Shown here piece after piece: positions 1 through 46,128 of a stretch of DNA of 46,128 nucleotides; position 1 is the stretch's first letter; each line of letters begins with the position of its first letter. Source of the DNA: Bacteroidota bacterium (lineage in GTDB: Bacteria > Bacteroidota > Bacteroidia > Palsa-948). The DNA lies in the NCBI GenBank assembly GCA_016195025.1, contig JACQAL010000057.1, positions 1 through 46,128 on the forward strand, read 5' to 3'. The position numbers were made by a program, and so were the translations under genes. The notes beneath the pieces were generated by a model, which saw nothing but the letters and a program-made list of their open reading frames with translations, did no database searches and was not told the origin of the DNA.

Positions 1-296
1 AGAACAACATTATTATTTGCGATGAGTGTTTTTGTAAGCCGAGCTTACGAACTACTCACCCACGAAGTGCAACTTCGCGGGTACTCAACTATACAAAACA
101 GCTTAGCGCGTACGGGGGACTCGAAATTTCTTTGCGATTCATGTCTCCGAATCCTTACGGGGGCTCGGGTTCAAGTGCTAATCCGCAGTTTAAGCAGTAA
201 ATTTTTTTTCATTGTTAATACTTTCCTTGTAATAATTTTCGCTGAGCAAATATTTTTTGGAACTTTGACTTTAACAAATTTTATTTCAACTGTTTT
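1..296 (+). other. left-edge region without a supported gene; open frame 3-197
   Basis: A frame is open from the window edge to a TAA at 195-197 and could be the tail of a gene that begins to the left, but its translation matches no family I know and has no start inside the window. The stretch is rich in small palindromes, such as GTAAGC-cga-GCTTAC near 33-47 and GAAGT-gca-ACTTC near 64-76. It also carries two near-identical ACGGGGG(A)CTCG segments near 111 and 158. It may equally be a non-coding repeat. Bases 198-296 are an AT-rich leader for the next gene. Confidence 0.2.
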
Positions 297-1430
297 ATGA
301 TTCAAAAAACCATACTGATTCTAATCATCCTGTCGGTTTGTGTTTTGAACTGTTATGCGCAGGGCAAAGAAACAACCGATTTGCAGCGCATCAACTTAAC
401 CGGAAAAGTGAAGAGTATTCATCTGACTGCCTACGAGAATACAGCATGGAGCGATAAGCCCGCGAAATGGACAATGTTGCACAAAGCATATCCTTGCATA
501 TATGATTTATCTGCTGACATGAATGAGTTTTTGTCATTTGATAACAAAGGACGAACTACCGAGAAGAAGCATTATTACGAAGACAATAAAGAATACAAAA
601 CAATCACAAAGTACGATGTTAGCGGAAACAAAATCGAAACCATAGATTACAGGCACGACACCATAACCGGTAAGATAACATACAAATATGATGGCAACGG
701 GAAAATAACGGAATCATCTTCTTATAACGAAAACAAATTACGGAAAAAGATAATTTACAAATACGACACCAAGGGAAATACAATTGAGGAAAACGAATTT
801 GATGACAAGGAAAAACCGTCAGGCAAAATAATCTGCAAGTATGATGATAAGGGTAAGATGATTGAAAAAGACAATAGCAATGCAAAAGGAATGGTAACTT
901 CTAAAAACATATACACGCATAACGAAAAGGGGATTCTCACTGAAGAAAATTTTTATGAGCCGAAAGACAGTTTGAATAAGAAAATAAAATACGATGACAA
1001 TGGAAATAAAATTGAAGATTGTAGTTATTACAAAAATAAAATGACATCAAATGTTACTTATCAGTATGACAAAAAAGGAAATATGCTCGAATCCATTGAG
1101 CACAACAAGGATGGAAGCATTTACAGGAAATGGACACACAAGTATGATGACAAAGGAAATAAAACGGAAGAAAGGATATGGTGCTGTGGCAGCAGCGGTG
1201 AATCCTCCGCAAAGGAGTTTGTAAAATATTTTAAGTATGACAATAATGGGAATGTCATTACAATAACCGATTATCGTTCGGGTATGGATAAAAAACCTAC
1301 GGAATATAAATTTGAGTATGAATACGACACGAAAGGAAACTGGGTAAACCGAACCACTGTCTTCAGTGATTTCCCGGAAGTTGCTCCGCACCCGCAATGC
1401 AGAATGGAAAGAATAATTACATACTATTAA
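297..1430 (+). CDS. secreted YD-repeat (RHS-like) protein
   Basis: The product has 377 residues. Residues 1-22 form a signal peptide: a Lys-containing start, an Ile/Leu/Val core and an Ala-Gln end. From about residue 75 the protein is almost entirely a degenerate repeat of about 20 residues of the form Y-x-Y-D-x-x-G-N-x-x-E, with ten or so copies. This is the YD-repeat pattern seen in RHS and wall-associated proteins, which folds as a beta-sheet coil. There is no RHS core domain, toxin tip or T9SS tail, so it is a short stand-alone repeat protein. A periplasmic or surface location is inferred from the signal peptide. Function is unknown; binding of carbohydrate or protein is a guess. The ATG at 297 places the signal peptide correctly. 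The GldN-like gene starts 13 bp after the stop, so the two may be cotranscribed. Confidence 0.75.
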   Translation: MIQKTILILIILSVCVLNCYAQGKETTDLQRINLTGKVKSIHLTAYENTAWSDKPAKWTMLHKAYPCIYDLSADMNEFLSFDNKGRTTEKKHYYEDNKEYKTITKYDVSGNKIETIDYRHDTITGKITYKYDGNGKITESSSYNENKLRKKIIYKYDTKGNTIEENEFDDKEKPSGKIICKYDDKGKMIEKDNSNAKGMVTSKNIYTHNEKGILTEENFYEPKDSLNKKIKYDDNGNKIEDCSYYKNKMTSNVTYQYDKKGNMLESIEHNKDGSIYRKWTHKYDDKGNKTEERIWCCGSSGESSAKEFVKYFKYDNNGNVITITDYRSGMDKKPTEYKFEYEYDTKGNWVNRTTVFSDFPEVAPHPQCRMERIITYY

Positions 1431-1443
1431 TTTTTTGTATCAC

Positions 1444-2658
1444 ATGAAAAAAATAACCATCCTAACAGGAACCATCGGCTTGCTGGTGTTTTCACAAAAA
1501 GCGGAAGCGCAAAAAACAGCAACAGGCAGTTCGGATAATCAGAATAGTATCTGGTCGGCTTCGAGCATTTATTTTCAGGACCCGTTTTCCGCTATAGATT
1601 TTTTTGACCGGTATTATAACACTGACCCAACATCTCCGCGCACTTACAACCGCGATTCATCTCACTGTGTCGCTGCCGAAGGGCATTCAACGCGCGGTTC
1701 TCTTTCATCTCTGATTTTTGTTCTTGTAAATACGGCAAAGAAGGGAACGGTCCCGGTTTATGATTACGATATGGATAATGATGGTCCCTCTTCTAAAAAA
1801 ATTCCTTTGAAAGAAATAAAGGAGTACGGAATACACCGAGATAGTGTTTTTCAAATTAATCCCCAAACAGGTGAAGGAGAAATGATGCTTAAAGCGGACA
1901 CGCTTCCTATGAAAATGTTCAAGGCGCTTAAAGTTAACCAGGAGTGGTACTGGAATGCTAAAACAAATAAACTTGAAGTAATCATTACGGATGCTGCGCC
2001 ATTGCATTGGAAGTTGGATGATATAGGAGAGTTACGCGCTTTAAAAGCGATGTGCTATTTTAAATTTGTGGAGCGAGCCATTTTTACAAATCCGAATCAT
2101 AAAGTATTTTCTCAGGACATAGTATGGGCAGGCAGAATATCACAATCGCTGATGATTAACGATAAAGATTTTTTTAAAGAACACAATGAGGAACTGACCG
2201 GAATGAAATTGGCTCCGGCAAATTTAGCAGAGTGTGTTCAGGGAGATTGGTATTGCAACCGCTCGTATGAAGGACAAACCATGTTACTAAAAACAATGTT
2301 CATTCCCGAGGGAGAGAAATTATCTTTCTGGATTTTTAAAGCGGCATACATCGGGGCGCTGCAAGTGTATGCTGACAAAGATGGCGCACCGGATTTTACA
2401 AAAAAACTTTCTGTCGAACAGATTAAACAATGCTGTGTAAAAAATATAGAAGCAATCATGGATGGGAATGCTACCGTTGTTCATGATACAATTCGCGTTG
2501 AAGATGCAAGCGCTTTGCGTGTGAACCAGGATTGGTATTTTAATAAGGCGACCTTCCGGCTTGAATCAAAAATTACGAGCGTGGCATTGATGATGGATAG
2601 AACCAATGAATATGGCGAACGAAAAGGATATGAAATTTTATTTTGGGTAAAGTTCTGA
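1444..2658 (+). CDS. GldN/PorN-like secreted protein (tentative)
   Basis: I chose the ATG at 1444 over an in-frame TTG at 1435 because it gives a clean signal peptide ending Ala-Glu-Ala-Gln. The mature protein has a segment reading R-G-S-L-S-S-L-I-F followed by V-P-V-Y-D, which resembles the N-terminal part of GldN (R-S-L-x-x-L-I). It also has two copies of a motif of the type A-L-[KR]-V-N-Q-[ED]-W-Y-[WF]-N-x-x-T, similar to the V-K-x-D-W-x-F-D motif of GldN/PorN. GldN is a periplasmic part of the gliding and T9SS motor. At about 404 residues this protein is longer than typical GldN (about 300), and no gldKLM neighbours are present, so it is more likely a divergent paralogue than the motor component. 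Motif resemblance is from memory; an HMM search would decide. Confidence 0.5.
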   Translation: MKKITILTGTIGLLVFSQKAEAQKTATGSSDNQNSIWSASSIYFQDPFSAIDFFDRYYNTDPTSPRTYNRDSSHCVAAEGHSTRGSLSSLIFVLVNTAKKGTVPVYDYDMDNDGPSSKKIPLKEIKEYGIHRDSVFQINPQTGEGEMMLKADTLPMKMFKALKVNQEWYWNAKTNKLEVIITDAAPLHWKLDDIGELRALKAMCYFKFVERAIFTNPNHKVFSQDIVWAGRISQSLMINDKDFFKEHNEELTGMKLAPANLAECVQGDWYCNRSYEGQTMLLKTMFIPEGEKLSFWIFKAAYIGALQVYADKDGAPDFTKKLSVEQIKQCCVKNIEAIMDGNATVVHDTIRVEDASALRVNQDWYFNKATFRLESKITSVALMMDRTNEYGERKGYEILFWVKF

Positions 2659-2680
2659 CACATGAACGCTACACAAAAAA

Positions 2681-2712
2681 AATTCCGTTCGGTGTTTGTG
2701 CCAGACGGAATT
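2681..2712 (-). terminator. intrinsic terminator for minus-strand transcription
   Basis: An 8-bp perfect stem, AATTCCGT/ACGGAATT (2681-2688 with 2705-2712), is followed on the minus strand by a run of eight Ts. It points out of the small minus-strand frame 2736-2846 and could also stop plus-strand transcription from the GldN-like gene. Confidence 0.6.
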
Positions 2713-2735
2713 GAAAACAATTTTTTAAAACAACC

Positions 2736-2846
2736 TTACTTCACTTCGCTCTTCGGCTTCTGCATTTTTGCAGTTTTCGTTTTCACGCCCTTGTGAATGC
2801 CTTTGTGTTTTCCCTTGTCCTGAACTTTTCCTTTTGCATGCGGCAT
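2736..2846 (-). CDS. small Lys/His-rich frame, possibly a gene remnant
   Basis: A 36-residue frame begins ATG-CCG-CAT-GCA and is almost entirely Lys, Gly, His, Gln and Thr (for example K-G-K-H-K-G-I-H-K-G). A terminator hairpin lies 24 bp beyond its stop. The lysine-rich composition together with a properly placed terminator suggests either a real small basic, possibly nucleic-acid-binding protein or the surviving tail of a larger gene cut by the neighbouring IS. The frame stays open upstream of this ATG for about 20 codons to a stop, without a better start. There is no recognisable family. Confidence 0.3.
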   Translation of the reverse strand: MPHAKGKVQDKGKHKGIHKGVKTKTAKMQKPKSEVK

Positions 2847-2974
2847 GGAAGCAACAAAGCGAAAATGGTGCTTGCGGTGCGCGGAAAAATAGAAGTGCTG
2901 AAAGCATATTTCTTAATCGGCTCGGAAATGAAATTTATTTCGCACGGCTTTTATGCGCTGGTGAACGATAAAAT

Positions 2975-3220
2975 GGAAGAGGTGTGTAAAGCAATATCGA
3001 CCATCGTCTTACTCAACCAAGCACTCCGAAAACAAACGGCATGGTGGAACAAGCCAATGGCATCATCAAGTCAAATACCATTCTCAGAGAGCGGTATGCC
3101 TGCAAAGAAGCAATGAAAACAGACCTGATGAAATTCCTTGTCTTTTATCTTCTTTACAGAAGGCACGGAAGTTTGAAAAAAGAACTGAATGTTAAAACAC
3201 CTTTTGAGGCGGTTTTTTTA
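2975..3220 (+). pseudogene. decayed IS transposase fragment (DDE/rve type, IS481-like)
   Basis: Frame 2 from 2990 encodes I-D-H-R-L-T-Q-P-S-T-P-K-T-N-G-M-V-E and then a stretch ending R-R-H-G-S-L-K-K-E-L-N-V-K-T-P-F. These are the end of the retroviral-integrase-type catalytic core, including the DDE glutamate in N-G-M-V-E, and the C-terminal tail of IS481/IS3-like transposases. Upstream, the matching E-V-C-K lies in another frame, with a TAA at 2987-2989 in frame 2. At least one indel therefore separates the pieces. The N-terminal half, the first two catalytic aspartates and both IS ends are missing or unrecognisable. The frame remains open to 3478, but the part after about 3220 does not resemble a transposase. 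This is a dead remnant. Confidence 0.75.
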
Positions 3221-3359
3221 TTTCCCCAAGAATCAACTTTAAAGATTTGCGGGCAGCCATACTGTAAAAACTCCTTCCTGAAAAATATTTCTGGTTTGTT
3301 TATGGAATCATCTGTTTCCATACATCATATCCCTAAACAACCAATTAAAACAAAATCAA

Positions 3360-4172
3360 ATGAAAAAAGTAATCATCACTGCCCAAGAGTTATCACGGCT
3401 CATTATCCTGCTCGCAACTTCGAGCAATCTTCCGAAAATTGTGATTTCACGCACCTACAAAAAACTGAACACTCCTGACCTGGGCGCATTCGCACATGAC
3501 ACCGTTCATTTTACTGGCGACCCCGATGCCACCGCTCCGCCCGTATCTGACGGCACGCTGCAAGCCAAAGCAACTTCCCTGCTCACCGATTACGGCACCT
3601 GGCTCAAAACAAAAGACCCGGCATTGGAAAAGCAAATCAAGAGAAAGCGCAACGACCTCATTCTGCAATTGGATAAAGATGCCGACTACCTGCAGGGGGT
3701 GGCAAGAGATGTGGCGGTGGCGGCAGGCGATGTTACGGCAGGCGAAGCGGTGGTCATACGCATTGGCTTTACGCTGAAAAAGAGAACAGGCGGCAAAAAA
3801 CCCGACTTCGGAGTGATTGCCTCCGGACCCAACTTTGTGCAGTTGCACTCAAAAAAAGCAAAGAAAGGAAACGAAGGGCACATGTGGAGATATGGCATCA
3901 CCACTGCAAAAGGAACTCCGCCTCCGCAGCCGGGGCTCATCACTCACTTTACTCTTGAAACCGATGTTATATTACACGACCTTCCGAGCAATACCGTTAT
4001 TGGCATACAGCATACCAGCGTGCTGCCCGTGAGTCATACCAAAAAAACCAGCGCAAAAACCAGCAAAACGGCAACCGCAACTCCATTGAGCAAGGCGAAA
4101 CACCCGCTCTTCAGCCACACGAACCCCGACCCTTATAATTGGACTGACTTTATTTATGTGGTAATTCAGTAA
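3360..4172 (+). CDS. conserved Bacteroidota hypothetical protein, Ala/Thr/Lys-rich
   Basis: This 270-residue protein has no clear signal peptide. The first 80 residues have short helices. Residues 80-125 form a helical stretch that ends in D-K-D-A-D-Y-L-Q-G-V-A. The middle (about 125-230) contains a V-I-R-I-G-F-T-L-K-K segment and alternating hydrophobics that look like a beta-sandwich, possibly fibronectin-III-like. The layout resembles a recurrent family of uncharacterised Bacteroidota proteins of about 200 residues with an AxGDxxxixsxGF-type motif, often found in accessory regions. The GC content is clearly higher than in the sigma-factor block that follows, consistent with a different origin. 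Function unknown. The start follows an AT-rich leader of about 30 bp. Confidence 0.65.
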   Translation: MKKVIITAQELSRLIILLATSSNLPKIVISRTYKKLNTPDLGAFAHDTVHFTGDPDATAPPVSDGTLQAKATSLLTDYGTWLKTKDPALEKQIKRKRNDLILQLDKDADYLQGVARDVAVAAGDVTAGEAVVIRIGFTLKKRTGGKKPDFGVIASGPNFVQLHSKKAKKGNEGHMWRYGITTAKGTPPPQPGLITHFTLETDVILHDLPSNTVIGIQHTSVLPVSHTKKTSAKTSKTATATPLSKAKHPLFSHTNPDPYNWTDFIYVVIQ

Positions 4173-4173
4173 G

Positions 4174-4235
4174 AAACTCTCCCCGTCCTGCGGACACCCC
4201 TCTCTTTTAGCAAGAGAGGGGGAAGAGGGCGAGTT
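4174..4235. repeat. palindromic repeat with 10-bp CCCCTCTCTT stem
   Basis: CCCCTCTCTT (4197-4206) and AAGAGAGGGG (4212-4221) form a perfect hairpin with a 5-nt loop, enclosed by AACTC/GAGTT arms at 4175-4179 and 4231-4235. It begins right after the stop of the upstream gene, and no T-run follows on the plus strand. It looks more like a dispersed REP-type palindrome than a simple terminator, though it may still end transcripts. Confidence 0.6.
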
Positions 4236-4268
4236 CCTCATGTGGCAATGTTGGCCACTCATGTAATA

Positions 4269-4541
4269 GTCGCGCAGGTTGTTATAAGAGAAGCATAGGT
4301 TGTTATAATAGTCGCGCATACTATTATAAGAGTCGCGCAGGTTGTTATAAGAGAAGCGAAGATTATTCTAAGAGCAGTGAAGGTTGTTAGAAGAGAAGCA
4401 TAGGTTGTTATAATAGTCGCGCATACTATTATAAGAGTCGCGCAGATTGTTACAGCAACAGCACAGGTTGTTAAAGGAGTCGCGCAGATTGATACATGAG
4501 TAGCAGCGATTGATGCATGAGTCGCGCAGGTTGTTACAGAT
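4269..4541. repeat. 21-bp minisatellite, 13 tandem units
   Basis: Thirteen contiguous 21-bp units start at 4269, 4290, 4311 and so on, with consensus close to GTCGCGCAGGTTGTTATAAGA. The units alternate between GTCGCGCA and GAAGCATA-type heads, and a three-unit block (4290-4352) is repeated almost exactly at 4395-4457. Because the period is divisible by three, the minus strand reads as a heptapeptide repeat (N-N-L-R-D-S-Y and N-N-L-C-F-S-Y types) across nearly the whole array, interrupted by one TAG near 4369. No start, signal or domain context supports a functional protein. This may be a decayed repeat protein or a non-coding satellite. Confidence 0.9.
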
Positions 4542-4547
4542 ATTCAG

Positions 4548-4565
4548 TGTTAACCACAACCGCAC
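4548..4565 (-). repeat. 18-bp element, inverted partner of 7836-7853
   Basis: Read on the minus strand, this is GTGCGGTTGTGGTTAACA. It matches 7836-7853 on the plus strand at 17 of 18 positions. The two copies face each other across the sigma factor / barrel / collagen-like block and could be the worn ends of an inserted segment or two copies of a dispersed repeat. Confidence 0.5.
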
Positions 4566-4904
4566 TAAAGACATTTCTCCGTAGACAATTTAGCGGTTGA
4601 CGGTTGAACTTTCTGACCAAAACAAAGGACAAATACAGCGACCATTTCTCGCTTCGTGGACAGGTACGCAGGTAGCGGACAGCATTTCAAAACAACATAT
4701 AATAAGGTAGCGGGACAGTTACTTTCTCAATTAGTCATTGCACAAGCACAGACAGCATTACAATTTCTCCGCAGGACAATTTTACAAGCATGAAATAACT
4801 CCGCAAATGCAAAAGAGCCCCGATGAAGAATCTGGGCACATTTGCACTTGCTCAATCACACGAAGAAAAAAATATTAGCAACAAAAATAAATAACAATTA
4901 ACCC
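4566..4904. other. gene-free intergenic stretch
   Basis: I find no convincing frame, hairpin or RNA here. The sequence is a patchwork with recurring phrases such as CAATTT, GGACA and TTTCTCC that looks like eroded coding or repeat DNA. It ends in the AT-rich promoter region of the ECF sigma gene. Confidence 0.5.
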
Positions 4905-4931
4905 AACCATTTTTCTTATTTTAGTATCTAT
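4905..4931 (+). promoter_or_regulatory. predicted ECF-sigma promoter (AACC-N15-GTATCTAT)
   Basis: AACC at 4905-4908 and GTATCTAT at 4924-4931 are separated by exactly 15 bp. The same bipartite element with the same spacer length lies before the collagen-like gene (6947-6973). ECF sigma factors often read a -35 containing AAC and autoregulate, so this is probably the sigma factor's own promoter. The -10 box overlaps the ATG at 4930, which argues that the gene is translated from the downstream TTG. Confidence 0.55.
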
Positions 4932-4950
4932 GTTTAAAAGGAGGAATACT

Positions 4951-5511
4951 TTGTCACTTAATAGCGAAGAACAACTTATCAATGGATGCATTGAGCAAGA
5001 CACGGCATCTCAAAATAAAATATATAAATTATTTGCGCCTAAAATGTTTACAGTATGTATTCGATATTCAAGAAACAGAGAAGATGCTGAAGATACTTTG
5101 CAGGAGGGATTTATGAGAGTGTTTAATAACATAAAAAGTTTCAGGCATCAGGGATCATTTGAAGGATGGATGCGAAGAATTATAATTAATGTAGCGATAC
5201 GAAAATATAAAGACAAATCGAATTTATTTACTGTAATTAATATTGATGCGATAAATTGCGATACTTATTATGAGGAAAATACATTGAGCGAAATTAATTC
5301 GAAAGAGCTGCTTAAACTTATTCAGGAATTGCCTGAAAAATGCAAAATGGTTTTTAACTTATATGTATTTGAAGGAATGAAGCACAGCGAAATTGCTGAG
5401 TTGCTGGGTATAACGATTGGAACATCCAAATCAAATTTATTTGACGCGAGAGAAATTTTAAAACAGGAAATTGCTAAAACAGAAACTATTCAGATGACAG
5501 CTAACGCATGA
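4951..5511 (+). CDS. ECF RNA polymerase sigma factor
   Basis: Region 2 is clear: P-K-M-F-T-V-C-I-R-Y followed by D-A-E-D-T-L-Q-E-G-F-M-R-V-F and then the G-S-F-E-G-W-M-R-R-I motif. Region 4 reads E-L-P-E-K-C-K-M-V-F-N-L-Y-V-F-E-G-M-K-H-S-E-I-A-E followed by an HTH. There are no extra domains. I place the start at TTG 4951 because AAAAGGAGG (4936-4944) is a strong Shine-Dalgarno 6 nt upstream, a rarity in this phylum. The longer ATG 4930 start lies inside the predicted -10 box. The stop overlaps the next ATG by 4 bp, so translation is coupled to the barrel protein, which probably holds or signals to this sigma factor. The gene is much more AT-rich than the core genes in this window. Confidence 0.9.
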   Translation: MSLNSEEQLINGCIEQDTASQNKIYKLFAPKMFTVCIRYSRNREDAEDTLQEGFMRVFNNIKSFRHQGSFEGWMRRIIINVAIRKYKDKSNLFTVINIDAINCDTYYEENTLSEINSKELLKLIQELPEKCKMVFNLYVFEGMKHSEIAELLGITIGTSKSNLFDAREILKQEIAKTETIQMTANA

Positions 5512-6917
5512 TGGACGAAAACAACATAGACGATTTGTTCAGAGATAATGTTGAGCCGTTGAGAATAAAACCTCCTGAAAAAATTTGGAGTTCACTGGAA
5601 GCATCTTTAGAAAAAAAGAAGACAGCGGTTTATAAAAGAAGGGTATTTTATTTTCAAACACTCTCGGCTATTCTTGCTGTAGCGTTGATATTCATACTGT
5701 CATATGAGTATTTTAATGCTTCAAAAAATGTTTCTGCTAAAAGCAATGAAATAAATGAAATATCAGCGAAGAAGAATGTAATAAATACTTTAGTTGCAAC
5801 GAATGAGGATAATTCACAGAGTAATAATTTATCAGAAAATAATATTACTGTAAAGGGAAAAAAGACAAATGCGGAGATTATTCATTCTAAAGAAGTGTTT
5901 GAAAAAACAAAGTCAAAAAAATCTTTTTATGATGAAACGATAAAAAGAAATTTGGTTTCAGAAAATTCAGAAGTCAAAAAAGAAAATAATCTGGAAAGCA
6001 ATTTATCTAATGAAAAAAACATTAAGAACAATGATGCAAATGAGATTGCAAAACAAAATCAAACTGCACAAGAAAATATTATAGTGAAAAATGATTCGGT
6101 GAAAATAAATTTAGGCAAAGCAAACAAAGATTCATCAGAGAAATCGGAATTGAAACAAGAAACTGTTTCACAAAATGATTCATCTGCAAATAATACAACT
6201 GAAGGTTCAAAAACAAATCAAAATTTCTTATCTCATATCTCAATTTCTGCCTTTTTCTCACCTGAATATGTACAACATTACTTGAGCAACAGCAATTATA
6301 AAAATGATTTCAATAAAAATGAAAACCCTGATTTTTCTTATACTGCTGGAATAAAATTAGGATGCGATTTGAATAAGTATTGGACACTGCAATCGGGAGC
6401 ATTTTTTTCTTCTTTATCGCAGAATATAAAACCAACAACACTTTTTGCAAAGAACGGCTCTGACGGTTCACCACATTATATGATGCCAACATCGTATGGA
6501 ACTATTGAAGTGCCTAATTCTTCTTCGATACCGAAAGAAGGGGACACAACAGACAGCTATTCATGCAAACAAACTTTTCATTTTATTAGCATTCCTTTAT
6601 TGCTGAAGTATAAGATACAATCGGGAAAATTAAATTACTATTTATTTTCAGGAGCAACTTTCAATTTGTTGATTGCAGATAAAGTAAATATGCAACTGGA
6701 ACAAAAACATGAAACGATTCAGAACGGCACAAATGGCTTGAATAAATCAAATGCAAGCGCGATATTGGGCGCAGGCGTTCAGTATAACATAAGAAAATTT
6801 AATTTATATCTTGAACCTGCATACAGAAGGTCGGTTACTTCAATCACCAAAAGGATTTATGCGAATTCCTATCCTTATTCATTCGGGTTATCGCTGGGCA
6901 TAGGTTATCATTTTTAA
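5508..6917 (+). CDS. membrane-anchored outer-membrane barrel protein (putative anti-sigma fusion)
   Basis: The 469 residues fall into four parts. A cytoplasmic N-terminus of about 45 residues contains a D-D-L-F-R-D / P-P-E-K-I-W-S-S-L-E motif, and one transmembrane helix spans about 47-68. A low-complexity Asn/Lys/Ser/Glu-rich linker runs from about 70 to 240, and a C-terminal domain from about 243 to 469 resembles an outer-membrane beta-barrel (PorT/OmpA-like), ending in aromatic G-Y-H-F. The N-terminus resembles those found on barrel proteins directly behind ECF sigma genes in Bacteroidota, so an anti-sigma or sensing role is a reasonable inference. The linker is long enough to cross the periplasm. 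The 4-bp overlap with the sigma gene supports a shared function. No zinc-binding HxxxCxxC anti-sigma motif is visible. Confidence 0.75.
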   Translation: MMDENNIDDLFRDNVEPLRIKPPEKIWSSLEASLEKKKTAVYKRRVFYFQTLSAILAVALIFILSYEYFNASKNVSAKSNEINEISAKKNVINTLVATNEDNSQSNNLSENNITVKGKKTNAEIIHSKEVFEKTKSKKSFYDETIKRNLVSENSEVKKENNLESNLSNEKNIKNNDANEIAKQNQTAQENIIVKNDSVKINLGKANKDSSEKSELKQETVSQNDSSANNTTEGSKTNQNFLSHISISAFFSPEYVQHYLSNSNYKNDFNKNENPDFSYTAGIKLGCDLNKYWTLQSGAFFSSLSQNIKPTTLFAKNGSDGSPHYMMPTSYGTIEVPNSSSIPKEGDTTDSYSCKQTFHFISIPLLLKYKIQSGKLNYYLFSGATFNLLIADKVNMQLEQKHETIQNGTNGLNKSNASAILGAGVQYNIRKFNLYLEPAYRRSVTSITKRIYANSYPYSFGLSLGIGYHF

Positions 6918-6946
6918 GGAGCAAATAATTTTTTTTACATCTTCCC

Positions 6947-6973
6947 AACCATTTCACATTTTATTGTATCTAT
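6947..6973 (+). promoter_or_regulatory. second AACC-N15-GTATCTAT promoter, before the collagen-like gene
   Basis: AACC at 6947-6950 and GTATCTAT at 6966-6973 are 15 bp apart, like the element at 4905-4931; the flanking CCC before AACC and ATTT after it are also shared. The collagen-like lipoprotein gene starts 43 bp downstream. This makes that gene a likely target of the neighbouring ECF sigma factor. Confidence 0.6.
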
Positions 6974-7016
6974 CTATATGTAACTCATAATTTATCATTA
7001 ACCAAACAATTTCAAA

Positions 7017-7508
7017 ATGAAAACAAAAATCTTTCTTTCGATTTCAGCGATTGCGCTGATGTTTATTTTTTCGTGCAAAAAAGGTGACACTGGACCTGCT
7101 GGCGCTACAGGTACAGCTGGAGCAGCAGGTAATGCAAATGTGCAGACCTACACTTTCAGCGTTACAAGTGCTTCATGGGCGGCAGATACTGTTGACCAAG
7201 AATGGAGTTCAGATTATACATTGCCTTCTGCTGCAAATGTCAGCGGAGCTGTTTTATGTTATGCTCAGGATGGCAGCAATTGGTCTGCACTGCCTCATGT
7301 TGATTACGGAGTGGCATTTTCTTTTAGTTATGACCCTTCTACAAAAATCATAGAGGTAGTTGCTGCTGACGCAAAGGCTGCTTCAATGGTTCCTAATCCG
7401 GGTGCTATGACTTTCAGGGTGGTTACAATTCCTACGGCAAAAGTTAAAGCAAATCCAACACTTAATTGGAAGAGTTACGAAGAAGTAAAGACAAAATTTA
7501 ATCTTTAA
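7017..7508 (+). CDS. collagen-like-repeat lipoprotein
   Basis: This 163-residue protein has a lipoprotein signal peptide: M-K-T-K, a hydrophobic core, then F-I-F-S-C with the lipid-attachment Cys near residue 20. Directly after K-K come collagen-type G-x-x triplets (G-D-T-G-P-A-G-A-T-G-T-A-G-A-A-G-N-A), and then a domain of about 115 residues rich in beta-strands. Short collagen stubs on lipoproteins are common in Bacteroidota, and the family is uncharacterised. It probably sits on the outer membrane. Its promoter matches that of the ECF sigma gene, so it is likely part of that regulon. A 13-bp stem hairpin (7535-7581) follows the stop. Confidence 0.8.
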   Translation: MKTKIFLSISAIALMFIFSCKKGDTGPAGATGTAGAAGNANVQTYTFSVTSASWAADTVDQEWSSDYTLPSAANVSGAVLCYAQDGSNWSALPHVDYGVAFSFSYDPSTKIIEVVAADAKAASMVPNPGAMTFRVVTIPTAKVKANPTLNWKSYEEVKTKFNL

Positions 7509-7534
7509 TAGGACTTACACAGAAGTTTATTTTT

Positions 7535-7581
7535 GCCACAGATTCACAGATTTTTTCTTTTTTGACAAGTGAATCTGTGGC
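7535..7581. terminator. 13-bp perfect inverted repeat (GCCACAGATTCAC), likely terminator
   Basis: GCCACAGATTCAC (7535-7547) pairs with GTGAATCTGTGGC (7569-7581) around a T-rich 21-nt loop, 27 bp beyond the collagen-like gene. No T-run follows the second arm on the plus strand, and T-rich DNA precedes the first. It may act on both strands, or it may be a dispersed palindrome of the kind seen elsewhere in this phylum. Confidence 0.6.
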
Positions 7582-7835
7582 TTATTTGTATTTCTTGCGT
7601 AGACAAAGTGGTCAATGGACAGCGTGTGACGATACACCATCTTCCAAACCCGCAAGGTCAAACCCATTCCGCAAACTACTTCAAGGTAAATTCATTTTAT
7701 TGTTTGCGTAAAGAGTTTGCCCTTGCTGTGCTTTTCGGCAAACCGACAACTTTTCACTCCGTAAATTTAAAACCATCTCAACAATTAACATTTTTCTCAG
7801 CAGACAATTCCGCAGACAGACAAGAAACATGACGG
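7582..7835. other. gene-free stretch before the attC-like region
   Basis: An 87-codon frame covers this stretch (7569-7832), but it has no domain, no biased composition and no ribosome site, and it starts inside the hairpin above, so I do not call it. Nothing else is recognisable. Confidence 0.4.
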
Positions 7836-7853
7836 GTGCGGATGTGGTTAACA
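7836..7853 (+). repeat. 18-bp element, inverted partner of 4548-4565
   Basis: GTGCGGATGTGGTTAACA differs from the reverse complement of 4548-4565 at one position. It is followed at once by CGGGCTTGCG (near 7855), whose complement CGCAAGCCCG recurs at 7953-7962, so this copy is also the outer arm of a larger foldback of about 130 bp that ends at the attC-like hairpin. Confidence 0.5.
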
Positions 7854-7913
7854 GCGGGCTTGCGCAATGCGGGCAACATCGGTAAAATAAAGTTCCCGCA
7901 TTTAATTATCTTT

Positions 7914-7976
7914 GTTCCAGCGGACAGCGAAGTGCTCCGAAACCCCGCACTTCGCAAGCCCGCGGAACGTTAGGTG
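7914..7976 (+). other. attC-like hairpin (possible integron cassette recombination site)
   Basis: GTTCC-A-GCGG (7914-7923) pairs with CCGC-GGAAC (7960-7968), leaving one extrahelical A. Inside lies a perfect 9-bp stem, GCGAAGTGC (7927-7935) with GCACTTCGC (7947-7955). The outer arm is followed by GTTAGGT (7970-7976), which fits the GTTRRRY core of an attC R' box. Bulged bases and a terminal GTTRRRY are hallmarks of integron cassette sites. The matching RYYYAAC R'' box is not evident at the left end, and there is no integrase in the window, so this may be a degenerate site or another palindromic repeat. Confidence 0.35.
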
Positions 7977-8061
7977 CAACCCTTTCGCTTCGGGGACAGC
8001 CCCGCAGTAACTTGACAGTAGGGACAAAAGAAACCCACCCACAAAAAAATATTTTTAAACA

Positions 8062-8094
8062 TTTGCTTAAATAAGAAATATTATACTATCTTTG
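8062..8094 (+). promoter_or_regulatory. Bacteroidota promoter with overlapping dyad (ArsR operator candidate)
   Basis: TTTG at 8062-8065 and TATCTTTG at 8087-8094 fit the -33/-7 consensus of Bacteroidota with a 21-bp spacer, 43 bp before the arsR-type gene. A dyad centred at 8070-8071 (CTTA-AA-TAAG, with TTTG and AAAT outside) overlaps the -33 box. This is where an ArsR/SmtB repressor would block transcription, so autoregulation is likely. Confidence 0.6.
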
Positions 8095-8137
8095 TGGCGT
8101 AATAGTGATGTAACAATAATTCAAAACAATAAAAACA

Positions 8138-8512
8138 ATGACAAAAGAAACATGTATCCGAGTGTATGCCGACCCTGTGCAAATCAGGGAATGCAGAAAA
8201 AAAGTCGCACAAAATGAAAAAACATTTTCTCAACTTTCAAATATTCTTGCATTAGCAGGGAGCGATGTTCGCCTGAAAATTTTATTTATGCTGGAAGAAG
8301 AAGATAAACTCTGCCCCTGCGATATTGCAGACATTCTCGGAATGACAGTTCCCGCAATATCACAGCACTTAAGAAAAATGAAAGACGGGAATATTATTGA
8401 ATCGCAAAGAACAGGGCAAACTATTTATTATTCGCTCAGGGAAGAAAATCTGAAAATCCTAAAACCATTTTTCAAACACATTACACAATCTATTAAGGAA
8501 GAAGTAGTATGA
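8138..8512 (+). CDS. ArsR/SmtB-family metal-responsive repressor
   Basis: This 124-residue winged-helix protein has D-V-R-L-K-I-L-F-M-L followed by the ArsR metal-site signature L-C-P-C-D (Cys59 and Cys61, equivalent to E-L-C-V-C-D of ArsR and CadC). The recognition helix reads T-V-P-A-I-S-Q-H-L-R-K-M-K. Two more cysteines, Cys6 and Cys19, lie in an N-terminal extension as in CadC-type sensors, which suggests a thiolate site shared between the N-terminus and the alpha-3 helix. Its stop overlaps the merTP-like start by 4 bp, so it probably controls that operon. Proteins of this kind replace MerR in many Bacteroidota mercury operons; the exact inducer cannot be read from sequence. Confidence 0.9.
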   Translation: MTKETCIRVYADPVQIRECRKKVAQNEKTFSQLSNILALAGSDVRLKILFMLEEEDKLCPCDIADILGMTVPAISQHLRKMKDGNIIESQRTGQTIYYSLREENLKILKPFFKHITQSIKEEVV

Positions 8513-9141
8513 GCGGAGAAAAAACATCAAAAGGACTTATCGGTGCTGGTATTCTTACCGCCATCGCAGCGTCTTTATGCTGTATAACTCCCGTGCTTGC
8601 ATTAATCGCAGGCAGCAGCGGGCTTGCTTCAACTTTTTCTTGGCTTGAACCCGCAAGACCTTATTTAATAGGTATAACTATTTTAGTAATTGGCTTCGCT
8701 TGGTATCAGAAATTAAAACCAAAGCCAACAGATGAATGTGGTTGCGAACCTGCCCGTCCGGCAGGCGGGGAAGATGAAAAACCAAAATTCATTCAGTCAA
8801 AAACATTTTTATCTATCGTAACAATTTTTGCAGCACTGATGATTGCCTTTCCGTATTACTCGCAACTATTTTTCCCCAACAATGAAAAACAAATAATCAT
8901 CATTGACAAATCTAATATTCAAACAGCAGAATTTACAATCAGCGGAATGAATTGTGAAGGATGTGAAGAAGAAGTAAAGCACGAAGTCAATCAACTCAAT
9001 GGAATTGTAAAAGCCGATGTATCCTATAAAAATGGAAATGCACAAATTCAATTTGATAATTCAAAAACAAATGTATCTGAAATTGAGAAAGCAATAAACT
9101 CAACAGGATATACAGTTACAAAATCAGAAATAACAAAATAA
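8509..9141 (+). CDS. merTP: mercuric transport protein MerTP (MerT-MerP fusion)
   Basis: The 210-residue product has three hydrophobic segments near 10-33, 49-66 and 98-118. The first carries the paired Cys24-Cys25 typical of MerT. A loop with C-G-C lies near 77-79. The C-terminal domain from about 138 is a heavy-metal-associated (HMA) fold with G-M-N-C-E-G-C (Cys149 and Cys152), equivalent to MerP. Such a fusion would bind Hg(II) outside and pass it to the transmembrane cysteines for import. Import normally feeds MerA reductase, but no MerA is in this window, so another thiophilic cation or an unlinked merA is possible. It is translationally coupled to arsR. Confidence 0.88.
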   Translation: MSGEKTSKGLIGAGILTAIAASLCCITPVLALIAGSSGLASTFSWLEPARPYLIGITILVIGFAWYQKLKPKPTDECGCEPARPAGGEDEKPKFIQSKTFLSIVTIFAALMIAFPYYSQLFFPNNEKQIIIIDKSNIQTAEFTISGMNCEGCEEEVKHEVNQLNGIVKADVSYKNGNAQIQFDNSKTNVSEIEKAINSTGYTVTKSEITK

Positions 9142-9148
9142 AATAACA

Positions 9149-9358
9149 ATGCCTGTTCAGGATATAAATGATGAAGAAAAAATATTCAATCCCCAAAAAA
9201 TGGGGTGCTGTGTTGACATTTCAGGTTTTATTATAGAAAACTTGCCTCAGAAACTAATTAATAAACTCGCTGGCAAGCCAATAAGCGAAGGCGAGGACAT
9301 CATAAAAGAATTTTTTAATCCAAAAGAAAAAATGATTATTAAATGGTCAAAAAAATAG
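9149..9358 (+). CDS. small conserved-looking protein of the metal cluster
   Basis: This is a 69-residue soluble protein with adjacent cysteines in M-G-C-C-V-D-I-S-G-F, about a third of the way in, and a Lys-rich end. It starts 7 bp after merTP and ends 13 bp before the next gene, so it belongs to the operon. I do not recognise the family. The Cys-Cys pair in a metal operon suggests a role as a metal carrier or accessory to the importer, but this is inference. Confidence 0.6.
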   Translation: MPVQDINDEEKIFNPQKMGCCVDISGFIIENLPQKLINKLAGKPISEGEDIIKEFFNPKEKMIIKWSKK

Positions 9359-9371
9359 AATCAAAAACTAA

Positions 9372-10100
9372 ATGAAAATGAAAAAAATAATTCTTGCATT
9401 CCTCACGGTTTTTTTATGCGGATGCGCTTGCTGTAAAAAAGCAAAATCCGAAACAATTACATTTTATGATGTCCCGCTGGTTTGTGGTGCGGCTCCCGAA
9501 ATCGGCTGCGGAAGCCGTGCAAAACCTGTCTTGCTTGAAATGGAAAAAAATCCTTCCATCAAAGAAGCGTGGCTCAATCGTGCGGGAACTGTTTATGCGA
9601 TCGTGTGGGCTAACGCAGATAAAACTGATGAAACTGCAAAACCGATTTTTGAAAAATATAAAGTTGATTTCAAAAAACTCAATAATAAAGAAGCAGAGAA
9701 ATTATCTCCGGCATTTCGTTCAACTGGAAAATGGTATCGCGGTGCGGATGTGGATAAATTAAGTATTGAGGAAGCAGGAGTAATCGCAAAAGACGCAGTA
9801 ACATTTGCGTTAAAAGATAAATTGCTCAACGAACAGGAAGCAAGCACCATTAGAGTTGAAATGGAAAATTATTTAAAAACAGAATTGGTAAAAGTCAGAA
9901 CCGTTGACGAACTCTATGGCAATGAAGGAACGAAAAAATTCAAAAATGATTTGTCAGGCATTATCGCCAAAACAATCGGAAAGGAAAGAGCCGACAAAAT
10001 AACAGAACTCTATATGCAGAAAAAATCTTTTGAAAAGAAAGAAAAGAAATCCTGCTGCGATAAGAAAACTGAAAAAGACGCTTGCTGTAAAAAGAAATAA
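9372..10100 (+). CDS. Cys-rich lipoprotein-like protein of the metal cluster
   Basis: The 242-residue protein opens with a short hydrophobic signal leading to C-G-C-A-C-C-K-K, a plausible lipobox region, although the spacing allows either periplasmic or lipid-anchored export. A conserved-looking segment F-Y-D-V-P-L-V-C-G-A-A-P-E-I-G-C-G-S-R follows near residues 31-49. The central part is helical and charged. The tail carries two Cys-Cys pairs in Lys-rich context (S-C-C-D-K-K and A-C-C-K-K-K). I recall similar proteins beside mercury-transport genes in Bacteroidota but know of no assigned activity. The tail looks like a metal-chelating extension. A second ATG two codons downstream is equally possible as the start. 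Confidence 0.65.
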   Translation: MKMKKIILAFLTVFLCGCACCKKAKSETITFYDVPLVCGAAPEIGCGSRAKPVLLEMEKNPSIKEAWLNRAGTVYAIVWANADKTDETAKPIFEKYKVDFKKLNNKEAEKLSPAFRSTGKWYRGADVDKLSIEEAGVIAKDAVTFALKDKLLNEQEASTIRVEMENYLKTELVKVRTVDELYGNEGTKKFKNDLSGIIAKTIGKERADKITELYMQKKSFEKKEKKSCCDKKTEKDACCKKK

Positions 10101-10103
10101 ACC

Positions 10104-10325
10104 ATGAACAAAACAATCATATTACAATCTGTAATCACCTGTCCGAATTGCGGACACAAGAAAGAAGAAACAATGCCAACGGATGCCTGCCAGTTTTTTT
10201 ATCAGTGTGAAAATTGCAAAACACTTTTAAAACCAAAAGAAGGCGACTGTTGCGTATTCTGTTCCTATGGTTCACTTCCCTGTCCGCCCATTCAGGAAAG
10301 CGGAGGAAAAAAACATTGTTGCTGA
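10104..10325 (+). CDS. GDCCVFCSYG small zinc-ribbon-like protein
   Basis: The 73 residues hold C-P-N-C-G-H near the start, C-E-N-C in the middle, then the motif G-D-C-C-V-F-C-S-Y-G followed by P-C-P-P-I-Q, and a terminal H-C-C. The two CxxC pairs form a zinc-ribbon-like pair. The GDCCVFCSYG small-protein family recurs next to mercury and other metal resistance genes in many bacteria and is of unknown function. It starts 3 bp after the preceding stop, so it is clearly in the operon. With 11 cysteines in 73 residues it could act as a small metal buffer or a handover protein. Confidence 0.8.
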   Translation: MNKTIILQSVITCPNCGHKKEETMPTDACQFFYQCENCKTLLKPKEGDCCVFCSYGSLPCPPIQESGGKKHCC

Positions 10326-10353
10326 AAATATTTTAACAATAAAAACAAACAAA

Positions 10354-11046
10354 ATGAAAACAAAAATCTTTACTCTTCTTACAGCACTTGTGCTTAGCGC
10401 ATCTTTTATGAATGCTCAGACAAGTTTTACTTTTTCCTGCTCACAGACATTTGATACTTGCAGTGGAAGTTGCACGCTGTATTATATGTGCAGCGTTACA
10501 AACAACACGAGCAATACGATTAGTGTTACTCAAATTATTCAATCAACAAATTGCCCTTCGGGCTGGTACACGACCATGTGCAATGTCAACGGCTGTTTTC
10601 CTTCTTCCGTTACCTCAAATACATTTACGGTCGCAGCCAATTCTTTCGAAACAGCAACGTATCAGATTCATACCAATACAAATTTAGGTACAGGAACTGC
10701 TCAGGGAAGATTTGAAAATGCCGCCAATACCAGCGATGGAATTTCATTTACACTCACGGGTGTGAATGGAAGTTCAACAGGCGTTGCATCTTTTGATAAT
10801 TCAAATTTAACCCTCTCTCAGAATTTTCCTAATCCTTTTTCAGAAAGCACAACGATTAAATACGATCTCGCACAGCCGGATGGAAAACTTATTATAACAG
10901 ATGTTTTCGGAAGAAGGATTCATGAATACAAATTAAACAATGTATCAGGAGAAGTCATTGTTAATGAAATGAAGTCGGGAATTTATTTTTATTCACTTTA
11001 CAGCAACGATAAAATGATTTCAAAAAATAAAATGCTCGTTCAATAA
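10354..11046 (+). CDS. T9SS-exported Cys-containing protein with C-terminal sorting domain
   Basis: The start at ATG 10354 gives a signal peptide that ends A-Q. The mature part begins with a Cys cluster of the form F-S-C-S-Q, D-T-C-S-G-S-C and Y-M-C-S, and further Cys lie in N-C-P-S-G-W, T-M-C-N and N-G-C-F. The fold is probably a beta-sandwich. The last 75 residues are a type A T9SS sorting domain: F-P-N-P-F-S-E-S-T-T-I-K-Y, then G-K-L-I-I-T-D-V-F-G and finally G-I-Y-F-Y-S-L. The protein is therefore exported to the surface or released. It lies 28 bp after the GDCCVFCSYG gene. Such high Cys content is unusual for a T9SS cargo. Function unknown. Confidence 0.75.
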   Translation: MKTKIFTLLTALVLSASFMNAQTSFTFSCSQTFDTCSGSCTLYYMCSVTNNTSNTISVTQIIQSTNCPSGWYTTMCNVNGCFPSSVTSNTFTVAANSFETATYQIHTNTNLGTGTAQGRFENAANTSDGISFTLTGVNGSSTGVASFDNSNLTLSQNFPNPFSESTTIKYDLAQPDGKLIITDVFGRRIHEYKLNNVSGEVIVNEMKSGIYFYSLYSNDKMISKNKMLVQ

Positions 11047-11068
11047 CTCAAACTAAAAACTCAACACA

Positions 11069-11446
11069 ATGAAAACAAAACTTTTTATTCCGCTCATTCT
11101 GCTTGCAGCAGCGTTCACAATGGTAATCTCCTGCAAGAAGAAAAAGCAGGAAGCGCCAACGGTTCCCTTGTCCTACACAAGTTTAAAGGCACAAAAGGAT
11201 ACCATATTTGTGGGCAACTCAATTCAAATAACCGCAACTGCAACTGGTGACAACATCACCTATTCATGGGCGTTAACTACTAATCCTCAAGGGGGAAGCA
11301 GTATGGGTGATATTATCGGAGGAGGCGCAACCATTACCTATGGCACATCTCCATGCTGTTCCGGGTGGAATACTATTACCTGCAAAGTTTCAGATGGGGC
11401 TAGTTCACAATCAAAAAGCGTAACCATCGTGGTGAAAGAACCATAA
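11069..11446 (+). CDS. PKD-like lipoprotein with Cys-Cys motif
   Basis: This 125-residue lipoprotein has a signal peptide ending V-I-S-C, followed by K-K-K-K and an Ig/PKD-like beta domain: V-G-N-S-I-Q-I-T-A-T-A-T-G near 50-62, Y-S-W-A, and S-K-S-V-T-I-V-V near the end. Inside the domain lies S-P-C-C-S-G-W-N-T-I-T-C. The C-C-S-G motif recurs in the next gene and nearly so in the outer-membrane barrel that closes the cluster. It starts 22 bp after the previous stop. It probably sits on the periplasmic or outer face of the outer membrane. Function unknown. Confidence 0.7.
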   Translation: MKTKLFIPLILLAAAFTMVISCKKKKQEAPTVPLSYTSLKAQKDTIFVGNSIQITATATGDNITYSWALTTNPQGGSSMGDIIGGGATITYGTSPCCSGWNTITCKVSDGASSQSKSVTIVVKEP

Positions 11447-11501
11447 TAATTTCTCAATAATATTTTTTATCAATAAACATAAACCCCTAAAACCAATTAC
11501 C

Positions 11502-12980
11502 ATGAAAAAAATTTACACATTTTTATTTGCAGGTGCAACGATGCTTTCGCCTGCATTCGCTCAACCAATTATTAAAGTGGAAGGAGGAGCCGACCACACT
11601 GTGATTTTAAAATCCGATGGCACAGTTTGGTCTTTTGGCAGAAACACGAATGGTCAGCTTGGCGATAACACAACAATAAACTCTTCAACTCCCATTCAAG
11701 TTCACGGGACTGGAAATGTGGGATTTCTTACAGGAATCATTGACATCGGTGCCGGCTTAAGACACAGCATGGCATTGCGCAATGATGGAACTGTGTGGAC
11801 CTGGGGCGACAATGCCGATGGTCAGATTGGAGATGGAACCAACACTGCACGTTTAACTCCTGTCCAAGTGAAAGGATTGGGTAATGTTGGCTTTCTTATG
11901 AATGTTACAAAAATCAGTACATCAAAAAGAGTTTCGTATGCGCTTTTATCTGACAGCACCGTTGCTGCATGGGGAGTTGATTATGCCGGGCAGCTTGGGG
12001 ATGGAGGAACCACAGCAAGAAATTATCCCGACAGAGTGAAAGGATATAACTTTGTTGGCTACCTGACAGGAATAATTGCGATACGCGGAAATTGTTGTTC
12101 GGGCACTGCGCTTAAAAGTGACGGAACAGTTTGGATGTGGGGCGAAAGTCAATACGGACAACTCGGAAGAGGAGTAGTAAGCAGCACTCCTGCGCAAACA
12201 CCCGATATGGTGCATGGTGTCGGAAATGTTGGAACACTTAACAATATTATAGCAATCGGTGGTGGCAGTTATCATATTTTTGCAATCAATAACAGCGGAC
12301 AACTTTTTGGCTGGGGGCTTGAAGCAACCGGAGCATTAGGCAATGGAGTCAACTCCGGCAATCAATCTTCTCCGGTGCAGATAAACCTGACGAATGTTGT
12401 TCAGGTGGCAGCAGGCGGTGACCCGCTTTCACCTCACGGAATGGCTTTGCTTTCAAACGGACAGATTTGGTCGTGGGGTTACAATGCTTCGGGCGAAGTG
12501 GGAAACGGCAATAACGCCAACCAACTTGTTCCCGTTCAATCCACCAGCATAACAGGCACTGTTGTTCAGATTGATTGCGGATGGGAACATAGTTTGATTC
12601 GCAAGAGCGATGGCTCTGTCTGCACCGTTGGAGAAAATCAATACGGGCAACTCGGTGATGGAACTTTAATTGACAAAAATGTTTTCACCTGCCCTGCTGT
12701 GCTTACTTCTATTTCTGATTATCAAAATCCATCTGAAAATAATTTTGTTTACAATTATCCAAATCCATCTTCTGATTTCACAACAATAAAATACCATCTC
12801 AACAGTTCAGATGGTAAAATTGTTATTCGCGATGTTATGGGAAAAGAAATTGAGGAATTTATTTTGAATACCTCTATGGGTGAAATCAGGATGAATAAAA
12901 AAACTTCTTCAGGAATATATTTCATTGCTTTATATCAAAATAATGTTTTGGTTTCCACAAATAAAATGATAATGCAATGA
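11502..12980 (+). CDS. RCC1-repeat protein with T9SS sorting domain
   Basis: The 492 residues begin with a signal peptide (ends F-A-Q-P). RCC1/ALF repeats follow, with about seven copies of the type G-x-x-H-[ST]-x-x-L-x-x-D-G-T-V-W-x-W-G followed by N-x-x-G-Q-L-G-D-G, forming a beta-propeller from about 22 to 400. One blade carries G-N-C-C-S-G-T-A-L-K-S-D-G, where Cys-Cys replaces the usual residues before the A-L-K-S-D-G strand. The last 75 residues are a T9SS type A sorting domain (Y-P-N-P-S-S-D, G-I-Y-F-I-A-L-Y), close to that of the 10354 gene. The protein should be displayed on the surface or secreted. RCC1 propellers are binding scaffolds; the ligand is unknown. It overlaps the next gene by 4 bp. 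Confidence 0.85.
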   Translation: MKKIYTFLFAGATMLSPAFAQPIIKVEGGADHTVILKSDGTVWSFGRNTNGQLGDNTTINSSTPIQVHGTGNVGFLTGIIDIGAGLRHSMALRNDGTVWTWGDNADGQIGDGTNTARLTPVQVKGLGNVGFLMNVTKISTSKRVSYALLSDSTVAAWGVDYAGQLGDGGTTARNYPDRVKGYNFVGYLTGIIAIRGNCCSGTALKSDGTVWMWGESQYGQLGRGVVSSTPAQTPDMVHGVGNVGTLNNIIAIGGGSYHIFAINNSGQLFGWGLEATGALGNGVNSGNQSSPVQINLTNVVQVAAGGDPLSPHGMALLSNGQIWSWGYNASGEVGNGNNANQLVPVQSTSITGTVVQIDCGWEHSLIRKSDGSVCTVGENQYGQLGDGTLIDKNVFTCPAVLTSISDYQNPSENNFVYNYPNPSSDFTTIKYHLNSSDGKIVIRDVMGKEIEEFILNTSMGEIRMNKKTSSGIYFIALYQNNVLVSTNKMIMQ

Positions 12981-13942
12981 AACACTTTTTCATAGTAGTA
13001 TTGGTTAACTTGTTGTCAGGAGCGGCATTTTCACAGTGCTGCTCCCCGGGCAACCCCGTTGGGGGAACAACCAATATTGGCGTTCTGGATAAAAAAACCC
13101 TGCGTGTTATTACTTTCTATCGTCACAGTTATTCCGATACCTATTATTCTGGTGATTCCAAATCCGATTTCTCTTTTGTGAAAAATGCTTCTTTCAATTA
13201 TGCGGGGCTTGTGCTCGGCTATGGTCTGCTGAAAAAATTAACTCTTGAAACCGAATTAGGTTATTTCATTAACAAAACCCAAACCTATAATATAGAACCT
13301 GCTTACACAAACACAGGATTTGGATTTAATAACACAGTGCTCTCTCTGAAATATAATTTGATTTCCAAAACAGAAAAACCTTTTGAATGGACAGTCGGAG
13401 CAGGAGCAAAAATTCCCTTTTCAAAAGAATTCCAAATCGTTGACAATTCCGAACTTCCGCGAGATGTTCAACCCTCAACACACGCTTTTGGAATCGTAGC
13501 ACAATCTTTTCTTTACAGGGGATTTCCTGAAAAAAGGTTACGATTATTTTTCATCAGCCGCTATGAATATAATTTTACCGACACCAAAAATTATATGTAC
13601 GGAAATGTTCTGTTCTCTTCATTCTTCATTGCAAAAAAATTAGGCACATCAAACTGGACAGCGATATTGCAAACCCGTCATGAGTGGCGCGATTATGATT
13701 ATAAAGACGCTTCAGACCAAAATTCCAAAATCAATTCTTCAGGTGGAAATTTAATTTTCATTTCTCCGCAAATCAATTACACTGTTGCACAAAAATGGAA
13801 TCTTTCTCTCCTTGCCGATTTTCCTGTTTATCATTATCTAAACGGCACACAATTAGGAAATAAATTTTCTGTCGCTGTTTATTTGTCAAGGGACTTTGGC
13901 GGGAAGTGTGAAGTGAAAGAAGAAGAAAAATTACCTGACTGA
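12977..13942 (+). CDS. outer-membrane beta-barrel protein with N-terminal CCSPG motif
   Basis: A 321-residue protein with a signal peptide ending F-S-Q. The mature N-terminus is C-C-S-P-G-N-P-V-G-G, followed by alternating amphipathic strands with aromatic girdles up to a C-terminal V-A-V-Y-L-S-R-D-F-G region, as expected for a 12- to 14-strand barrel. I recall uncharacterised Bacteroidota outer-membrane proteins that start with C-C-x-G-G-x-x-x-P-I-A-G-G and are annotated only as transporters; this looks like one. The Cys pair would lie at the periplasmic end of the barrel or act as a lipid site. Translational coupling to the RCC1 gene and the position at the end of a metal-transport cluster suggest metal or ligand passage across the outer membrane. 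Confidence 0.7.
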   Translation: MKHFFIVVLVNLLSGAAFSQCCSPGNPVGGTTNIGVLDKKTLRVITFYRHSYSDTYYSGDSKSDFSFVKNASFNYAGLVLGYGLLKKLTLETELGYFINKTQTYNIEPAYTNTGFGFNNTVLSLKYNLISKTEKPFEWTVGAGAKIPFSKEFQIVDNSELPRDVQPSTHAFGIVAQSFLYRGFPEKRLRLFFISRYEYNFTDTKNYMYGNVLFSSFFIAKKLGTSNWTAILQTRHEWRDYDYKDASDQNSKINSSGGNLIFISPQINYTVAQKWNLSLLADFPVYHYLNGTQLGNKFSVAVYLSRDFGGKCEVKEEEKLPD

Positions 13943-13961
13943 CAGCAAACAGACAACTTAT

Positions 13962-14000
13962 AAAAGGTTTCTCCCTACCTTACTTCGGAGAAACCTTTTT
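13962..14000 (+). terminator. intrinsic terminator after the nine-gene cluster
   Basis: AAAAGGTTTCTCC (13962-13974) pairs perfectly with GGAGAAACCTTTT (13987-13999), and the arm ends in a run of five Ts. It lies 20 bp beyond the barrel gene and defines the end of the 8138-13942 operon. Confidence 0.85.
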
Positions 14001-14040
14001 GCATTTATACCGAAAGTAGTCAGGTTTTCGAACTTCTGGT

Positions 14041-14127
14041 ATTCATCAACGAATACGAATCAAAAACGAATTTACGAATGAAAAAACAAATCCATCCTAT
14101 TATTCGTAATTCGAGAATTCGTTATTA
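14041..14127. repeat. ACGAAT-type palindrome
   Basis: Multiple ACGAAT words (14049-14079) face ATTCGT words (14102-14123). ACGAATTTACGAAT at 14066-14079 pairs with ATTCGTAATTCG at 14102-14113 apart from one bulged base. The same motif style is seen in the 18879-18975 palindrome, so this is probably a second small repeat family in this genome. Confidence 0.5.
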
Positions 14128-14129
14128 AC

Positions 14130-14304
14130 GCAAGTTACTACCTTCAATAATGGTCATTTTATATGGATAACATCATGCGAAAAATGCGAATGTATGCGAA
14201 CACTGCGAACAAAATGCAAAGAAAAAATTCGCGGTGTTCGCATTTGTTCGCGGCATTTGCATTATTTTATCAATTCCTATCATTCAATAGGTGGCAACTT
14301 ACAT
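14130..14304 (+). mobile_element. MITE/REPIN-like element, copy 1
   Basis: About 175 bp, almost identical to the reverse complement of 16380-16569. The ends are imperfect inverted repeats of the type AAGTTNCNACCT...AGGTGGCAACTT. Inside, GCGAACACTGCGAA faces TTCGCGGTGTTCGC (13 of 14 paired) together with several ATGCGAA/TTCGC words, so the element folds into a long hairpin. It encodes nothing credible. The structure fits a non-autonomous transposable element or a REP doublet moved by a transposase elsewhere. Confidence 0.75.
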
Positions 14305-14380
14305 TATTAGTAGGAGTTTTTCGGAAATCCGGGTTGTTTCGGTATAAAAGGATAAATTGAATACTCTATCCCCTGTTCTT

Positions 14381-15268
14381 TTAATGCGGCATGTCGCAAT
14401 GCCCTTCGTCACCGCGCAGTTTGAAGGTGAGAATGATGCCCGCGAAGGAATACCAGTCCTTCGTAAAAGAATCTCCGCGCTGCCTTCCCGTATCCCTGCC
14501 GGCTTCTTTTTTCAAACTCTTGTCGGAAAGCGCAGCCGCCACCGGTCCTTTTTCTTCTTCGAGAAGCACAGGGTCGGGATACGTTCCGCTCACATCATCT
14601 AAATAATCGGTAAATGTTTTTCGCAAGCCCCATTCGAAATTAATGCCGATGCGCTTGGCGGTATTTATTTTCATGCCCACGCCAAAGGGAATGGCAAACT
14701 GCGTGAGCGAATACGGCTTGGCATCTGAAAACGTGGTGCCCTGCCCTTCGGTTCCCAGCGGCTGAAGATTGTACCATTTGCCCTGGTAATATCCCTGCGG
14801 GTCGAAATGAAAAACGGCAATGCCGGCAAACACATAGGGAGAAGTAACCGAAGATTTTTTTCCGGTGGTGTAGGGAAGAAAATTAAATTCTCCTTCCACG
14901 GCAAATTCAAGAATGCGTGAACGGAAAGAAAGATTGCGGTTGCGGTGCTGTTCATTTTTCGAATACGCATCATCGGCTTCAATGTTACCCAGCGAAACAA
15001 TTCCCTTTGCCGAAAAGCGCGTGTTGAAGTTATAGCGGAACAATCCGCCCGCAGCAGGGCGCGTGAAGCGGTTGAAATGCCCGCCCGGGTTCAAATCGCC
15101 TAAGTAATAACTGCCGCCAAGAAAAATTCCCAACTCCGCGCTTGAGGGAGAAGTTTTAATGGGATGCGGAACGTACATGCTGTTGTCCTGAGCAGATAAA
15201 AAATTCCAAGCCCCAAGTCCCAAGTTCCAAGCCACAAGAAATACTAAAACTAATCGGATATCTTTCAT
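14381..15268 (-). CDS. DUF6089 family outer-membrane protein
   Basis: A 295-residue protein with a signal peptide (ends S-A-Q) and a domain beginning A-E-L-G-I-F-L-G-G-S-Y-Y-L-G-D-L-N-P, the hallmark of the Bacteroidota DUF6089 family. It has about eight predicted beta-strands and the barrel-like phrases P-Y-V-F-A-G-I-A and I-N-F-E-W-G-L-R-K-T-F-T-D-Y-L-D-D-V-S-G-T-Y. It is probably an outer-membrane barrel. In many Bacteroidota the order is nadK, DUF6089, uppS, bamA. Here nadK is upstream as expected, but uppS and bamA do not follow; repeats and the accessory metal cluster come instead. The C-terminal D-K-S-L-K-K-E-A-G-R-D stretch is a typical loop before the last strands. Confidence 0.85.
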   Translation of the reverse strand: MKDIRLVLVFLVAWNLGLGAWNFLSAQDNSMYVPHPIKTSPSSAELGIFLGGSYYLGDLNPGGHFNRFTRPAAGGLFRYNFNTRFSAKGIVSLGNIEADDAYSKNEQHRNRNLSFRSRILEFAVEGEFNFLPYTTGKKSSVTSPYVFAGIAVFHFDPQGYYQGKWYNLQPLGTEGQGTTFSDAKPYSLTQFAIPFGVGMKINTAKRIGINFEWGLRKTFTDYLDDVSGTYPDPVLLEEEKGPVAAALSDKSLKKEAGRDTGRQRGDSFTKDWYSFAGIILTFKLRGDEGHCDMPH

Positions 15269-15273
15269 TTTCT

Positions 15274-15354
15274 TATTTCGTATTTTTTTGCTCTGAATCC
15301 CGATTTTTTATTCGGGACGTACTATTTCGTTTTTTTGCTCTGAATCCCGATTTA
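15274..15354. repeat. tandem direct repeat upstream of the DUF6089 gene
   Basis: A segment of about 33 bp (TATTTCG, a T-run, then GCTCTGAATCCCGATTT) occurs at 15274-15308 and again at 15323-15354. Between the copies, TCCCGA and TCGGGA form a small hairpin. It lies between nadK and DUF6089, in the leader of the latter, so it may affect its expression, or it may be a duplication scar. Confidence 0.6.
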
Positions 15355-15422
15355 TCGCGGACGGAAATTTGACAACGAAGGTAGGGAAAAAATATTGTGG
15401 ATTGCTAACAATTCAATCCGGT

Positions 15423-16295
15423 TCAATTTCTCTTATCCGCACCCCACATTAATTTGTTGCGGAGCGTGGAAAGAAAATCGTGGTTCTCTAATTTAACAAG
15501 CGAGAGAAGAAATTTTGCCTTGCGGATGGTAAGTTTTCCTGCCGATTGAATATTTTCCGCGCGCGAATCGAGCGAGAGCAAAAAATTCGGGTTGCGCCCT
15601 TCCACTTCCAGCGTAATCACATCGCCCGAAGAAATAATAACGGGGCGCACATTTAAATTATGCGGAGCAATGGGCGTGATACTTAAATTATCTGAATCGG
15701 GCATTACAATGGGACCACCGCAACTGAGCGAATAAGCGGTGGAGCCGGTGGGCGTTGCCACAATCAATCCATCCGCCCAGTAGGAGTTAAGAAATTTTCC
15801 GTTCAGCGAAGCATGAATGGTAATCATGGCGGAGGATTCTGTTTTCTGCACGGCAATTTCATTGAGCGCAAATTTGCAATCGCCAAATAATTTTCCTTTC
15901 ACATCAAGTTGCAATAACATGCGCTTGTCGAGCGAATAGTTTCCTCCGAGCACCGAATCAACTGCGGGTTCAATTTCTTCGGAAGAAATGCTGGAAAGAA
16001 AACCCAGCCGCCCGGTATTTATTCCCATCACGGGAATCTGGGAATCGCGCACGAGCGTTAATGTTTCAAGCAAAGTTCCGTCACCGCCAATGCTAAAAAG
16101 AAATTTTGCTTTTCCCCTCAGTTCGCTGTGCCTGGTGAAAACTTTTTTCGCCTTGATTTTTTTTCCCGCACTTTTCAGAAACGGCTCGTAGAGTAAAACA
16201 TCGGCTCCCGATTTTTCAAGTTTGCGCACAACGCGCAGCAGCGCTTCGGCAGAAGCAGCGGAAGAAACAGCGCGCCCGTAAATGGCAATGGTCAT
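15423..16295 (-). CDS. nadK: NAD kinase
   Basis: The 290-residue enzyme phosphorylates NAD to NADP. Motifs in order are F-S-I-G-G-D-G-T-L-L-E-T (GGDGT, the phosphate loop and catalytic Asp) near 68-78, G-I-N-T-G-R-L-G-F-L-S, N-E-I-A-V (residues binding the nicotinamide side), A-D-G-L-I-V-A-T-P-T-G-S-T-A-Y, and the C-terminal S-L-D-S-R half. Length is normal. It lies upstream of DUF6089, as in many Bacteroidota, and both read on the minus strand. A MITE copy sits in the 317-bp gap to the BamA-like gene on its upstream side. Confidence 0.95.
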   Translation of the reverse strand: MTIAIYGRAVSSAASAEALLRVVRKLEKSGADVLLYEPFLKSAGKKIKAKKVFTRHSELRGKAKFLFSIGGDGTLLETLTLVRDSQIPVMGINTGRLGFLSSISSEEIEPAVDSVLGGNYSLDKRMLLQLDVKGKLFGDCKFALNEIAVQKTESSAMITIHASLNGKFLNSYWADGLIVATPTGSTAYSLSCGGPIVMPDSDNLSITPIAPHNLNVRPVIISSGDVITLEVEGRNPNFLLSLDSRAENIQSAGKLTIRKAKFLLSLVKLENHDFLSTLRNKLMWGADKRN

Positions 16296-16379
16296 GGCTC
16301 AAAGATAAAAGTTTAATCTACTAATTTACTAAGGGCTACCAATGTACTAATGAAATACAAAAATTCAAGTTGTTATTAA

Positions 16380-16569
16380 TGTAAGTTGCCACCTATTGAA
16401 TGATAGGAATTGATAAAATAATGCAAATGCCGCGAACAAATGCGAACACCGCGAATTTTTCTTTGCATTTTGTTCGCAGTGTTCGCATACATTCGCATTT
16501 TTCGCATGATGTTATCCTCGCATGATGTTATCCATATAAATGACCATTATTGAAGGTAGCAACTTGCAT
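16380..16569 (-). mobile_element. MITE/REPIN-like element, copy 2 (inverted)
   Basis: This is the reverse complement of copy 1 over its whole length, but with a 17-bp tandem duplication (ATAACATCATGCG unit at about 16505-16535) absent from copy 1 and a few point changes. It fills most of the gap between the BamA-like gene and nadK. With copy 1 it brackets DUF6089-nadK as a 2.1-kb interval with inverted ends. The rest of the gap (16296-16379 and 16570-16612) holds no gene and has CTAATTTACT-type AT-rich sequence. Confidence 0.75.
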
Positions 16570-16612
16570 TATTAGTAAATTAGTACATATTGGTAGATTA
16601 GTAGATATATAT

Positions 16613-18046
16613 TCAGATTCCCGAATCAAAATGCACAAAAAATCCATGTTCGCCCAGTTGATTGAAAGAATATTCAAAGCGGATTACTACATCGTAATAG
16701 GTTACGTAATTAATTCCCGCGCCATAGCCGTAAATAAATTTATTGGCGAGCGGATTCATTTTGTAATGCTGTTGGTCGCTGGCATAACCGCCATCGAAAA
16801 AAAGTTCGGCATACAGCGCATAATGAAACGTGCTGAACTTATTCAGTGCCGGAACATTTACTGAGCGGACGTGCGGTTTTAAAATTTCGTACTTCAATCC
16901 CATTTTCGCAAAGCCGTAACTCTGTCCGTCAACCACATAATATTCATAGCCGCGCACGTAATCGCTCCAGCCCAGCCCGCGCTGCACATAGTAAGGTTGG
17001 TTTTTCCCGGGAGAATATTTAACGAACGAACCTTCGGCAAGATAAAACCGGTTGAACAATTTTTCATAGGAGCGGACAGTTAATGAAACGCTCGACACAT
17101 CTAATTTTTCATCGTGCAGAATTCCAAAACCCAACTGTTTGGCTTCAAACTCCCAGAAATATCCGCGCAGCGGGTAGGGTTTGTTATCACGGAAATCGCT
17201 GCGGTAAGAATAATCCACGGCAAAATATTTCATCTGCGTTTCATTGTTCAGCAAATAATCGCTGGAATAATTTTTCAGCGTATCGTTGATGAACACCTGC
17301 GCGAACCTGCCTTCGAGATAATGCTTGTTGTGAATTCCATCGCGGTAGGTATAATGAAGTTTTGTGCTGAACTCTTCGCGCACATAGTCATTCGGATTTT
17401 TGAAGTAAACCACCTTGTTGTCTTCCGATTTATAAGGCACTTCGCGGTTGCGCGCGTAGGTAAAAGAAACTCCGGCACCGCTCGTTTGCTGTTTGGTAAG
17501 ATAAGGAATTGTATAGGAGAGCCCGTATTTTTCTGTATAGCCGAACTGAAAATAAAAACTCAACTCTTCTTTTCTTCCCCTGAAATTATCGCGGTTGAGA
17601 TAGAATCCGTAATTGGCGCGCTGAAAATTTTTTGTTTCCCACCACGTGTTGAAGTTTCTTTCCTGCACTTCAAAAATCGGAACGGGCCAGGTGTACCAGC
17701 GCTCCGCAACATTGATTGAGAAGTCAATGTGATTATAGTTGTCAATAACTGTATCCACCTTCACAAAATTAAACAGCGAAGTGTTGAGCAGGTTTTGTTT
17801 GATGCGCACAACCAATTGGGGAATTTCTTTTCTCGAAAGAGTATCGCGCAGCGAAAAAGGAATTTCTCTTGTAATGATATGCAGTTTCGTTACTTTGTTT
17901 CCCATAACTTTTATTTCATTCACCACCACATAATTTTTCTTCTTTGAAATTTTTGAAGTGTCAGAAATATTTTTCAGGGAATCTCTCTCTTGTGAATGAA
18001 GAAAAAATGGTAAAATAAAAGTCAGGAAGGAAATAAGCAGCCGCAT
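16613..18046 (-). CDS. BamA/TamA-like outer-membrane protein with one POTRA domain
   Basis: The 477 residues have a signal peptide (ends H-S-Q), a single POTRA-like domain around 40-115 (V-V-N-E-I-K-V-M-G-N-K-V-T then I-K-Q-N-L-L-N-T-S-L-F-N-F-V), and a 16-strand barrel of the surface-antigen type. The conserved loop-6 region is visible as V-R-G-Y-E-Y-Y-V-V-D-G. BamA itself normally has five POTRAs and about 800 residues, so this is a shortened relative more like the surface-antigen/TamA-type proteins of Bacteroidota. It lies 37 bp downstream of the CBS protein gene and probably forms an operon with it. A role in outer-membrane protein or lipid assembly is inferred. Confidence 0.8.
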   Translation of the reverse strand: MRLLISFLTFILPFFLHSQERDSLKNISDTSKISKKKNYVVVNEIKVMGNKVTKLHIITREIPFSLRDTLSRKEIPQLVVRIKQNLLNTSLFNFVKVDTVIDNYNHIDFSINVAERWYTWPVPIFEVQERNFNTWWETKNFQRANYGFYLNRDNFRGRKEELSFYFQFGYTEKYGLSYTIPYLTKQQTSGAGVSFTYARNREVPYKSEDNKVVYFKNPNDYVREEFSTKLHYTYRDGIHNKHYLEGRFAQVFINDTLKNYSSDYLLNNETQMKYFAVDYSYRSDFRDNKPYPLRGYFWEFEAKQLGFGILHDEKLDVSSVSLTVRSYEKLFNRFYLAEGSFVKYSPGKNQPYYVQRGLGWSDYVRGYEYYVVDGQSYGFAKMGLKYEILKPHVRSVNVPALNKFSTFHYALYAELFFDGGYASDQQHYKMNPLANKFIYGYGAGINYVTYYDVVIRFEYSFNQLGEHGFFVHFDSGI

Positions 18047-18083
18047 TATGCGAAAGTGCGAAAAAGTATTTGATTCGCAGGTT

Positions 18084-18746
18084 TCAGATATTAAGAAAGT
18101 GCATGAACTCTTCGTAGCGCTTTTTCATGTCTTCGCCTAATTTGCTCTGTTGAAAAATGGCTTTCACTTTATAATTATAGCGGCTGAAAGTTTGAACAAT
18201 CGGAGATAAATCATCTTTGTTAATCTTCAGCGTAACTTCTATTTTAGTTGTATCGGGATGAGCGCTGATGTGCATGTTCAGAATCTTCGCGTCATTGCCT
18301 TCCACTATCTGCGCAATTTGCGAAAGCGTATAATCTTTCGTGTTCATTTCAAGAATCATTATGCTGCCGGGTTCGTGCACAAAAGGCATGTTGGCAATTT
18401 TCTGAATGATGGAATCGGAAGTAATCACTCCTTTATAATTATTTTCATCATCGAGCACCGCCACCGCGCTCACATTATAATTTGAAATTACTTTCAGCAC
18501 ATCGAAAATGTGATAGTCCTCGCGCACAAACGCTTTTATATAGGACACGCGCATGTGGTCGAGCGTTTCTTTCGGATTGTTTATGTCGAGCATATCGCTG
18601 TAAGAAACCAGTCCGACAAATTCTTTATTCTTCACCACCGGCAAATGTGAAACGCGAAAGTCCTCCATCCAGTCAAGAACTTTCCTGCCTGTGTCGGTGG
18701 GTTTCAGCGGTGGAACTTCGTCTGTAATCAATTCGTGCGCGAGCAT
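18084..18746 (-). CDS. CBS-domain protein
   Basis: This 220-residue protein has two CBS motifs, near 5-65 (L-P-V-V-K-N-K-E-F-V-G-L-V-S-Y-S-D) and 70-125 (V-S-A-V-A-V-L-D-D-E-N-N-Y-K-G-V-I-T). A C-terminal ACT-like half follows from about 130. A CBS pair usually binds adenosine nucleotides. Such proteins sit between pdxJ and nadK in many Bacteroidota, and this arrangement fits. It is divergent from pdxJ and shares a 236-bp intergenic region that contains a large palindrome. The ligand and target are unknown. Confidence 0.85.
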   Translation of the reverse strand: MLAHELITDEVPPLKPTDTGRKVLDWMEDFRVSHLPVVKNKEFVGLVSYSDMLDINNPKETLDHMRVSYIKAFVREDYHIFDVLKVISNYNVSAVAVLDDENNYKGVITSDSIIQKIANMPFVHEPGSIMILEMNTKDYTLSQIAQIVEGNDAKILNMHISAHPDTTKIEVTLKINKDDLSPIVQTFSRYNYKVKAIFQQSKLGEDMKKRYEEFMHFLNI

Positions 18747-18878
18747 TTTTTTCGCTTTTCAAAGTTAAACGTGCGAAGCGGCAAAATGTTTTAGTCGAAA
18801 AAGATTTATAAACATGCCGCTGTTACAAATATACATTTAATATTTTCGTGCCCGCTTGCTACAATGTTCACAAATTTA

Positions 18879-18975
18879 CTGGTAACGAAGTAACGAATCT
18901 GATAACGAATATTACGAATGAAAACGAGTATTGATTCGTTAAATTTATAACTAAAATTCGTTTCTTCGTTACCAG
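18879..18975. repeat. 97-bp palindrome with 20-bp arms
   Basis: CTGGTAACGAAG (18879-18890) matches CTTCGTTACCAG (18964-18975) perfectly, and the next eight bases inside pair at seven positions, giving 19 of 20. Further AACGAAT/ATTCGTT words lie inside. It sits between two divergent genes and ends 7 bp before the pdxJ ATG, so the arm overlaps the pdxJ leader. Confidence 0.75.
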
Positions 18976-18982
18976 AACTGCA

Positions 18983-19696
18983 ATGACAAAATTAAGTGTA
19001 AACATAAACAAGATTGCCACGCTTCGCAATGCGCGCGGAGAAAATTTGCCCGATGTGCAGAAAGCGGCAGCGGACATTCAGCGCTTTGGCGCGAACGGAA
19101 TCACCGTTCATCCCCGCCCGGATGAAAGGCATATTCGCTATGATGACGTGCTCAAAATAAAACCGCTCATCGTCACAGAATTTAATATTGAAGGTTATCC
19201 TTCGAAGGAATGGTTGGAATTAGTTTTGAAAGTAAAACCAAATCAGGCAACGCTTGTGCCTGACCCGCCCGGAGTTTTGACTTCAAACGCAGGATGGGAT
19301 ACAATCAGGCACGAAAGTTTTCTGAAAGAAATAATTTCCGAACTGAAGAAAAATAAAATCCGAACTTCTGTTTTCATCGAGACAAATCTGAAATACATTG
19401 AGAACGCAAAAAAAGTTAGAACGGATAGAATTGAACTTTACACAGAATCCTATGCAAAGAATTTTTCGCGAAACAAAGTTGAAGCCATCAAACCTTTTAT
19501 TGAATCTGCAAAACTTGCCAACGAACTCGGAATCGGATTAAATGCCGGTCATGATTTGAATTTAGAAAATCTGAACTACTTTCAAAAAAATATTCCACAT
19601 TTGCTCGAAGTTTCAATCGGGCATGCGTTGATTTCAGATTCAATATATTTAGGATTAGAAAATACTGTACAACTTTATCTCAGTCAATTAAAATGA
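18983..19696 (+). CDS. pdxJ: pyridoxine 5'-phosphate synthase
   Basis: A 237-residue TIM-barrel enzyme that condenses 3-amino-1-phosphohydroxyacetone with 1-deoxyxylulose 5-phosphate in vitamin B6 synthesis. Diagnostic motifs are L-S-V-N-I-N-K-I-A-T-L-R-N-A-R at the start, G-A-N-G-I-T-V-H-P-R-P-D-E-R-H-I (substrate Arg/His cluster) and T-L-V-P-D-P-P-G-V-L-T-S. The C-terminal L-N-A-G-H-D-L-N-L-E-N-L and S-I-G-H-A-L-I-S-D-S close the barrel. Its stop overlaps the next start by 4 bp. Other PLP-pathway genes are not adjacent. Confidence 0.95.
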   Translation: MTKLSVNINKIATLRNARGENLPDVQKAAADIQRFGANGITVHPRPDERHIRYDDVLKIKPLIVTEFNIEGYPSKEWLELVLKVKPNQATLVPDPPGVLTSNAGWDTIRHESFLKEIISELKKNKIRTSVFIETNLKYIENAKKVRTDRIELYTESYAKNFSRNKVEAIKPFIESAKLANELGIGLNAGHDLNLENLNYFQKNIPHLLEVSIGHALISDSIYLGLENTVQLYLSQLK

Positions 19697-20559
19697 AAAA
19701 AACTTTACTCATCACTCTTCTGATTTTTACATCTGCCATCTGCCATCTGCCATCTGCTATTGCAGATAATTCTCCTCTCGGTGCGCGCTCTGCAGGAATG
19801 GGAAATGCTTCCGTTTCGCTCGCGGATGTCTGGTCGGTGCAAAACAATCAGGCAGGACTTGGCTTTCAGAAAAAATTTTCTGCCGGAATTGTTTACCAGA
19901 ATCCTTTCCTCATGAAAGAACTCAGCACAAAAGCATTCGGGCTTGCCGCTCCGGTGAAAGGCGGAACTTTCGGAGTGCTTGTTTCCAGTTTCGGCTATTC
20001 GCAGTTCAGCCAGAATAAAATTGCGCTCGCGTTCGGAAAATCTTTCGGAGAAAAAATTTCTGCCGGCATCGCGATGGATTATATGTCTATGAAATTCGGT
20101 GACGCATTTTACGGAATGAAGAATTTTTTCGTAGCCGAAATGGGAATCCAGGCGAAGCCGCTGAAAAATCTTACGCTCGGAGTTCATGTTTTCAATCTCA
20201 CAAAAGCAAAACTCGCTTCGTATAATGACGAACGCATTCCCACCATCATGCGCATCGGGATGGATTATAAATTCTCACAAAAGGTTTTGCTCGCGGTGGA
20301 AGCAGAAAAAGATATTGACACCAAACAAATGCTCAAAGCAGGAATTGAATATCGCCCGGTGAATGTGCTGTATGTGCGGGCGGGAGTTGCAACAAATCCA
20401 TCACTGAGTTGTTTCGGTTTTGGAATTAATCTCAAACAATTCAAATTGGATATTTCCACAACGTATCATTCCGCTCTTGGATTTTCTCCGCATGTGGGAT
20501 TGATTTACGAGTTTGAAAAATCATCGAAAAACGAAAATGATACGAAAATTACGAAATAG
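19693..20559 (+). CDS. PorV/PorQ-like outer-membrane protein
   Basis: The 288-residue protein has a signal peptide ending near A-I-A-D. The G-A-R-S-A-G-M-G-N-A-S-V-S-L-A-D-V-W-S-V-Q-N-N-Q-A-G-L motif that follows is the start of the PorV/PorQ (FadL-like) fold, a barrel. PorV/PorQ are lipid-linked partners of the T9SS translocon; this protein is shorter than PorV and may be PorQ-like. Its signal peptide has an unusual core, T-S-A-I-C-H-L-P-S-A-I, encoded by four tandem copies of a 7-mer. Because 7 is not a multiple of 3, the reading frame shifts through the repeat. It is coupled to pdxJ by a 4-bp overlap. Confidence 0.75.
   Translation: MKKTLLITLLIFTSAICHLPSAIADNSPLGARSAGMGNASVSLADVWSVQNNQAGLGFQKKFSAGIVYQNPFLMKELSTKAFGLAAPVKGGTFGVLVSSFGYSQFSQNKIALAFGKSFGEKISAGIAMDYMSMKFGDAFYGMKNFFVAEMGIQAKPLKNLTLGVHVFNLTKAKLASYNDERIPTIMRIGMDYKFSQKVLLAVEAEKDIDTKQMLKAGIEYRPVNVLYVRAGVATNPSLSCFGFGINLKQFKLDISTTYHSALGFSPHVGLIYEFEKSSKNENDTKITK
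19731..19757. repeat. heptamer (ATCTGCC)4 inside a signal-peptide sequence
   Basis: ATCTGCC is repeated four times (the last ATCTGCT) and translated in frame as S-A-I-C-H-L-P-S-A-I. A reverse-oriented degenerate array of the same 7-mer occurs in uvrA (30602-30634). Its presence in two genes suggests a dispersed simple repeat of this genome. Confidence 0.75.
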
Positions 20560-22732
20560 AAATTTTTTATTTGTCATTCAATTGTTTCCCGATAACCATC
20601 AGGATTCGATTGTTCGATTGTTCATTGCAGTTTTCTGCTTTTTACTTTCTCACGATTCTTTTTCCCAAGACACCATTGATAATTTCATAGAGCAAAAATT
20701 GGAAAGCATTGCCGAAGACGCGCAGAGCGAAAACATTGATTACTCAACTTTGCTCGATGTGCTGAATAATTTCAAACTGCATCCGATCAACCTCAACAGC
20801 ACGAGCAAAGAAGAACTCATGTCTCTCACCCTGCTCGATGAAGTTCAAGTCAACAATCTTCTTGACCATATTGAGAAGAACGGAAAACTGATTTCCATTT
20901 ATGAACTTCAGAGCATTGACGGTTTCGATCCGCTCACCATTCAGCATATTCTTCCTTATATAGAAGTGAAAGATATTACAGGGCAGCCGCATCTCACTTT
21001 CAAAGAAATTCTTCTGCACGGCAATCACCAGATTCTTTCAAGATGGCAAAAAGTGCTGGAGCAATCAAAAGGATTTGATCCTGACACAACCGGTATTTAC
21101 AAAAGTCCGAACTCGCGCTATATGGGAAGTCCGGATGTGCTGTATGAACGTTATCGTTTCACTTCAGGAACAAATGTGAGCGCGGGCTTCACGGCAAAAA
21201 AAGATGCGGGCGAATTATTCTACAAAAAAAATCTGAAGTTTGTTTATCCGCCAAAAGAAGATTCGATTGTGAATTCAAAATTTCATGACGGCTTCAAATT
21301 TTTTTCCGCGCATCTTTTTGCTCATAACATAGGTTTTGTAAAAACGATTGCCATAGGAGATTACCAGGTTAACTTCGGGCAGGGATTAGTGGCATGGAGC
21401 GGAATTGCCTATAGAAAAACTGCCGATGCCATGGCGATAAAAAAATATGCAACCGGCCTGCGCCCGTTCACTTCCACCATGGTGAATCAGTACATGCGCG
21501 GTGCCGCTGCAACGCTGGGAAGAAAATCTTTTCAGTTCACAGGATTTTTTTCGAGAAATAAATTGGATGCCACGCTCATAAAAACGGATTCACTTATTCC
21601 CGGAGAAGATGCCGCTGTGTCCGCGTTTCAGACAACAGGTTATTACCGCACTCCCGGAGAATTTGCGGGCAAAGACAACATTACGCAAACAGTTTACGGA
21701 GGAAATGCATCTTACCTGAAACGAAAATTTACTTTCGGAGTAACAGGAACACAAACGATGCTGAGCGCTCCGCTTCAGCCGACACCAAGCGCTTACAATC
21801 AATTTGATTTTCGCGGAAAGCAACTCACCAACTTCAGTGCGGATTATTCTTTTCTTCTGCACAATTTGAATTTCTTCGGAGAAGCCGCAATGAGCAACAA
21901 CGGAGGCATTGCTTATCTCAACGGCTGCATTGCTTCCCTCGACCCGAAACTTTCTTTGTCTGTTCTTCACCGCAACATTCAGAAAAATTATCAGAGTTTA
22001 TTCATCAATGCGTTTGCCGAAGGAAGCCCGCCACAATCCAACGAACAGGGATTATATATGGGAGTTACCGTGAAGCCAACCGGAGCCATCACATTGAATG
22101 CATTCTATGATAATTTTATTTTTCCGTGGCTGAAATCATCGGTGAATGCTCCTTCGCATGGAAATGATTTTCTTTTGCAGGCGCAATGGACTCCCAATAA
22201 AAAGTTTGACACCTACATAAAATTCCGGACGAAAGATAAATTCACCAACGCAAAATCAGCCAACGAAATTGATTATATCGTGCCCTACGCGCAAACAACG
22301 TATCGCTGGAATGCCAGTTATCTCGTTTCTCCTGCGCTTATGTTTCGCAGCCGCGTGGAATATGTGCTGCTCGATAATCCAACGAAAGATAAAGACAACG
22401 GCATTTTGCTCTATGAAGATGTGCTCTGGAAAAATATTTTTCACCGCGTCTCGCTCACTTTGCGCTATGCATTATTCGATACCAAAACGTATGACACGCG
22501 CATTTACGCGCTCGAAGAAGATGTGCCTGGCGCCTATTCCATTCCGAGTTATTATTATAAAGGAAGCCGCGTGTATGTGATGACCGATATAAAAATTACG
22601 CGCAACATTGATGTGTGGCTGCGCTGGGGACAAACGTATTACTCCAACAAAAGCGTAATCAGTTCCGGTAACGATGAAATTGACGGGCACACAAAAACAG
22701 ATGTGAAGGCGGAAGTGAGAATGAAATTTTAA
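20537..22732 (+). CDS. helix-hairpin-helix outer-membrane protein
   Basis: The product is about 731 residues when started at ATG 20537; an ATG at 20513 would overlap the previous gene by 47 bp. An N-terminal hydrophobic segment (I-V-R-L-F-I-A-V-F-C-F-L-L) ending S-F-S-Q acts as a signal peptide. Then come two ComEA-type HhH motifs: H-P-I-N-L-N-S-T-S-K-E-E-L-M-S-L and the L-I-S-I-Y-E-L-Q-S-I-D-G-F region. The rest, from about 170, is beta-rich with barrel-like aromatic strands up to K-A-E-V-R-M-K-F. Bacteroidota proteins with an HhH region joined to a large barrel are common but uncharacterised; DNA uptake is sometimes proposed for ComEA domains. Its 3' end overlaps that of the convergent DUF2797 gene by 4 bp. 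Confidence 0.75.
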   Translation: MIRKLRNRNFLFVIQLFPDNHQDSIVRLFIAVFCFLLSHDSFSQDTIDNFIEQKLESIAEDAQSENIDYSTLLDVLNNFKLHPINLNSTSKEELMSLTLLDEVQVNNLLDHIEKNGKLISIYELQSIDGFDPLTIQHILPYIEVKDITGQPHLTFKEILLHGNHQILSRWQKVLEQSKGFDPDTTGIYKSPNSRYMGSPDVLYERYRFTSGTNVSAGFTAKKDAGELFYKKNLKFVYPPKEDSIVNSKFHDGFKFFSAHLFAHNIGFVKTIAIGDYQVNFGQGLVAWSGIAYRKTADAMAIKKYATGLRPFTSTMVNQYMRGAAATLGRKSFQFTGFFSRNKLDATLIKTDSLIPGEDAAVSAFQTTGYYRTPGEFAGKDNITQTVYGGNASYLKRKFTFGVTGTQTMLSAPLQPTPSAYNQFDFRGKQLTNFSADYSFLLHNLNFFGEAAMSNNGGIAYLNGCIASLDPKLSLSVLHRNIQKNYQSLFINAFAEGSPPQSNEQGLYMGVTVKPTGAITLNAFYDNFIFPWLKSSVNAPSHGNDFLLQAQWTPNKKFDTYIKFRTKDKFTNAKSANEIDYIVPYAQTTYRWNASYLVSPALMFRSRVEYVLLDNPTKDKDNGILLYEDVLWKNIFHRVSLTLRYALFDTKTYDTRIYALEEDVPGAYSIPSYYYKGSRVYVMTDIKITRNIDVWLRWGQTYYSNKSVISSGNDEIDGHTKTDVKAEVRMKF

Positions 22733-23520
22733 AATTCAACTGTTACCACATAGCCGTTATGCTTGCGAACATTCAGCACAGAATTATCTTCCATAATAAG
22801 GTATTGCCCTTTGATGCCAATTAGTTTTCCTGAAAGAAGATTTTGTTTTTCAAAGTCAATGCTCTTCACTTTCGCAGGATATTTTATAACGGGATAATTT
22901 AATTGTGTGATAGAATCGTCTTCGGAAAAATATTGCTTCAGTTCATTAAGAAGAAATTGTTTTGCTTTTTGTTTTTCTTCAACAAGATTAATATTCTGCA
23001 ATTCATTCTTCAGCATCTTTTGCCAGTTCGTTTTATCAGTAAAATGTTTTTTGAACTCCACTTCAATCACTCCCGCAAGATAGCGGTAAGGAACTTTTGC
23101 CAAACGAATTACCGCAGAAGCGCCCTGGTCAATCCAGCGCGTGGGAACTTGTGTGGAGCGCGTAACTCCAACTTTTATTTCACTTGAGAGCGCGAGGTAA
23201 ACAAAATGTTCCTGCAAGTGATGTTTCTTTTCCCATTCCATATCGCGTCCTTTTCCTTCGTGCGCCAGGCAAAGTTCGGGACGGAGAATGCATTCTGAAT
23301 TTTCCGCAGAAGTAGAAAAACAATTCCAGCAAAATCCCTGAAAAGATTTTCTGGTTTTTTCTCCGCACTCCATGCAATAAATCTCATTCTGAAACGTGAG
23401 TGAAATAGTTGAGCCAACCAATTCGTTCATCGGGATTAATTCATTCTCCACAGGCAAATGGTAAATAACCTGTTCCGCAAGTTGCGATTCCATCTTGTAA
23501 ATTCTTCCCGTCAATCTCAT
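22729..23520 (-). CDS. DUF2797 family protein
   Basis: This 263-residue protein has a zinc-ribbon-like C-M-E-C-G-E-K-T-R-K-S-F-Q-G-F-C-W-N-C-F near 49-68, then H-L-Q-E-H-F-V-Y-L-A-L-S-S-E-I-K-V-G-V-T-R-S-T-Q-V-P-T-R-W-I-D-Q-G-A-S. The second part matches the conserved core of DUF2797 and resembles the GIY-YIG-like nuclease fold (Y-L-A followed by K-V-G-V-T-R). Function unknown; nucleic acid binding is inferred. It is divergent from the GH3-family gene, with 35 bp between the starts, a pairing seen in many Flavobacteriia and relatives. Confidence 0.85.
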   Translation of the reverse strand: MRLTGRIYKMESQLAEQVIYHLPVENELIPMNELVGSTISLTFQNEIYCMECGEKTRKSFQGFCWNCFSTSAENSECILRPELCLAHEGKGRDMEWEKKHHLQEHFVYLALSSEIKVGVTRSTQVPTRWIDQGASAVIRLAKVPYRYLAGVIEVEFKKHFTDKTNWQKMLKNELQNINLVEEKQKAKQFLLNELKQYFSEDDSITQLNYPVIKYPAKVKSIDFEKQNLLSGKLIGIKGQYLIMEDNSVLNVRKHNGYVVTVEF

Positions 23521-23555
23521 GGCACGAAAGTAGTAATTTGTAAATTCGTCATCCT

Positions 23556-25076
23556 ATGGCATTGCTGAATTCCTTCGCCTCCTGGCTCATGACCAAACGC
23601 ATGCACCAGATTGAATTGTTCATGAAATATCCGCATGAAGTGCAGCGCGAATGGTTCCGCAAATTAATTGACGCAGCACGGGAAACAGAATGGGGGAAAA
23701 AATTTTCTTATCGCTCTATCGAAACCTACAATCATTTTTCCGGAAGAATTCCATTGCAGGATTATGAAACAATGAAGCCATACATCGAGCGAATTCGCAG
23801 AGGCGAGCAAAATGTTTTATGGAACACCGAAATAAAATGGTTCGCAAAATCTTCCGGCACCACGAGCGATAAAAGCAAATTCATTCCCGTGAGCGAAGAA
23901 TCGCTCGAAGAATGTCATTACAAAGGCGGCAAGGATATGGTTTCGATTTATTGCAACAATTATCCTGAAACGCAACTTTTCACAGGAAAAAATCTCGCAC
24001 TTGCCGGAAGCCATTACACCGATAGTTTTGAAAATTATGAATCGTATCACGGAGATGTTTCCGCTATTATTATGAAACATCTTCCGTTATGGGCAGAATT
24101 TTTGCGTGCGCCAGAATTATCCATTGCGCTTCTCAGCAACTTCGAAGAAAAACTGGAGAAGATGGCGCGCGCTACTATGAATGAAAATGTAACGAGCATT
24201 GCGGGCGTTCCATCGTGGACAAATGTTTTGCTGAAACGTATTCTGGAAATTTCCGGGAAGAAAAATATAAAAGAAGTTTGGCCGAACCTTGAAGTTTATT
24301 TTCACGGTGGCGTGAATTTTTCTCCCTACAAAGAAAACTTCAAACAACTTTATGGAAAAGGAAATGTTCATCACTTTGAACTGTACAATGCATCGGAAGG
24401 ATTTTTTGGTTTGCAGGACCAGAAAAAATCAAGCGAACTTTTACTCATGCTTGATTACGGAATCTTCTATGAATTTATTCCGATGGATAACGGGGAAAGT
24501 GAAAAAATAATTCCGCTGGAAGAAGTGAAAACCGGACAGAACTACGCGATGGTGATTTCAACCAATGCCGGTTTGTGGCGCTATCAATTGGGCGATACAA
24601 TTAAATTTACTTCCACTAATCCATATCGTTTCAGAATAACAGGGCGCACAAAACATTTTCTGAATGCTTTTGGAGAAGAAGTAATCATTGACAACGCTGA
24701 GAAAGCAATTAAAATTGCCTGCGAGAAAACAGATTCGCTTGTGAAAGAATTTACAGCCGCTCCCGTTTTCATGTCCTTCGACTCCACTCAGGATGAAAAA
24801 AGTGGTGCGCACGAATGGCTGATTGAATTTGAAAAATCACCCGAAGATTTGAATTACTTCACGGAAGTTCTGGACAACGCATTGAAATCTTTAAACTCCG
24901 ATTACGAAGCGAAACGATTTAATAATTTCGTGCTTCGCTTGCCGGTTGTGAGAAAAATGAAAGAAGAAACTTTTTACAACTGGCTGAAAGAAAAAAATAA
25001 ACTGGGGGGACAAAATAAAATTCCAAGATTGTACAATGAAAGAAAATATGTGGAAGAAATTTTAGCAATGAAATAA
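23556..25076 (+). CDS. GH3 auxin-responsive promoter family protein
   Basis: A 506-residue member of the ANL adenylating superfamily, as bacterial GH3-like enzymes. Motifs are W-F-A-K-S-S-G-T-T-S-D-K-S-K-F-I-P (ATP-binding P-loop-like) near 100-117 and Y-N-A-S-E-G-F-F-G-L-Q near 275. Y-Q-L-G-D-T-I-K-F and the I-T-G-R-T-K-H-F-L-N-A-F-G-E-E hinge follow. Plant GH3 enzymes conjugate amino acids to acyl acids; the bacterial substrate is unknown. Length and domain order are typical. It shares a promoter region with the divergent DUF2797 gene. Confidence 0.9.
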   Translation: MALLNSFASWLMTKRMHQIELFMKYPHEVQREWFRKLIDAARETEWGKKFSYRSIETYNHFSGRIPLQDYETMKPYIERIRRGEQNVLWNTEIKWFAKSSGTTSDKSKFIPVSEESLEECHYKGGKDMVSIYCNNYPETQLFTGKNLALAGSHYTDSFENYESYHGDVSAIIMKHLPLWAEFLRAPELSIALLSNFEEKLEKMARATMNENVTSIAGVPSWTNVLLKRILEISGKKNIKEVWPNLEVYFHGGVNFSPYKENFKQLYGKGNVHHFELYNASEGFFGLQDQKKSSELLLMLDYGIFYEFIPMDNGESEKIIPLEEVKTGQNYAMVISTNAGLWRYQLGDTIKFTSTNPYRFRITGRTKHFLNAFGEEVIIDNAEKAIKIACEKTDSLVKEFTAAPVFMSFDSTQDEKSGAHEWLIEFEKSPEDLNYFTEVLDNALKSLNSDYEAKRFNNFVLRLPVVRKMKEETFYNWLKEKNKLGGQNKIPRLYNERKYVEEILAMK

Positions 25077-25090
25077 ATGGAATTATTTTT

Positions 25091-25162
25091 GCCGATGTAG
25101 CTCAGCGGTAGAGCGTTGGTTTCGTAAACCAAAAGTCAGGAGTTCAAATCTCCTCATCGGCT
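25091..25162 (+). tRNA. tRNA-Thr (anticodon CGT)
   Basis: The acceptor stem GCCGATG (25091-25097) pairs with CATCGGC (25155-25161), followed by discriminator T. The D loop is CTCAGCGGTAGAG. The anticodon stem TTGGT/ACCAA encloses TTCGTAA, so the anticodon is CGT. The T arm has GTTCAAATC. The 3' CCA is not encoded. It decodes ACG. Confidence 0.95.
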
Positions 25163-25173
25163 CAGAAAAAAAA

Positions 25174-25971
25174 ATGAAAAATATTTTGTACATCGTTTTT
25201 ATTTTCTTCGGATTCACTATAAGCGATTCCAAATTCACGCTTGTAAAATCCATTCCTGTTTCCTCCAAAAATTTTACTACCGATAATCTTGGAAACATTT
25301 ACATTATTAATGGAAGCAATCTTGAGAAATATGATTCGGAAGGAAATCTTCTGAAAACATACAGCAATAAAAATCTTGGAAATATTTCTTCAGTGGATGT
25401 AACAAATTCGCTGAAGGTGTTGGTGTTTTACGAATCATTCCAGCAAATCGTTGTTCTCGATAATATGTTTTCTCCTTCGGCAAATCCCGTTTCACTTGAA
25501 ATGCTCGGCTATAATCAAACATCGCTGGTATGCACTTCGCATAATAATGGAATCTGGATTTACAACAAGCAGAATTTTGAACTCATCCGCTTCGATGAAA
25601 ATTTTCAGCAGACAAACAAAACCGAAAACATTACCCGGCAAATCATGCAGGAAGTCAATCCTGATTTTCTCATAGAACAAAACAATAAAGTTTTTCTGAA
25701 TGATTCCGCAAAAGGTATTTTTGTTTTCGACATTTACGGAACATACAACAAAACAATTCCGCTAAAAGGAATCGGGAGTTTTCAAATCAGCAACGATGAA
25801 ATTATTTATTTCAAAGATGGAAAACTAAAAAGTTATAATATAAAAACTCTTTCGGAGGGAGAAATAAATTTACCAACAACCGAAATTTTATACGCCCGCA
25901 GCGAGAAAGAAAAATTATATTTGCTCAAACAAAAATCATTAGATATATACCATGTCCAAAACGAAAAGTAG
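25174..25971 (+). CDS. exported beta-propeller-like hypothetical protein
   Basis: A 265-residue protein with an N-terminal hydrophobic stretch (I-L-Y-I-V-F-I-F-F-G-F-T-I) as signal peptide or anchor. Repeated short strands follow, such as D-N-L-G-N-I-Y-I-I-N-G-S, N-N-G-I-W-I-Y-N-K and I-F-V-F-D-I-Y-G-T-Y. The repeats resemble NHL- or WD-type six-bladed propellers. It sits just after the tRNA and overlaps the deoxynucleoside kinase start by 20 bp, so it is likely cotranscribed with it. The family is common before such kinases in Bacteroidota but has no known function. Confidence 0.7.
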   Translation: MKNILYIVFIFFGFTISDSKFTLVKSIPVSSKNFTTDNLGNIYIINGSNLEKYDSEGNLLKTYSNKNLGNISSVDVTNSLKVLVFYESFQQIVVLDNMFSPSANPVSLEMLGYNQTSLVCTSHNNGIWIYNKQNFELIRFDENFQQTNKTENITRQIMQEVNPDFLIEQNNKVFLNDSAKGIFVFDIYGTYNKTIPLKGIGSFQISNDEIIYFKDGKLKSYNIKTLSEGEINLPTTEILYARSEKEKLYLLKQKSLDIYHVQNEK

Positions 25972-26617
25972 CCCTGCCTCAAACATGCATATTGCGGTTT
26001 CAGGAAACATCGGTTCCGGAAAAACCACACTCACCACGCTTCTCGCAAAACATTATAAATGGACTCCGGAGTTTGAAGATGCTGACGGAAATCCGTACCT
26101 CAACGATTTTTATGAAGACATGCAGCGCTGGTCATTTAATCTCCAGGTTTTTTTTCTGAACAGCCGTTTTCAGCAGGTGATTGAAATTCGCAAGAATAAA
26201 AAAAATATTATTCAGGACAGAACCATTTACGAAGACGCAAATATTTTTGCTCCCAATCTTCACGCAATGGGTTTGATGACCACGCGCGATTTTGAAAACT
26301 ACATTGCACTTTTCAATCTTATGCAGTCGTTTGTTCAGCCGCCCGATTTGCTGATTTATCTGCGCGCATCTATTCCAACTTTGGTCGAGCAAATTCAAAA
26401 ACGCGGTCGCGAATATGAAAAAGCAATCCGCCTCGATTATCTTCAGCGGTTAAACGAACGTTACGAAGCATGGATTACAAAATACGAAGACGAGCATAAA
26501 ACCAGCCGCCTGCTCATCATTGACATAGATGAAAATAAATTTTCGGAAAAGAAAGATGACTTGGGAAAAATTATTCGGAAAATTGACGCGGAACTTCACG
26601 GCTTGTTCAGGAAATAA
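25952..26617 (+). CDS. deoxynucleoside kinase
   Basis: The 221-residue enzyme has a P-loop G-N-I-G-S-G-K-T-T near 18-26, followed by Q-D-R-T-I-Y-E-D-A (the D-R-S substrate motif of dNKs) near 88-96, and R-G-R-E-Y-E (lid arginines) near 150. It phosphorylates deoxyadenosine, deoxyguanosine or related nucleosides, and the sequence does not separate these. There is a second possible start at the M-H-I-A-V-S residue (M12); the first ATG lies within the previous gene. It is followed by the glycan transferase gene after 49 bp. Confidence 0.9.
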   Translation: MSKTKSSPASNMHIAVSGNIGSGKTTLTTLLAKHYKWTPEFEDADGNPYLNDFYEDMQRWSFNLQVFFLNSRFQQVIEIRKNKKNIIQDRTIYEDANIFAPNLHAMGLMTTRDFENYIALFNLMQSFVQPPDLLIYLRASIPTLVEQIQKRGREYEKAIRLDYLQRLNERYEAWITKYEDEHKTSRLLIIDIDENKFSEKKDDLGKIIRKIDAELHGLFRK

Positions 26618-26666
26618 TCCGCACTCTCGCTAAAATTTCTTATCTTTATTCTTCATTATTATTACT

Positions 26667-27800
26667 ATGATATATTTTTACATTGCGTTTTTTACTTGCG
26701 CATTTCTTTTTTCTTTCCTTATTAATGCGCTGTTCCTCCGCTTTGCGCACACGCTTGGAATACGGGATAAAAAAGAAACCATCATCCGCTGGGCAAACAC
26801 ATCCAAACCCGCGCTTGGAGGAATTTCATTTTATATTGTGTTTCTGATTTCACTCGCATCCTACTCCATGTTTTTTCAGGCGCAGGAAGTTTTATGGAAC
26901 AAAAAAGTTGTCGGATTACTCGGCACTGCAACGCTTGCCTTTATGATGGGATTAAGCGATGATGCCTACAACACAAAACCGCTTTTGAAATTATTCGTAC
27001 AGATTTTATGCGGAGTAATTCTTTGCTATTCCGGAATTCACATCGGAATTTTTTCAGACATGATGATGAATTATTTTCTGACAATTATCTGGGTAGTCGG
27101 AATTATGAATTCGGTGAACATGCTTGACAACATGGATGCGATTGCCTCCATTGTTTCCATTTTTATTTTTTCCGCTGCTGCAATACTGATTTATTTTTCT
27201 GGCGCGCACAACAATATTCATTTTCTCGTGCTCATCGGGTTGATTGGTTCGCTTTCCGGATTTTTATTTTTCAACTGGAATCCTTCCAAACTTTATATGG
27301 GCGACACAGGAAGCCAGGTCATCGGGCTAATGCTTGCCGCTATCGGAATAATTTACTTCTGGAACGATTCGGCTTCCATGAATAATTCCATTTTTGTGTC
27401 GAAGCAACTTTTAATGGTAGCAGTTGCATATATTCTTCCGCTCGCTGATACCACCATTGTGATAATAAACCGCCTTGCGCAAAAAACTTCCCCGTTTGTT
27501 GGCGGGCGCGACCACACTACGCATAATTTATTTTATAGAGGTATTACTGAAAAGAGAATTGCGGTATTATTTGGTGGAATAGGTTTTTCTTCGCTGGTCA
27601 TTGTTTACATTATGGAAACAAAAATTTCATCGTGGGGAATCGAAGAGTTTTCTTTGTTCTCCATTTTCCCTATAACAGTTTTCTTTTTCCTGTTTGCCGT
27701 GACCAGAATCAAAAAAAATATTTTTAATCAGGAAGAAAAAAATCTCGAAAAGAATTCCGCAAAAGATTTAGTGAAGCATGCAGAAAAACATCTTTCATAA
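26667..27800 (+). CDS. polyprenyl-phosphate GlcNAc-1-phosphate transferase (WecA/TagO family)
   Basis: The 377-residue multi-pass membrane enzyme (about ten helices) carries the MraY/WecA/TagO motifs: G-L-S-D-D-A-Y-N-T-K (DDxxx catalytic pair), N-S-V-N-M-L-D-N-M-D (Asp-rich motif), K-L-Y-M-G-D-T-G-S-Q and G-G-R-D-H-T-T-H-N-L (HIHH-like loop). It transfers GlcNAc-1-P to undecaprenyl phosphate, the first step in O-antigen, teichoic acid-like or exopolysaccharide synthesis. It overlaps the lytic transglycosylase gene by 23 bp, linking glycan synthesis to wall turnover. It is not MraY itself, since no peptidoglycan cluster is nearby. Confidence 0.9.
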   Translation: MIYFYIAFFTCAFLFSFLINALFLRFAHTLGIRDKKETIIRWANTSKPALGGISFYIVFLISLASYSMFFQAQEVLWNKKVVGLLGTATLAFMMGLSDDAYNTKPLLKLFVQILCGVILCYSGIHIGIFSDMMMNYFLTIIWVVGIMNSVNMLDNMDAIASIVSIFIFSAAAILIYFSGAHNNIHFLVLIGLIGSLSGFLFFNWNPSKLYMGDTGSQVIGLMLAAIGIIYFWNDSASMNNSIFVSKQLLMVAVAYILPLADTTIVIINRLAQKTSPFVGGRDHTTHNLFYRGITEKRIAVLFGGIGFSSLVIVYIMETKISSWGIEEFSLFSIFPITVFFFLFAVTRIKKNIFNQEEKNLEKNSAKDLVKHAEKHLS

Positions 27801-28842
27801 ATTCAAAAAACTTTCAAAGCGCGGAAGAAATATCTGGGGATTTGCCATTCTTTTTTTATTGCTATTGATTCCGCTGGAGTTTTTCATTTTCTCTGCGAAG
27901 AAAACCAGCGATGATGAACTTTACTGGAAATCATTTCTCGCAAACAATAAAATTTTCGGAACCATTGTCCCGAAGAATCTGGATTTTGCAGGAGAAAAAG
28001 TTCCACTTTACGATTTCACAGTGATTGAAAGCATGGAAAGAGAATTAATAGTGAACACCTATTTTCATTCGCAGACAATTTTAATGCACAAGCGCGCGAA
28101 CAGATGGCTTCCTGCAATTTCTTCCATCCTGAAAAAAAACGGAGTGCCCGATGATTTCAAATATATTTCGCTCATTGAAAGCAATCTTACTAATTCTGTT
28201 TCTCCGAAAGGCGCAACGGGTTTCTGGCAATTTGTGGATGGTGCTGGAAAACAATATGGATTGGAAATTAATGATGAGATTGACGAGCGTTACTCGATTG
28301 AAAAATCCACCGAAGCCGCCTGCAAATATTTTAAAGAAGCGTATAAAACTTTCGGCAACTGGACGCTTGCGGCTGCTTCCTATAATATAGGTATGGATGG
28401 TTTGAAAAATCAAATCGAGAAACAAAAAGCAAATTCCTACTATGATTTATCGCTGAACGAGGAAACTTCACGATATATTTTCAGAATCCTTGCAGTGAAA
28501 GAAATAATTTCAAATCCCAAAAATTACGGCTACCAGTTGCGCACAAAAGATTTATATCCGCCAATCCCCACGCAAAAAATTTCTATTGACAGCAGCGTAA
28601 CCGACCTCGCAACATTCGCGCAGAAAAATAATGTGAGTTATAAAATTCTGAAATACTTTAATCCATGGCTGAGAAAAAATTCTCTCTCGAACAAAGAAAA
28701 AAAATCTTACACTTTCGATTTTCCAAAGCCGGGTTTCAACGAAGAATATCTGGCGCGACTTGCTTCTTCCGATAGTTTGGGAATGACCGTGAGTTCTTCC
28801 GCAGAAATTTCCCCTTCCTCTATTGATTCCGTCAAAAAGTAA
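27778..28842 (+). CDS. membrane-anchored lytic transglycosylase (SLT family)
   Basis: A 354-residue protein with a single transmembrane helix near 20-38. The SLT catalytic domain covers about 110-230, with L-I-E-S-N-L-T-N-S-V-S-P-K-G-A-T-G-F-W-Q-F-V (catalytic Glu and GxxGxWQ) and A-A-A-S-Y-N-I-G-M. The MltD-like family cleaves peptidoglycan glycan strands to give 1,6-anhydro ends. After about 255 comes a short region (T-D-L-A-T-F-A-Q-K-N-N-V-S-Y-K-I-L-K-Y-F-N-P-W-L) that fits one LysM repeat. It is coupled to uvrA by a 1-bp overlap (TAATG), so it belongs to a chain of overlapping genes from 25174. Confidence 0.9.
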   Translation: MQKNIFHKFKKLSKRGRNIWGFAILFLLLLIPLEFFIFSAKKTSDDELYWKSFLANNKIFGTIVPKNLDFAGEKVPLYDFTVIESMERELIVNTYFHSQTILMHKRANRWLPAISSILKKNGVPDDFKYISLIESNLTNSVSPKGATGFWQFVDGAGKQYGLEINDEIDERYSIEKSTEAACKYFKEAYKTFGNWTLAAASYNIGMDGLKNQIEKQKANSYYDLSLNEETSRYIFRILAVKEIISNPKNYGYQLRTKDLYPPIPTQKISIDSSVTDLATFAQKNNVSYKILKYFNPWLRKNSLSNKEKKSYTFDFPKPGFNEEYLARLASSDSLGMTVSSSAEISPSSIDSVKK

Positions 28843-31712
28843 TGAGCGAAGTTGAAGCATTAATTCCTGAAGTGCAATCGGAAACTGAGTTCCTCGAAGT
28901 GATTGGCGCGCGCGTTCACAACCTGAAGAATATTGATGTTTCCATTCCAAGAAATAAATTAGTTGTCATTACCGGTTTGAGCGGAAGCGGAAAATCTTCG
29001 CTCGCATTCGATACGATTTATGCGGAAGGACAACGAAGATACATTGAAACTTTTTCTGCGTACGCGCGGCAGTTTCTCGGAGAGATGGAGCGACCGGATG
29101 TGGATAAAATCACCGGACTTTCCCCGGTAATTTCCATCGAACAAAAAACCGTGAGCAGAAATCCGCGTTCAACGGTTGGAACCATTACGGAGATTTATGA
29201 TTTCATGCGATTGCTTTTCGCGCGCGTGTCCGATACGTACTCGTATGTCACGGGCGAAAAAATGGTGCGCTACACTTCCGAACAAATTCTGGATTTGATT
29301 CGAAAAAAATTCAAGGGGGGAAAAATTACAATCCTTTCTCCTATTGTTCGTGCACGCAAAGGGCATTACCGCGAACTTTTTGAGCAGTTCAGAAAAAATG
29401 GTTTTACAAAAGTTCGAACGGACGGACACATTGTGCAGATGAAACATAACATGTCGCTCGACCGCTATAAAGTTCACGATGTAGAATTGGTTATTGACAC
29501 AGTGGAAGTGCGATTTGAAAATGAAAAACGTTTGAACGATTCTATTTCTCTTGCGATGAAGCATGGAAAAGGAACGATTATGATTATCGAAGAAAAGAAA
29601 GATACCGCAACTTACTTCAGCAGAAATTTAATGTGCCCGACTTCAGGAATTTCTTACGATGAACCGCAGCCGAATACTTTTTCTTTCAACTCTCCCTATG
29701 GTGCCTGTCCGAAATGCAACGGGCTCGGACATATAAGCGAAATTGACGTTCACAAAATAATTCCCGATTTCAATAAAAGTATTTTCAAAGGAGGAATCAT
29801 TCCCATAGGAGAATTTAAAGGCAACTGGATTTTCAGGCAACTCGAGGCCATCGCGCATAAATATCATTTTTCATTGCGCGACCCGATTAAAAAAATTCCT
29901 GAACACGCACTGAATATTATTCTTTACGGCTCGGATGAAATTTTCAAAGTGCAGAATGATCCGCACAGCACCGCCTTTAATTATTCTCTTTCGTTCGAAG
30001 GCATCGTGAACTTTTTAATCCGCCAGAATGATGAATCAACTTCTCCATCGCTCAGCAGGTGGGTGGAAGATTTCATGAATGAAAAAATTTGTCCCGAATG
30101 CAACGGCTCACGCCTGAAAAAAGAAGCGCAATATTTTAAAATTGGCAACAAAAGTATTTCCGATTTATCGCAGATGGATATAACTGAATTACAAAAATGG
30201 TTTGATGGAATTGAAAACCGCTTGGATGAAACAAAAAAAATAATCGCTAAAGAAATCCTGAAAGAAATCAGAAAGCGAATTCAATTCCTGATTGATGTTG
30301 GATTAGATTACATCACTCTTGACAGAAGCGCGCAAACGCTTTCAGGCGGTGAGGCACAGCGAATTCGCCTTGCAACACAAATCGGTTCGCAGTTAGTGAA
30401 TGTGCTTTATATTCTTGACGAACCGAGTATCGGATTGCATCAGCGCGACAATAAAAAATTAATTCATGCGCTTCAGAATCTCCGCAACATAGGGAATTCG
30501 GTGATTGTTGTGGAGCACGATAAAGAAATGATTCTCGCTGCTGATTATGTAATTGATATTGGTCCGGCAGCAGGAATGCACGGAGGAAAAATTGTCGGAG
30601 TGATGGCAGATGGAAAATGGCAGATGACAGATGGTGAAAAAAAATCTTTGACACGAGATTATCTTTCTGGAAAAAAAATTATTCCTGTTCCTCATACAAG
30701 AAGAAAAGGAAACGGAAATTTTCTTGAACTCAAATTCGCAAAAGGTAATAATCTTAAAAGTGTTTCTGTAAAATTTCCACTGGGGGAATTTATTTGTGTT
30801 ACCGGAGTTTCAGGCAGCGGAAAATCCACGCTCATCAATGAAACCCTTTACCCGATTCTCAGCCATCACTTTTATCGCTCGCATCAGAAACCGCTTTCGT
30901 ATGGATACATCGAAGGGCTTGAACACATTGATAAAGTGATTGAAGTTGACCAATCGCCTATAGGAAGAACTCCCCGCTCTAATCCTGCTACGTACACCGG
31001 AGTTTTTTCTGATATTAGAAATTTATTTTCTCAACTTCCCGAAGCAAAAATCCGCGGATACAAGCCCGGAAGATTTTCTTTCAATGTGAAAGGCGGCCGC
31101 TGCGAAACCTGCGGAGGAGCAGGCGTTCGCACAATTGAAATGAATTTTCTTCCCGATGTATATGTGGAATGCGAAACCTGCGGAGGAAAAAGATATAATA
31201 GAGAAACTTTGGAAATACGTTACAAGGGGAAAGCTATTTCGGATGTTTTAAATATGAGTATTGAGGAAGCGGTAAATTTTTTTGAAGCGATTCCAAATAT
31301 TATTCAGAAAATCCGCGCGCTGAAAAATGTGGGGCTGGGTTATATTACACTCGGACAATCTTCGGTTACACTTTCCGGAGGAGAAGCGCAGCGCGTGAAA
31401 CTTGCTACTGAACTTTCCAAGCGCGACACAGGAAAAACATTTTACATTCTTGACGAACCAACCACCGGTTTGCATTTCGAAGACATCCGCATTCTTTTGG
31501 AAGTGCTGAATAAATTAGTTGAAAGCGGAAACACGGTTCTCGTCATTGAGCACAACATGGATGTAATAAAAGTTGTCGACCACATTATTGACCTTGGTCC
31601 AGAAGGCGGAGAAAAAGGCGGAACGATTGTATGCGAAGGAACGCCCGAAGAAATTCTCGACAATAAATTTTCCTATACTGCAAAATATCTTCGCAAGGAA
31701 ATTCTGCAATAA
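28842..31712 (+). CDS. uvrA: excinuclease ABC subunit A
   Basis: The 956-residue ABC-type DNA-damage sensor of nucleotide excision repair. The first Walker A is G-L-S-G-S-G-K-S-S, and the ABC signatures are L-S-G-G-E-A-Q-R. There are three zinc-binding CxxC groups: C-P-K-C-N-G-L, C-P-E-C-N-G-S, and C-E-T-C-G-G-A-G-V with C-E-T-C-G-G-K-R. The second nucleotide-binding site is G-V-S-G-S-G-K-S-T with D-E-P-T-T-G-L-H. Length is normal (about 940). Near 587-598 the usual G-T-P-E-E-type segment is replaced by M-A-D-G-K-W-Q-M-T-D-G, which is coded by a degenerate ATCTGCC heptamer array in reverse. It is expected to be tolerated, since this linker is variable. Confidence 0.97.
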   Translation: MSEVEALIPEVQSETEFLEVIGARVHNLKNIDVSIPRNKLVVITGLSGSGKSSLAFDTIYAEGQRRYIETFSAYARQFLGEMERPDVDKITGLSPVISIEQKTVSRNPRSTVGTITEIYDFMRLLFARVSDTYSYVTGEKMVRYTSEQILDLIRKKFKGGKITILSPIVRARKGHYRELFEQFRKNGFTKVRTDGHIVQMKHNMSLDRYKVHDVELVIDTVEVRFENEKRLNDSISLAMKHGKGTIMIIEEKKDTATYFSRNLMCPTSGISYDEPQPNTFSFNSPYGACPKCNGLGHISEIDVHKIIPDFNKSIFKGGIIPIGEFKGNWIFRQLEAIAHKYHFSLRDPIKKIPEHALNIILYGSDEIFKVQNDPHSTAFNYSLSFEGIVNFLIRQNDESTSPSLSRWVEDFMNEKICPECNGSRLKKEAQYFKIGNKSISDLSQMDITELQKWFDGIENRLDETKKIIAKEILKEIRKRIQFLIDVGLDYITLDRSAQTLSGGEAQRIRLATQIGSQLVNVLYILDEPSIGLHQRDNKKLIHALQNLRNIGNSVIVVEHDKEMILAADYVIDIGPAAGMHGGKIVGVMADGKWQMTDGEKKSLTRDYLSGKKIIPVPHTRRKGNGNFLELKFAKGNNLKSVSVKFPLGEFICVTGVSGSGKSTLINETLYPILSHHFYRSHQKPLSYGYIEGLEHIDKVIEVDQSPIGRTPRSNPATYTGVFSDIRNLFSQLPEAKIRGYKPGRFSFNVKGGRCETCGGAGVRTIEMNFLPDVYVECETCGGKRYNRETLEIRYKGKAISDVLNMSIEEAVNFFEAIPNIIQKIRALKNVGLGYITLGQSSVTLSGGEAQRVKLATELSKRDTGKTFYILDEPTTGLHFEDIRILLEVLNKLVESGNTVLVIEHNMDVIKVVDHIIDLGPEGGEKGGTIVCEGTPEEILDNKFSYTAKYLRKEILQ
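30602..30634. repeat. degenerate heptamer array within uvrA (reverse ATCTGCC)
   Basis: Read on the minus strand, the four units are ATCTGTC, ATCTGCC, ATTTTCC and ATCTGCC. It encodes M-A-D-G-K-W-Q-M-T-D-G in UvrA. The same heptamer in forward orientation lies in the 19693 gene. Confidence 0.65.
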
Positions 31713-31782
31713 TTTCTATAATTCTATTTCCAAATAACCAATAACTTTGTTCGTTGTAAAAATTAATTCTTAACTTTCTTCT

Positions 31783-32493
31783 ATGACAAACAAAGATGAT
31801 GCGCGCATTCGTGAAGCATTTGAACAAAAGGACTGGAGCGATATAAAAGCTACGGACGCCTGGCAGATTTTCAGAATTATGTCGGAGTTTGTGGAAGGGT
31901 TTGAAAAAATGTCGAAGATTGGTCCCTGCGTTTCCGTATTTGGTTCCGCGCGAACAAAACAAGCAACGCGCTATTATAAACTCGCGGAAGAAATTGCTTT
32001 CAAACTCACGCGCTCCGGTTACGGAGTAATTTCAGGCGGAGGGCCGGGGATTATGGAAGCGGCAAACCGCGGAGCGAAAGCAGGCGGAGGAAAATCCGTT
32101 GGGCTGAACATTGAACTTCCTTTCGAACAAAAACCAAATCCATATATTGATAACGATAAATTAATTTCATTCAAATACTTTTTCGTTCGCAAAGTAATTT
32201 TTCTGAAATACTCGCAGGGGTTTGTAGCATTGCCCGGTGGATTCGGTACGCTCGATGAACTCAGCGAAGCGCTCACACTTATTCAAACAGATAAAGTCGC
32301 AAGGTTTCCGATTGTTCTCGTTGGAAAAGATTACTGGAAAGGAATTACCGATTGGTTGAAAAATACTGCACTCAAAGAAGGAAACATCAGCGCTGAAGAC
32401 ATGGATTTATTTTCTGTTGCCGATACTGCCGATGAAGTGGTGAGCGTGATTGATAAATTTTATTCGAAGTATATGCTGAAGCCAAACTTTTAA
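31783..32493 (+). CDS. LOG family protein (TIGR00730, Rossmann fold)
   Basis: This 236-residue protein carries the LOG-family signatures V-F-G-S-A-R near 52, I-S-G-G-G-P-G-I-M-E-A-A-N-R-G-A near 84-99 and A-L-P-G-G-F-G-T-L-D-E-L-S-E-A near 148-162. The PGGxGTxxE motif is the phosphoribohydrolase active site that releases cytokinin-like bases from nucleotides. In bacteria the natural substrates are often AMP-type nucleotides. A TAACTTTG (31742-31749) matches the -7 consensus of Bacteroidota, but no good -33 is apparent. Probably cytosolic. Confidence 0.9.
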   Translation: MTNKDDARIREAFEQKDWSDIKATDAWQIFRIMSEFVEGFEKMSKIGPCVSVFGSARTKQATRYYKLAEEIAFKLTRSGYGVISGGGPGIMEAANRGAKAGGGKSVGLNIELPFEQKPNPYIDNDKLISFKYFFVRKVIFLKYSQGFVALPGGFGTLDELSEALTLIQTDKVARFPIVLVGKDYWKGITDWLKNTALKEGNISAEDMDLFSVADTADEVVSVIDKFYSKYMLKPNF

Positions 32494-32504
32494 AAAAGGG
32501 GAAT

Positions 32505-33218
32505 ATGGGATATAAGAGAAATGTGGGATATAGAAGCGTGGGGAAAAAATTTATTTCCTCTATTTCCCTTATTGCTTTTATTTCCCTGCTGTTTTCTTTT
32601 TCCCCACCCACTTACCAAATCGCGCGCTTGAAATATAACGGTGGCGGTGATTGGTATGTGAGCCCGACTTCTCTTCCGAATCTAATTCGCTTCTGCAATA
32701 AAAATCTCGGAACAAATATTAATGAAGAAGAAAATGTGGTGGAAACCGGAAGCAAAGACATTTTTAATTTCCCCTTTGTACACATGACCGGGCATGGAAA
32801 TGTTTCTTTCTCCACGCAAGAAGCAGAGAATCTGCGGAACTATATGATAAGCGGAGGATTTCTGAACATCAATGACAGTTACGGAATGAATATTTTTATT
32901 CGCAGGGAAATGAAAAAAGTTTTTCCTGAAACTGATTTTGTTGAACTTCCTCCATCCCATCCCATCTTCCATCAGAAATATGATTTCCCCAATGGCATTC
33001 CGAAAATTCACGAGCACGATGGAAAACCCGCGCAGGCATTTGGAATTATTTACAACGGAAGATTGGTTTGCCTTTTTAATTTTGAGTGCGACATCGGTGA
33101 TGGTTGGGAAGATCCCGAAGTGCATCATGATTCGGAAGAGACACGGCAGAAAGCATTGAAGATGGGTGCAAACATTATTCAGTATGTTTTCATGGGAGAA
33201 AATTCTATAAAGAAATAG
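32505..33218 (+). CDS. DUF4159 family protein
   Basis: The 237-residue protein has an N-terminal hydrophobic segment (I-S-S-I-S-L-I-A-F-I-S-L-L-F-S-F), so it is exported or anchored. The family pattern I-A-R-L-K-Y-N-G-G-G-D-W-Y-V-S begins near residue 40. M-T-G-H-G-N-V-S-F-S, the G-G-F-L-N-I-N-D-S-Y-G region and I-N-D-S-type residues follow; G-G-F-L and D-S-Y are typical of the glutamine-amidotransferase-like DUF4159 fold. Function unknown. It is located 11 bp after the LOG gene and 37 bp before the DUF6340 gene. The start could lie at an internal codon because the region before the hydrophobic stretch is short and atypical. Confidence 0.8.
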   Translation: MGYKRNVGYRSVGKKFISSISLIAFISLLFSFSPPTYQIARLKYNGGGDWYVSPTSLPNLIRFCNKNLGTNINEEENVVETGSKDIFNFPFVHMTGHGNVSFSTQEAENLRNYMISGGFLNINDSYGMNIFIRREMKKVFPETDFVELPPSHPIFHQKYDFPNGIPKIHEHDGKPAQAFGIIYNGRLVCLFNFECDIGDGWEDPEVHHDSEETRQKALKMGANIIQYVFMGENSIKK

Positions 33219-33255
33219 TGGCATCATTCTTGAATTAATTTCCAAAAATAAAATT

Positions 33256-34428
33256 ATGAAACTAATTTTTATTAGCCGAAGGACTAATCCAGTATTCTTC
33301 GGGACTTTTTTATTTCTTGCCATTGCTTTTACAAGTTGCACCTCAACGATTGGTTTGGAAGTTTTGAAACCGGCAGATGTAACTCTTCCGCCTGACATTC
33401 AAAAATTCACACTCGTCAATCGAACAAAGCCCGACAAAAAAAATCAGGTATGGAATGTTGTGGAGGGAATTTTAACCGGAGAAGGAATTTATCAGGACAG
33501 AGAAGGAGCCGACCAAACGCTTTCCGGTTTAATGCAAATCATGCAGCGCACACCGCGCTATACAATCACTCAGGCATCTATTGAATACAAAGGAACCGGC
33601 ACGGAAGTTTTTGCACCACTGCTTCCATGGGAAGAAGTTGAACTTTTATGCCAGCAATATAATTCAGAAGCGCTGATTGTCCTTGAATCTTTTGATTCGG
33701 ATTCCCGTTTGACTTACGATTCAAAACCGGTGCAGGTGCATTTTCCCTGCTGGGATTTGAACAAGAATGGAATTAAAGATGCTGCGGAAGATGTGAACCA
33801 CGATCGTATTTGGGATTCGCGCGATTGCCAGGCGGCAAATCATCCGGTGGAAGACCAGGTAATCACTACCTCAGAATTTTACACGCACGCACAAGTAGAA
33901 ATAAAAACCGGCTGGAGAATTTATTTTCCGAAAGAAAAAAGAATTGTGGATGAATTCCGTTTTTCAGATTTCAAAAACTTTGATGGAAAAGGTCCGACAC
34001 CGGAAGCGGCTACTGCGTCACTGCCGAATAAACGCGAGTGTGTGAAGCAAACAGGTTTCCATGCAGGGGATAAATATGGTTTCAGAATTTCTCCCCAGTG
34101 GATTAATGTGTCGAGATATTTTTACACGCGCGGAAATGATTTCATGAAAGAAGCAGGAAAAAAAGCAAGAAAGATTAATGACTGGAAAGGCGCTATGGAA
34201 ATCTGGAAAAAGGAGGCGCTGAACACCGACAGAAAAATTTCCTGGCATGCGAACTATAACATGGCAGTTGCCTGCGAGCGCGAAGGAAATTTAGATGTGG
34301 CTCTTGAGTGGGCAAAAAAATCATTCGAGATTAGAAGAAAAAATGCAGCAGCGCAATATGTGAATACGCTCAACTATCGGATTGCTGAAAAGAAAAGAGC
34401 GGATGAGCAGATGGAAGGAAAAAAATAA
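33256..34428 (+). CDS. DUF6340 family lipoprotein
   Basis: A 390-residue lipoprotein with a signal peptide whose lipobox is F-T-S-C near residue 28. Family features are L-E-V-L-K-P-A-D-V-T-L-P-P-D-I-Q-K-F near 35-52 and the A-L-I-V-L-E-S-F-D-S-D region near 137-147. A TPR-like C-terminal part runs from about 295 to 375 with E-A-L-N-T-D-R-K-I-S-W-H-A-N-Y-N-M-A-V-A-C-E. The DUF6340 family is confined to Bacteroidota and of unknown function; location is the outer membrane. The gene converges on hutH with a 1-bp gap. An AT-only hairpin (AAAATAATTT/AAATTATTTT, about 34424-34450) spans both stop codons and may act as a two-way terminator. Confidence 0.8.
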   Translation: MKLIFISRRTNPVFFGTFLFLAIAFTSCTSTIGLEVLKPADVTLPPDIQKFTLVNRTKPDKKNQVWNVVEGILTGEGIYQDREGADQTLSGLMQIMQRTPRYTITQASIEYKGTGTEVFAPLLPWEEVELLCQQYNSEALIVLESFDSDSRLTYDSKPVQVHFPCWDLNKNGIKDAAEDVNHDRIWDSRDCQAANHPVEDQVITTSEFYTHAQVEIKTGWRIYFPKEKRIVDEFRFSDFKNFDGKGPTPEAATASLPNKRECVKQTGFHAGDKYGFRISPQWINVSRYFYTRGNDFMKEAGKKARKINDWKGAMEIWKKEALNTDRKISWHANYNMAVACEREGNLDVALEWAKKSFEIRRKNAAAQYVNTLNYRIAEKKRADEQMEGKK

Positions 34429-34429
34429 T

Positions 34430-35920
34430 TTAAAGAATAAAATTATTTTCTTGAAGAAATAAAATTGATTTCCGAATTTCTTCAAACATCACTTTGTCTT
34501 CTTTGATAAACTTTACTTCCTTCCTATAATCAGAAATTATTTTTTCAATAGCTGAGGAAGATTTCAGTGGGCGTCTGAATTCAAGCGCTTGTGTTGCAGT
34601 AAATAATTCTATAGCAAGAATCCGTTCAAGATTATTTACAACTTGAAAACATTTTGTAGCGGCATTCGCGCCCATGCTCACGTGGTCTTCCTGCCCGTTG
34701 GAAGAAACAATTGAATCAATAGAAGATGGAGTGCAGAGTTGTTTATTCTGAGAAACAATACTTGCAGCAGTGTATTGCGGAATCATAAATCCTGAATTCA
34801 CTCCGGGATTTGCGATGAGAAAAGGAGGAAGTCCTCTCTGCCCCGAAATTAATTGATAGGTTCTCCTTTCAGAAATACTTCCGAGTTCTGCAAGAGCAAT
34901 CGCGAGTAAATCTAAAGCGATGGCTAATGGCTGTCCATGAAAATTTCCGGCAGAAATAATTTCATCCTCATCAGAAAAAATAGTTGGGTTATCGGTGACA
35001 GAATTTATTTCTGTCAGAAAAGTTTTCTCAGCGAATTCAATCGCATCGCGTGAAGCACCGTGTACTTGCGGAATACATCTAAACGAATACGGATCCTGCA
35101 CATGTTCTTTCTTTCGCTTGACAAGCTGACTTCCGTCCAATAATTTTTTGATATTCTTCGCGACAATCATTTGTCCCGCATGTGCGCGCACTTTATGAAT
35201 TATTTCTTTGAAGGGTTCGTGGCGGCAATCAAACGCATCCAGAGAAATTGCTCCAACTGCATCCGCACAATCAGCAAGATGTTTTGCTTTGAGCAGCATC
35301 CAGACTCCGTAAGCGCTCATGAATTGAGTTCCATTAAGCAGAGCAAGTGCCTCTTTTGTTTTAAACTTTAACGGAGCAAGTTTTAATTTTTTCAGGACAG
35401 ATTCTGCGCTTTGTTTTTTATTTTCAAAGTACACTTCTCCTTTTCCAATCAGCGGAAGCGAGAGATGCGCAAGCGGTGCTAAATCACCTGAAGCACCCAA
35501 TGAACCTTGAGTATATATGACAGGTATAACTTGCTGGTTATAAAGTAGTATTAATCGTTCAATAAGTTCAACCGAAATTCCGGAAAATCCGAGGGAAAGC
35601 CCTTGAATTTTCAATAACATCATCAACTTAATTATCTCTTGTGGAACTTCATCTCCCATTCCGCAGGCGTGTGACATCACTAAATTTTCCTGCAACTTTT
35701 CTAAATCTTTTTTGGGAATGGTTTTGTTGTACAGCGCTCCAAAACCCGTGTTGATTCCGTAAATGGATTCTTTGCTGGATTTTATTTTTTTGTCAAGATA
35801 CTCACGACACTTTGCAACTTTCTTCTTTGCCTCATCCGATAAAGCAAGTGTTTGCTTTTCAGCAATTATTTTCTGAATAATTGCGAAATCTATTTTGGAA
35901 GTTATTTTATAAGCAGCCAT
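34430..35920 (-). CDS. hutH: histidine ammonia-lyase
   Basis: The 496-residue enzyme converts L-histidine to urocanate with an MIO cofactor formed from A-S-G in G-S-L-G-A-S-G-D-L-A-P-L-A near 142-154. I-N-T-G-F-G-A-L (catalytic Tyr/Asn region) lies near 60-67, and Q-D-P-Y-S-F-R-C-I-P-Q-V-H-G-A and N-D-N-P-T-I-F are the expected active-site loops (here V-T-D-N-P-T). The other hut genes are absent locally, so it may be used alone. It is followed by DUF6340 in convergent orientation. A palindromic repeat separates it from hisS. Confidence 0.95.
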   Translation of the reverse strand: MAAYKITSKIDFAIIQKIIAEKQTLALSDEAKKKVAKCREYLDKKIKSSKESIYGINTGFGALYNKTIPKKDLEKLQENLVMSHACGMGDEVPQEIIKLMMLLKIQGLSLGFSGISVELIERLILLYNQQVIPVIYTQGSLGASGDLAPLAHLSLPLIGKGEVYFENKKQSAESVLKKLKLAPLKFKTKEALALLNGTQFMSAYGVWMLLKAKHLADCADAVGAISLDAFDCRHEPFKEIIHKVRAHAGQMIVAKNIKKLLDGSQLVKRKKEHVQDPYSFRCIPQVHGASRDAIEFAEKTFLTEINSVTDNPTIFSDEDEIISAGNFHGQPLAIALDLLAIALAELGSISERRTYQLISGQRGLPPFLIANPGVNSGFMIPQYTAASIVSQNKQLCTPSSIDSIVSSNGQEDHVSMGANAATKCFQVVNNLERILAIELFTATQALEFRRPLKSSSAIEKIISDYRKEVKFIKEDKVMFEEIRKSILFLQENNFIL

Positions 35921-35930
35921 ATTCGTGATT

Positions 35931-36011
35931 CGTCATTGCGAGCGAAGCGAAGCAATCCCACAGAAAAAATATCCGGGAGATTGCTTCGAACGAAACGTTC
36001 TCGCAATGACG
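35931..36011. repeat. dispersed palindromic repeat (CGTCATTGCGAG type)
   Basis: CGTCATTGCGAG (35931-35942) pairs with CTCGCAATGACG (36000-36011), and inside, CGAAGCAATC (35948-35957) pairs with GATTGCTTCG (35979-35988). This 81-bp stem-loop fills the gap between hisS and hutH. The CGTCATTGCGAG arm is known to me as a widespread bacterial dispersed palindrome. Confidence 0.85.
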
Positions 36012-36014
36012 GTT

Positions 36015-37400
36015 CTATTTAAGTTTTGCAATAATATCATCAACCTTCATTTTTGTCTGCTCACCGCTTGCCATGTTCTTTAACGCAAGTTCCCCTGATT
36101 TCATTTCATCGCCTCCAACCACAATCACAAACGGAATTTGTTTTTTGTTCGCGTAATCAAATTGCTTAGCAATCTTCTTGGTAACATCCGGATAAATCTC
36201 AGTGTTAATGCCCGCTGAACGTAATTGAGAAGCAACTCCAATGCAATAATTTCTTTCCGCTTCTCCAAAATGTGCGAGGAGAACTTTAGTAGTAGACGCA
36301 GACAAATTCAACTTCTCAAACAGATTCAATTCATTCATTACATCAAAGATTCTGTCAATGCCGAAAGAGATTCCAACGCCTGAAACATTCGGCAAACCAA
36401 AAATTCCTGCAAGGTCATCGTAGCGCCCGCCACCGCAGATGCTTCCTATCTGCACATTATTTGCTTTTACTTCAAAGATGGTGCCTGTGTAATAATTGAG
36501 TCCGCGAGCAAGAGTAGAATCAAAATATATTTTTATTCCAAGATTATTGGCAGATTCAAAAATATATTCTAATTCTGTCACTCCTTTTTGAATCAACGAA
36601 GATTTTGAAATATCAAGTCCGTTTTTTAATAAATTGAGTTTACTAATATTTATATTTTCTTTCAAATATTTGCCATAGCCAGCTTCTCCGGTCTGCATAA
36701 TTGCAACTTCAACAATTTTTTTTATTTGTTCGTCATTAAACTTTTTTTCTCTTAGTTCATTTATAACCCCATCTAATCCTATCTTATCATATTTATCTAT
36801 TGCGATTGCAATATCAAGCATTTTATCCAAAGCCCCAATAGCTTCAGCAATTCCGGAAATAATTTTTCTGTTATTTAATAAGATTCTTACTGGAATTTTT
36901 AGTTTAAAGAAAACATCGCAGATGATTTGCACTAACTCCACTTCATTCAAAAGCGAATCGCTTCCAATAACATCTGCGTCACATTGATAAAATTCTCTGT
37001 AGCGTCCTTTCTGCGGCTTATCTGCACGCCAAACAGGTTGTATCTGGTAGCGTTTAAAAGGAAAAGTAATTTCATTTTGATGTTGAACTACATATCGCGC
37101 GAAAGGAACTGTCAAATCATAGCGCAAACCTTTTTCTGTCAAGTCCTGTAGTTTCACATCTACCATCTGACCTTTTACATTTTCCATTATCGGACCTGAG
37201 TTCAAAATTCTGAAGAGTAGTTTATCTCCTTCCTCTCCATATTTTCCTTCAAGTGTGGTAAGATTCTCCATCGCAGGAGTTTCAATGGGCTGATAGCCGT
37301 AGCGCTCAAACACTTCGCGGATGGTTTTGAAAATAAAATTGCGCCTCACCATTTCAACAGGAGAAAAATCGCGCGTGCCTTTTGGAATGGAGGGTTTCAT
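36015..37400 (-). CDS. hisS: histidyl-tRNA synthetase
   Basis: The 461-residue class II synthetase has [13 protein letters not shown] at the start (motif 0/1), the motif 2 loop with [23 protein letters not shown], the His-binding [10 protein letters not shown] and motif 3 [10 protein letters not shown]. The anticodon-binding domain is at 360-461. Domain order and length are normal. A TATATTTG motif lies within 15 bp of the ATG on the minus strand, so the transcript may have a very short leader. It follows the small membrane protein gene. Confidence 0.97.
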
Positions 37401-37434
37401 GAAGATGCAAATATATAGGAATGAAAGGAACTGC

Positions 37435-37779
37435 TTATTCCAATGGGCTTTCTTTTCTCAGCAGGCGTTTGCCATAAAACCATCCCACACATAAGAAACC
37501 GAGTGCAAAAGGAAACGCAGAATAAAATTTTAATTCTTCATGTTGAAAAAACTCACAGCACATCCAGAAAGCATTTGCAGAAATCCAAAAACAAATTGCA
37601 AGGTTAATCCAGAATTCATCATCGCGGTTTCTCCAATTCATAACTGTAATTGCAATTGCAACACCAAGCGTAGGAACAATCATGGTTACGCCAAATAATT
37701 TCCATTGCATGAGCCAGCATGTATCTTTCATCAGCCAAAGAGAGATGTGAAGGTTTTCTATGTGGCGGATTTGCTTCAC
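37435..37779 (-). CDS. small membrane protein overlapping ettA
   Basis: A 114-residue protein with three predicted membrane segments: near 25-47, 54-75 and 83-105. The start is GTG at 37779, which overlaps the ettA stop (GTGTGA). An internal ATG (residue 17) is an alternative. Composition is rich in Trp, Phe and Cys. Family unknown. The overlap with ettA suggests cotranscription, and it lies 34 bp upstream of hisS, so the three genes may form one unit. Confidence 0.6.
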
Positions 37780-39461
37780 ACAACAAGTTTCTTGTAGCGC
37801 ACACGATGTGGAGTTACATCACCAAGACGCATCTTTTTATTTTCTTCATATTCAGAATAACTTCCTTCGTACCAATACACTTTTGAATCTCCTTCGAAGG
37901 CGAGAATGTGCGTGCAGACTCTATCCAAGAACCAGCGGTCGTGGGAAATAATTACAGCACAGCCTGCAAAGTTTTCCAGACCTTCTTCCAGCGCGCGAAG
38001 CGTGTTCACATCTAAATCGTTGGTCGGCTCATCGAGAAGAAGAACGTTGGCTTCGGATTTCAACGTAAGTGCGAGATGCAATCTGTTTCTTTCACCACCC
38101 GAAAGTATTCCGCATTTTTTTCCCTGGTCGGTTCCGCCAAAGTTGAAACGCGAAATGTACGCGCGCGAGTTCATCGGTTTTCCTCCCAGTAAAATATTGT
38201 CGAGACCTCCGCTTATTACTTCATATAAAGTTTTTTTCGGATCAATATCCGTATGCGCCTGGTCAACGTAACTTATTTTTACAGTGGGACCGATAATAAA
38301 TTTTCCTTTATCCGGTTTTTCCTGTCCCATGATCATCCGGAAAATAGTTGTCTTTCCCGCACCGTTGGGACCAATGATTCCAACAATTCCAGCAGGAGGA
38401 AGTTTGAAATTCAAATCTTCATAGAGCAATTTATCTCCGAACGCTTTGAAAACTCCTTTCGCTTCGATAACTTCGTTTCCGAGGCGCGGACCGTTCGGAA
38501 TAAATATTTCCAGTTTCTCTTCTTTTGATTTCACATCTTCGCTCATCATCTTGTCATAACTCTGCAAACGCGCTTTTTGTTTTGCCTGCCGTCCTTTCGC
38601 TCCTTTCTGCACCCACTCTAATTCGCGCTTTAAATATTTCTGACGCTTGCTTTCTGTTTTTTCTTCCTGCTCCAAACGTTTTGTTTTTTGCTTGAGCCAC
38701 TCGGAATAATTTCCTTTGTATGGAATTCCTTCTCCTCTGTCCAATTCCAAAATCCATCCGGCAACGTTGTCAAGAAAATATCTGTCGTGCGTTACGGCTA
38801 TGACGGTTCCTTTATAATTTTTTGAATGTTGTTCAAGCCAATCAACACTCTCTGCGTCCAAATGGTTTGTCGGTTCATCGAGAAGAAGAATATCGGGTTC
38901 CTGAATTAATAATCTGCAAAGTGCAACTCGCCTTCTTTCTCCTCCGGAAAGATTTTTTACAGGCGTATCGCTCTCCGGGCAACGCAATGCATCCATCGCC
39001 TGCTCCAAACGGTTATCGAGATTCCATAAATCAAACTTCTCAATCAAATCATTCAAACGTGCTTGTTTGTCTATGAGTTTTTGCATTGCATCGGGTTCAG
39101 AATATTTCGGATCGGAAAATAGATTATTCACTTCCTCGTACTCCTTTAAAATACTCACATGCTCCTGCGCCCCTTCGCGGACAATTTCCAGAACAGTATT
39201 TTTATTGTCAAGTTCCGGCTCCTGGTCGAGCATGCCCATACTGTAGCCAGGTGACTTATGAATTTCTCCTATGAAACTCGTATCCTTCCCTGAAATAATT
39301 TTCAGCAATGTTGATTTACCCGAACCGTTCAATCCGAGCACACCAATCTTCGCCCCGTAATAAAACGAGAGATAAATATCTTTTAGAATTGCTTTTTGGT
39401 TCTGTGGCAAAATCTTGCTCACGTTTACCATCGAGAATATTACCTGGCGGCCTTCGCTCAT
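37776..39461 (-). CDS. ettA: energy-dependent translational throttle protein EttA (ABC-F)
   Basis: The 561-residue ABC-F protein has two ATP-binding domains: G-L-N-G-S-G-K-S-T with L-S-G-G-E-R-R-R and L-L-D-E-P-T-N-H-L-D, then G-P-N-G-A-G-K-T-T with L-S-G-G-E-R-N-R and L-L-D-E-P-T-N-D-L-D. A charged linker lies between them. EttA binds the ribosomal E site and gates translation by ATP/ADP level. Length and layout match EttA better than other ABC-F proteins. The start follows from the M-S-E-G-R-Q-V-I-F-S sequence; the gene precedes the small membrane protein by overlap. Confidence 0.95.
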   Translation of the reverse strand: MSEGRQVIFSMVNVSKILPQNQKAILKDIYLSFYYGAKIGVLGLNGSGKSTLLKIISGKDTSFIGEIHKSPGYSMGMLDQEPELDNKNTVLEIVREGAQEHVSILKEYEEVNNLFSDPKYSEPDAMQKLIDKQARLNDLIEKFDLWNLDNRLEQAMDALRCPESDTPVKNLSGGERRRVALCRLLIQEPDILLLDEPTNHLDAESVDWLEQHSKNYKGTVIAVTHDRYFLDNVAGWILELDRGEGIPYKGNYSEWLKQKTKRLEQEEKTESKRQKYLKRELEWVQKGAKGRQAKQKARLQSYDKMMSEDVKSKEEKLEIFIPNGPRLGNEVIEAKGVFKAFGDKLLYEDLNFKLPPAGIVGIIGPNGAGKTTIFRMIMGQEKPDKGKFIIGPTVKISYVDQAHTDIDPKKTLYEVISGGLDNILLGGKPMNSRAYISRFNFGGTDQGKKCGILSGGERNRLHLALTLKSEANVLLLDEPTNDLDVNTLRALEEGLENFAGCAVIISHDRWFLDRVCTHILAFEGDSKVYWYEGSYSEYEENKKMRLGDVTPHRVRYKKLVV

Positions 39462-39582
39462 TGTTTAAATAAAATTTGGACTGCGAATATACAAATACAA
39501 AGTTTTTGAAAAAGAAATTTTTTGTTGTATGTTTGCCATGTTAATATCGAAGCACAAACTGCTACGAACTTTCGAAATGCGA

Positions 39583-39906
39583 ATGAAAAAAATTTTGCTT
39601 TTTTCTTTTCTATTATCAGTTATCATTTGCTTAGGTCAGAATAAAAATTCTTCGACTGAACCAGAAACAATAAAAGTGAAAAAATATAATACAGAAAATG
39701 AAATAAAAAATGGTTCTTTATCTTTTTTGAAAGGATGCTTCTTCACGGAAACCGTTCATGTAAATGGAAAAATTATTTCTAAAACATGGGCAAATCCAAA
39801 TATTCTGGTAGGAAGAAGGGGCATTGTGTATATTGAAAATATAAAAAAGAAAAATGCGGATGGAAGTTTTCAAACGCTTCATCCAAAGAAAATTATTTTT
39901 GAATAG
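39583..39906 (+). CDS. small exported hypothetical protein
   Basis: I choose ATG 39583 because it gives a clean signal peptide (M-K-K-I-L-L-F-S-F-L-L-S-V-I-I-C-L-G-Q), leaving about 107 residues; longer starts at 39529 and 39577 exist in frame. The mature part is Lys/Asn-rich with a short beta region ending K-K-I-I-F-E. No family is recognised. It is divergent from ettA, with little shared promoter space. Confidence 0.55.
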   Translation: MKKILLFSFLLSVIICLGQNKNSSTEPETIKVKKYNTENEIKNGSLSFLKGCFFTETVHVNGKIISKTWANPNILVGRRGIVYIENIKKKNADGSFQTLHPKKIIFE

Positions 39907-40086
39907 CACTTATCGTGAGAAAGAAAATTGCATTTCTTTTCATTTATATATTGTCGATATCTTCTGCTTTTCACAATTCATTTTTCATTCGTGCAATTCG
40001 TATCCTTCATTTGGCGACAGCATGCATTGCATTTTCTTCTGAATGGACATCCGGTTCCGGAAACTTATCGGTTTGAGTTTTGAATT

Positions 40087-40731
40087 TTATTCCGGAAAAT
40101 AAATCGGGTGCTTCTCGTTATATTTTCTCAGGTAGAGAAAAATAGAATCGCGCTTTTGTTTTTTTTTCAACGCGGAAAATTCTTTAAACAATTCTTCATC
40201 GCGCGAAAGAAGAAGCTCCATATTCTGCATATTGAATTCAGAAATTTTTCCGGTTTCATAATCAAGAATAAATTGCTCCGATACATAGACAAACCTGGTT
40301 GGATTGTAAAACGGGTCGTTGTAATAAAACGGATCATACATTCCCCCGATTTGCCTCTGAACCGAAGCCACAAAATGTGAAATGCTCCCGATAATGGTAA
40401 CACGCGAATAGTCCGCACCGTAATTAATGTACACGGTTCCATTCTGGCAAAAACCCCAGATGTCGTGCGTTTTGTACTGCTGTTCCTTTCCGGAGGAATC
40501 AAGGATGGAAAAAGAATTTTTAGAAAGGACTTTTTCAAAAAAATCACGGTCGGATTTATTGTAAGCAGAAATTATTTTTGACGCAAGAACAGGATTATTA
40601 TTTTTGAAATCGGAAAAGGAAAGGTAAATTCCATTCTTGAAATCAAAATCTTTTGTGTACTGAACTTTTTTCTCCTGAGAAAGGAGTAAAGAAGAAATAA
40701 AAAACAAAACTATTGCGAAATATTTTTTCAT
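40087..40731 (-). CDS. exported hypothetical protein
   Basis: A 214-residue protein with a signal peptide (M-K-K-Y-F-A-I-V-L-F-F-I-S-S-L-L-L-S-Q). The mature part contains F-K-N-G-I-Y-L-S-F-S-D-F-K-N-N-N-P near the start, H-D-I-W-G-F-C-Q-N-G-T-V-Y-I-N-Y in the middle and a charged, helical tail. This pattern is familiar from uncharacterised Bacteroidota periplasmic proteins of similar size. Function unknown. It reads in the same direction as the RNA methyltransferase 27 bp upstream and may be cotranscribed with it. Confidence 0.65.
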   Translation of the reverse strand: MKKYFAIVLFFISSLLLSQEKKVQYTKDFDFKNGIYLSFSDFKNNNPVLASKIISAYNKSDRDFFEKVLSKNSFSILDSSGKEQQYKTHDIWGFCQNGTVYINYGADYSRVTIIGSISHFVASVQRQIGGMYDPFYYNDPFYNPTRFVYVSEQFILDYETGKISEFNMQNMELLLSRDEELFKEFSALKKKQKRDSIFLYLRKYNEKHPIYFPE

Positions 40732-40757
40732 ACCTACAAATATAAAAAAGAATATTC

Positions 40758-41555
40758 TTAATTCCCTGCTGCCAGCCCTCTTTGTCGAACCGCTTCATAC
40801 ACCATCACCGCACAACTTGTGGAAACATTCAGCGAATCTATTTTCCCCGACATGGGAATTTTTATTTGTTCCGAAAAAGAAAGCCATGTTTGTGAAAGAC
40901 CTTCTGCCTCGGTGCCAAAAACAATTGCACATGGCATGGAAAAATCTATATCGGTATAATTCTTTTTTCCCGTAAGCGCAGCAGCATAAGGAGTAATGTT
41001 TTTTTCCTCAAGAAATTTTTGAACTTCTTCGGATGAAGCGGCAATTATTTGTTTGGAAAAAACACATCCAATGCTGGAACGAACTGCGTTAGGATTATAA
41101 ATATCCGTCTTCGCATTGCAAACAATTACGGCATCTGCTCCGGCTCCATCCGCAGTTCTCGCAATAGCACCGAGGTTGCCGGGCTTTTCCACTGCTTCAA
41201 GAATAATAAGAATAGGATTCGCAGAAAGTTTTATATCGGAAAGACGAAGATGTTTTGATTTGATGAGCGCAAGAAGCCCGTCTGAGTTTTCACGGTAAGC
41301 AATTTTCTCAAACACTTCTTTACTTACTCTGACGAGATGATGAATGCCAGAAAAAATTTCTTTATGCCTTTTTTGATTGACAATATCACAGACAAAAAGA
41401 GTTTTGATTTCAAATTTATTTTCTTTCGCTCTTAGAATTTCGCGTGCGCCTTCCACTACAATCAAATCCTGCAACTTCCGCTCGGAAGATTTTTCCTTGA
41501 GTTTGATTACATTTTTTATGCGGGGGTTGGATGTACTGACAATGATTTCCTCCAT
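40758..41555 (-). CDS. TrmH/SpoU family RNA methyltransferase
   Basis: I start it at ATG 41555 (M-E-E-I-I-V-S-T-S-N-P-R-I-K-N), giving 265 residues, because a longer start at 41600 would coincide with the divergent UbiA start. The N-terminal half contains V-V-E-G-A-R-E-I and L-L-A-L-I-K. The SpoU domain follows with L-I-I-L-E-A-V-E-K-P-G-N-L-G-A-I-A-R-T-A-D-G-A-G (motif 1), I-V-F-G-T-E-A-E-G-L-S (motif 2) and I-P-M-S-G-K-I-D-S-L-N-V-S-T-S (motif 3). It should 2'-O-methylate ribose in tRNA or rRNA using AdoMet via a deep trefoil knot. The target is unknown. Confidence 0.9.
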   Translation of the reverse strand: MEEIIVSTSNPRIKNVIKLKEKSSERKLQDLIVVEGAREILRAKENKFEIKTLFVCDIVNQKRHKEIFSGIHHLVRVSKEVFEKIAYRENSDGLLALIKSKHLRLSDIKLSANPILIILEAVEKPGNLGAIARTADGAGADAVIVCNAKTDIYNPNAVRSSIGCVFSKQIIAASSEEVQKFLEEKNITPYAAALTGKKNYTDIDFSMPCAIVFGTEAEGLSQTWLSFSEQIKIPMSGKIDSLNVSTSCAVMVYEAVRQRGLAAGN

Positions 41556-41599
41556 GAGTGCGAATTTACGAATAGGATTCATTTGTACATTCGCCCGCA

Positions 41600-42457
41600 A
41601 TGTCAGCTGTCAGAAACTATCTCTCACTTATAAAATTCAGCCACACCATTTTCGCAATGCCCTTTGCAGTCATTGGATTTTTTCTGGGAGTAAAAAATAC
41701 AAACTCAGAATTGAACTGGAAATTATTGGGATTAGTCATCTTGTGCATGATTTTCGCTCGAAGCGCAGCCATGGCATTCAACCGCTGGGCGGATAATAAA
41801 TTTGACAAAGAAAATATCAGAACAAAAATACGTGAACTGCCAAGCGGAATTATTTCTGAGAAGAATACACTTGTATTTGTAATTATAAATTGTGTTTTGT
41901 TTATCGTTACAACTTTTTTCATTAATCAAATTTGTTTTTATCTCTCGCCAGTTGCGCTGCTCGTTATTCTCGGATATAGTTATACAAAAAGATTTACACC
42001 GCTCTGCCATTTAATTCTCGGACTTGGACTTTCACTTGCACCTATCGGAGCATTTCTCGCTGTGACAGAAGAATTCAAACTGCTTCCTCTATTATACTCG
42101 TTCGTGGTTTTATTTTGGGTAAGCGGCTTCGATATTATTTACGCTTTACAAGATGAAGAATTCGACCATTCGCAAAATTTAAAATCAATTCCGGTGTTAA
42201 TGGGGAAAAAAAATGCTTTGCTCTTTTCACGAATACTTCATTTGATTTCTGCAAGCTTAGTTTTATTTGCAGGATATTATGCTGGATTTCATTTGTGCTA
42301 TTGGATTGGCGCAGGAATTTTTATTTCACTTCTTATTTATCAGCATACGCTCGTTAAACCAAATGATTTGCGCAAAGTAAATCTTGCATTCGCAACAATG
42401 AATGGAATTGCAAGCGTTGTCTTCGCAATTTTTTTTCTACTGGAAATTTATTTTTGA
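41600..42457 (+). CDS. UbiA-family prenyltransferase
   Basis: The 285-residue protein has about eight membrane helices and the two Asp-rich motifs of UbiA enzymes: N-R-W-A-D-N-K-F-D-K-E-N near 58-69 and D-I-I-Y-A-L-Q-D-E-E-F-D near 177-188. These bind prenyl diphosphate through Mg. It attaches a polyprenyl chain to 4-hydroxybenzoate or a related aromatic for quinone synthesis. In Bacteroidota, which use menaquinone, the same fold is used by MenA and by other prenylation steps, so I leave the gene symbol empty. Its 3' end overlaps that of terC by 10 bp in convergent orientation. Confidence 0.85.
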   Translation: MSAVRNYLSLIKFSHTIFAMPFAVIGFFLGVKNTNSELNWKLLGLVILCMIFARSAAMAFNRWADNKFDKENIRTKIRELPSGIISEKNTLVFVIINCVLFIVTTFFINQICFYLSPVALLVILGYSYTKRFTPLCHLILGLGLSLAPIGAFLAVTEEFKLLPLLYSFVVLFWVSGFDIIYALQDEEFDHSQNLKSIPVLMGKKNALLFSRILHLISASLVLFAGYYAGFHLCYWIGAGIFISLLIYQHTLVKPNDLRKVNLAFATMNGIASVVFAIFFLLEIYF

Positions 42458-43194
42458 GAATCTCTTTTCGCTTTTTTACTTCTCATTCTCATATTCAATC
42501 CTTCCACCAAAAGGGAGAAAAGCATGGAAGAATAAATATATTGACGCGGCACGTGATAGTGAAATGAATCGAGAATAAGCATCATTCCAATCATTAAAAG
42601 AAAAGCAAGCGCAAGCATTTTAATGGTGGGATGCTTGTTGATGAAGTCGCTTACAATTTCAGAAAACCAAAGCATGATTATCATAGCGAAAATTACTGCT
42701 GCAATCATGATTAAAACATTTGTTACCAATCCAACTGCAGTGAGAATTGAATCGAACGAAAAGATAATATCAATAAAAACTATTTGCATAATAATGGCAT
42801 TCATTGCACCTGCTCGTATATTTTTCGAAAGTTCATCATATCCTTCTATCTTATTGTGAATTTCCAAAGTAGTTTTAATAAGAAGAAAAACTCCTCCGGA
42901 AAATAAAATCAAATCTCTTCCCGTTGCGCCAAATTCTCCTATGAAAAACAATGGCTCCTTCAATCCGATTACCCAAGTAATGCTGAATAATAAAAGTATC
43001 CGCATGATAAGCGCAAGCGATAATCCTGCAGCCCGTGCTTTTCTCTGCTCTTGCCGCGAAGGAAGTTTTCCGGCAACAATTGCAATGAAAATAATATTGT
43101 CAATGCCCAGAACAATTTCAAGCACAGTAAGCGTGAGCATGCTGATTACTGCATTCACTGAAAAAAGTTCTTGGAAATTTTGCGTGAGATTCAT
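42448..43194 (-). CDS. TerC family integral membrane protein
   Basis: About 248 residues from ATG 43194; a start at 43263 would add an unlikely polar extension. It has seven to nine membrane helices with the TerC signature V-L-G-I-D-N-I-I-F-I-A-I near the N-terminus and V-F-I-D-I-I-F-S-F-D-S-I-L-T-A-V-G in the middle; the Asp residues within membrane helices mark TerC/Alx. The family includes manganese exporters (Alx, YceF-type) and tellurite-resistance TerC. Substrate here is uncertain, with Mn or Ca export most likely. Confidence 0.9.
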   Translation of the reverse strand: MNLTQNFQELFSVNAVISMLTLTVLEIVLGIDNIIFIAIVAGKLPSRQEQRKARAAGLSLALIMRILLLFSITWVIGLKEPLFFIGEFGATGRDLILFSGGVFLLIKTTLEIHNKIEGYDELSKNIRAGAMNAIIMQIVFIDIIFSFDSILTAVGLVTNVLIMIAAVIFAMIIMLWFSEIVSDFINKHPTIKMLALAFLLMIGMMLILDSFHYHVPRQYIYSSMLFSLLVEGLNMRMRSKKAKRDSQK

Positions 43195-43329
43195 TTTAGA
43201 AAATGATTTTGTATCGGTGTAATTGCATTTGACACAAAAATACTCAGAAAAGTTTCGTTTCAACTGAAATTATTCTCTTTCATTTTAAGTAAGTTATACA
43301 TGATACGCGTTTAAACATGGTATTATGTG

Positions 43330-43359
43330 TTGCATGATACTGTTTTATGTATACCTTTG
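43330..43359 (+). promoter_or_regulatory. Bacteroidota promoter upstream of the PadR gene
   Basis: TTG at 43330-43332 and TACCTTTG at 43352-43359 fit the -33/-7 consensus with a 19-bp spacer, 36 bp before the PadR ATG. Upstream, ATACATGATAC and GCATGATAC words (43300-43342) flank it and could be part of a PadR operator. Confidence 0.6.
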
Positions 43360-43395
43360 TATCGTCAATCAGAAAAATAAAACACAAAATAAAAA

Positions 43396-43719
43396 ATGGA
43401 CATAGACAACACACAGGCGCAAATGAGAAAAGGAGTCCTGGAATTTTGCATTCTTGCCACGCTCACGAACGGCGACGCGTATCCCACTGAAATTATTGAA
43501 AAGATGAAAGACGCGAAACTCGTAGTGGTGGAAGGAACGCTTTATCCCCTGCTCACCCGCCTTAAAAACATGGGGCTTCTCAGCTATCGCTGGGAAGAAT
43601 CCACATCAGGACCACCAAGAAAATATTACAAACTCACTCCGGTGGGAAAACAATTCCTGAAAGAATTGGAATCTACCTGGGAGGAACTTGTAAAATCAGT
43701 AAACAAAATCACAAAATAA
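43396..43719 (+). CDS. PadR family transcriptional regulator
   Basis: The 107-residue protein is almost entirely a PadR winged helix: M-R-K-G-V-L-E-F-C-I-L-A-T-L near the start, G-D-A-Y-P-T-E-I-I-E, then V-V-E-G-T-L-Y-P-L-L-T-R-L-K-N-M-G-L-L and the wing S-T-S-G-P-P-R-K-Y-Y-K-L-T. It lacks the long C-terminal helical domain of other PadR members, as is normal for the short group. The gene precedes the PspC-domain protein by 55 bp, a common Bacteroidota pair in which PadR represses the membrane protein operon. Confidence 0.9.
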   Translation: MDIDNTQAQMRKGVLEFCILATLTNGDAYPTEIIEKMKDAKLVVVEGTLYPLLTRLKNMGLLSYRWEESTSGPPRKYYKLTPVGKQFLKELESTWEELVKSVNKITK

Positions 43720-43774
43720 TAAATCTCGAAAAACGAAACCGTACGAAAAGTACGAAACAATAAAACCAATTACA

Positions 43775-45214
43775 ATGAACAAGACAGTTACCATCAATCT
43801 CAGCGGAATCATTTTTCATATAGATGAAGACGCGTATCAGAAACTGAGCAGTTACCTGAACACCATTCGCGGATATTTTTCCGAATCGGAAGGACGAGAC
43901 GAAATCATGGCGGACATTGAGAACCGGATTGCGGAAATGCTTTCGGAAAAAGTATCTGACAGAAAACAAGTCGTGCTGATGACCGATGTGGATTATGTAA
44001 TCGGAGTGATGGGCAAGCCGGAAGATTTTGCCGGAGAAAAATCCCATAGCGAAGAATCTAAAAAAGAACAAGCAACTTACACTTCGACAGGAAGACGAAG
44101 AAGAATTTTCAGAGACACCGATAATAAAATTCTCGGAGGAGTTTGCTCGGGTATCGGTGCGTATTTCAACTTTGACCCGCTCTGGCTTCGCCTCGCGCTT
44201 GTAGTTTGCTTTTTCACTTTTGGTTTCGGCCTTCTTTTATATATAGTATTGTGGATTGTGATTCCTCAGGCAAAAACCACCGCGGAAAAATTGGAAATGC
44301 GCGGAGAAGATGTGAACATTTCCAACATCGGAAAAAAAGTGGAAGAAGAAATGCACCACTTCGGAAAGAAAATGGAAAGTTGGGGACAAGAAGTAAAACA
44401 AAATGTTTCATCGGGAAAGGCGAGAGATTTTGTAGACAAGTTTGTGGATTTTGCTAGTTCAGTGTTTGGCGCATTCTTCAAAGCGTTTGCAAAATTACTC
44501 GGAGTGTTTTTTGTGATTCTCGGTTCCATTCTTCTTATTTGCATCATCGCTTCTCTCTTTGGAAAATCAGGAGTGATTCAAATAGACAATCATTCTATTT
44601 CTCTTCACGAATTCTTCTATACATTTTTTGAAAACGGAGACCAGATGATGCTTGCTTCCATCGCCATTGCGCTCGTTGCTGGCATTCCGCTTATCATGCT
44701 CGTGTACGGAGGAATGAAAATGCTTCTCGGAATAAAAGGAAGCAACCGGATTGTAAATATTTCCGCGGGAGTTTTATGGCTCATCGGAATTGCGCTTGCT
44801 GTCACGATGGGCGTGCAAATCGGAAATCAGTTTTCAGAAGAAGCATCGAGCAGGCAAATTCTCCCTATGAAAAAAACAAAATGCGACACTCTTTTTCTTC
44901 ATGTGAAAGAAGCAAACGGATGGAACGAAGAAGAAACTTACCGCAAAAGACGTTTTCATTTTTCATTCCGAAAACATCATTTGATTTCTTCTGACAGCGC
45001 TAACATTTATTTTGGTTATCCTTCGCTCGATATTGTGAAAGGAGAAAAAGACAGCGCAGAAATTGTAGTATATAATGAAGCGCATGGCAAAGACAAAAAA
45101 GAAGCGCTTCACTTTGCGCGAAACATTAATTATGAAATTTCTCAGAAGGATTCTCTGATTGAACTCATGCCGTATTTTTCTATTCCCAAAGATGAAAAAT
45201 GGCGCAACCAGTAA
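43775..45214 (+). CDS. PspC-domain membrane protein, truncated by in-frame TAA
   Basis: The 479 residues before the stop comprise an N-terminal helical domain (about 1-90, D-E-I-M-A-D-I-E-N-R-I-A-E-M-L), then a PspC domain (about 108-165, F-R-D-T-D-N-K-I-L-G-G-V-C-S-G-I-G-A-Y-F). Several membrane helices around 210-370 follow, and then an adhesin-like beta domain. The stop at 45212-45214 falls after K-W-R-N-Q, and the frame continues as V-H-V-E-V-R-L-P-K-G-K-T. In related proteins I know, this segment continues without a break. A GAA to TAA change explains it simply. The protein is therefore likely shortened by about 74 residues. PspC proteins respond to membrane stress. Confidence 0.9.
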   Translation: MNKTVTINLSGIIFHIDEDAYQKLSSYLNTIRGYFSESEGRDEIMADIENRIAEMLSEKVSDRKQVVLMTDVDYVIGVMGKPEDFAGEKSHSEESKKEQATYTSTGRRRRIFRDTDNKILGGVCSGIGAYFNFDPLWLRLALVVCFFTFGFGLLLYIVLWIVIPQAKTTAEKLEMRGEDVNISNIGKKVEEEMHHFGKKMESWGQEVKQNVSSGKARDFVDKFVDFASSVFGAFFKAFAKLLGVFFVILGSILLICIIASLFGKSGVIQIDNHSISLHEFFYTFFENGDQMMLASIAIALVAGIPLIMLVYGGMKMLLGIKGSNRIVNISAGVLWLIGIALAVTMGVQIGNQFSEEASSRQILPMKKTKCDTLFLHVKEANGWNEEETYRKRRFHFSFRKHHLISSDSANIYFGYPSLDIVKGEKDSAEIVVYNEAHGKDKKEALHFARNINYEISQKDSLIELMPYFSIPKDEKWRNQ

Positions 45215-45439
45215 GTGCATGTGGAAGTTCGCTTGCCGAAGGGAAAAACAATTTACATAGGAAAAAACATGAATCACATTCTTGACGATGTGCAAAACGA
45301 AACCGATACGTGGGATGGCGACATGGTGGGAAGAAGATGGCTCATGGGCGCGGAAGAATTAAAATGCATGGATTGCGAAGGACTGGAAGAAAATCATCAT
45401 AAATATTCAAAACATATTTCTATTCATTCGGATAAATAA
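45215..45439 (+). pseudogene. C-terminal continuation of the PspC-domain protein after a premature stop
   Basis: This segment is in the same reading frame as 43775-45214 and starts right after its TAA. It encodes I-Y-I-G-K-N-M-N-H-I-L-D-D-V followed by T-W-D-G-D-M-V-G-R-R-W and C-M-D-C-E, which correspond to the conserved end of Bacteroidota PspC proteins (T-W-D-G-D-M-V-G). A GTG at 45215 could restart translation, but no ribosome site precedes it. It is either the tail of a gene broken by a nonsense mutation, a sequencing error, or a readthrough case. Confidence 0.8.
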
Positions 45440-45457
45440 TAAATCTAAATCAAAAAA

Positions 45458-45655
45458 ATGGAAACACAAAATCAAAACACAGAAAAAAAATCTGCAGCAA
45501 AAAAAGCGGGCGGGTTGCTATTTGTCGGCTGCATGTTTATTGGCATGGCGCTCGGCTGGTATTTCGATGCTTATCAAATCGGAATGTTCGGAGGAATGGG
45601 AGTTGGATTTATTATGATGGCAGTAGTAATTTTATCTCAGTCGAATAGAAAATAA
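45458..45655 (+). CDS. small two-helix membrane protein
   Basis: This 65-residue protein has a charged N-terminus (E-K-K-S-A-A-K-K) and two membrane helices: near 18-36 (G-G-L-L-F-V-G-C-M-F-I-G-M-A-L-G-W-Y-F) and 42-60 (G-M-F-G-G-M-G-V-G-F-I-M-M-A-V-V-I). It starts 18 bp after the PspC tail, so it is probably in the PadR-PspC operon. No family is recognised. Confidence 0.65.
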   Translation: METQNQNTEKKSAAKKAGGLLFVGCMFIGMALGWYFDAYQIGMFGGMGVGFIMMAVVILSQSNRK

Positions 45656-45722
45656 AGTGAGTTAAAAATTGTTAAACCAACAAATCTTCTCTTCAGCAAA
45701 GAAAAAAACTATATTATTGCGC

Positions 45723-46128
45723 ATGGAAAAAAAATTTCTCTTTTCTTTATCTTTTTTATTTTTTATTCTCCAGTCCTTTTCTCAGCAATGGCCCGGTGGC
45801 GGACAAGGAAACTGGCAAGGCGGTGGCGGTGGCGGCAAAGAAAATTGGAAAGACATGGTAGAGAAAATGAAAGTCGGTCATTTATATGGAAAAATAATTG
45901 ACAGCACCACTAACAAAGCGGTTGAGTTTGCTTCGGTTCAACTCATAGACCCGGTGGCGCTTCAAATGAAAAAAAAAGATGCAGTTGTTGCAGGGCAATT
46001 GACGGAATCAAACGGTGATTTCAGTTTGGAAAAAATAAATGTGATGGGAAATTATAGAGTGAAAGTTACTGCACTGGGTTATGTTACTAAAGAAATTTCA
46101 GTTGCGTTTGGAGTAAATATGAAAGAGG
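45723..46128 (+). CDS. outer-membrane receptor with carboxypeptidase-like N-terminal domain, partial
   Basis: The gene starts with a signal peptide (M-E-K-K-F-L-F-S-L-S-F-L-F-F-I-L-Q-S-F-S-Q) and runs off the window. After a Gly/Trp-rich stretch comes a carboxypeptidase-regulatory-like (CarboxypepD_reg) beta-sandwich from about 52: G-K-I-I-D-S-T-T-N-K-A-V-E-F-A-S-V-Q-L and T-E-S-N-G-D-F-S-L-E-K-I-N-V. This is typical of TonB-dependent-receptor or outer-membrane beta-barrel family proteins of Bacteroidota. The barrel would lie beyond the window edge. Confidence 0.8.
   Translation, partial: MEKKFLFSLSFLFFILQSFSQQWPGGGQGNWQGGGGGGKENWKDMVEKMKVGHLYGKIIDSTTNKAVEFASVQLIDPVALQMKKKDAVVAGQLTESNGDFSLEKINVMGNYRVKVTALGYVTKEISVAFGVNMKE

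Follow-up and report, generated by a model that had tools for sequence, protein, structure and literature searches.

To our knowledge, the direct targets and the signals of Dma-type anti-sigma factors, single proteins that link the outer membrane to transcription, are mostly unknown. The family reportedly received its name in a 2024 PNAS paper. In Bacteroides thetaiotaomicron, the Dma anti-sigma factors (Dma1 and Dma2) are encoded next to ECF21 sigma factors, and each protein consists of an N-terminal part, a single transmembrane helix, a long disordered tether and a C-terminal beta-barrel in the outer membrane, according to the available part of the report (PMC13088901). In a dma2 mutant, das2 and three genes of its neighbourhood were expressed 2.5 to 6.0 log2 higher, and the neighbour genes were among the strongest targets upon loss of Dma2, as given in the same partial text (PMC13088901). 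Autoregulated ECF sigma factors in general have a promoter of their own gene with paired -35 and -10 boxes, and promoter models of 29 ECF subgroups have been obtained on this principle; the text of that work, in its available portion, contains no mention of an ECF21 motif, and an ECF21 logo may exist in its 2013 figure (PMC3817407). Another described Bacteroidota motif is the ECF promoter of Flavobacterium psychrophilum SM6, for which the available text names a sigma/anti-sigma operon among the targets (PMC9723704).

The window, which is the whole stretch of 46,128 nucleotides analysed here, contains a locus of similar design. The ECF sigma gene (4951 to 5511, plus strand, with TTG 4951 as the likely start) encodes a protein with regions 2 and 4, and its matches to Pfam Sigma70_r2 and r4_2 and to TIGR02937 were above the cut-offs, whereas TIGR02985 scored 93 bits against a cut-off of 126 bits. 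The next open reading frame (5508 to 6917, plus strand) overlaps the sigma gene at 5508-5511 and encodes a putative Dma-type anti-sigma factor with an outer-membrane beta-barrel, a nature that was missed in the initial annotation. Its C-terminal part matched the outer-membrane beta-barrel family PF13568 (E 2.5e-12, residues 262-435), and the protein ends with GIGYHF. A single transmembrane segment after a short N-terminal cytoplasmic part was predicted from hydropathy only (2.35 over 19 residues, at residue 46). Residues 72-245, the putative tether, are rich in N, K, S and E, and their pLDDT was mostly below 50, in a single-sequence model that was poor throughout (mean pLDDT 39), so that the low values by themselves are no demonstration of disorder. 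None of the anti-sigma profile models matched the protein, and a peptide-pattern search of the genome contigs for its relatives gave 149 pattern matches and no relative. A search of 395 genomes of the class with the anti-sigma protein gave a match in 29, including the host genome, and a sigma gene was located beside the anti-sigma gene in all 30 loci compared, the window included (in L058 the sigma gene is partly covered).

Judged from these features, the architecture is that of a sigma factor followed by an anti-sigma factor with one transmembrane helix, a putatively disordered tether and a beta-barrel, and the assignment as a Das-Dma-type pair follows from the architecture described, in the available text, for the Dma anti-sigma factors of B. 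thetaiotaomicron (PMC13088901). The two systems differ in that the neighbour gene in the window has its own copy of the predicted promoter and is not in the operon, and in that no vesicle phenotype is known for the window locus. Bacteroides sp. GM023, found via a 16S primer, was used as a comparison genome, and CAACC was absent upstream of both of its Das-like genes. By eye, its two Das-Dma-like pairs (L203 and L204) have in common an upstream TGCAG-N18 followed by a -10-like box. In L204 a lipoprotein gene comes next, which resembles the dma2 operon with BT_1557 as reported in the available text (PMC13088901).

The initial annotation had pointed out two identical bipartite elements with 15-bp spacing in the window, and this was confirmed. 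Exact copies of CCCAACC-N15-GTATCTAT are present at 4902-4931 and 6944-6973, both on the plus strand, and an exact scan gave no third copy in the window, as had been stated; 0 copies were expected from 100 dinucleotide shuffles of the window. In a scan of the host genome (3,505,645 bases, 79 contigs), the slightly shorter form CCAACC-N15-17-GTATCTA was detected just at the two window sites, and its reversed control gave 0. Without the leading CC, the pattern had 7 matches in this genome versus 2 for the control pattern. The two elements share CCCAACCATTT and GTATCTAT, and the remaining letters of the spacers differ, which argues against recent copying of a longer segment as the origin of the pair. 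Predicted promoter 1, the putatively autoregulatory one, is an exact match to ACCCAACC-N17-ATCTAT at 4901 to 4931 (plus strand) ahead of the sigma gene. Predicted promoter 2, an exact match to CCCAACC-N17-ATCTAT at 6944 to 6973 (plus strand), is located 26 bases beyond the stop codon of the anti-sigma gene and 43 bases ahead of the ATG of a lipoprotein gene.

The position of promoter 1 bears on the start of the sigma protein. The open reading frame is readable from ATG 4930, and this codon overlaps the end of the proposed -10 box; a transcript from promoter 1 must therefore be translated from a later start. Most simply, TTG 4951, behind AAAAGGAGG, would be the likelier start for such transcripts. 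The sequence ATGTTTAAAAGG was noticed after ATG 4930, and the same start is found behind the element in L101 (genome G361), and nearly so in L095 (genome G103). Such a recurring start might give a longer second form of the sigma factor from an upstream promoter.

Conservation of the element was analysed with relatives of the sigma factor, which was matched at 1e-42 in 126 of the 395 genomes of the class. We compared 60 sigma loci, namely a subset of the strong sigma matches together with the anti-sigma locus L154, whose sigma match is weaker. The close group consisted of 22 loci, 21 with at least 48.8% identity and L102 (45%), which was added by hand. The pattern CAACC-N16-18-RTCTDW was found in the 130 bp preceding the sigma start in 20 of the 60 loci, as compared with a mean of 0.05 and a maximum of 1 in shuffled sequences, and it was concentrated in the close group (15/22, versus 5/38 for the other loci). 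When 2.2 kb upstream was allowed, 14 of the 38 more distant loci had an element, which often stands ahead of other genes that precede the sigma gene. In three of the related loci the element is followed by a protease inhibitor gene located upstream of the sigma gene, of Kazal type in L116 and, by eye, in L124, and a serpin in L145.

The relaxed form with CAAC[CT] matched 17 of the 22 close loci. For the unmatched ones, variants were recognized by eye in L104 (CCCAACG-N17-ATCTAC), L095 (with GTCATA) and L110 (with ATCAAT); L112 has a weaker element, and L120 has none. Independently of the motif, CCCAAC was the 6-mer most shared among the upstream regions, in 17 of the 22 close loci. The gap from CAAC[CT] to RTCT was 17 bases in 22 cases, and every other gap from 0 to 40 occurred in at most two cases. 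From this peak and the shared CCCAAC, the core across the relatives is read as CAACC-N17-RTCT, and the two bases behind it are usually AT or a different combination of A, T and G. The boxes named in the initial annotation thus held up in their CAACC and (A/G)TCT parts, while the genome-specific extension of the -10 box did not belong to the core: by this alignment, the 'GT' of GTATCTAT preceding ATCTAT is peculiar to the host genome. The elements are mostly positioned 36 to 54 bases upstream of the sigma starts. The motif of F. psychrophilum SM6, in contrast, has a CGT box in the -10 region, and several of its targets belong to type IX secretion, as far as the available text goes (PMC9723704). 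No printed Bacteroidota promoter motif of the CAACC or CCCAACC form was found in the literature searched, and an earlier description is possible.

Genomes were then scanned with an independent sequence-only model, R1, which was trained on 26 sites from other genomes, chosen out of 40 hand-filtered candidates; some of its motif columns are fixed by construction through the regular expression used for choosing the sites. In each genome, 150 first-look candidates out of up to 7,684 were scored. Among the 17 matches obtained in this way in the host genome, the two window sites ranked first (E 2.3e-4) and second (E 0.014). The third (E 0.058) is located upstream of a gene for a SpoIIE/PP2C-like phosphatase, identified by eye, the fourth (E 0.12) and the fifth (E 0.20) upstream of genes for two different secreted proteins, and the sixth (E 0.36) upstream of a paralogous sigma gene on contig 59. 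The fifth and sixth also lie inside short open reading frames of 103 and 146 codons, and ranks 7 to 9 lie inside longer ones.

In 20 sigma-positive genomes, R1 detected at least 37 sites at E<=0.05, distributed over 14 of the genomes; 22 were training sites and 15 were new. The same threshold, with 150 candidates scored in each genome, gave 2 sites in 2 of 20 genomes for which the sole criterion was the absence of a sigma match at 1e-42. Outside open reading frames of at least 100 amino acids were 35 of the 37 sites in the sigma-positive genomes (29/30 and 6/7), versus 128 of 1200 random positions and 1 of the 2 control sites. Unlinked genes for CxxCH proteins carry the element in G088 and G254, and genes of the same kind follow the second site, downstream of the anti-sigma gene, in G304, G233 and G325.

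The arrangement with a predicted second promoter is not confined to the window. In 9 of 59 loci, all of them among 21 close loci, a further element was present in the 300 bp that follow the anti-sigma gene (shuffled sequences, mean 0.33 and maximum 3); L096 is left out of this count, as the contig ends inside its anti-sigma gene. In L117 the second element is further out than 300 bp, L095 has an extra element divergent from the sigma promoter, and L110 (genome G315) has a variant of the second site, found by eye. The gene downstream of the second site varies from genome to genome. Ten of the proteins were scanned against Pfam and the rest were named by eye from the sequence; most appear to belong to the envelope, including Rieske lipoproteins, cupredoxins, lipoproteins and CxxCH proteins with a type IX sorting tail, and the others are a glycosyltransferase, a protein that weakly matches a receiver domain, and one without an assigned identity.

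The first and second sites resemble each other within a locus. Their similarity was 0.79 within loci and 0.71 after permutation (p = 0.00025). This comparison covered the window together with 12 other loci, 13 in all, with pairs hand-picked among the loci with a second site, with the sites of L095 and L110 placed by eye and with a p-value that ignores kinship between the genomes. For example, CGCAACC and TCAAT occur in both sites of G315, and both sites of G088 (L109) have a gap of 16 bases.

The predicted target of promoter 2 is a lipoprotein of 163 amino acids (7017 to 7508, plus strand). It had been described as collagen-like, and we refer to it as a lipoprotein whose collagen-like stretch is short, because its match to Pfam Collagen was 13.9 bits over 16 residues, below the cut-off of 27.2 bits. 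In a set of 30 lipoprotein homolog loci, from which L087 (no lipoprotein match) and L035 (the window itself) were removed, none of the 28 others had a convincing element within 250 bp of the homolog. G315 has a homolog with 57% identity in the same gene order downstream of the anti-sigma gene, and there the second site is followed by a lipoprotein gene, then by the homolog, and then by two cupredoxin-type genes, so that the element sits one gene further upstream. The family thus occurs elsewhere without the element, and the window lipoprotein would be a local rather than a universal target.

Other features of the window were also noted. The region 8138-9141 encodes an ArsR-family regulator and, just downstream, what looks by eye like a membrane protein carrying a CxxC metal-binding-like domain; these genes are possibly a metal-response cluster. 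Imperfect repeats in series (GTTGTTATAAGAGAAGC, AGTCGCGCAGGTTGTTA) were seen by eye at 4250-4540, in the gap that precedes the sigma gene. An identical stretch of 27 bases is present at 14169-14195 and, about 2.3 kb away on the other strand, at 16487-16513, an arrangement as at the ends of mobile elements.

Given the elements with their observed rarity, position, conservation, spacing and co-variation, we consider it very probable that the locus is an envelope-sensing module of the Das-Dma type, whose sigma factor uses CAACC/RTCTAT promoters for its own operon and for the adjacent lipoprotein gene. We infer that the Dma-type protein, spanning from the cytoplasm through the tether to the beta-barrel in the outer membrane, holds the sigma factor, and that a change sensed by the barrel or the tether would release it. 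The freed sigma factor would recognize CAACC as the -35 box and RTCTAT as the -10 box, 17 bases apart, at both promoters. Transcription from promoter 1 would give positive feedback on the operon, with the co-produced anti-sigma factor as a brake, and promoter 2 would provide the local output. Autoregulation together with control of the lipoprotein, as proposed in the initial annotation, is therefore supported on sequence grounds by the element before related sigma genes, its recurrence after the anti-sigma gene, the co-variation and the detection by R1. Both elements of the proposed small regulon were found, but a size of two genes was not established, since ranks 3 to 6 also precede genes; the few weaker sites of the genome may be further targets.

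An unlikely alternative is that the promoters are genuine, with a paralogous ECF sigma factor as a joint or the main user, so that the two genes would lie within a network. The host genome has 11 further sigma-like matches, some of them paralogs with 42-44% identity, and the paralog on contig 59 (34% identity) has CCCAACC and then GTGTATAG upstream, at the site of R1 rank 6. The -10 box of that site, however, differs from those of the window, and the element stands directly before the window sigma gene and the next gene and tracks the sigma subgroup in other genomes (17/22 close loci with the relaxed expression). It is far less probable that another DNA-binding regulator uses the element as its operator. 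A bipartite operator and a promoter look alike in sequence, but the element is asymmetric, has the fixed 17-base gap and the distance to the sigma starts expected of -35/-10 boxes, and follows the sigma factor in its gene neighbourhood. Chance resemblance or a functionless repeat can hardly account for the elements. Short matches are common in A/T-rich flanks, and the 30 window matches with three mismatches tolerated are noise (29.2 expected), but the exact form was expected 0 times by shuffling, occurs only twice in the genome and is conserved in other families.

The Das-Dma system itself is already known, and the promoter signature at the level of the class and the slot for a second promoter with varied envelope genes may be new. 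Das-Dma modules of this class may more generally be two-promoter cassettes, with one promoter for the sigma and anti-sigma genes and a matching one past the beta-barrel gene, in which the envelope genes are exchangeable, the promoters drift with the preference of the sigma factor and a few unlinked genes join; we hold this wider proposal, including a role in an envelope redox or metal response, only tentatively, at slightly less than an even chance. If it is true, these modules would serve redox or metal responses of the envelope, and their output could be exchanged. With a promoter signature by which targets are found from sequence, Dma-type regulons would become predictable in uncultured Bacteroidota, and the compact locus in the window could serve as a reporter with two promoters in tests of what the barrel senses.

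Follow-up and report, generated by a model that had tools for sequence, protein, structure and literature searches.

Does a mercury operon of Bacteroidota extend to the outer membrane? Published mer schemes have mercury diffuse through the outer cell wall (PMC3466566, PMC8261052), and in the mer operons of Bacteroidetes an ArsR regulator has been reported in MerR's place (PMC3466566). In the DNA studied here (the window, the whole stretch of 46,128 nucleotides that was analysed), nine open reading frames on the + strand, from 8138 to 13942, join ArsR and MerTP genes to those of a lipoprotein, two secreted proteins, and a predicted outer-membrane barrel. Our reading, which in our judgment has an even chance of being right, is that the cluster would be a single ArsR-controlled operon for the uptake of mercury, as a thiophilic metal, with an added outer-membrane module; transport and its direction are what we infer. 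The features, in order along the window, are as follows.

7849 to 7976, + strand: attC-like repeat 5' of the operon, one among 26 matches in the genome
8050 to 8094, + strand: promoter and presumed ArsR operator (TTTG at 8062, TATCTTTG at 8087), conserved in sister operons
8138 to 8512, + strand: g1, ArsR/SmtB metalloregulator, 124 aa (NF033788), 93.5% identical to the ArsR of contig C55
8509 to 9141, + strand: g2, MerTP fusion (MerT plus HMA/MerP domain), 210 aa (NF033556)
9149 to 9358, + strand: g3, orphan of 69 aa containing GCCV, no relatives found
9372 to 10100, + strand: g4, mer-associated lipoprotein-like protein, 242 aa, with a CC-rich tail and the motif VPLxCxxxxEIxCG
10104 to 10325, + strand: g5, GDCCVxC protein, 73 aa (NF041374)
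10354 to 11046, + strand: g6, T9SS-sorted secreted protein, 230 aa, 7 Cys (TIGR04183, 37.3 bits versus 23)
11069 to 11446, + strand: g7, a 125-aa lipoprotein, small and Ig/PKD-like, conserved as the barrel's partner, C22 and C105 invariant
11502 to 12980, + strand: g8, RCC1 propeller with T9SS sorting tail, 492 aa (TIGR04183, 32.6 bits versus 23)
12977 to 13942, + strand: g9, COG4313-like outer-membrane barrel of 321 aa with 12 predicted strands, Q20-C21 where the mature protein presumably begins
13963 to 14002, + strand: intrinsic terminator after g9, -17.4 kcal/mol

The earlier note on this DNA had described nine co-directional genes separated by at most 55 bp, and the ORF coordinates confirm it, with gaps from g1 to g9 of -4, 7, 13, 3, 28, 22, 55, and -4 bp. 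The promoter that it placed before gene 1 is also borne out: the TTTG-21-TATCTTTG element (8062/8087) is the sole strict Bacteroidota-type match within 7500-14300. The ArsR-type dyad that goes with it is not a perfect one; the block TTTAAxxATTTGCTTAAxTAxGA nevertheless recurs before the ArsR genes of a sister operon in the same genome (contig C55) and of locus L047, and the promoter flank is common to these two further ArsR-MerTP operons. The strong terminator proposed 3' of g9 stands as well (z -5.8, 0/200 shuffles); a fixed-loop terminator scanner overlooked it (loop of 12). An internal promoter and terminator near 10.33 kb, named by the earlier note as evidence against its hypothesis, did not appear: the scan of 7500-14300 gave no strict Bacteroidota-type promoter match near that point, sequence scans found neither promoter nor terminator between g5 and g6, and the matches of sigma-70 and terminator scans within the cluster are mostly chance-like.

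The first five genes form the mer half. g1 scores 77.1 bits against NF033788 (cut-off 55) and 64.3 against PF01022 (cut-off 22), g2 reaches 293.1 bits against NF033556 (curated cut-off 180), and g5 reaches 112.4 bits against NF041374 (cut-off 40). Since GDCCVxC genes lie within 1 kb of 49/68 MerTP genes in an evenly drawn sample of the class, g1, g2, and g5 represent the standard Bacteroidota ArsR-MerTP-GDCCVxC operon. Our literature search found no paper on GDCCVxC, nor on T9SS combined with mer. As in the Bacteroidota ArsR-MerTP-MerA operons, ArsR, MerTP, and GDCCVxC are present in the window; unlike in those operons, merA is missing from the cluster (it lies in the sister operon) and g3, g4, and g6 to g9 are added. 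For g3, no relatives were found in 26 genomes, and one plasmid match was at chance level.

The absence of MerA and MerB from the cluster, as stated in the earlier note, is correct, and the nine genes, lacking merA, are not a complete mer detoxification operon. MerA is, however, present elsewhere in the genome: contig C55 (L009) carries a second ArsR-MerTP operon with the co-directional order ArsR, MerTP, MerP-like protein, MerA (489 bits, cut-off 454), Cys-rich proteins, CsoR-like protein, second MerTP-like protein, and, last, paralogues of g7 and g9. Identity to the window is 93.5% for ArsR, 65% for MerTP, 42% for the g7 paralogue, and 50% for the g9 paralogue, and the DNA from the promoter through MerTP is 77% identical over 1118 bp. 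Given the likeness of the two ArsR proteins and of this promoter-to-MerTP DNA, the two operons are probably co-regulated. A scavenging function, which had been put forward for a cluster without MerA, need not be invoked, since the sister operon, under an ArsR so nearly identical, supplies the enzyme.

Judged by its relatives, g4 belongs to an undescribed family found in the mer operons of two phyla. These relatives lie downstream of merT2-merP2 on Pseudomonas pMR68, next to merR in Rhodanobacter, upstream of ArsR-MerTP on a Fibrella plasmid, and downstream of ArsR in genome G029; in genome G328 the order is ArsR-MerTP-g4, followed by an FAD oxidoreductase that looks MerA-like by eye. A g4-GDCCVxC fusion occurs in three genomes of the same genus, the window's own among them. 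The merT2-merP2 cluster of Pseudomonas sp. K-62 pMR68 has been described (PMC3737084); the g4 homologue that follows merT2-merP2 there (39% identity) is neither named nor studied in that description, and pMR68, which belongs to another phylum, differs from the window in having no annotated barrel or T9SS genes. We did not adopt g4 as MerG because the K-62 homologue and merG sit on different plasmids (pMR68, beside merT2-merP2, versus pMR26). Kinship between g4 and HMA domains is no more than hinted at by hhalign (69% over 45 columns; no Pfam HMA match). Its single-sequence structure model has a pLDDT of 47, and a sequence search found no relative among solved structures.

What had first tied the two halves together was their cysteine content. 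As the earlier note had counted, seven of the nine products contain adjacent cysteines (g2, g3, g7, g8, and g9, with three pairs in g4 and two in g5; none in g1 or g6). This is far above chance, since pairs occur in 3/36 other ORFs of the window and in 24/403 control-region ORFs (6-8%). The CCSG or CCSP motif is likewise present in the three envelope proteins g7, g8, and g9. As a signature linking the proteins, however, the pair did not survive alignment, where only single Cys positions are kept. In g9 relatives, Q20-C21 is invariant (50/50) and the second Cys occurs in 34/50; in g7, the lipobox C22 and C105 are each present in 39/39 sequences, C96 in 36/39, and C97 in 12/39. It is therefore single positions, not the pair, that are under constraint, and we rejected Cys-Cys as a shared functional signature of g7 and g9.

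The structure model of g9 (pLDDT 89.6) has 12 strands, and its best match is Pput2725 (4rl8; Z 26.4, rmsd 2.4 over 257 residues), model and match agreeing on a 12-stranded barrel. PF13557 is matched weakly, at 20.7 (below the gathering score of 22) in g9 and at E<0.01 in 12/50 of its relatives; a sequence search of solved structures found none for g9. The predicted barrel and the weak PF13557 match are shared with the COG4313/PF13557 channels (Pput2725, SphA, TcpY), from which g9 differs by a score under the PF13557 cut-off, the invariant N-terminal Q-C, and the metal context. Known COG4313 members have been linked to hydrophobic substrates, and in Pput2725 an N-terminal segment occludes the lumen (PMC4493636). 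If g9 resembles Pput2725 in this, its invariant Cys may lie in the barrel lumen; the model itself does not predict the place of this segment, since residues 13-30 have a pLDDT below 50. The fold search did not single out PorV/SprF-type barrels, a result compatible with such kinship.

Foldseek ranked the amyloid exporter FapF first on the g9 model; in structural comparison FapF came second to Pput2725 (VIA Z 23). This likeness would suit a different role, in which g9 and g7 together would secrete or anchor, as a cargo-specific partner, the surface proteins encoded next to them, and g9 would not be a metal channel. The gene 5' of the module (n = 54) encodes a T9SS tail in 18/54 cases and a Fib_succ_major domain in 19/54, and in the window the T9SS protein g8 overlaps g9 by 4 bp, both of which fit such a role. 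A surface or secreted partner before the module is common and its type variable; cargo that differs wholly between loci argues against cargo specificity, as do the ars operons and the C55 operon, where the pair has no adjacent T9SS cargo, and the metal-binding domains fused to some barrels. We consider this secretion role improbable.

The surface proteins of the window do not appear to be fixed members of the module. The T9SS sorting domain TIGR04183 scores above cut-off in both g6 and g8. No RCC1 counterpart of g8 was found beside 64 other barrels, and relatives of g6, present in 12/53 genomes, lie on other contigs. The earlier inclusion of the RCC1/T9SS proteins in the system is not upheld by these results; neither these two proteins nor g3 have a conserved place here.

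By alignment and gene order, g7 and g9 are a conserved lipoprotein-barrel pair that the phylum's mer, ars, and cus loci share. Among the 64 barrel relatives that we collected by scanning genome contigs, a g7-type lipoprotein lies directly 5' of the barrel at 39/64 loci with a strict script and at about 44 by eye; a sequence search of solved structures gave only weak Ig/PKD-type matches for g7. ArsG/ArsF/ArsP operons occur at about 9/64 barrel loci; these arsenic operons carry the g7-barrel pair like the window, with metalloid genes instead of MerTP. Barrel neighbours include ArsR-ArsF-ArsG-ArsP-ArsC operons, CusB/CusC, ArsP_2, and cus/HME-RND genes; PF03773 was seen near a barrel once in the class sample (G143:C111), and plasmids gave a single barrel match, at 25%. 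Metal handling by the barrel is further supported by fused metal-binding domains, HMBD in 5/50 barrels and HMA in 2/50. Metal genes lie near the barrel in 17/51 class-sample regions versus 1/38 control regions (p=3e-4 by Fisher's test, p=0.003 after correction for length), an enrichment that is supportive and not independent, because the metal query set was drawn partly from barrel neighbours; some class genomes also overlap the contig set of the barrel scan.

The link to mercury is narrower. Only three loci have a barrel less than 10 kb from MerTP, namely the window and C55, both in this genome, and L047, with the order ArsR-MerTP-MerP-GDCCVxC-barrel; in the class sample a barrel is near 2/68 MerTP genes, both in this genome. 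The thiophilic-metal system that had been proposed gains from the fused domains and from the ars and cus contexts, while most barrels lie away from MerTP. The scarcity of barrels near MerTP could mean that g6 to g9 are an unrelated surface module, brought beside the MerTP operon by chance through a mobile cassette array, of which the attC-like repeat just upstream, with its 26 genomic matches, could be a trace; g6 and g8 also have no counterpart at other barrel loci. We regard such a chance meeting as unlikely. The earlier note named, as evidence against its hypothesis, late-gene homologues that never lie near mer genes in other genomes; those of g7 and g9 do occur in mer operons: the C55 operon of the same genome also ends in g7 and g9 paralogues, and L047 repeats the mer link for the barrel. 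Since the C55 paralogues are only 42-50% identical to those of the window, the link is old or recurrent. The lack of a detectable promoter or terminator between g5 and g6 likewise argues against a chance junction. The operon is real, and in it MerTP is joined to an outer-membrane module that ars and cus loci also carry.

The strongest rival concerns the substrate. The barrel family might serve thiol chemistry in general, in the periplasm or at the surface, dealing with sulfur species, disulfides, or small molecules bound to thiols. Metals would then be only one customer, and the barrel's task in mer, ars, and cus loci would be the thiol side of the chemistry. Indeed, a T9SS-sorted redoxin-like gene (motif WVMPCxxC) lies directly 5' of the barrel at about 16/64 loci; at some it occupies g7's place, the barrels of that subfamily often ending in HMBD, and locus L075 combines a T9SS redoxin-like gene, g7, and the barrel. 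Elsewhere in the phylum, outside this class, the barrel's neighbours are DUF3179 and thioredoxin-like or AhpC/TSA genes, with one ars case among 16, and g6 relatives adjoin redoxin- or thioredoxin-like genes in some genomes (by eye). The fused HMBD and HMA domains and the ars, cus, and mer contexts favour metals, however, and the window operon has no thioredoxin gene. Overall, a general thiol role seems to us possible yet rather unlikely.

In the preferred reading, a mercury uptake operon with an outer-membrane module, ArsR (g1) is, by homology, the sensor and MerTP (g2) the inner-membrane importer with a MerP-like domain. g9 would form the outer-membrane channel, its N-terminal Cys segment lying in the lumen, where Pput2725 has its own N-terminal segment, and there it could bind or gate thiol-bound metal. 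At the surface, g7 and the surface proteins g6 and g8 might capture the substrate, retain it, or adjust its redox state, and g4, MerP, and GDCCVxC would pass the metal on to MerT. Reduction could then occur in trans, by the MerA of the C55 sister ArsR operon.

Our analysis suggests that Bacteroidota handle toxic metals at the outer membrane too. We advance only tentatively, as doubtful but possible, an unrecognised outer-membrane stage, in which a Cys-plugged barrel of COG4313 fold, a lipoprotein, and an often T9SS-sorted surface partner would form a module shared by mer, ars, and cus operons. With such a module in mer operons, diffusion would not be mercury's only way across the outer membrane. 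A recurring lipoprotein-barrel pair in these loci would mean that the outer membrane has a component devoted to the task and would tie surface secretion to metal handling, and the unnamed families of g4, g7, and g9 would gain functions testable by deletion and metal binding.

Upstream of the nine-gene mer operon, the window contains the following features:

4930-6917: ECF sigma factor gene, followed by a gene for an outer-membrane barrel domain protein
7017-7508: gene for a lipoprotein-like protein that includes a short, collagen-like run of GxT/GxA and matches no family
7849-7976: attC-like repeat (TAAC...ACGTTA, about 125 bp)

A sigma factor gene likewise lies ahead of the sister mer operon on contig C55 of the same genome (as judged by eye) and ahead of merT2 on the Pseudomonas plasmid pMR68.

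Several observations concern relatives of the operon's genes at other loci. The barrel of L088 bears a C-terminal stretch resembling MerP/HMA, and that of L213 is comparable in length (432 aa). At L011 (G006:C232, 4683-9150), genes resembling those for a metal ABC transporter and a His-rich protein were seen by eye beside the pair formed by the small lipoprotein and barrel genes. DUF3179 proteins and thioredoxin-like proteins often adjoin the barrel relatives of other classes (L214-L223 and L226). Moreover, the 242-aa mer-associated protein and GDCCVxC are fused in a single ORF in three genomes of the window's genus (L115, L117, and L120), including the window's own, where the fusion occupies a third locus, on contig C58.

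The attC-like repeat is one of 26 matches in the window's genome, with further copies on contigs C35, C10, C59, and C55 (L239-L242). Gene 1 of the window operon is preceded by one copy at a distance of 160 bp, and the sister mer operon by another at 1.75 kb. The copies are clustered, fall between ORFs, and have a uniform orientation within each contig, and their sequences diverge directly past GTTA. Taken together, the repeats look like a chromosomal integron cassette array.
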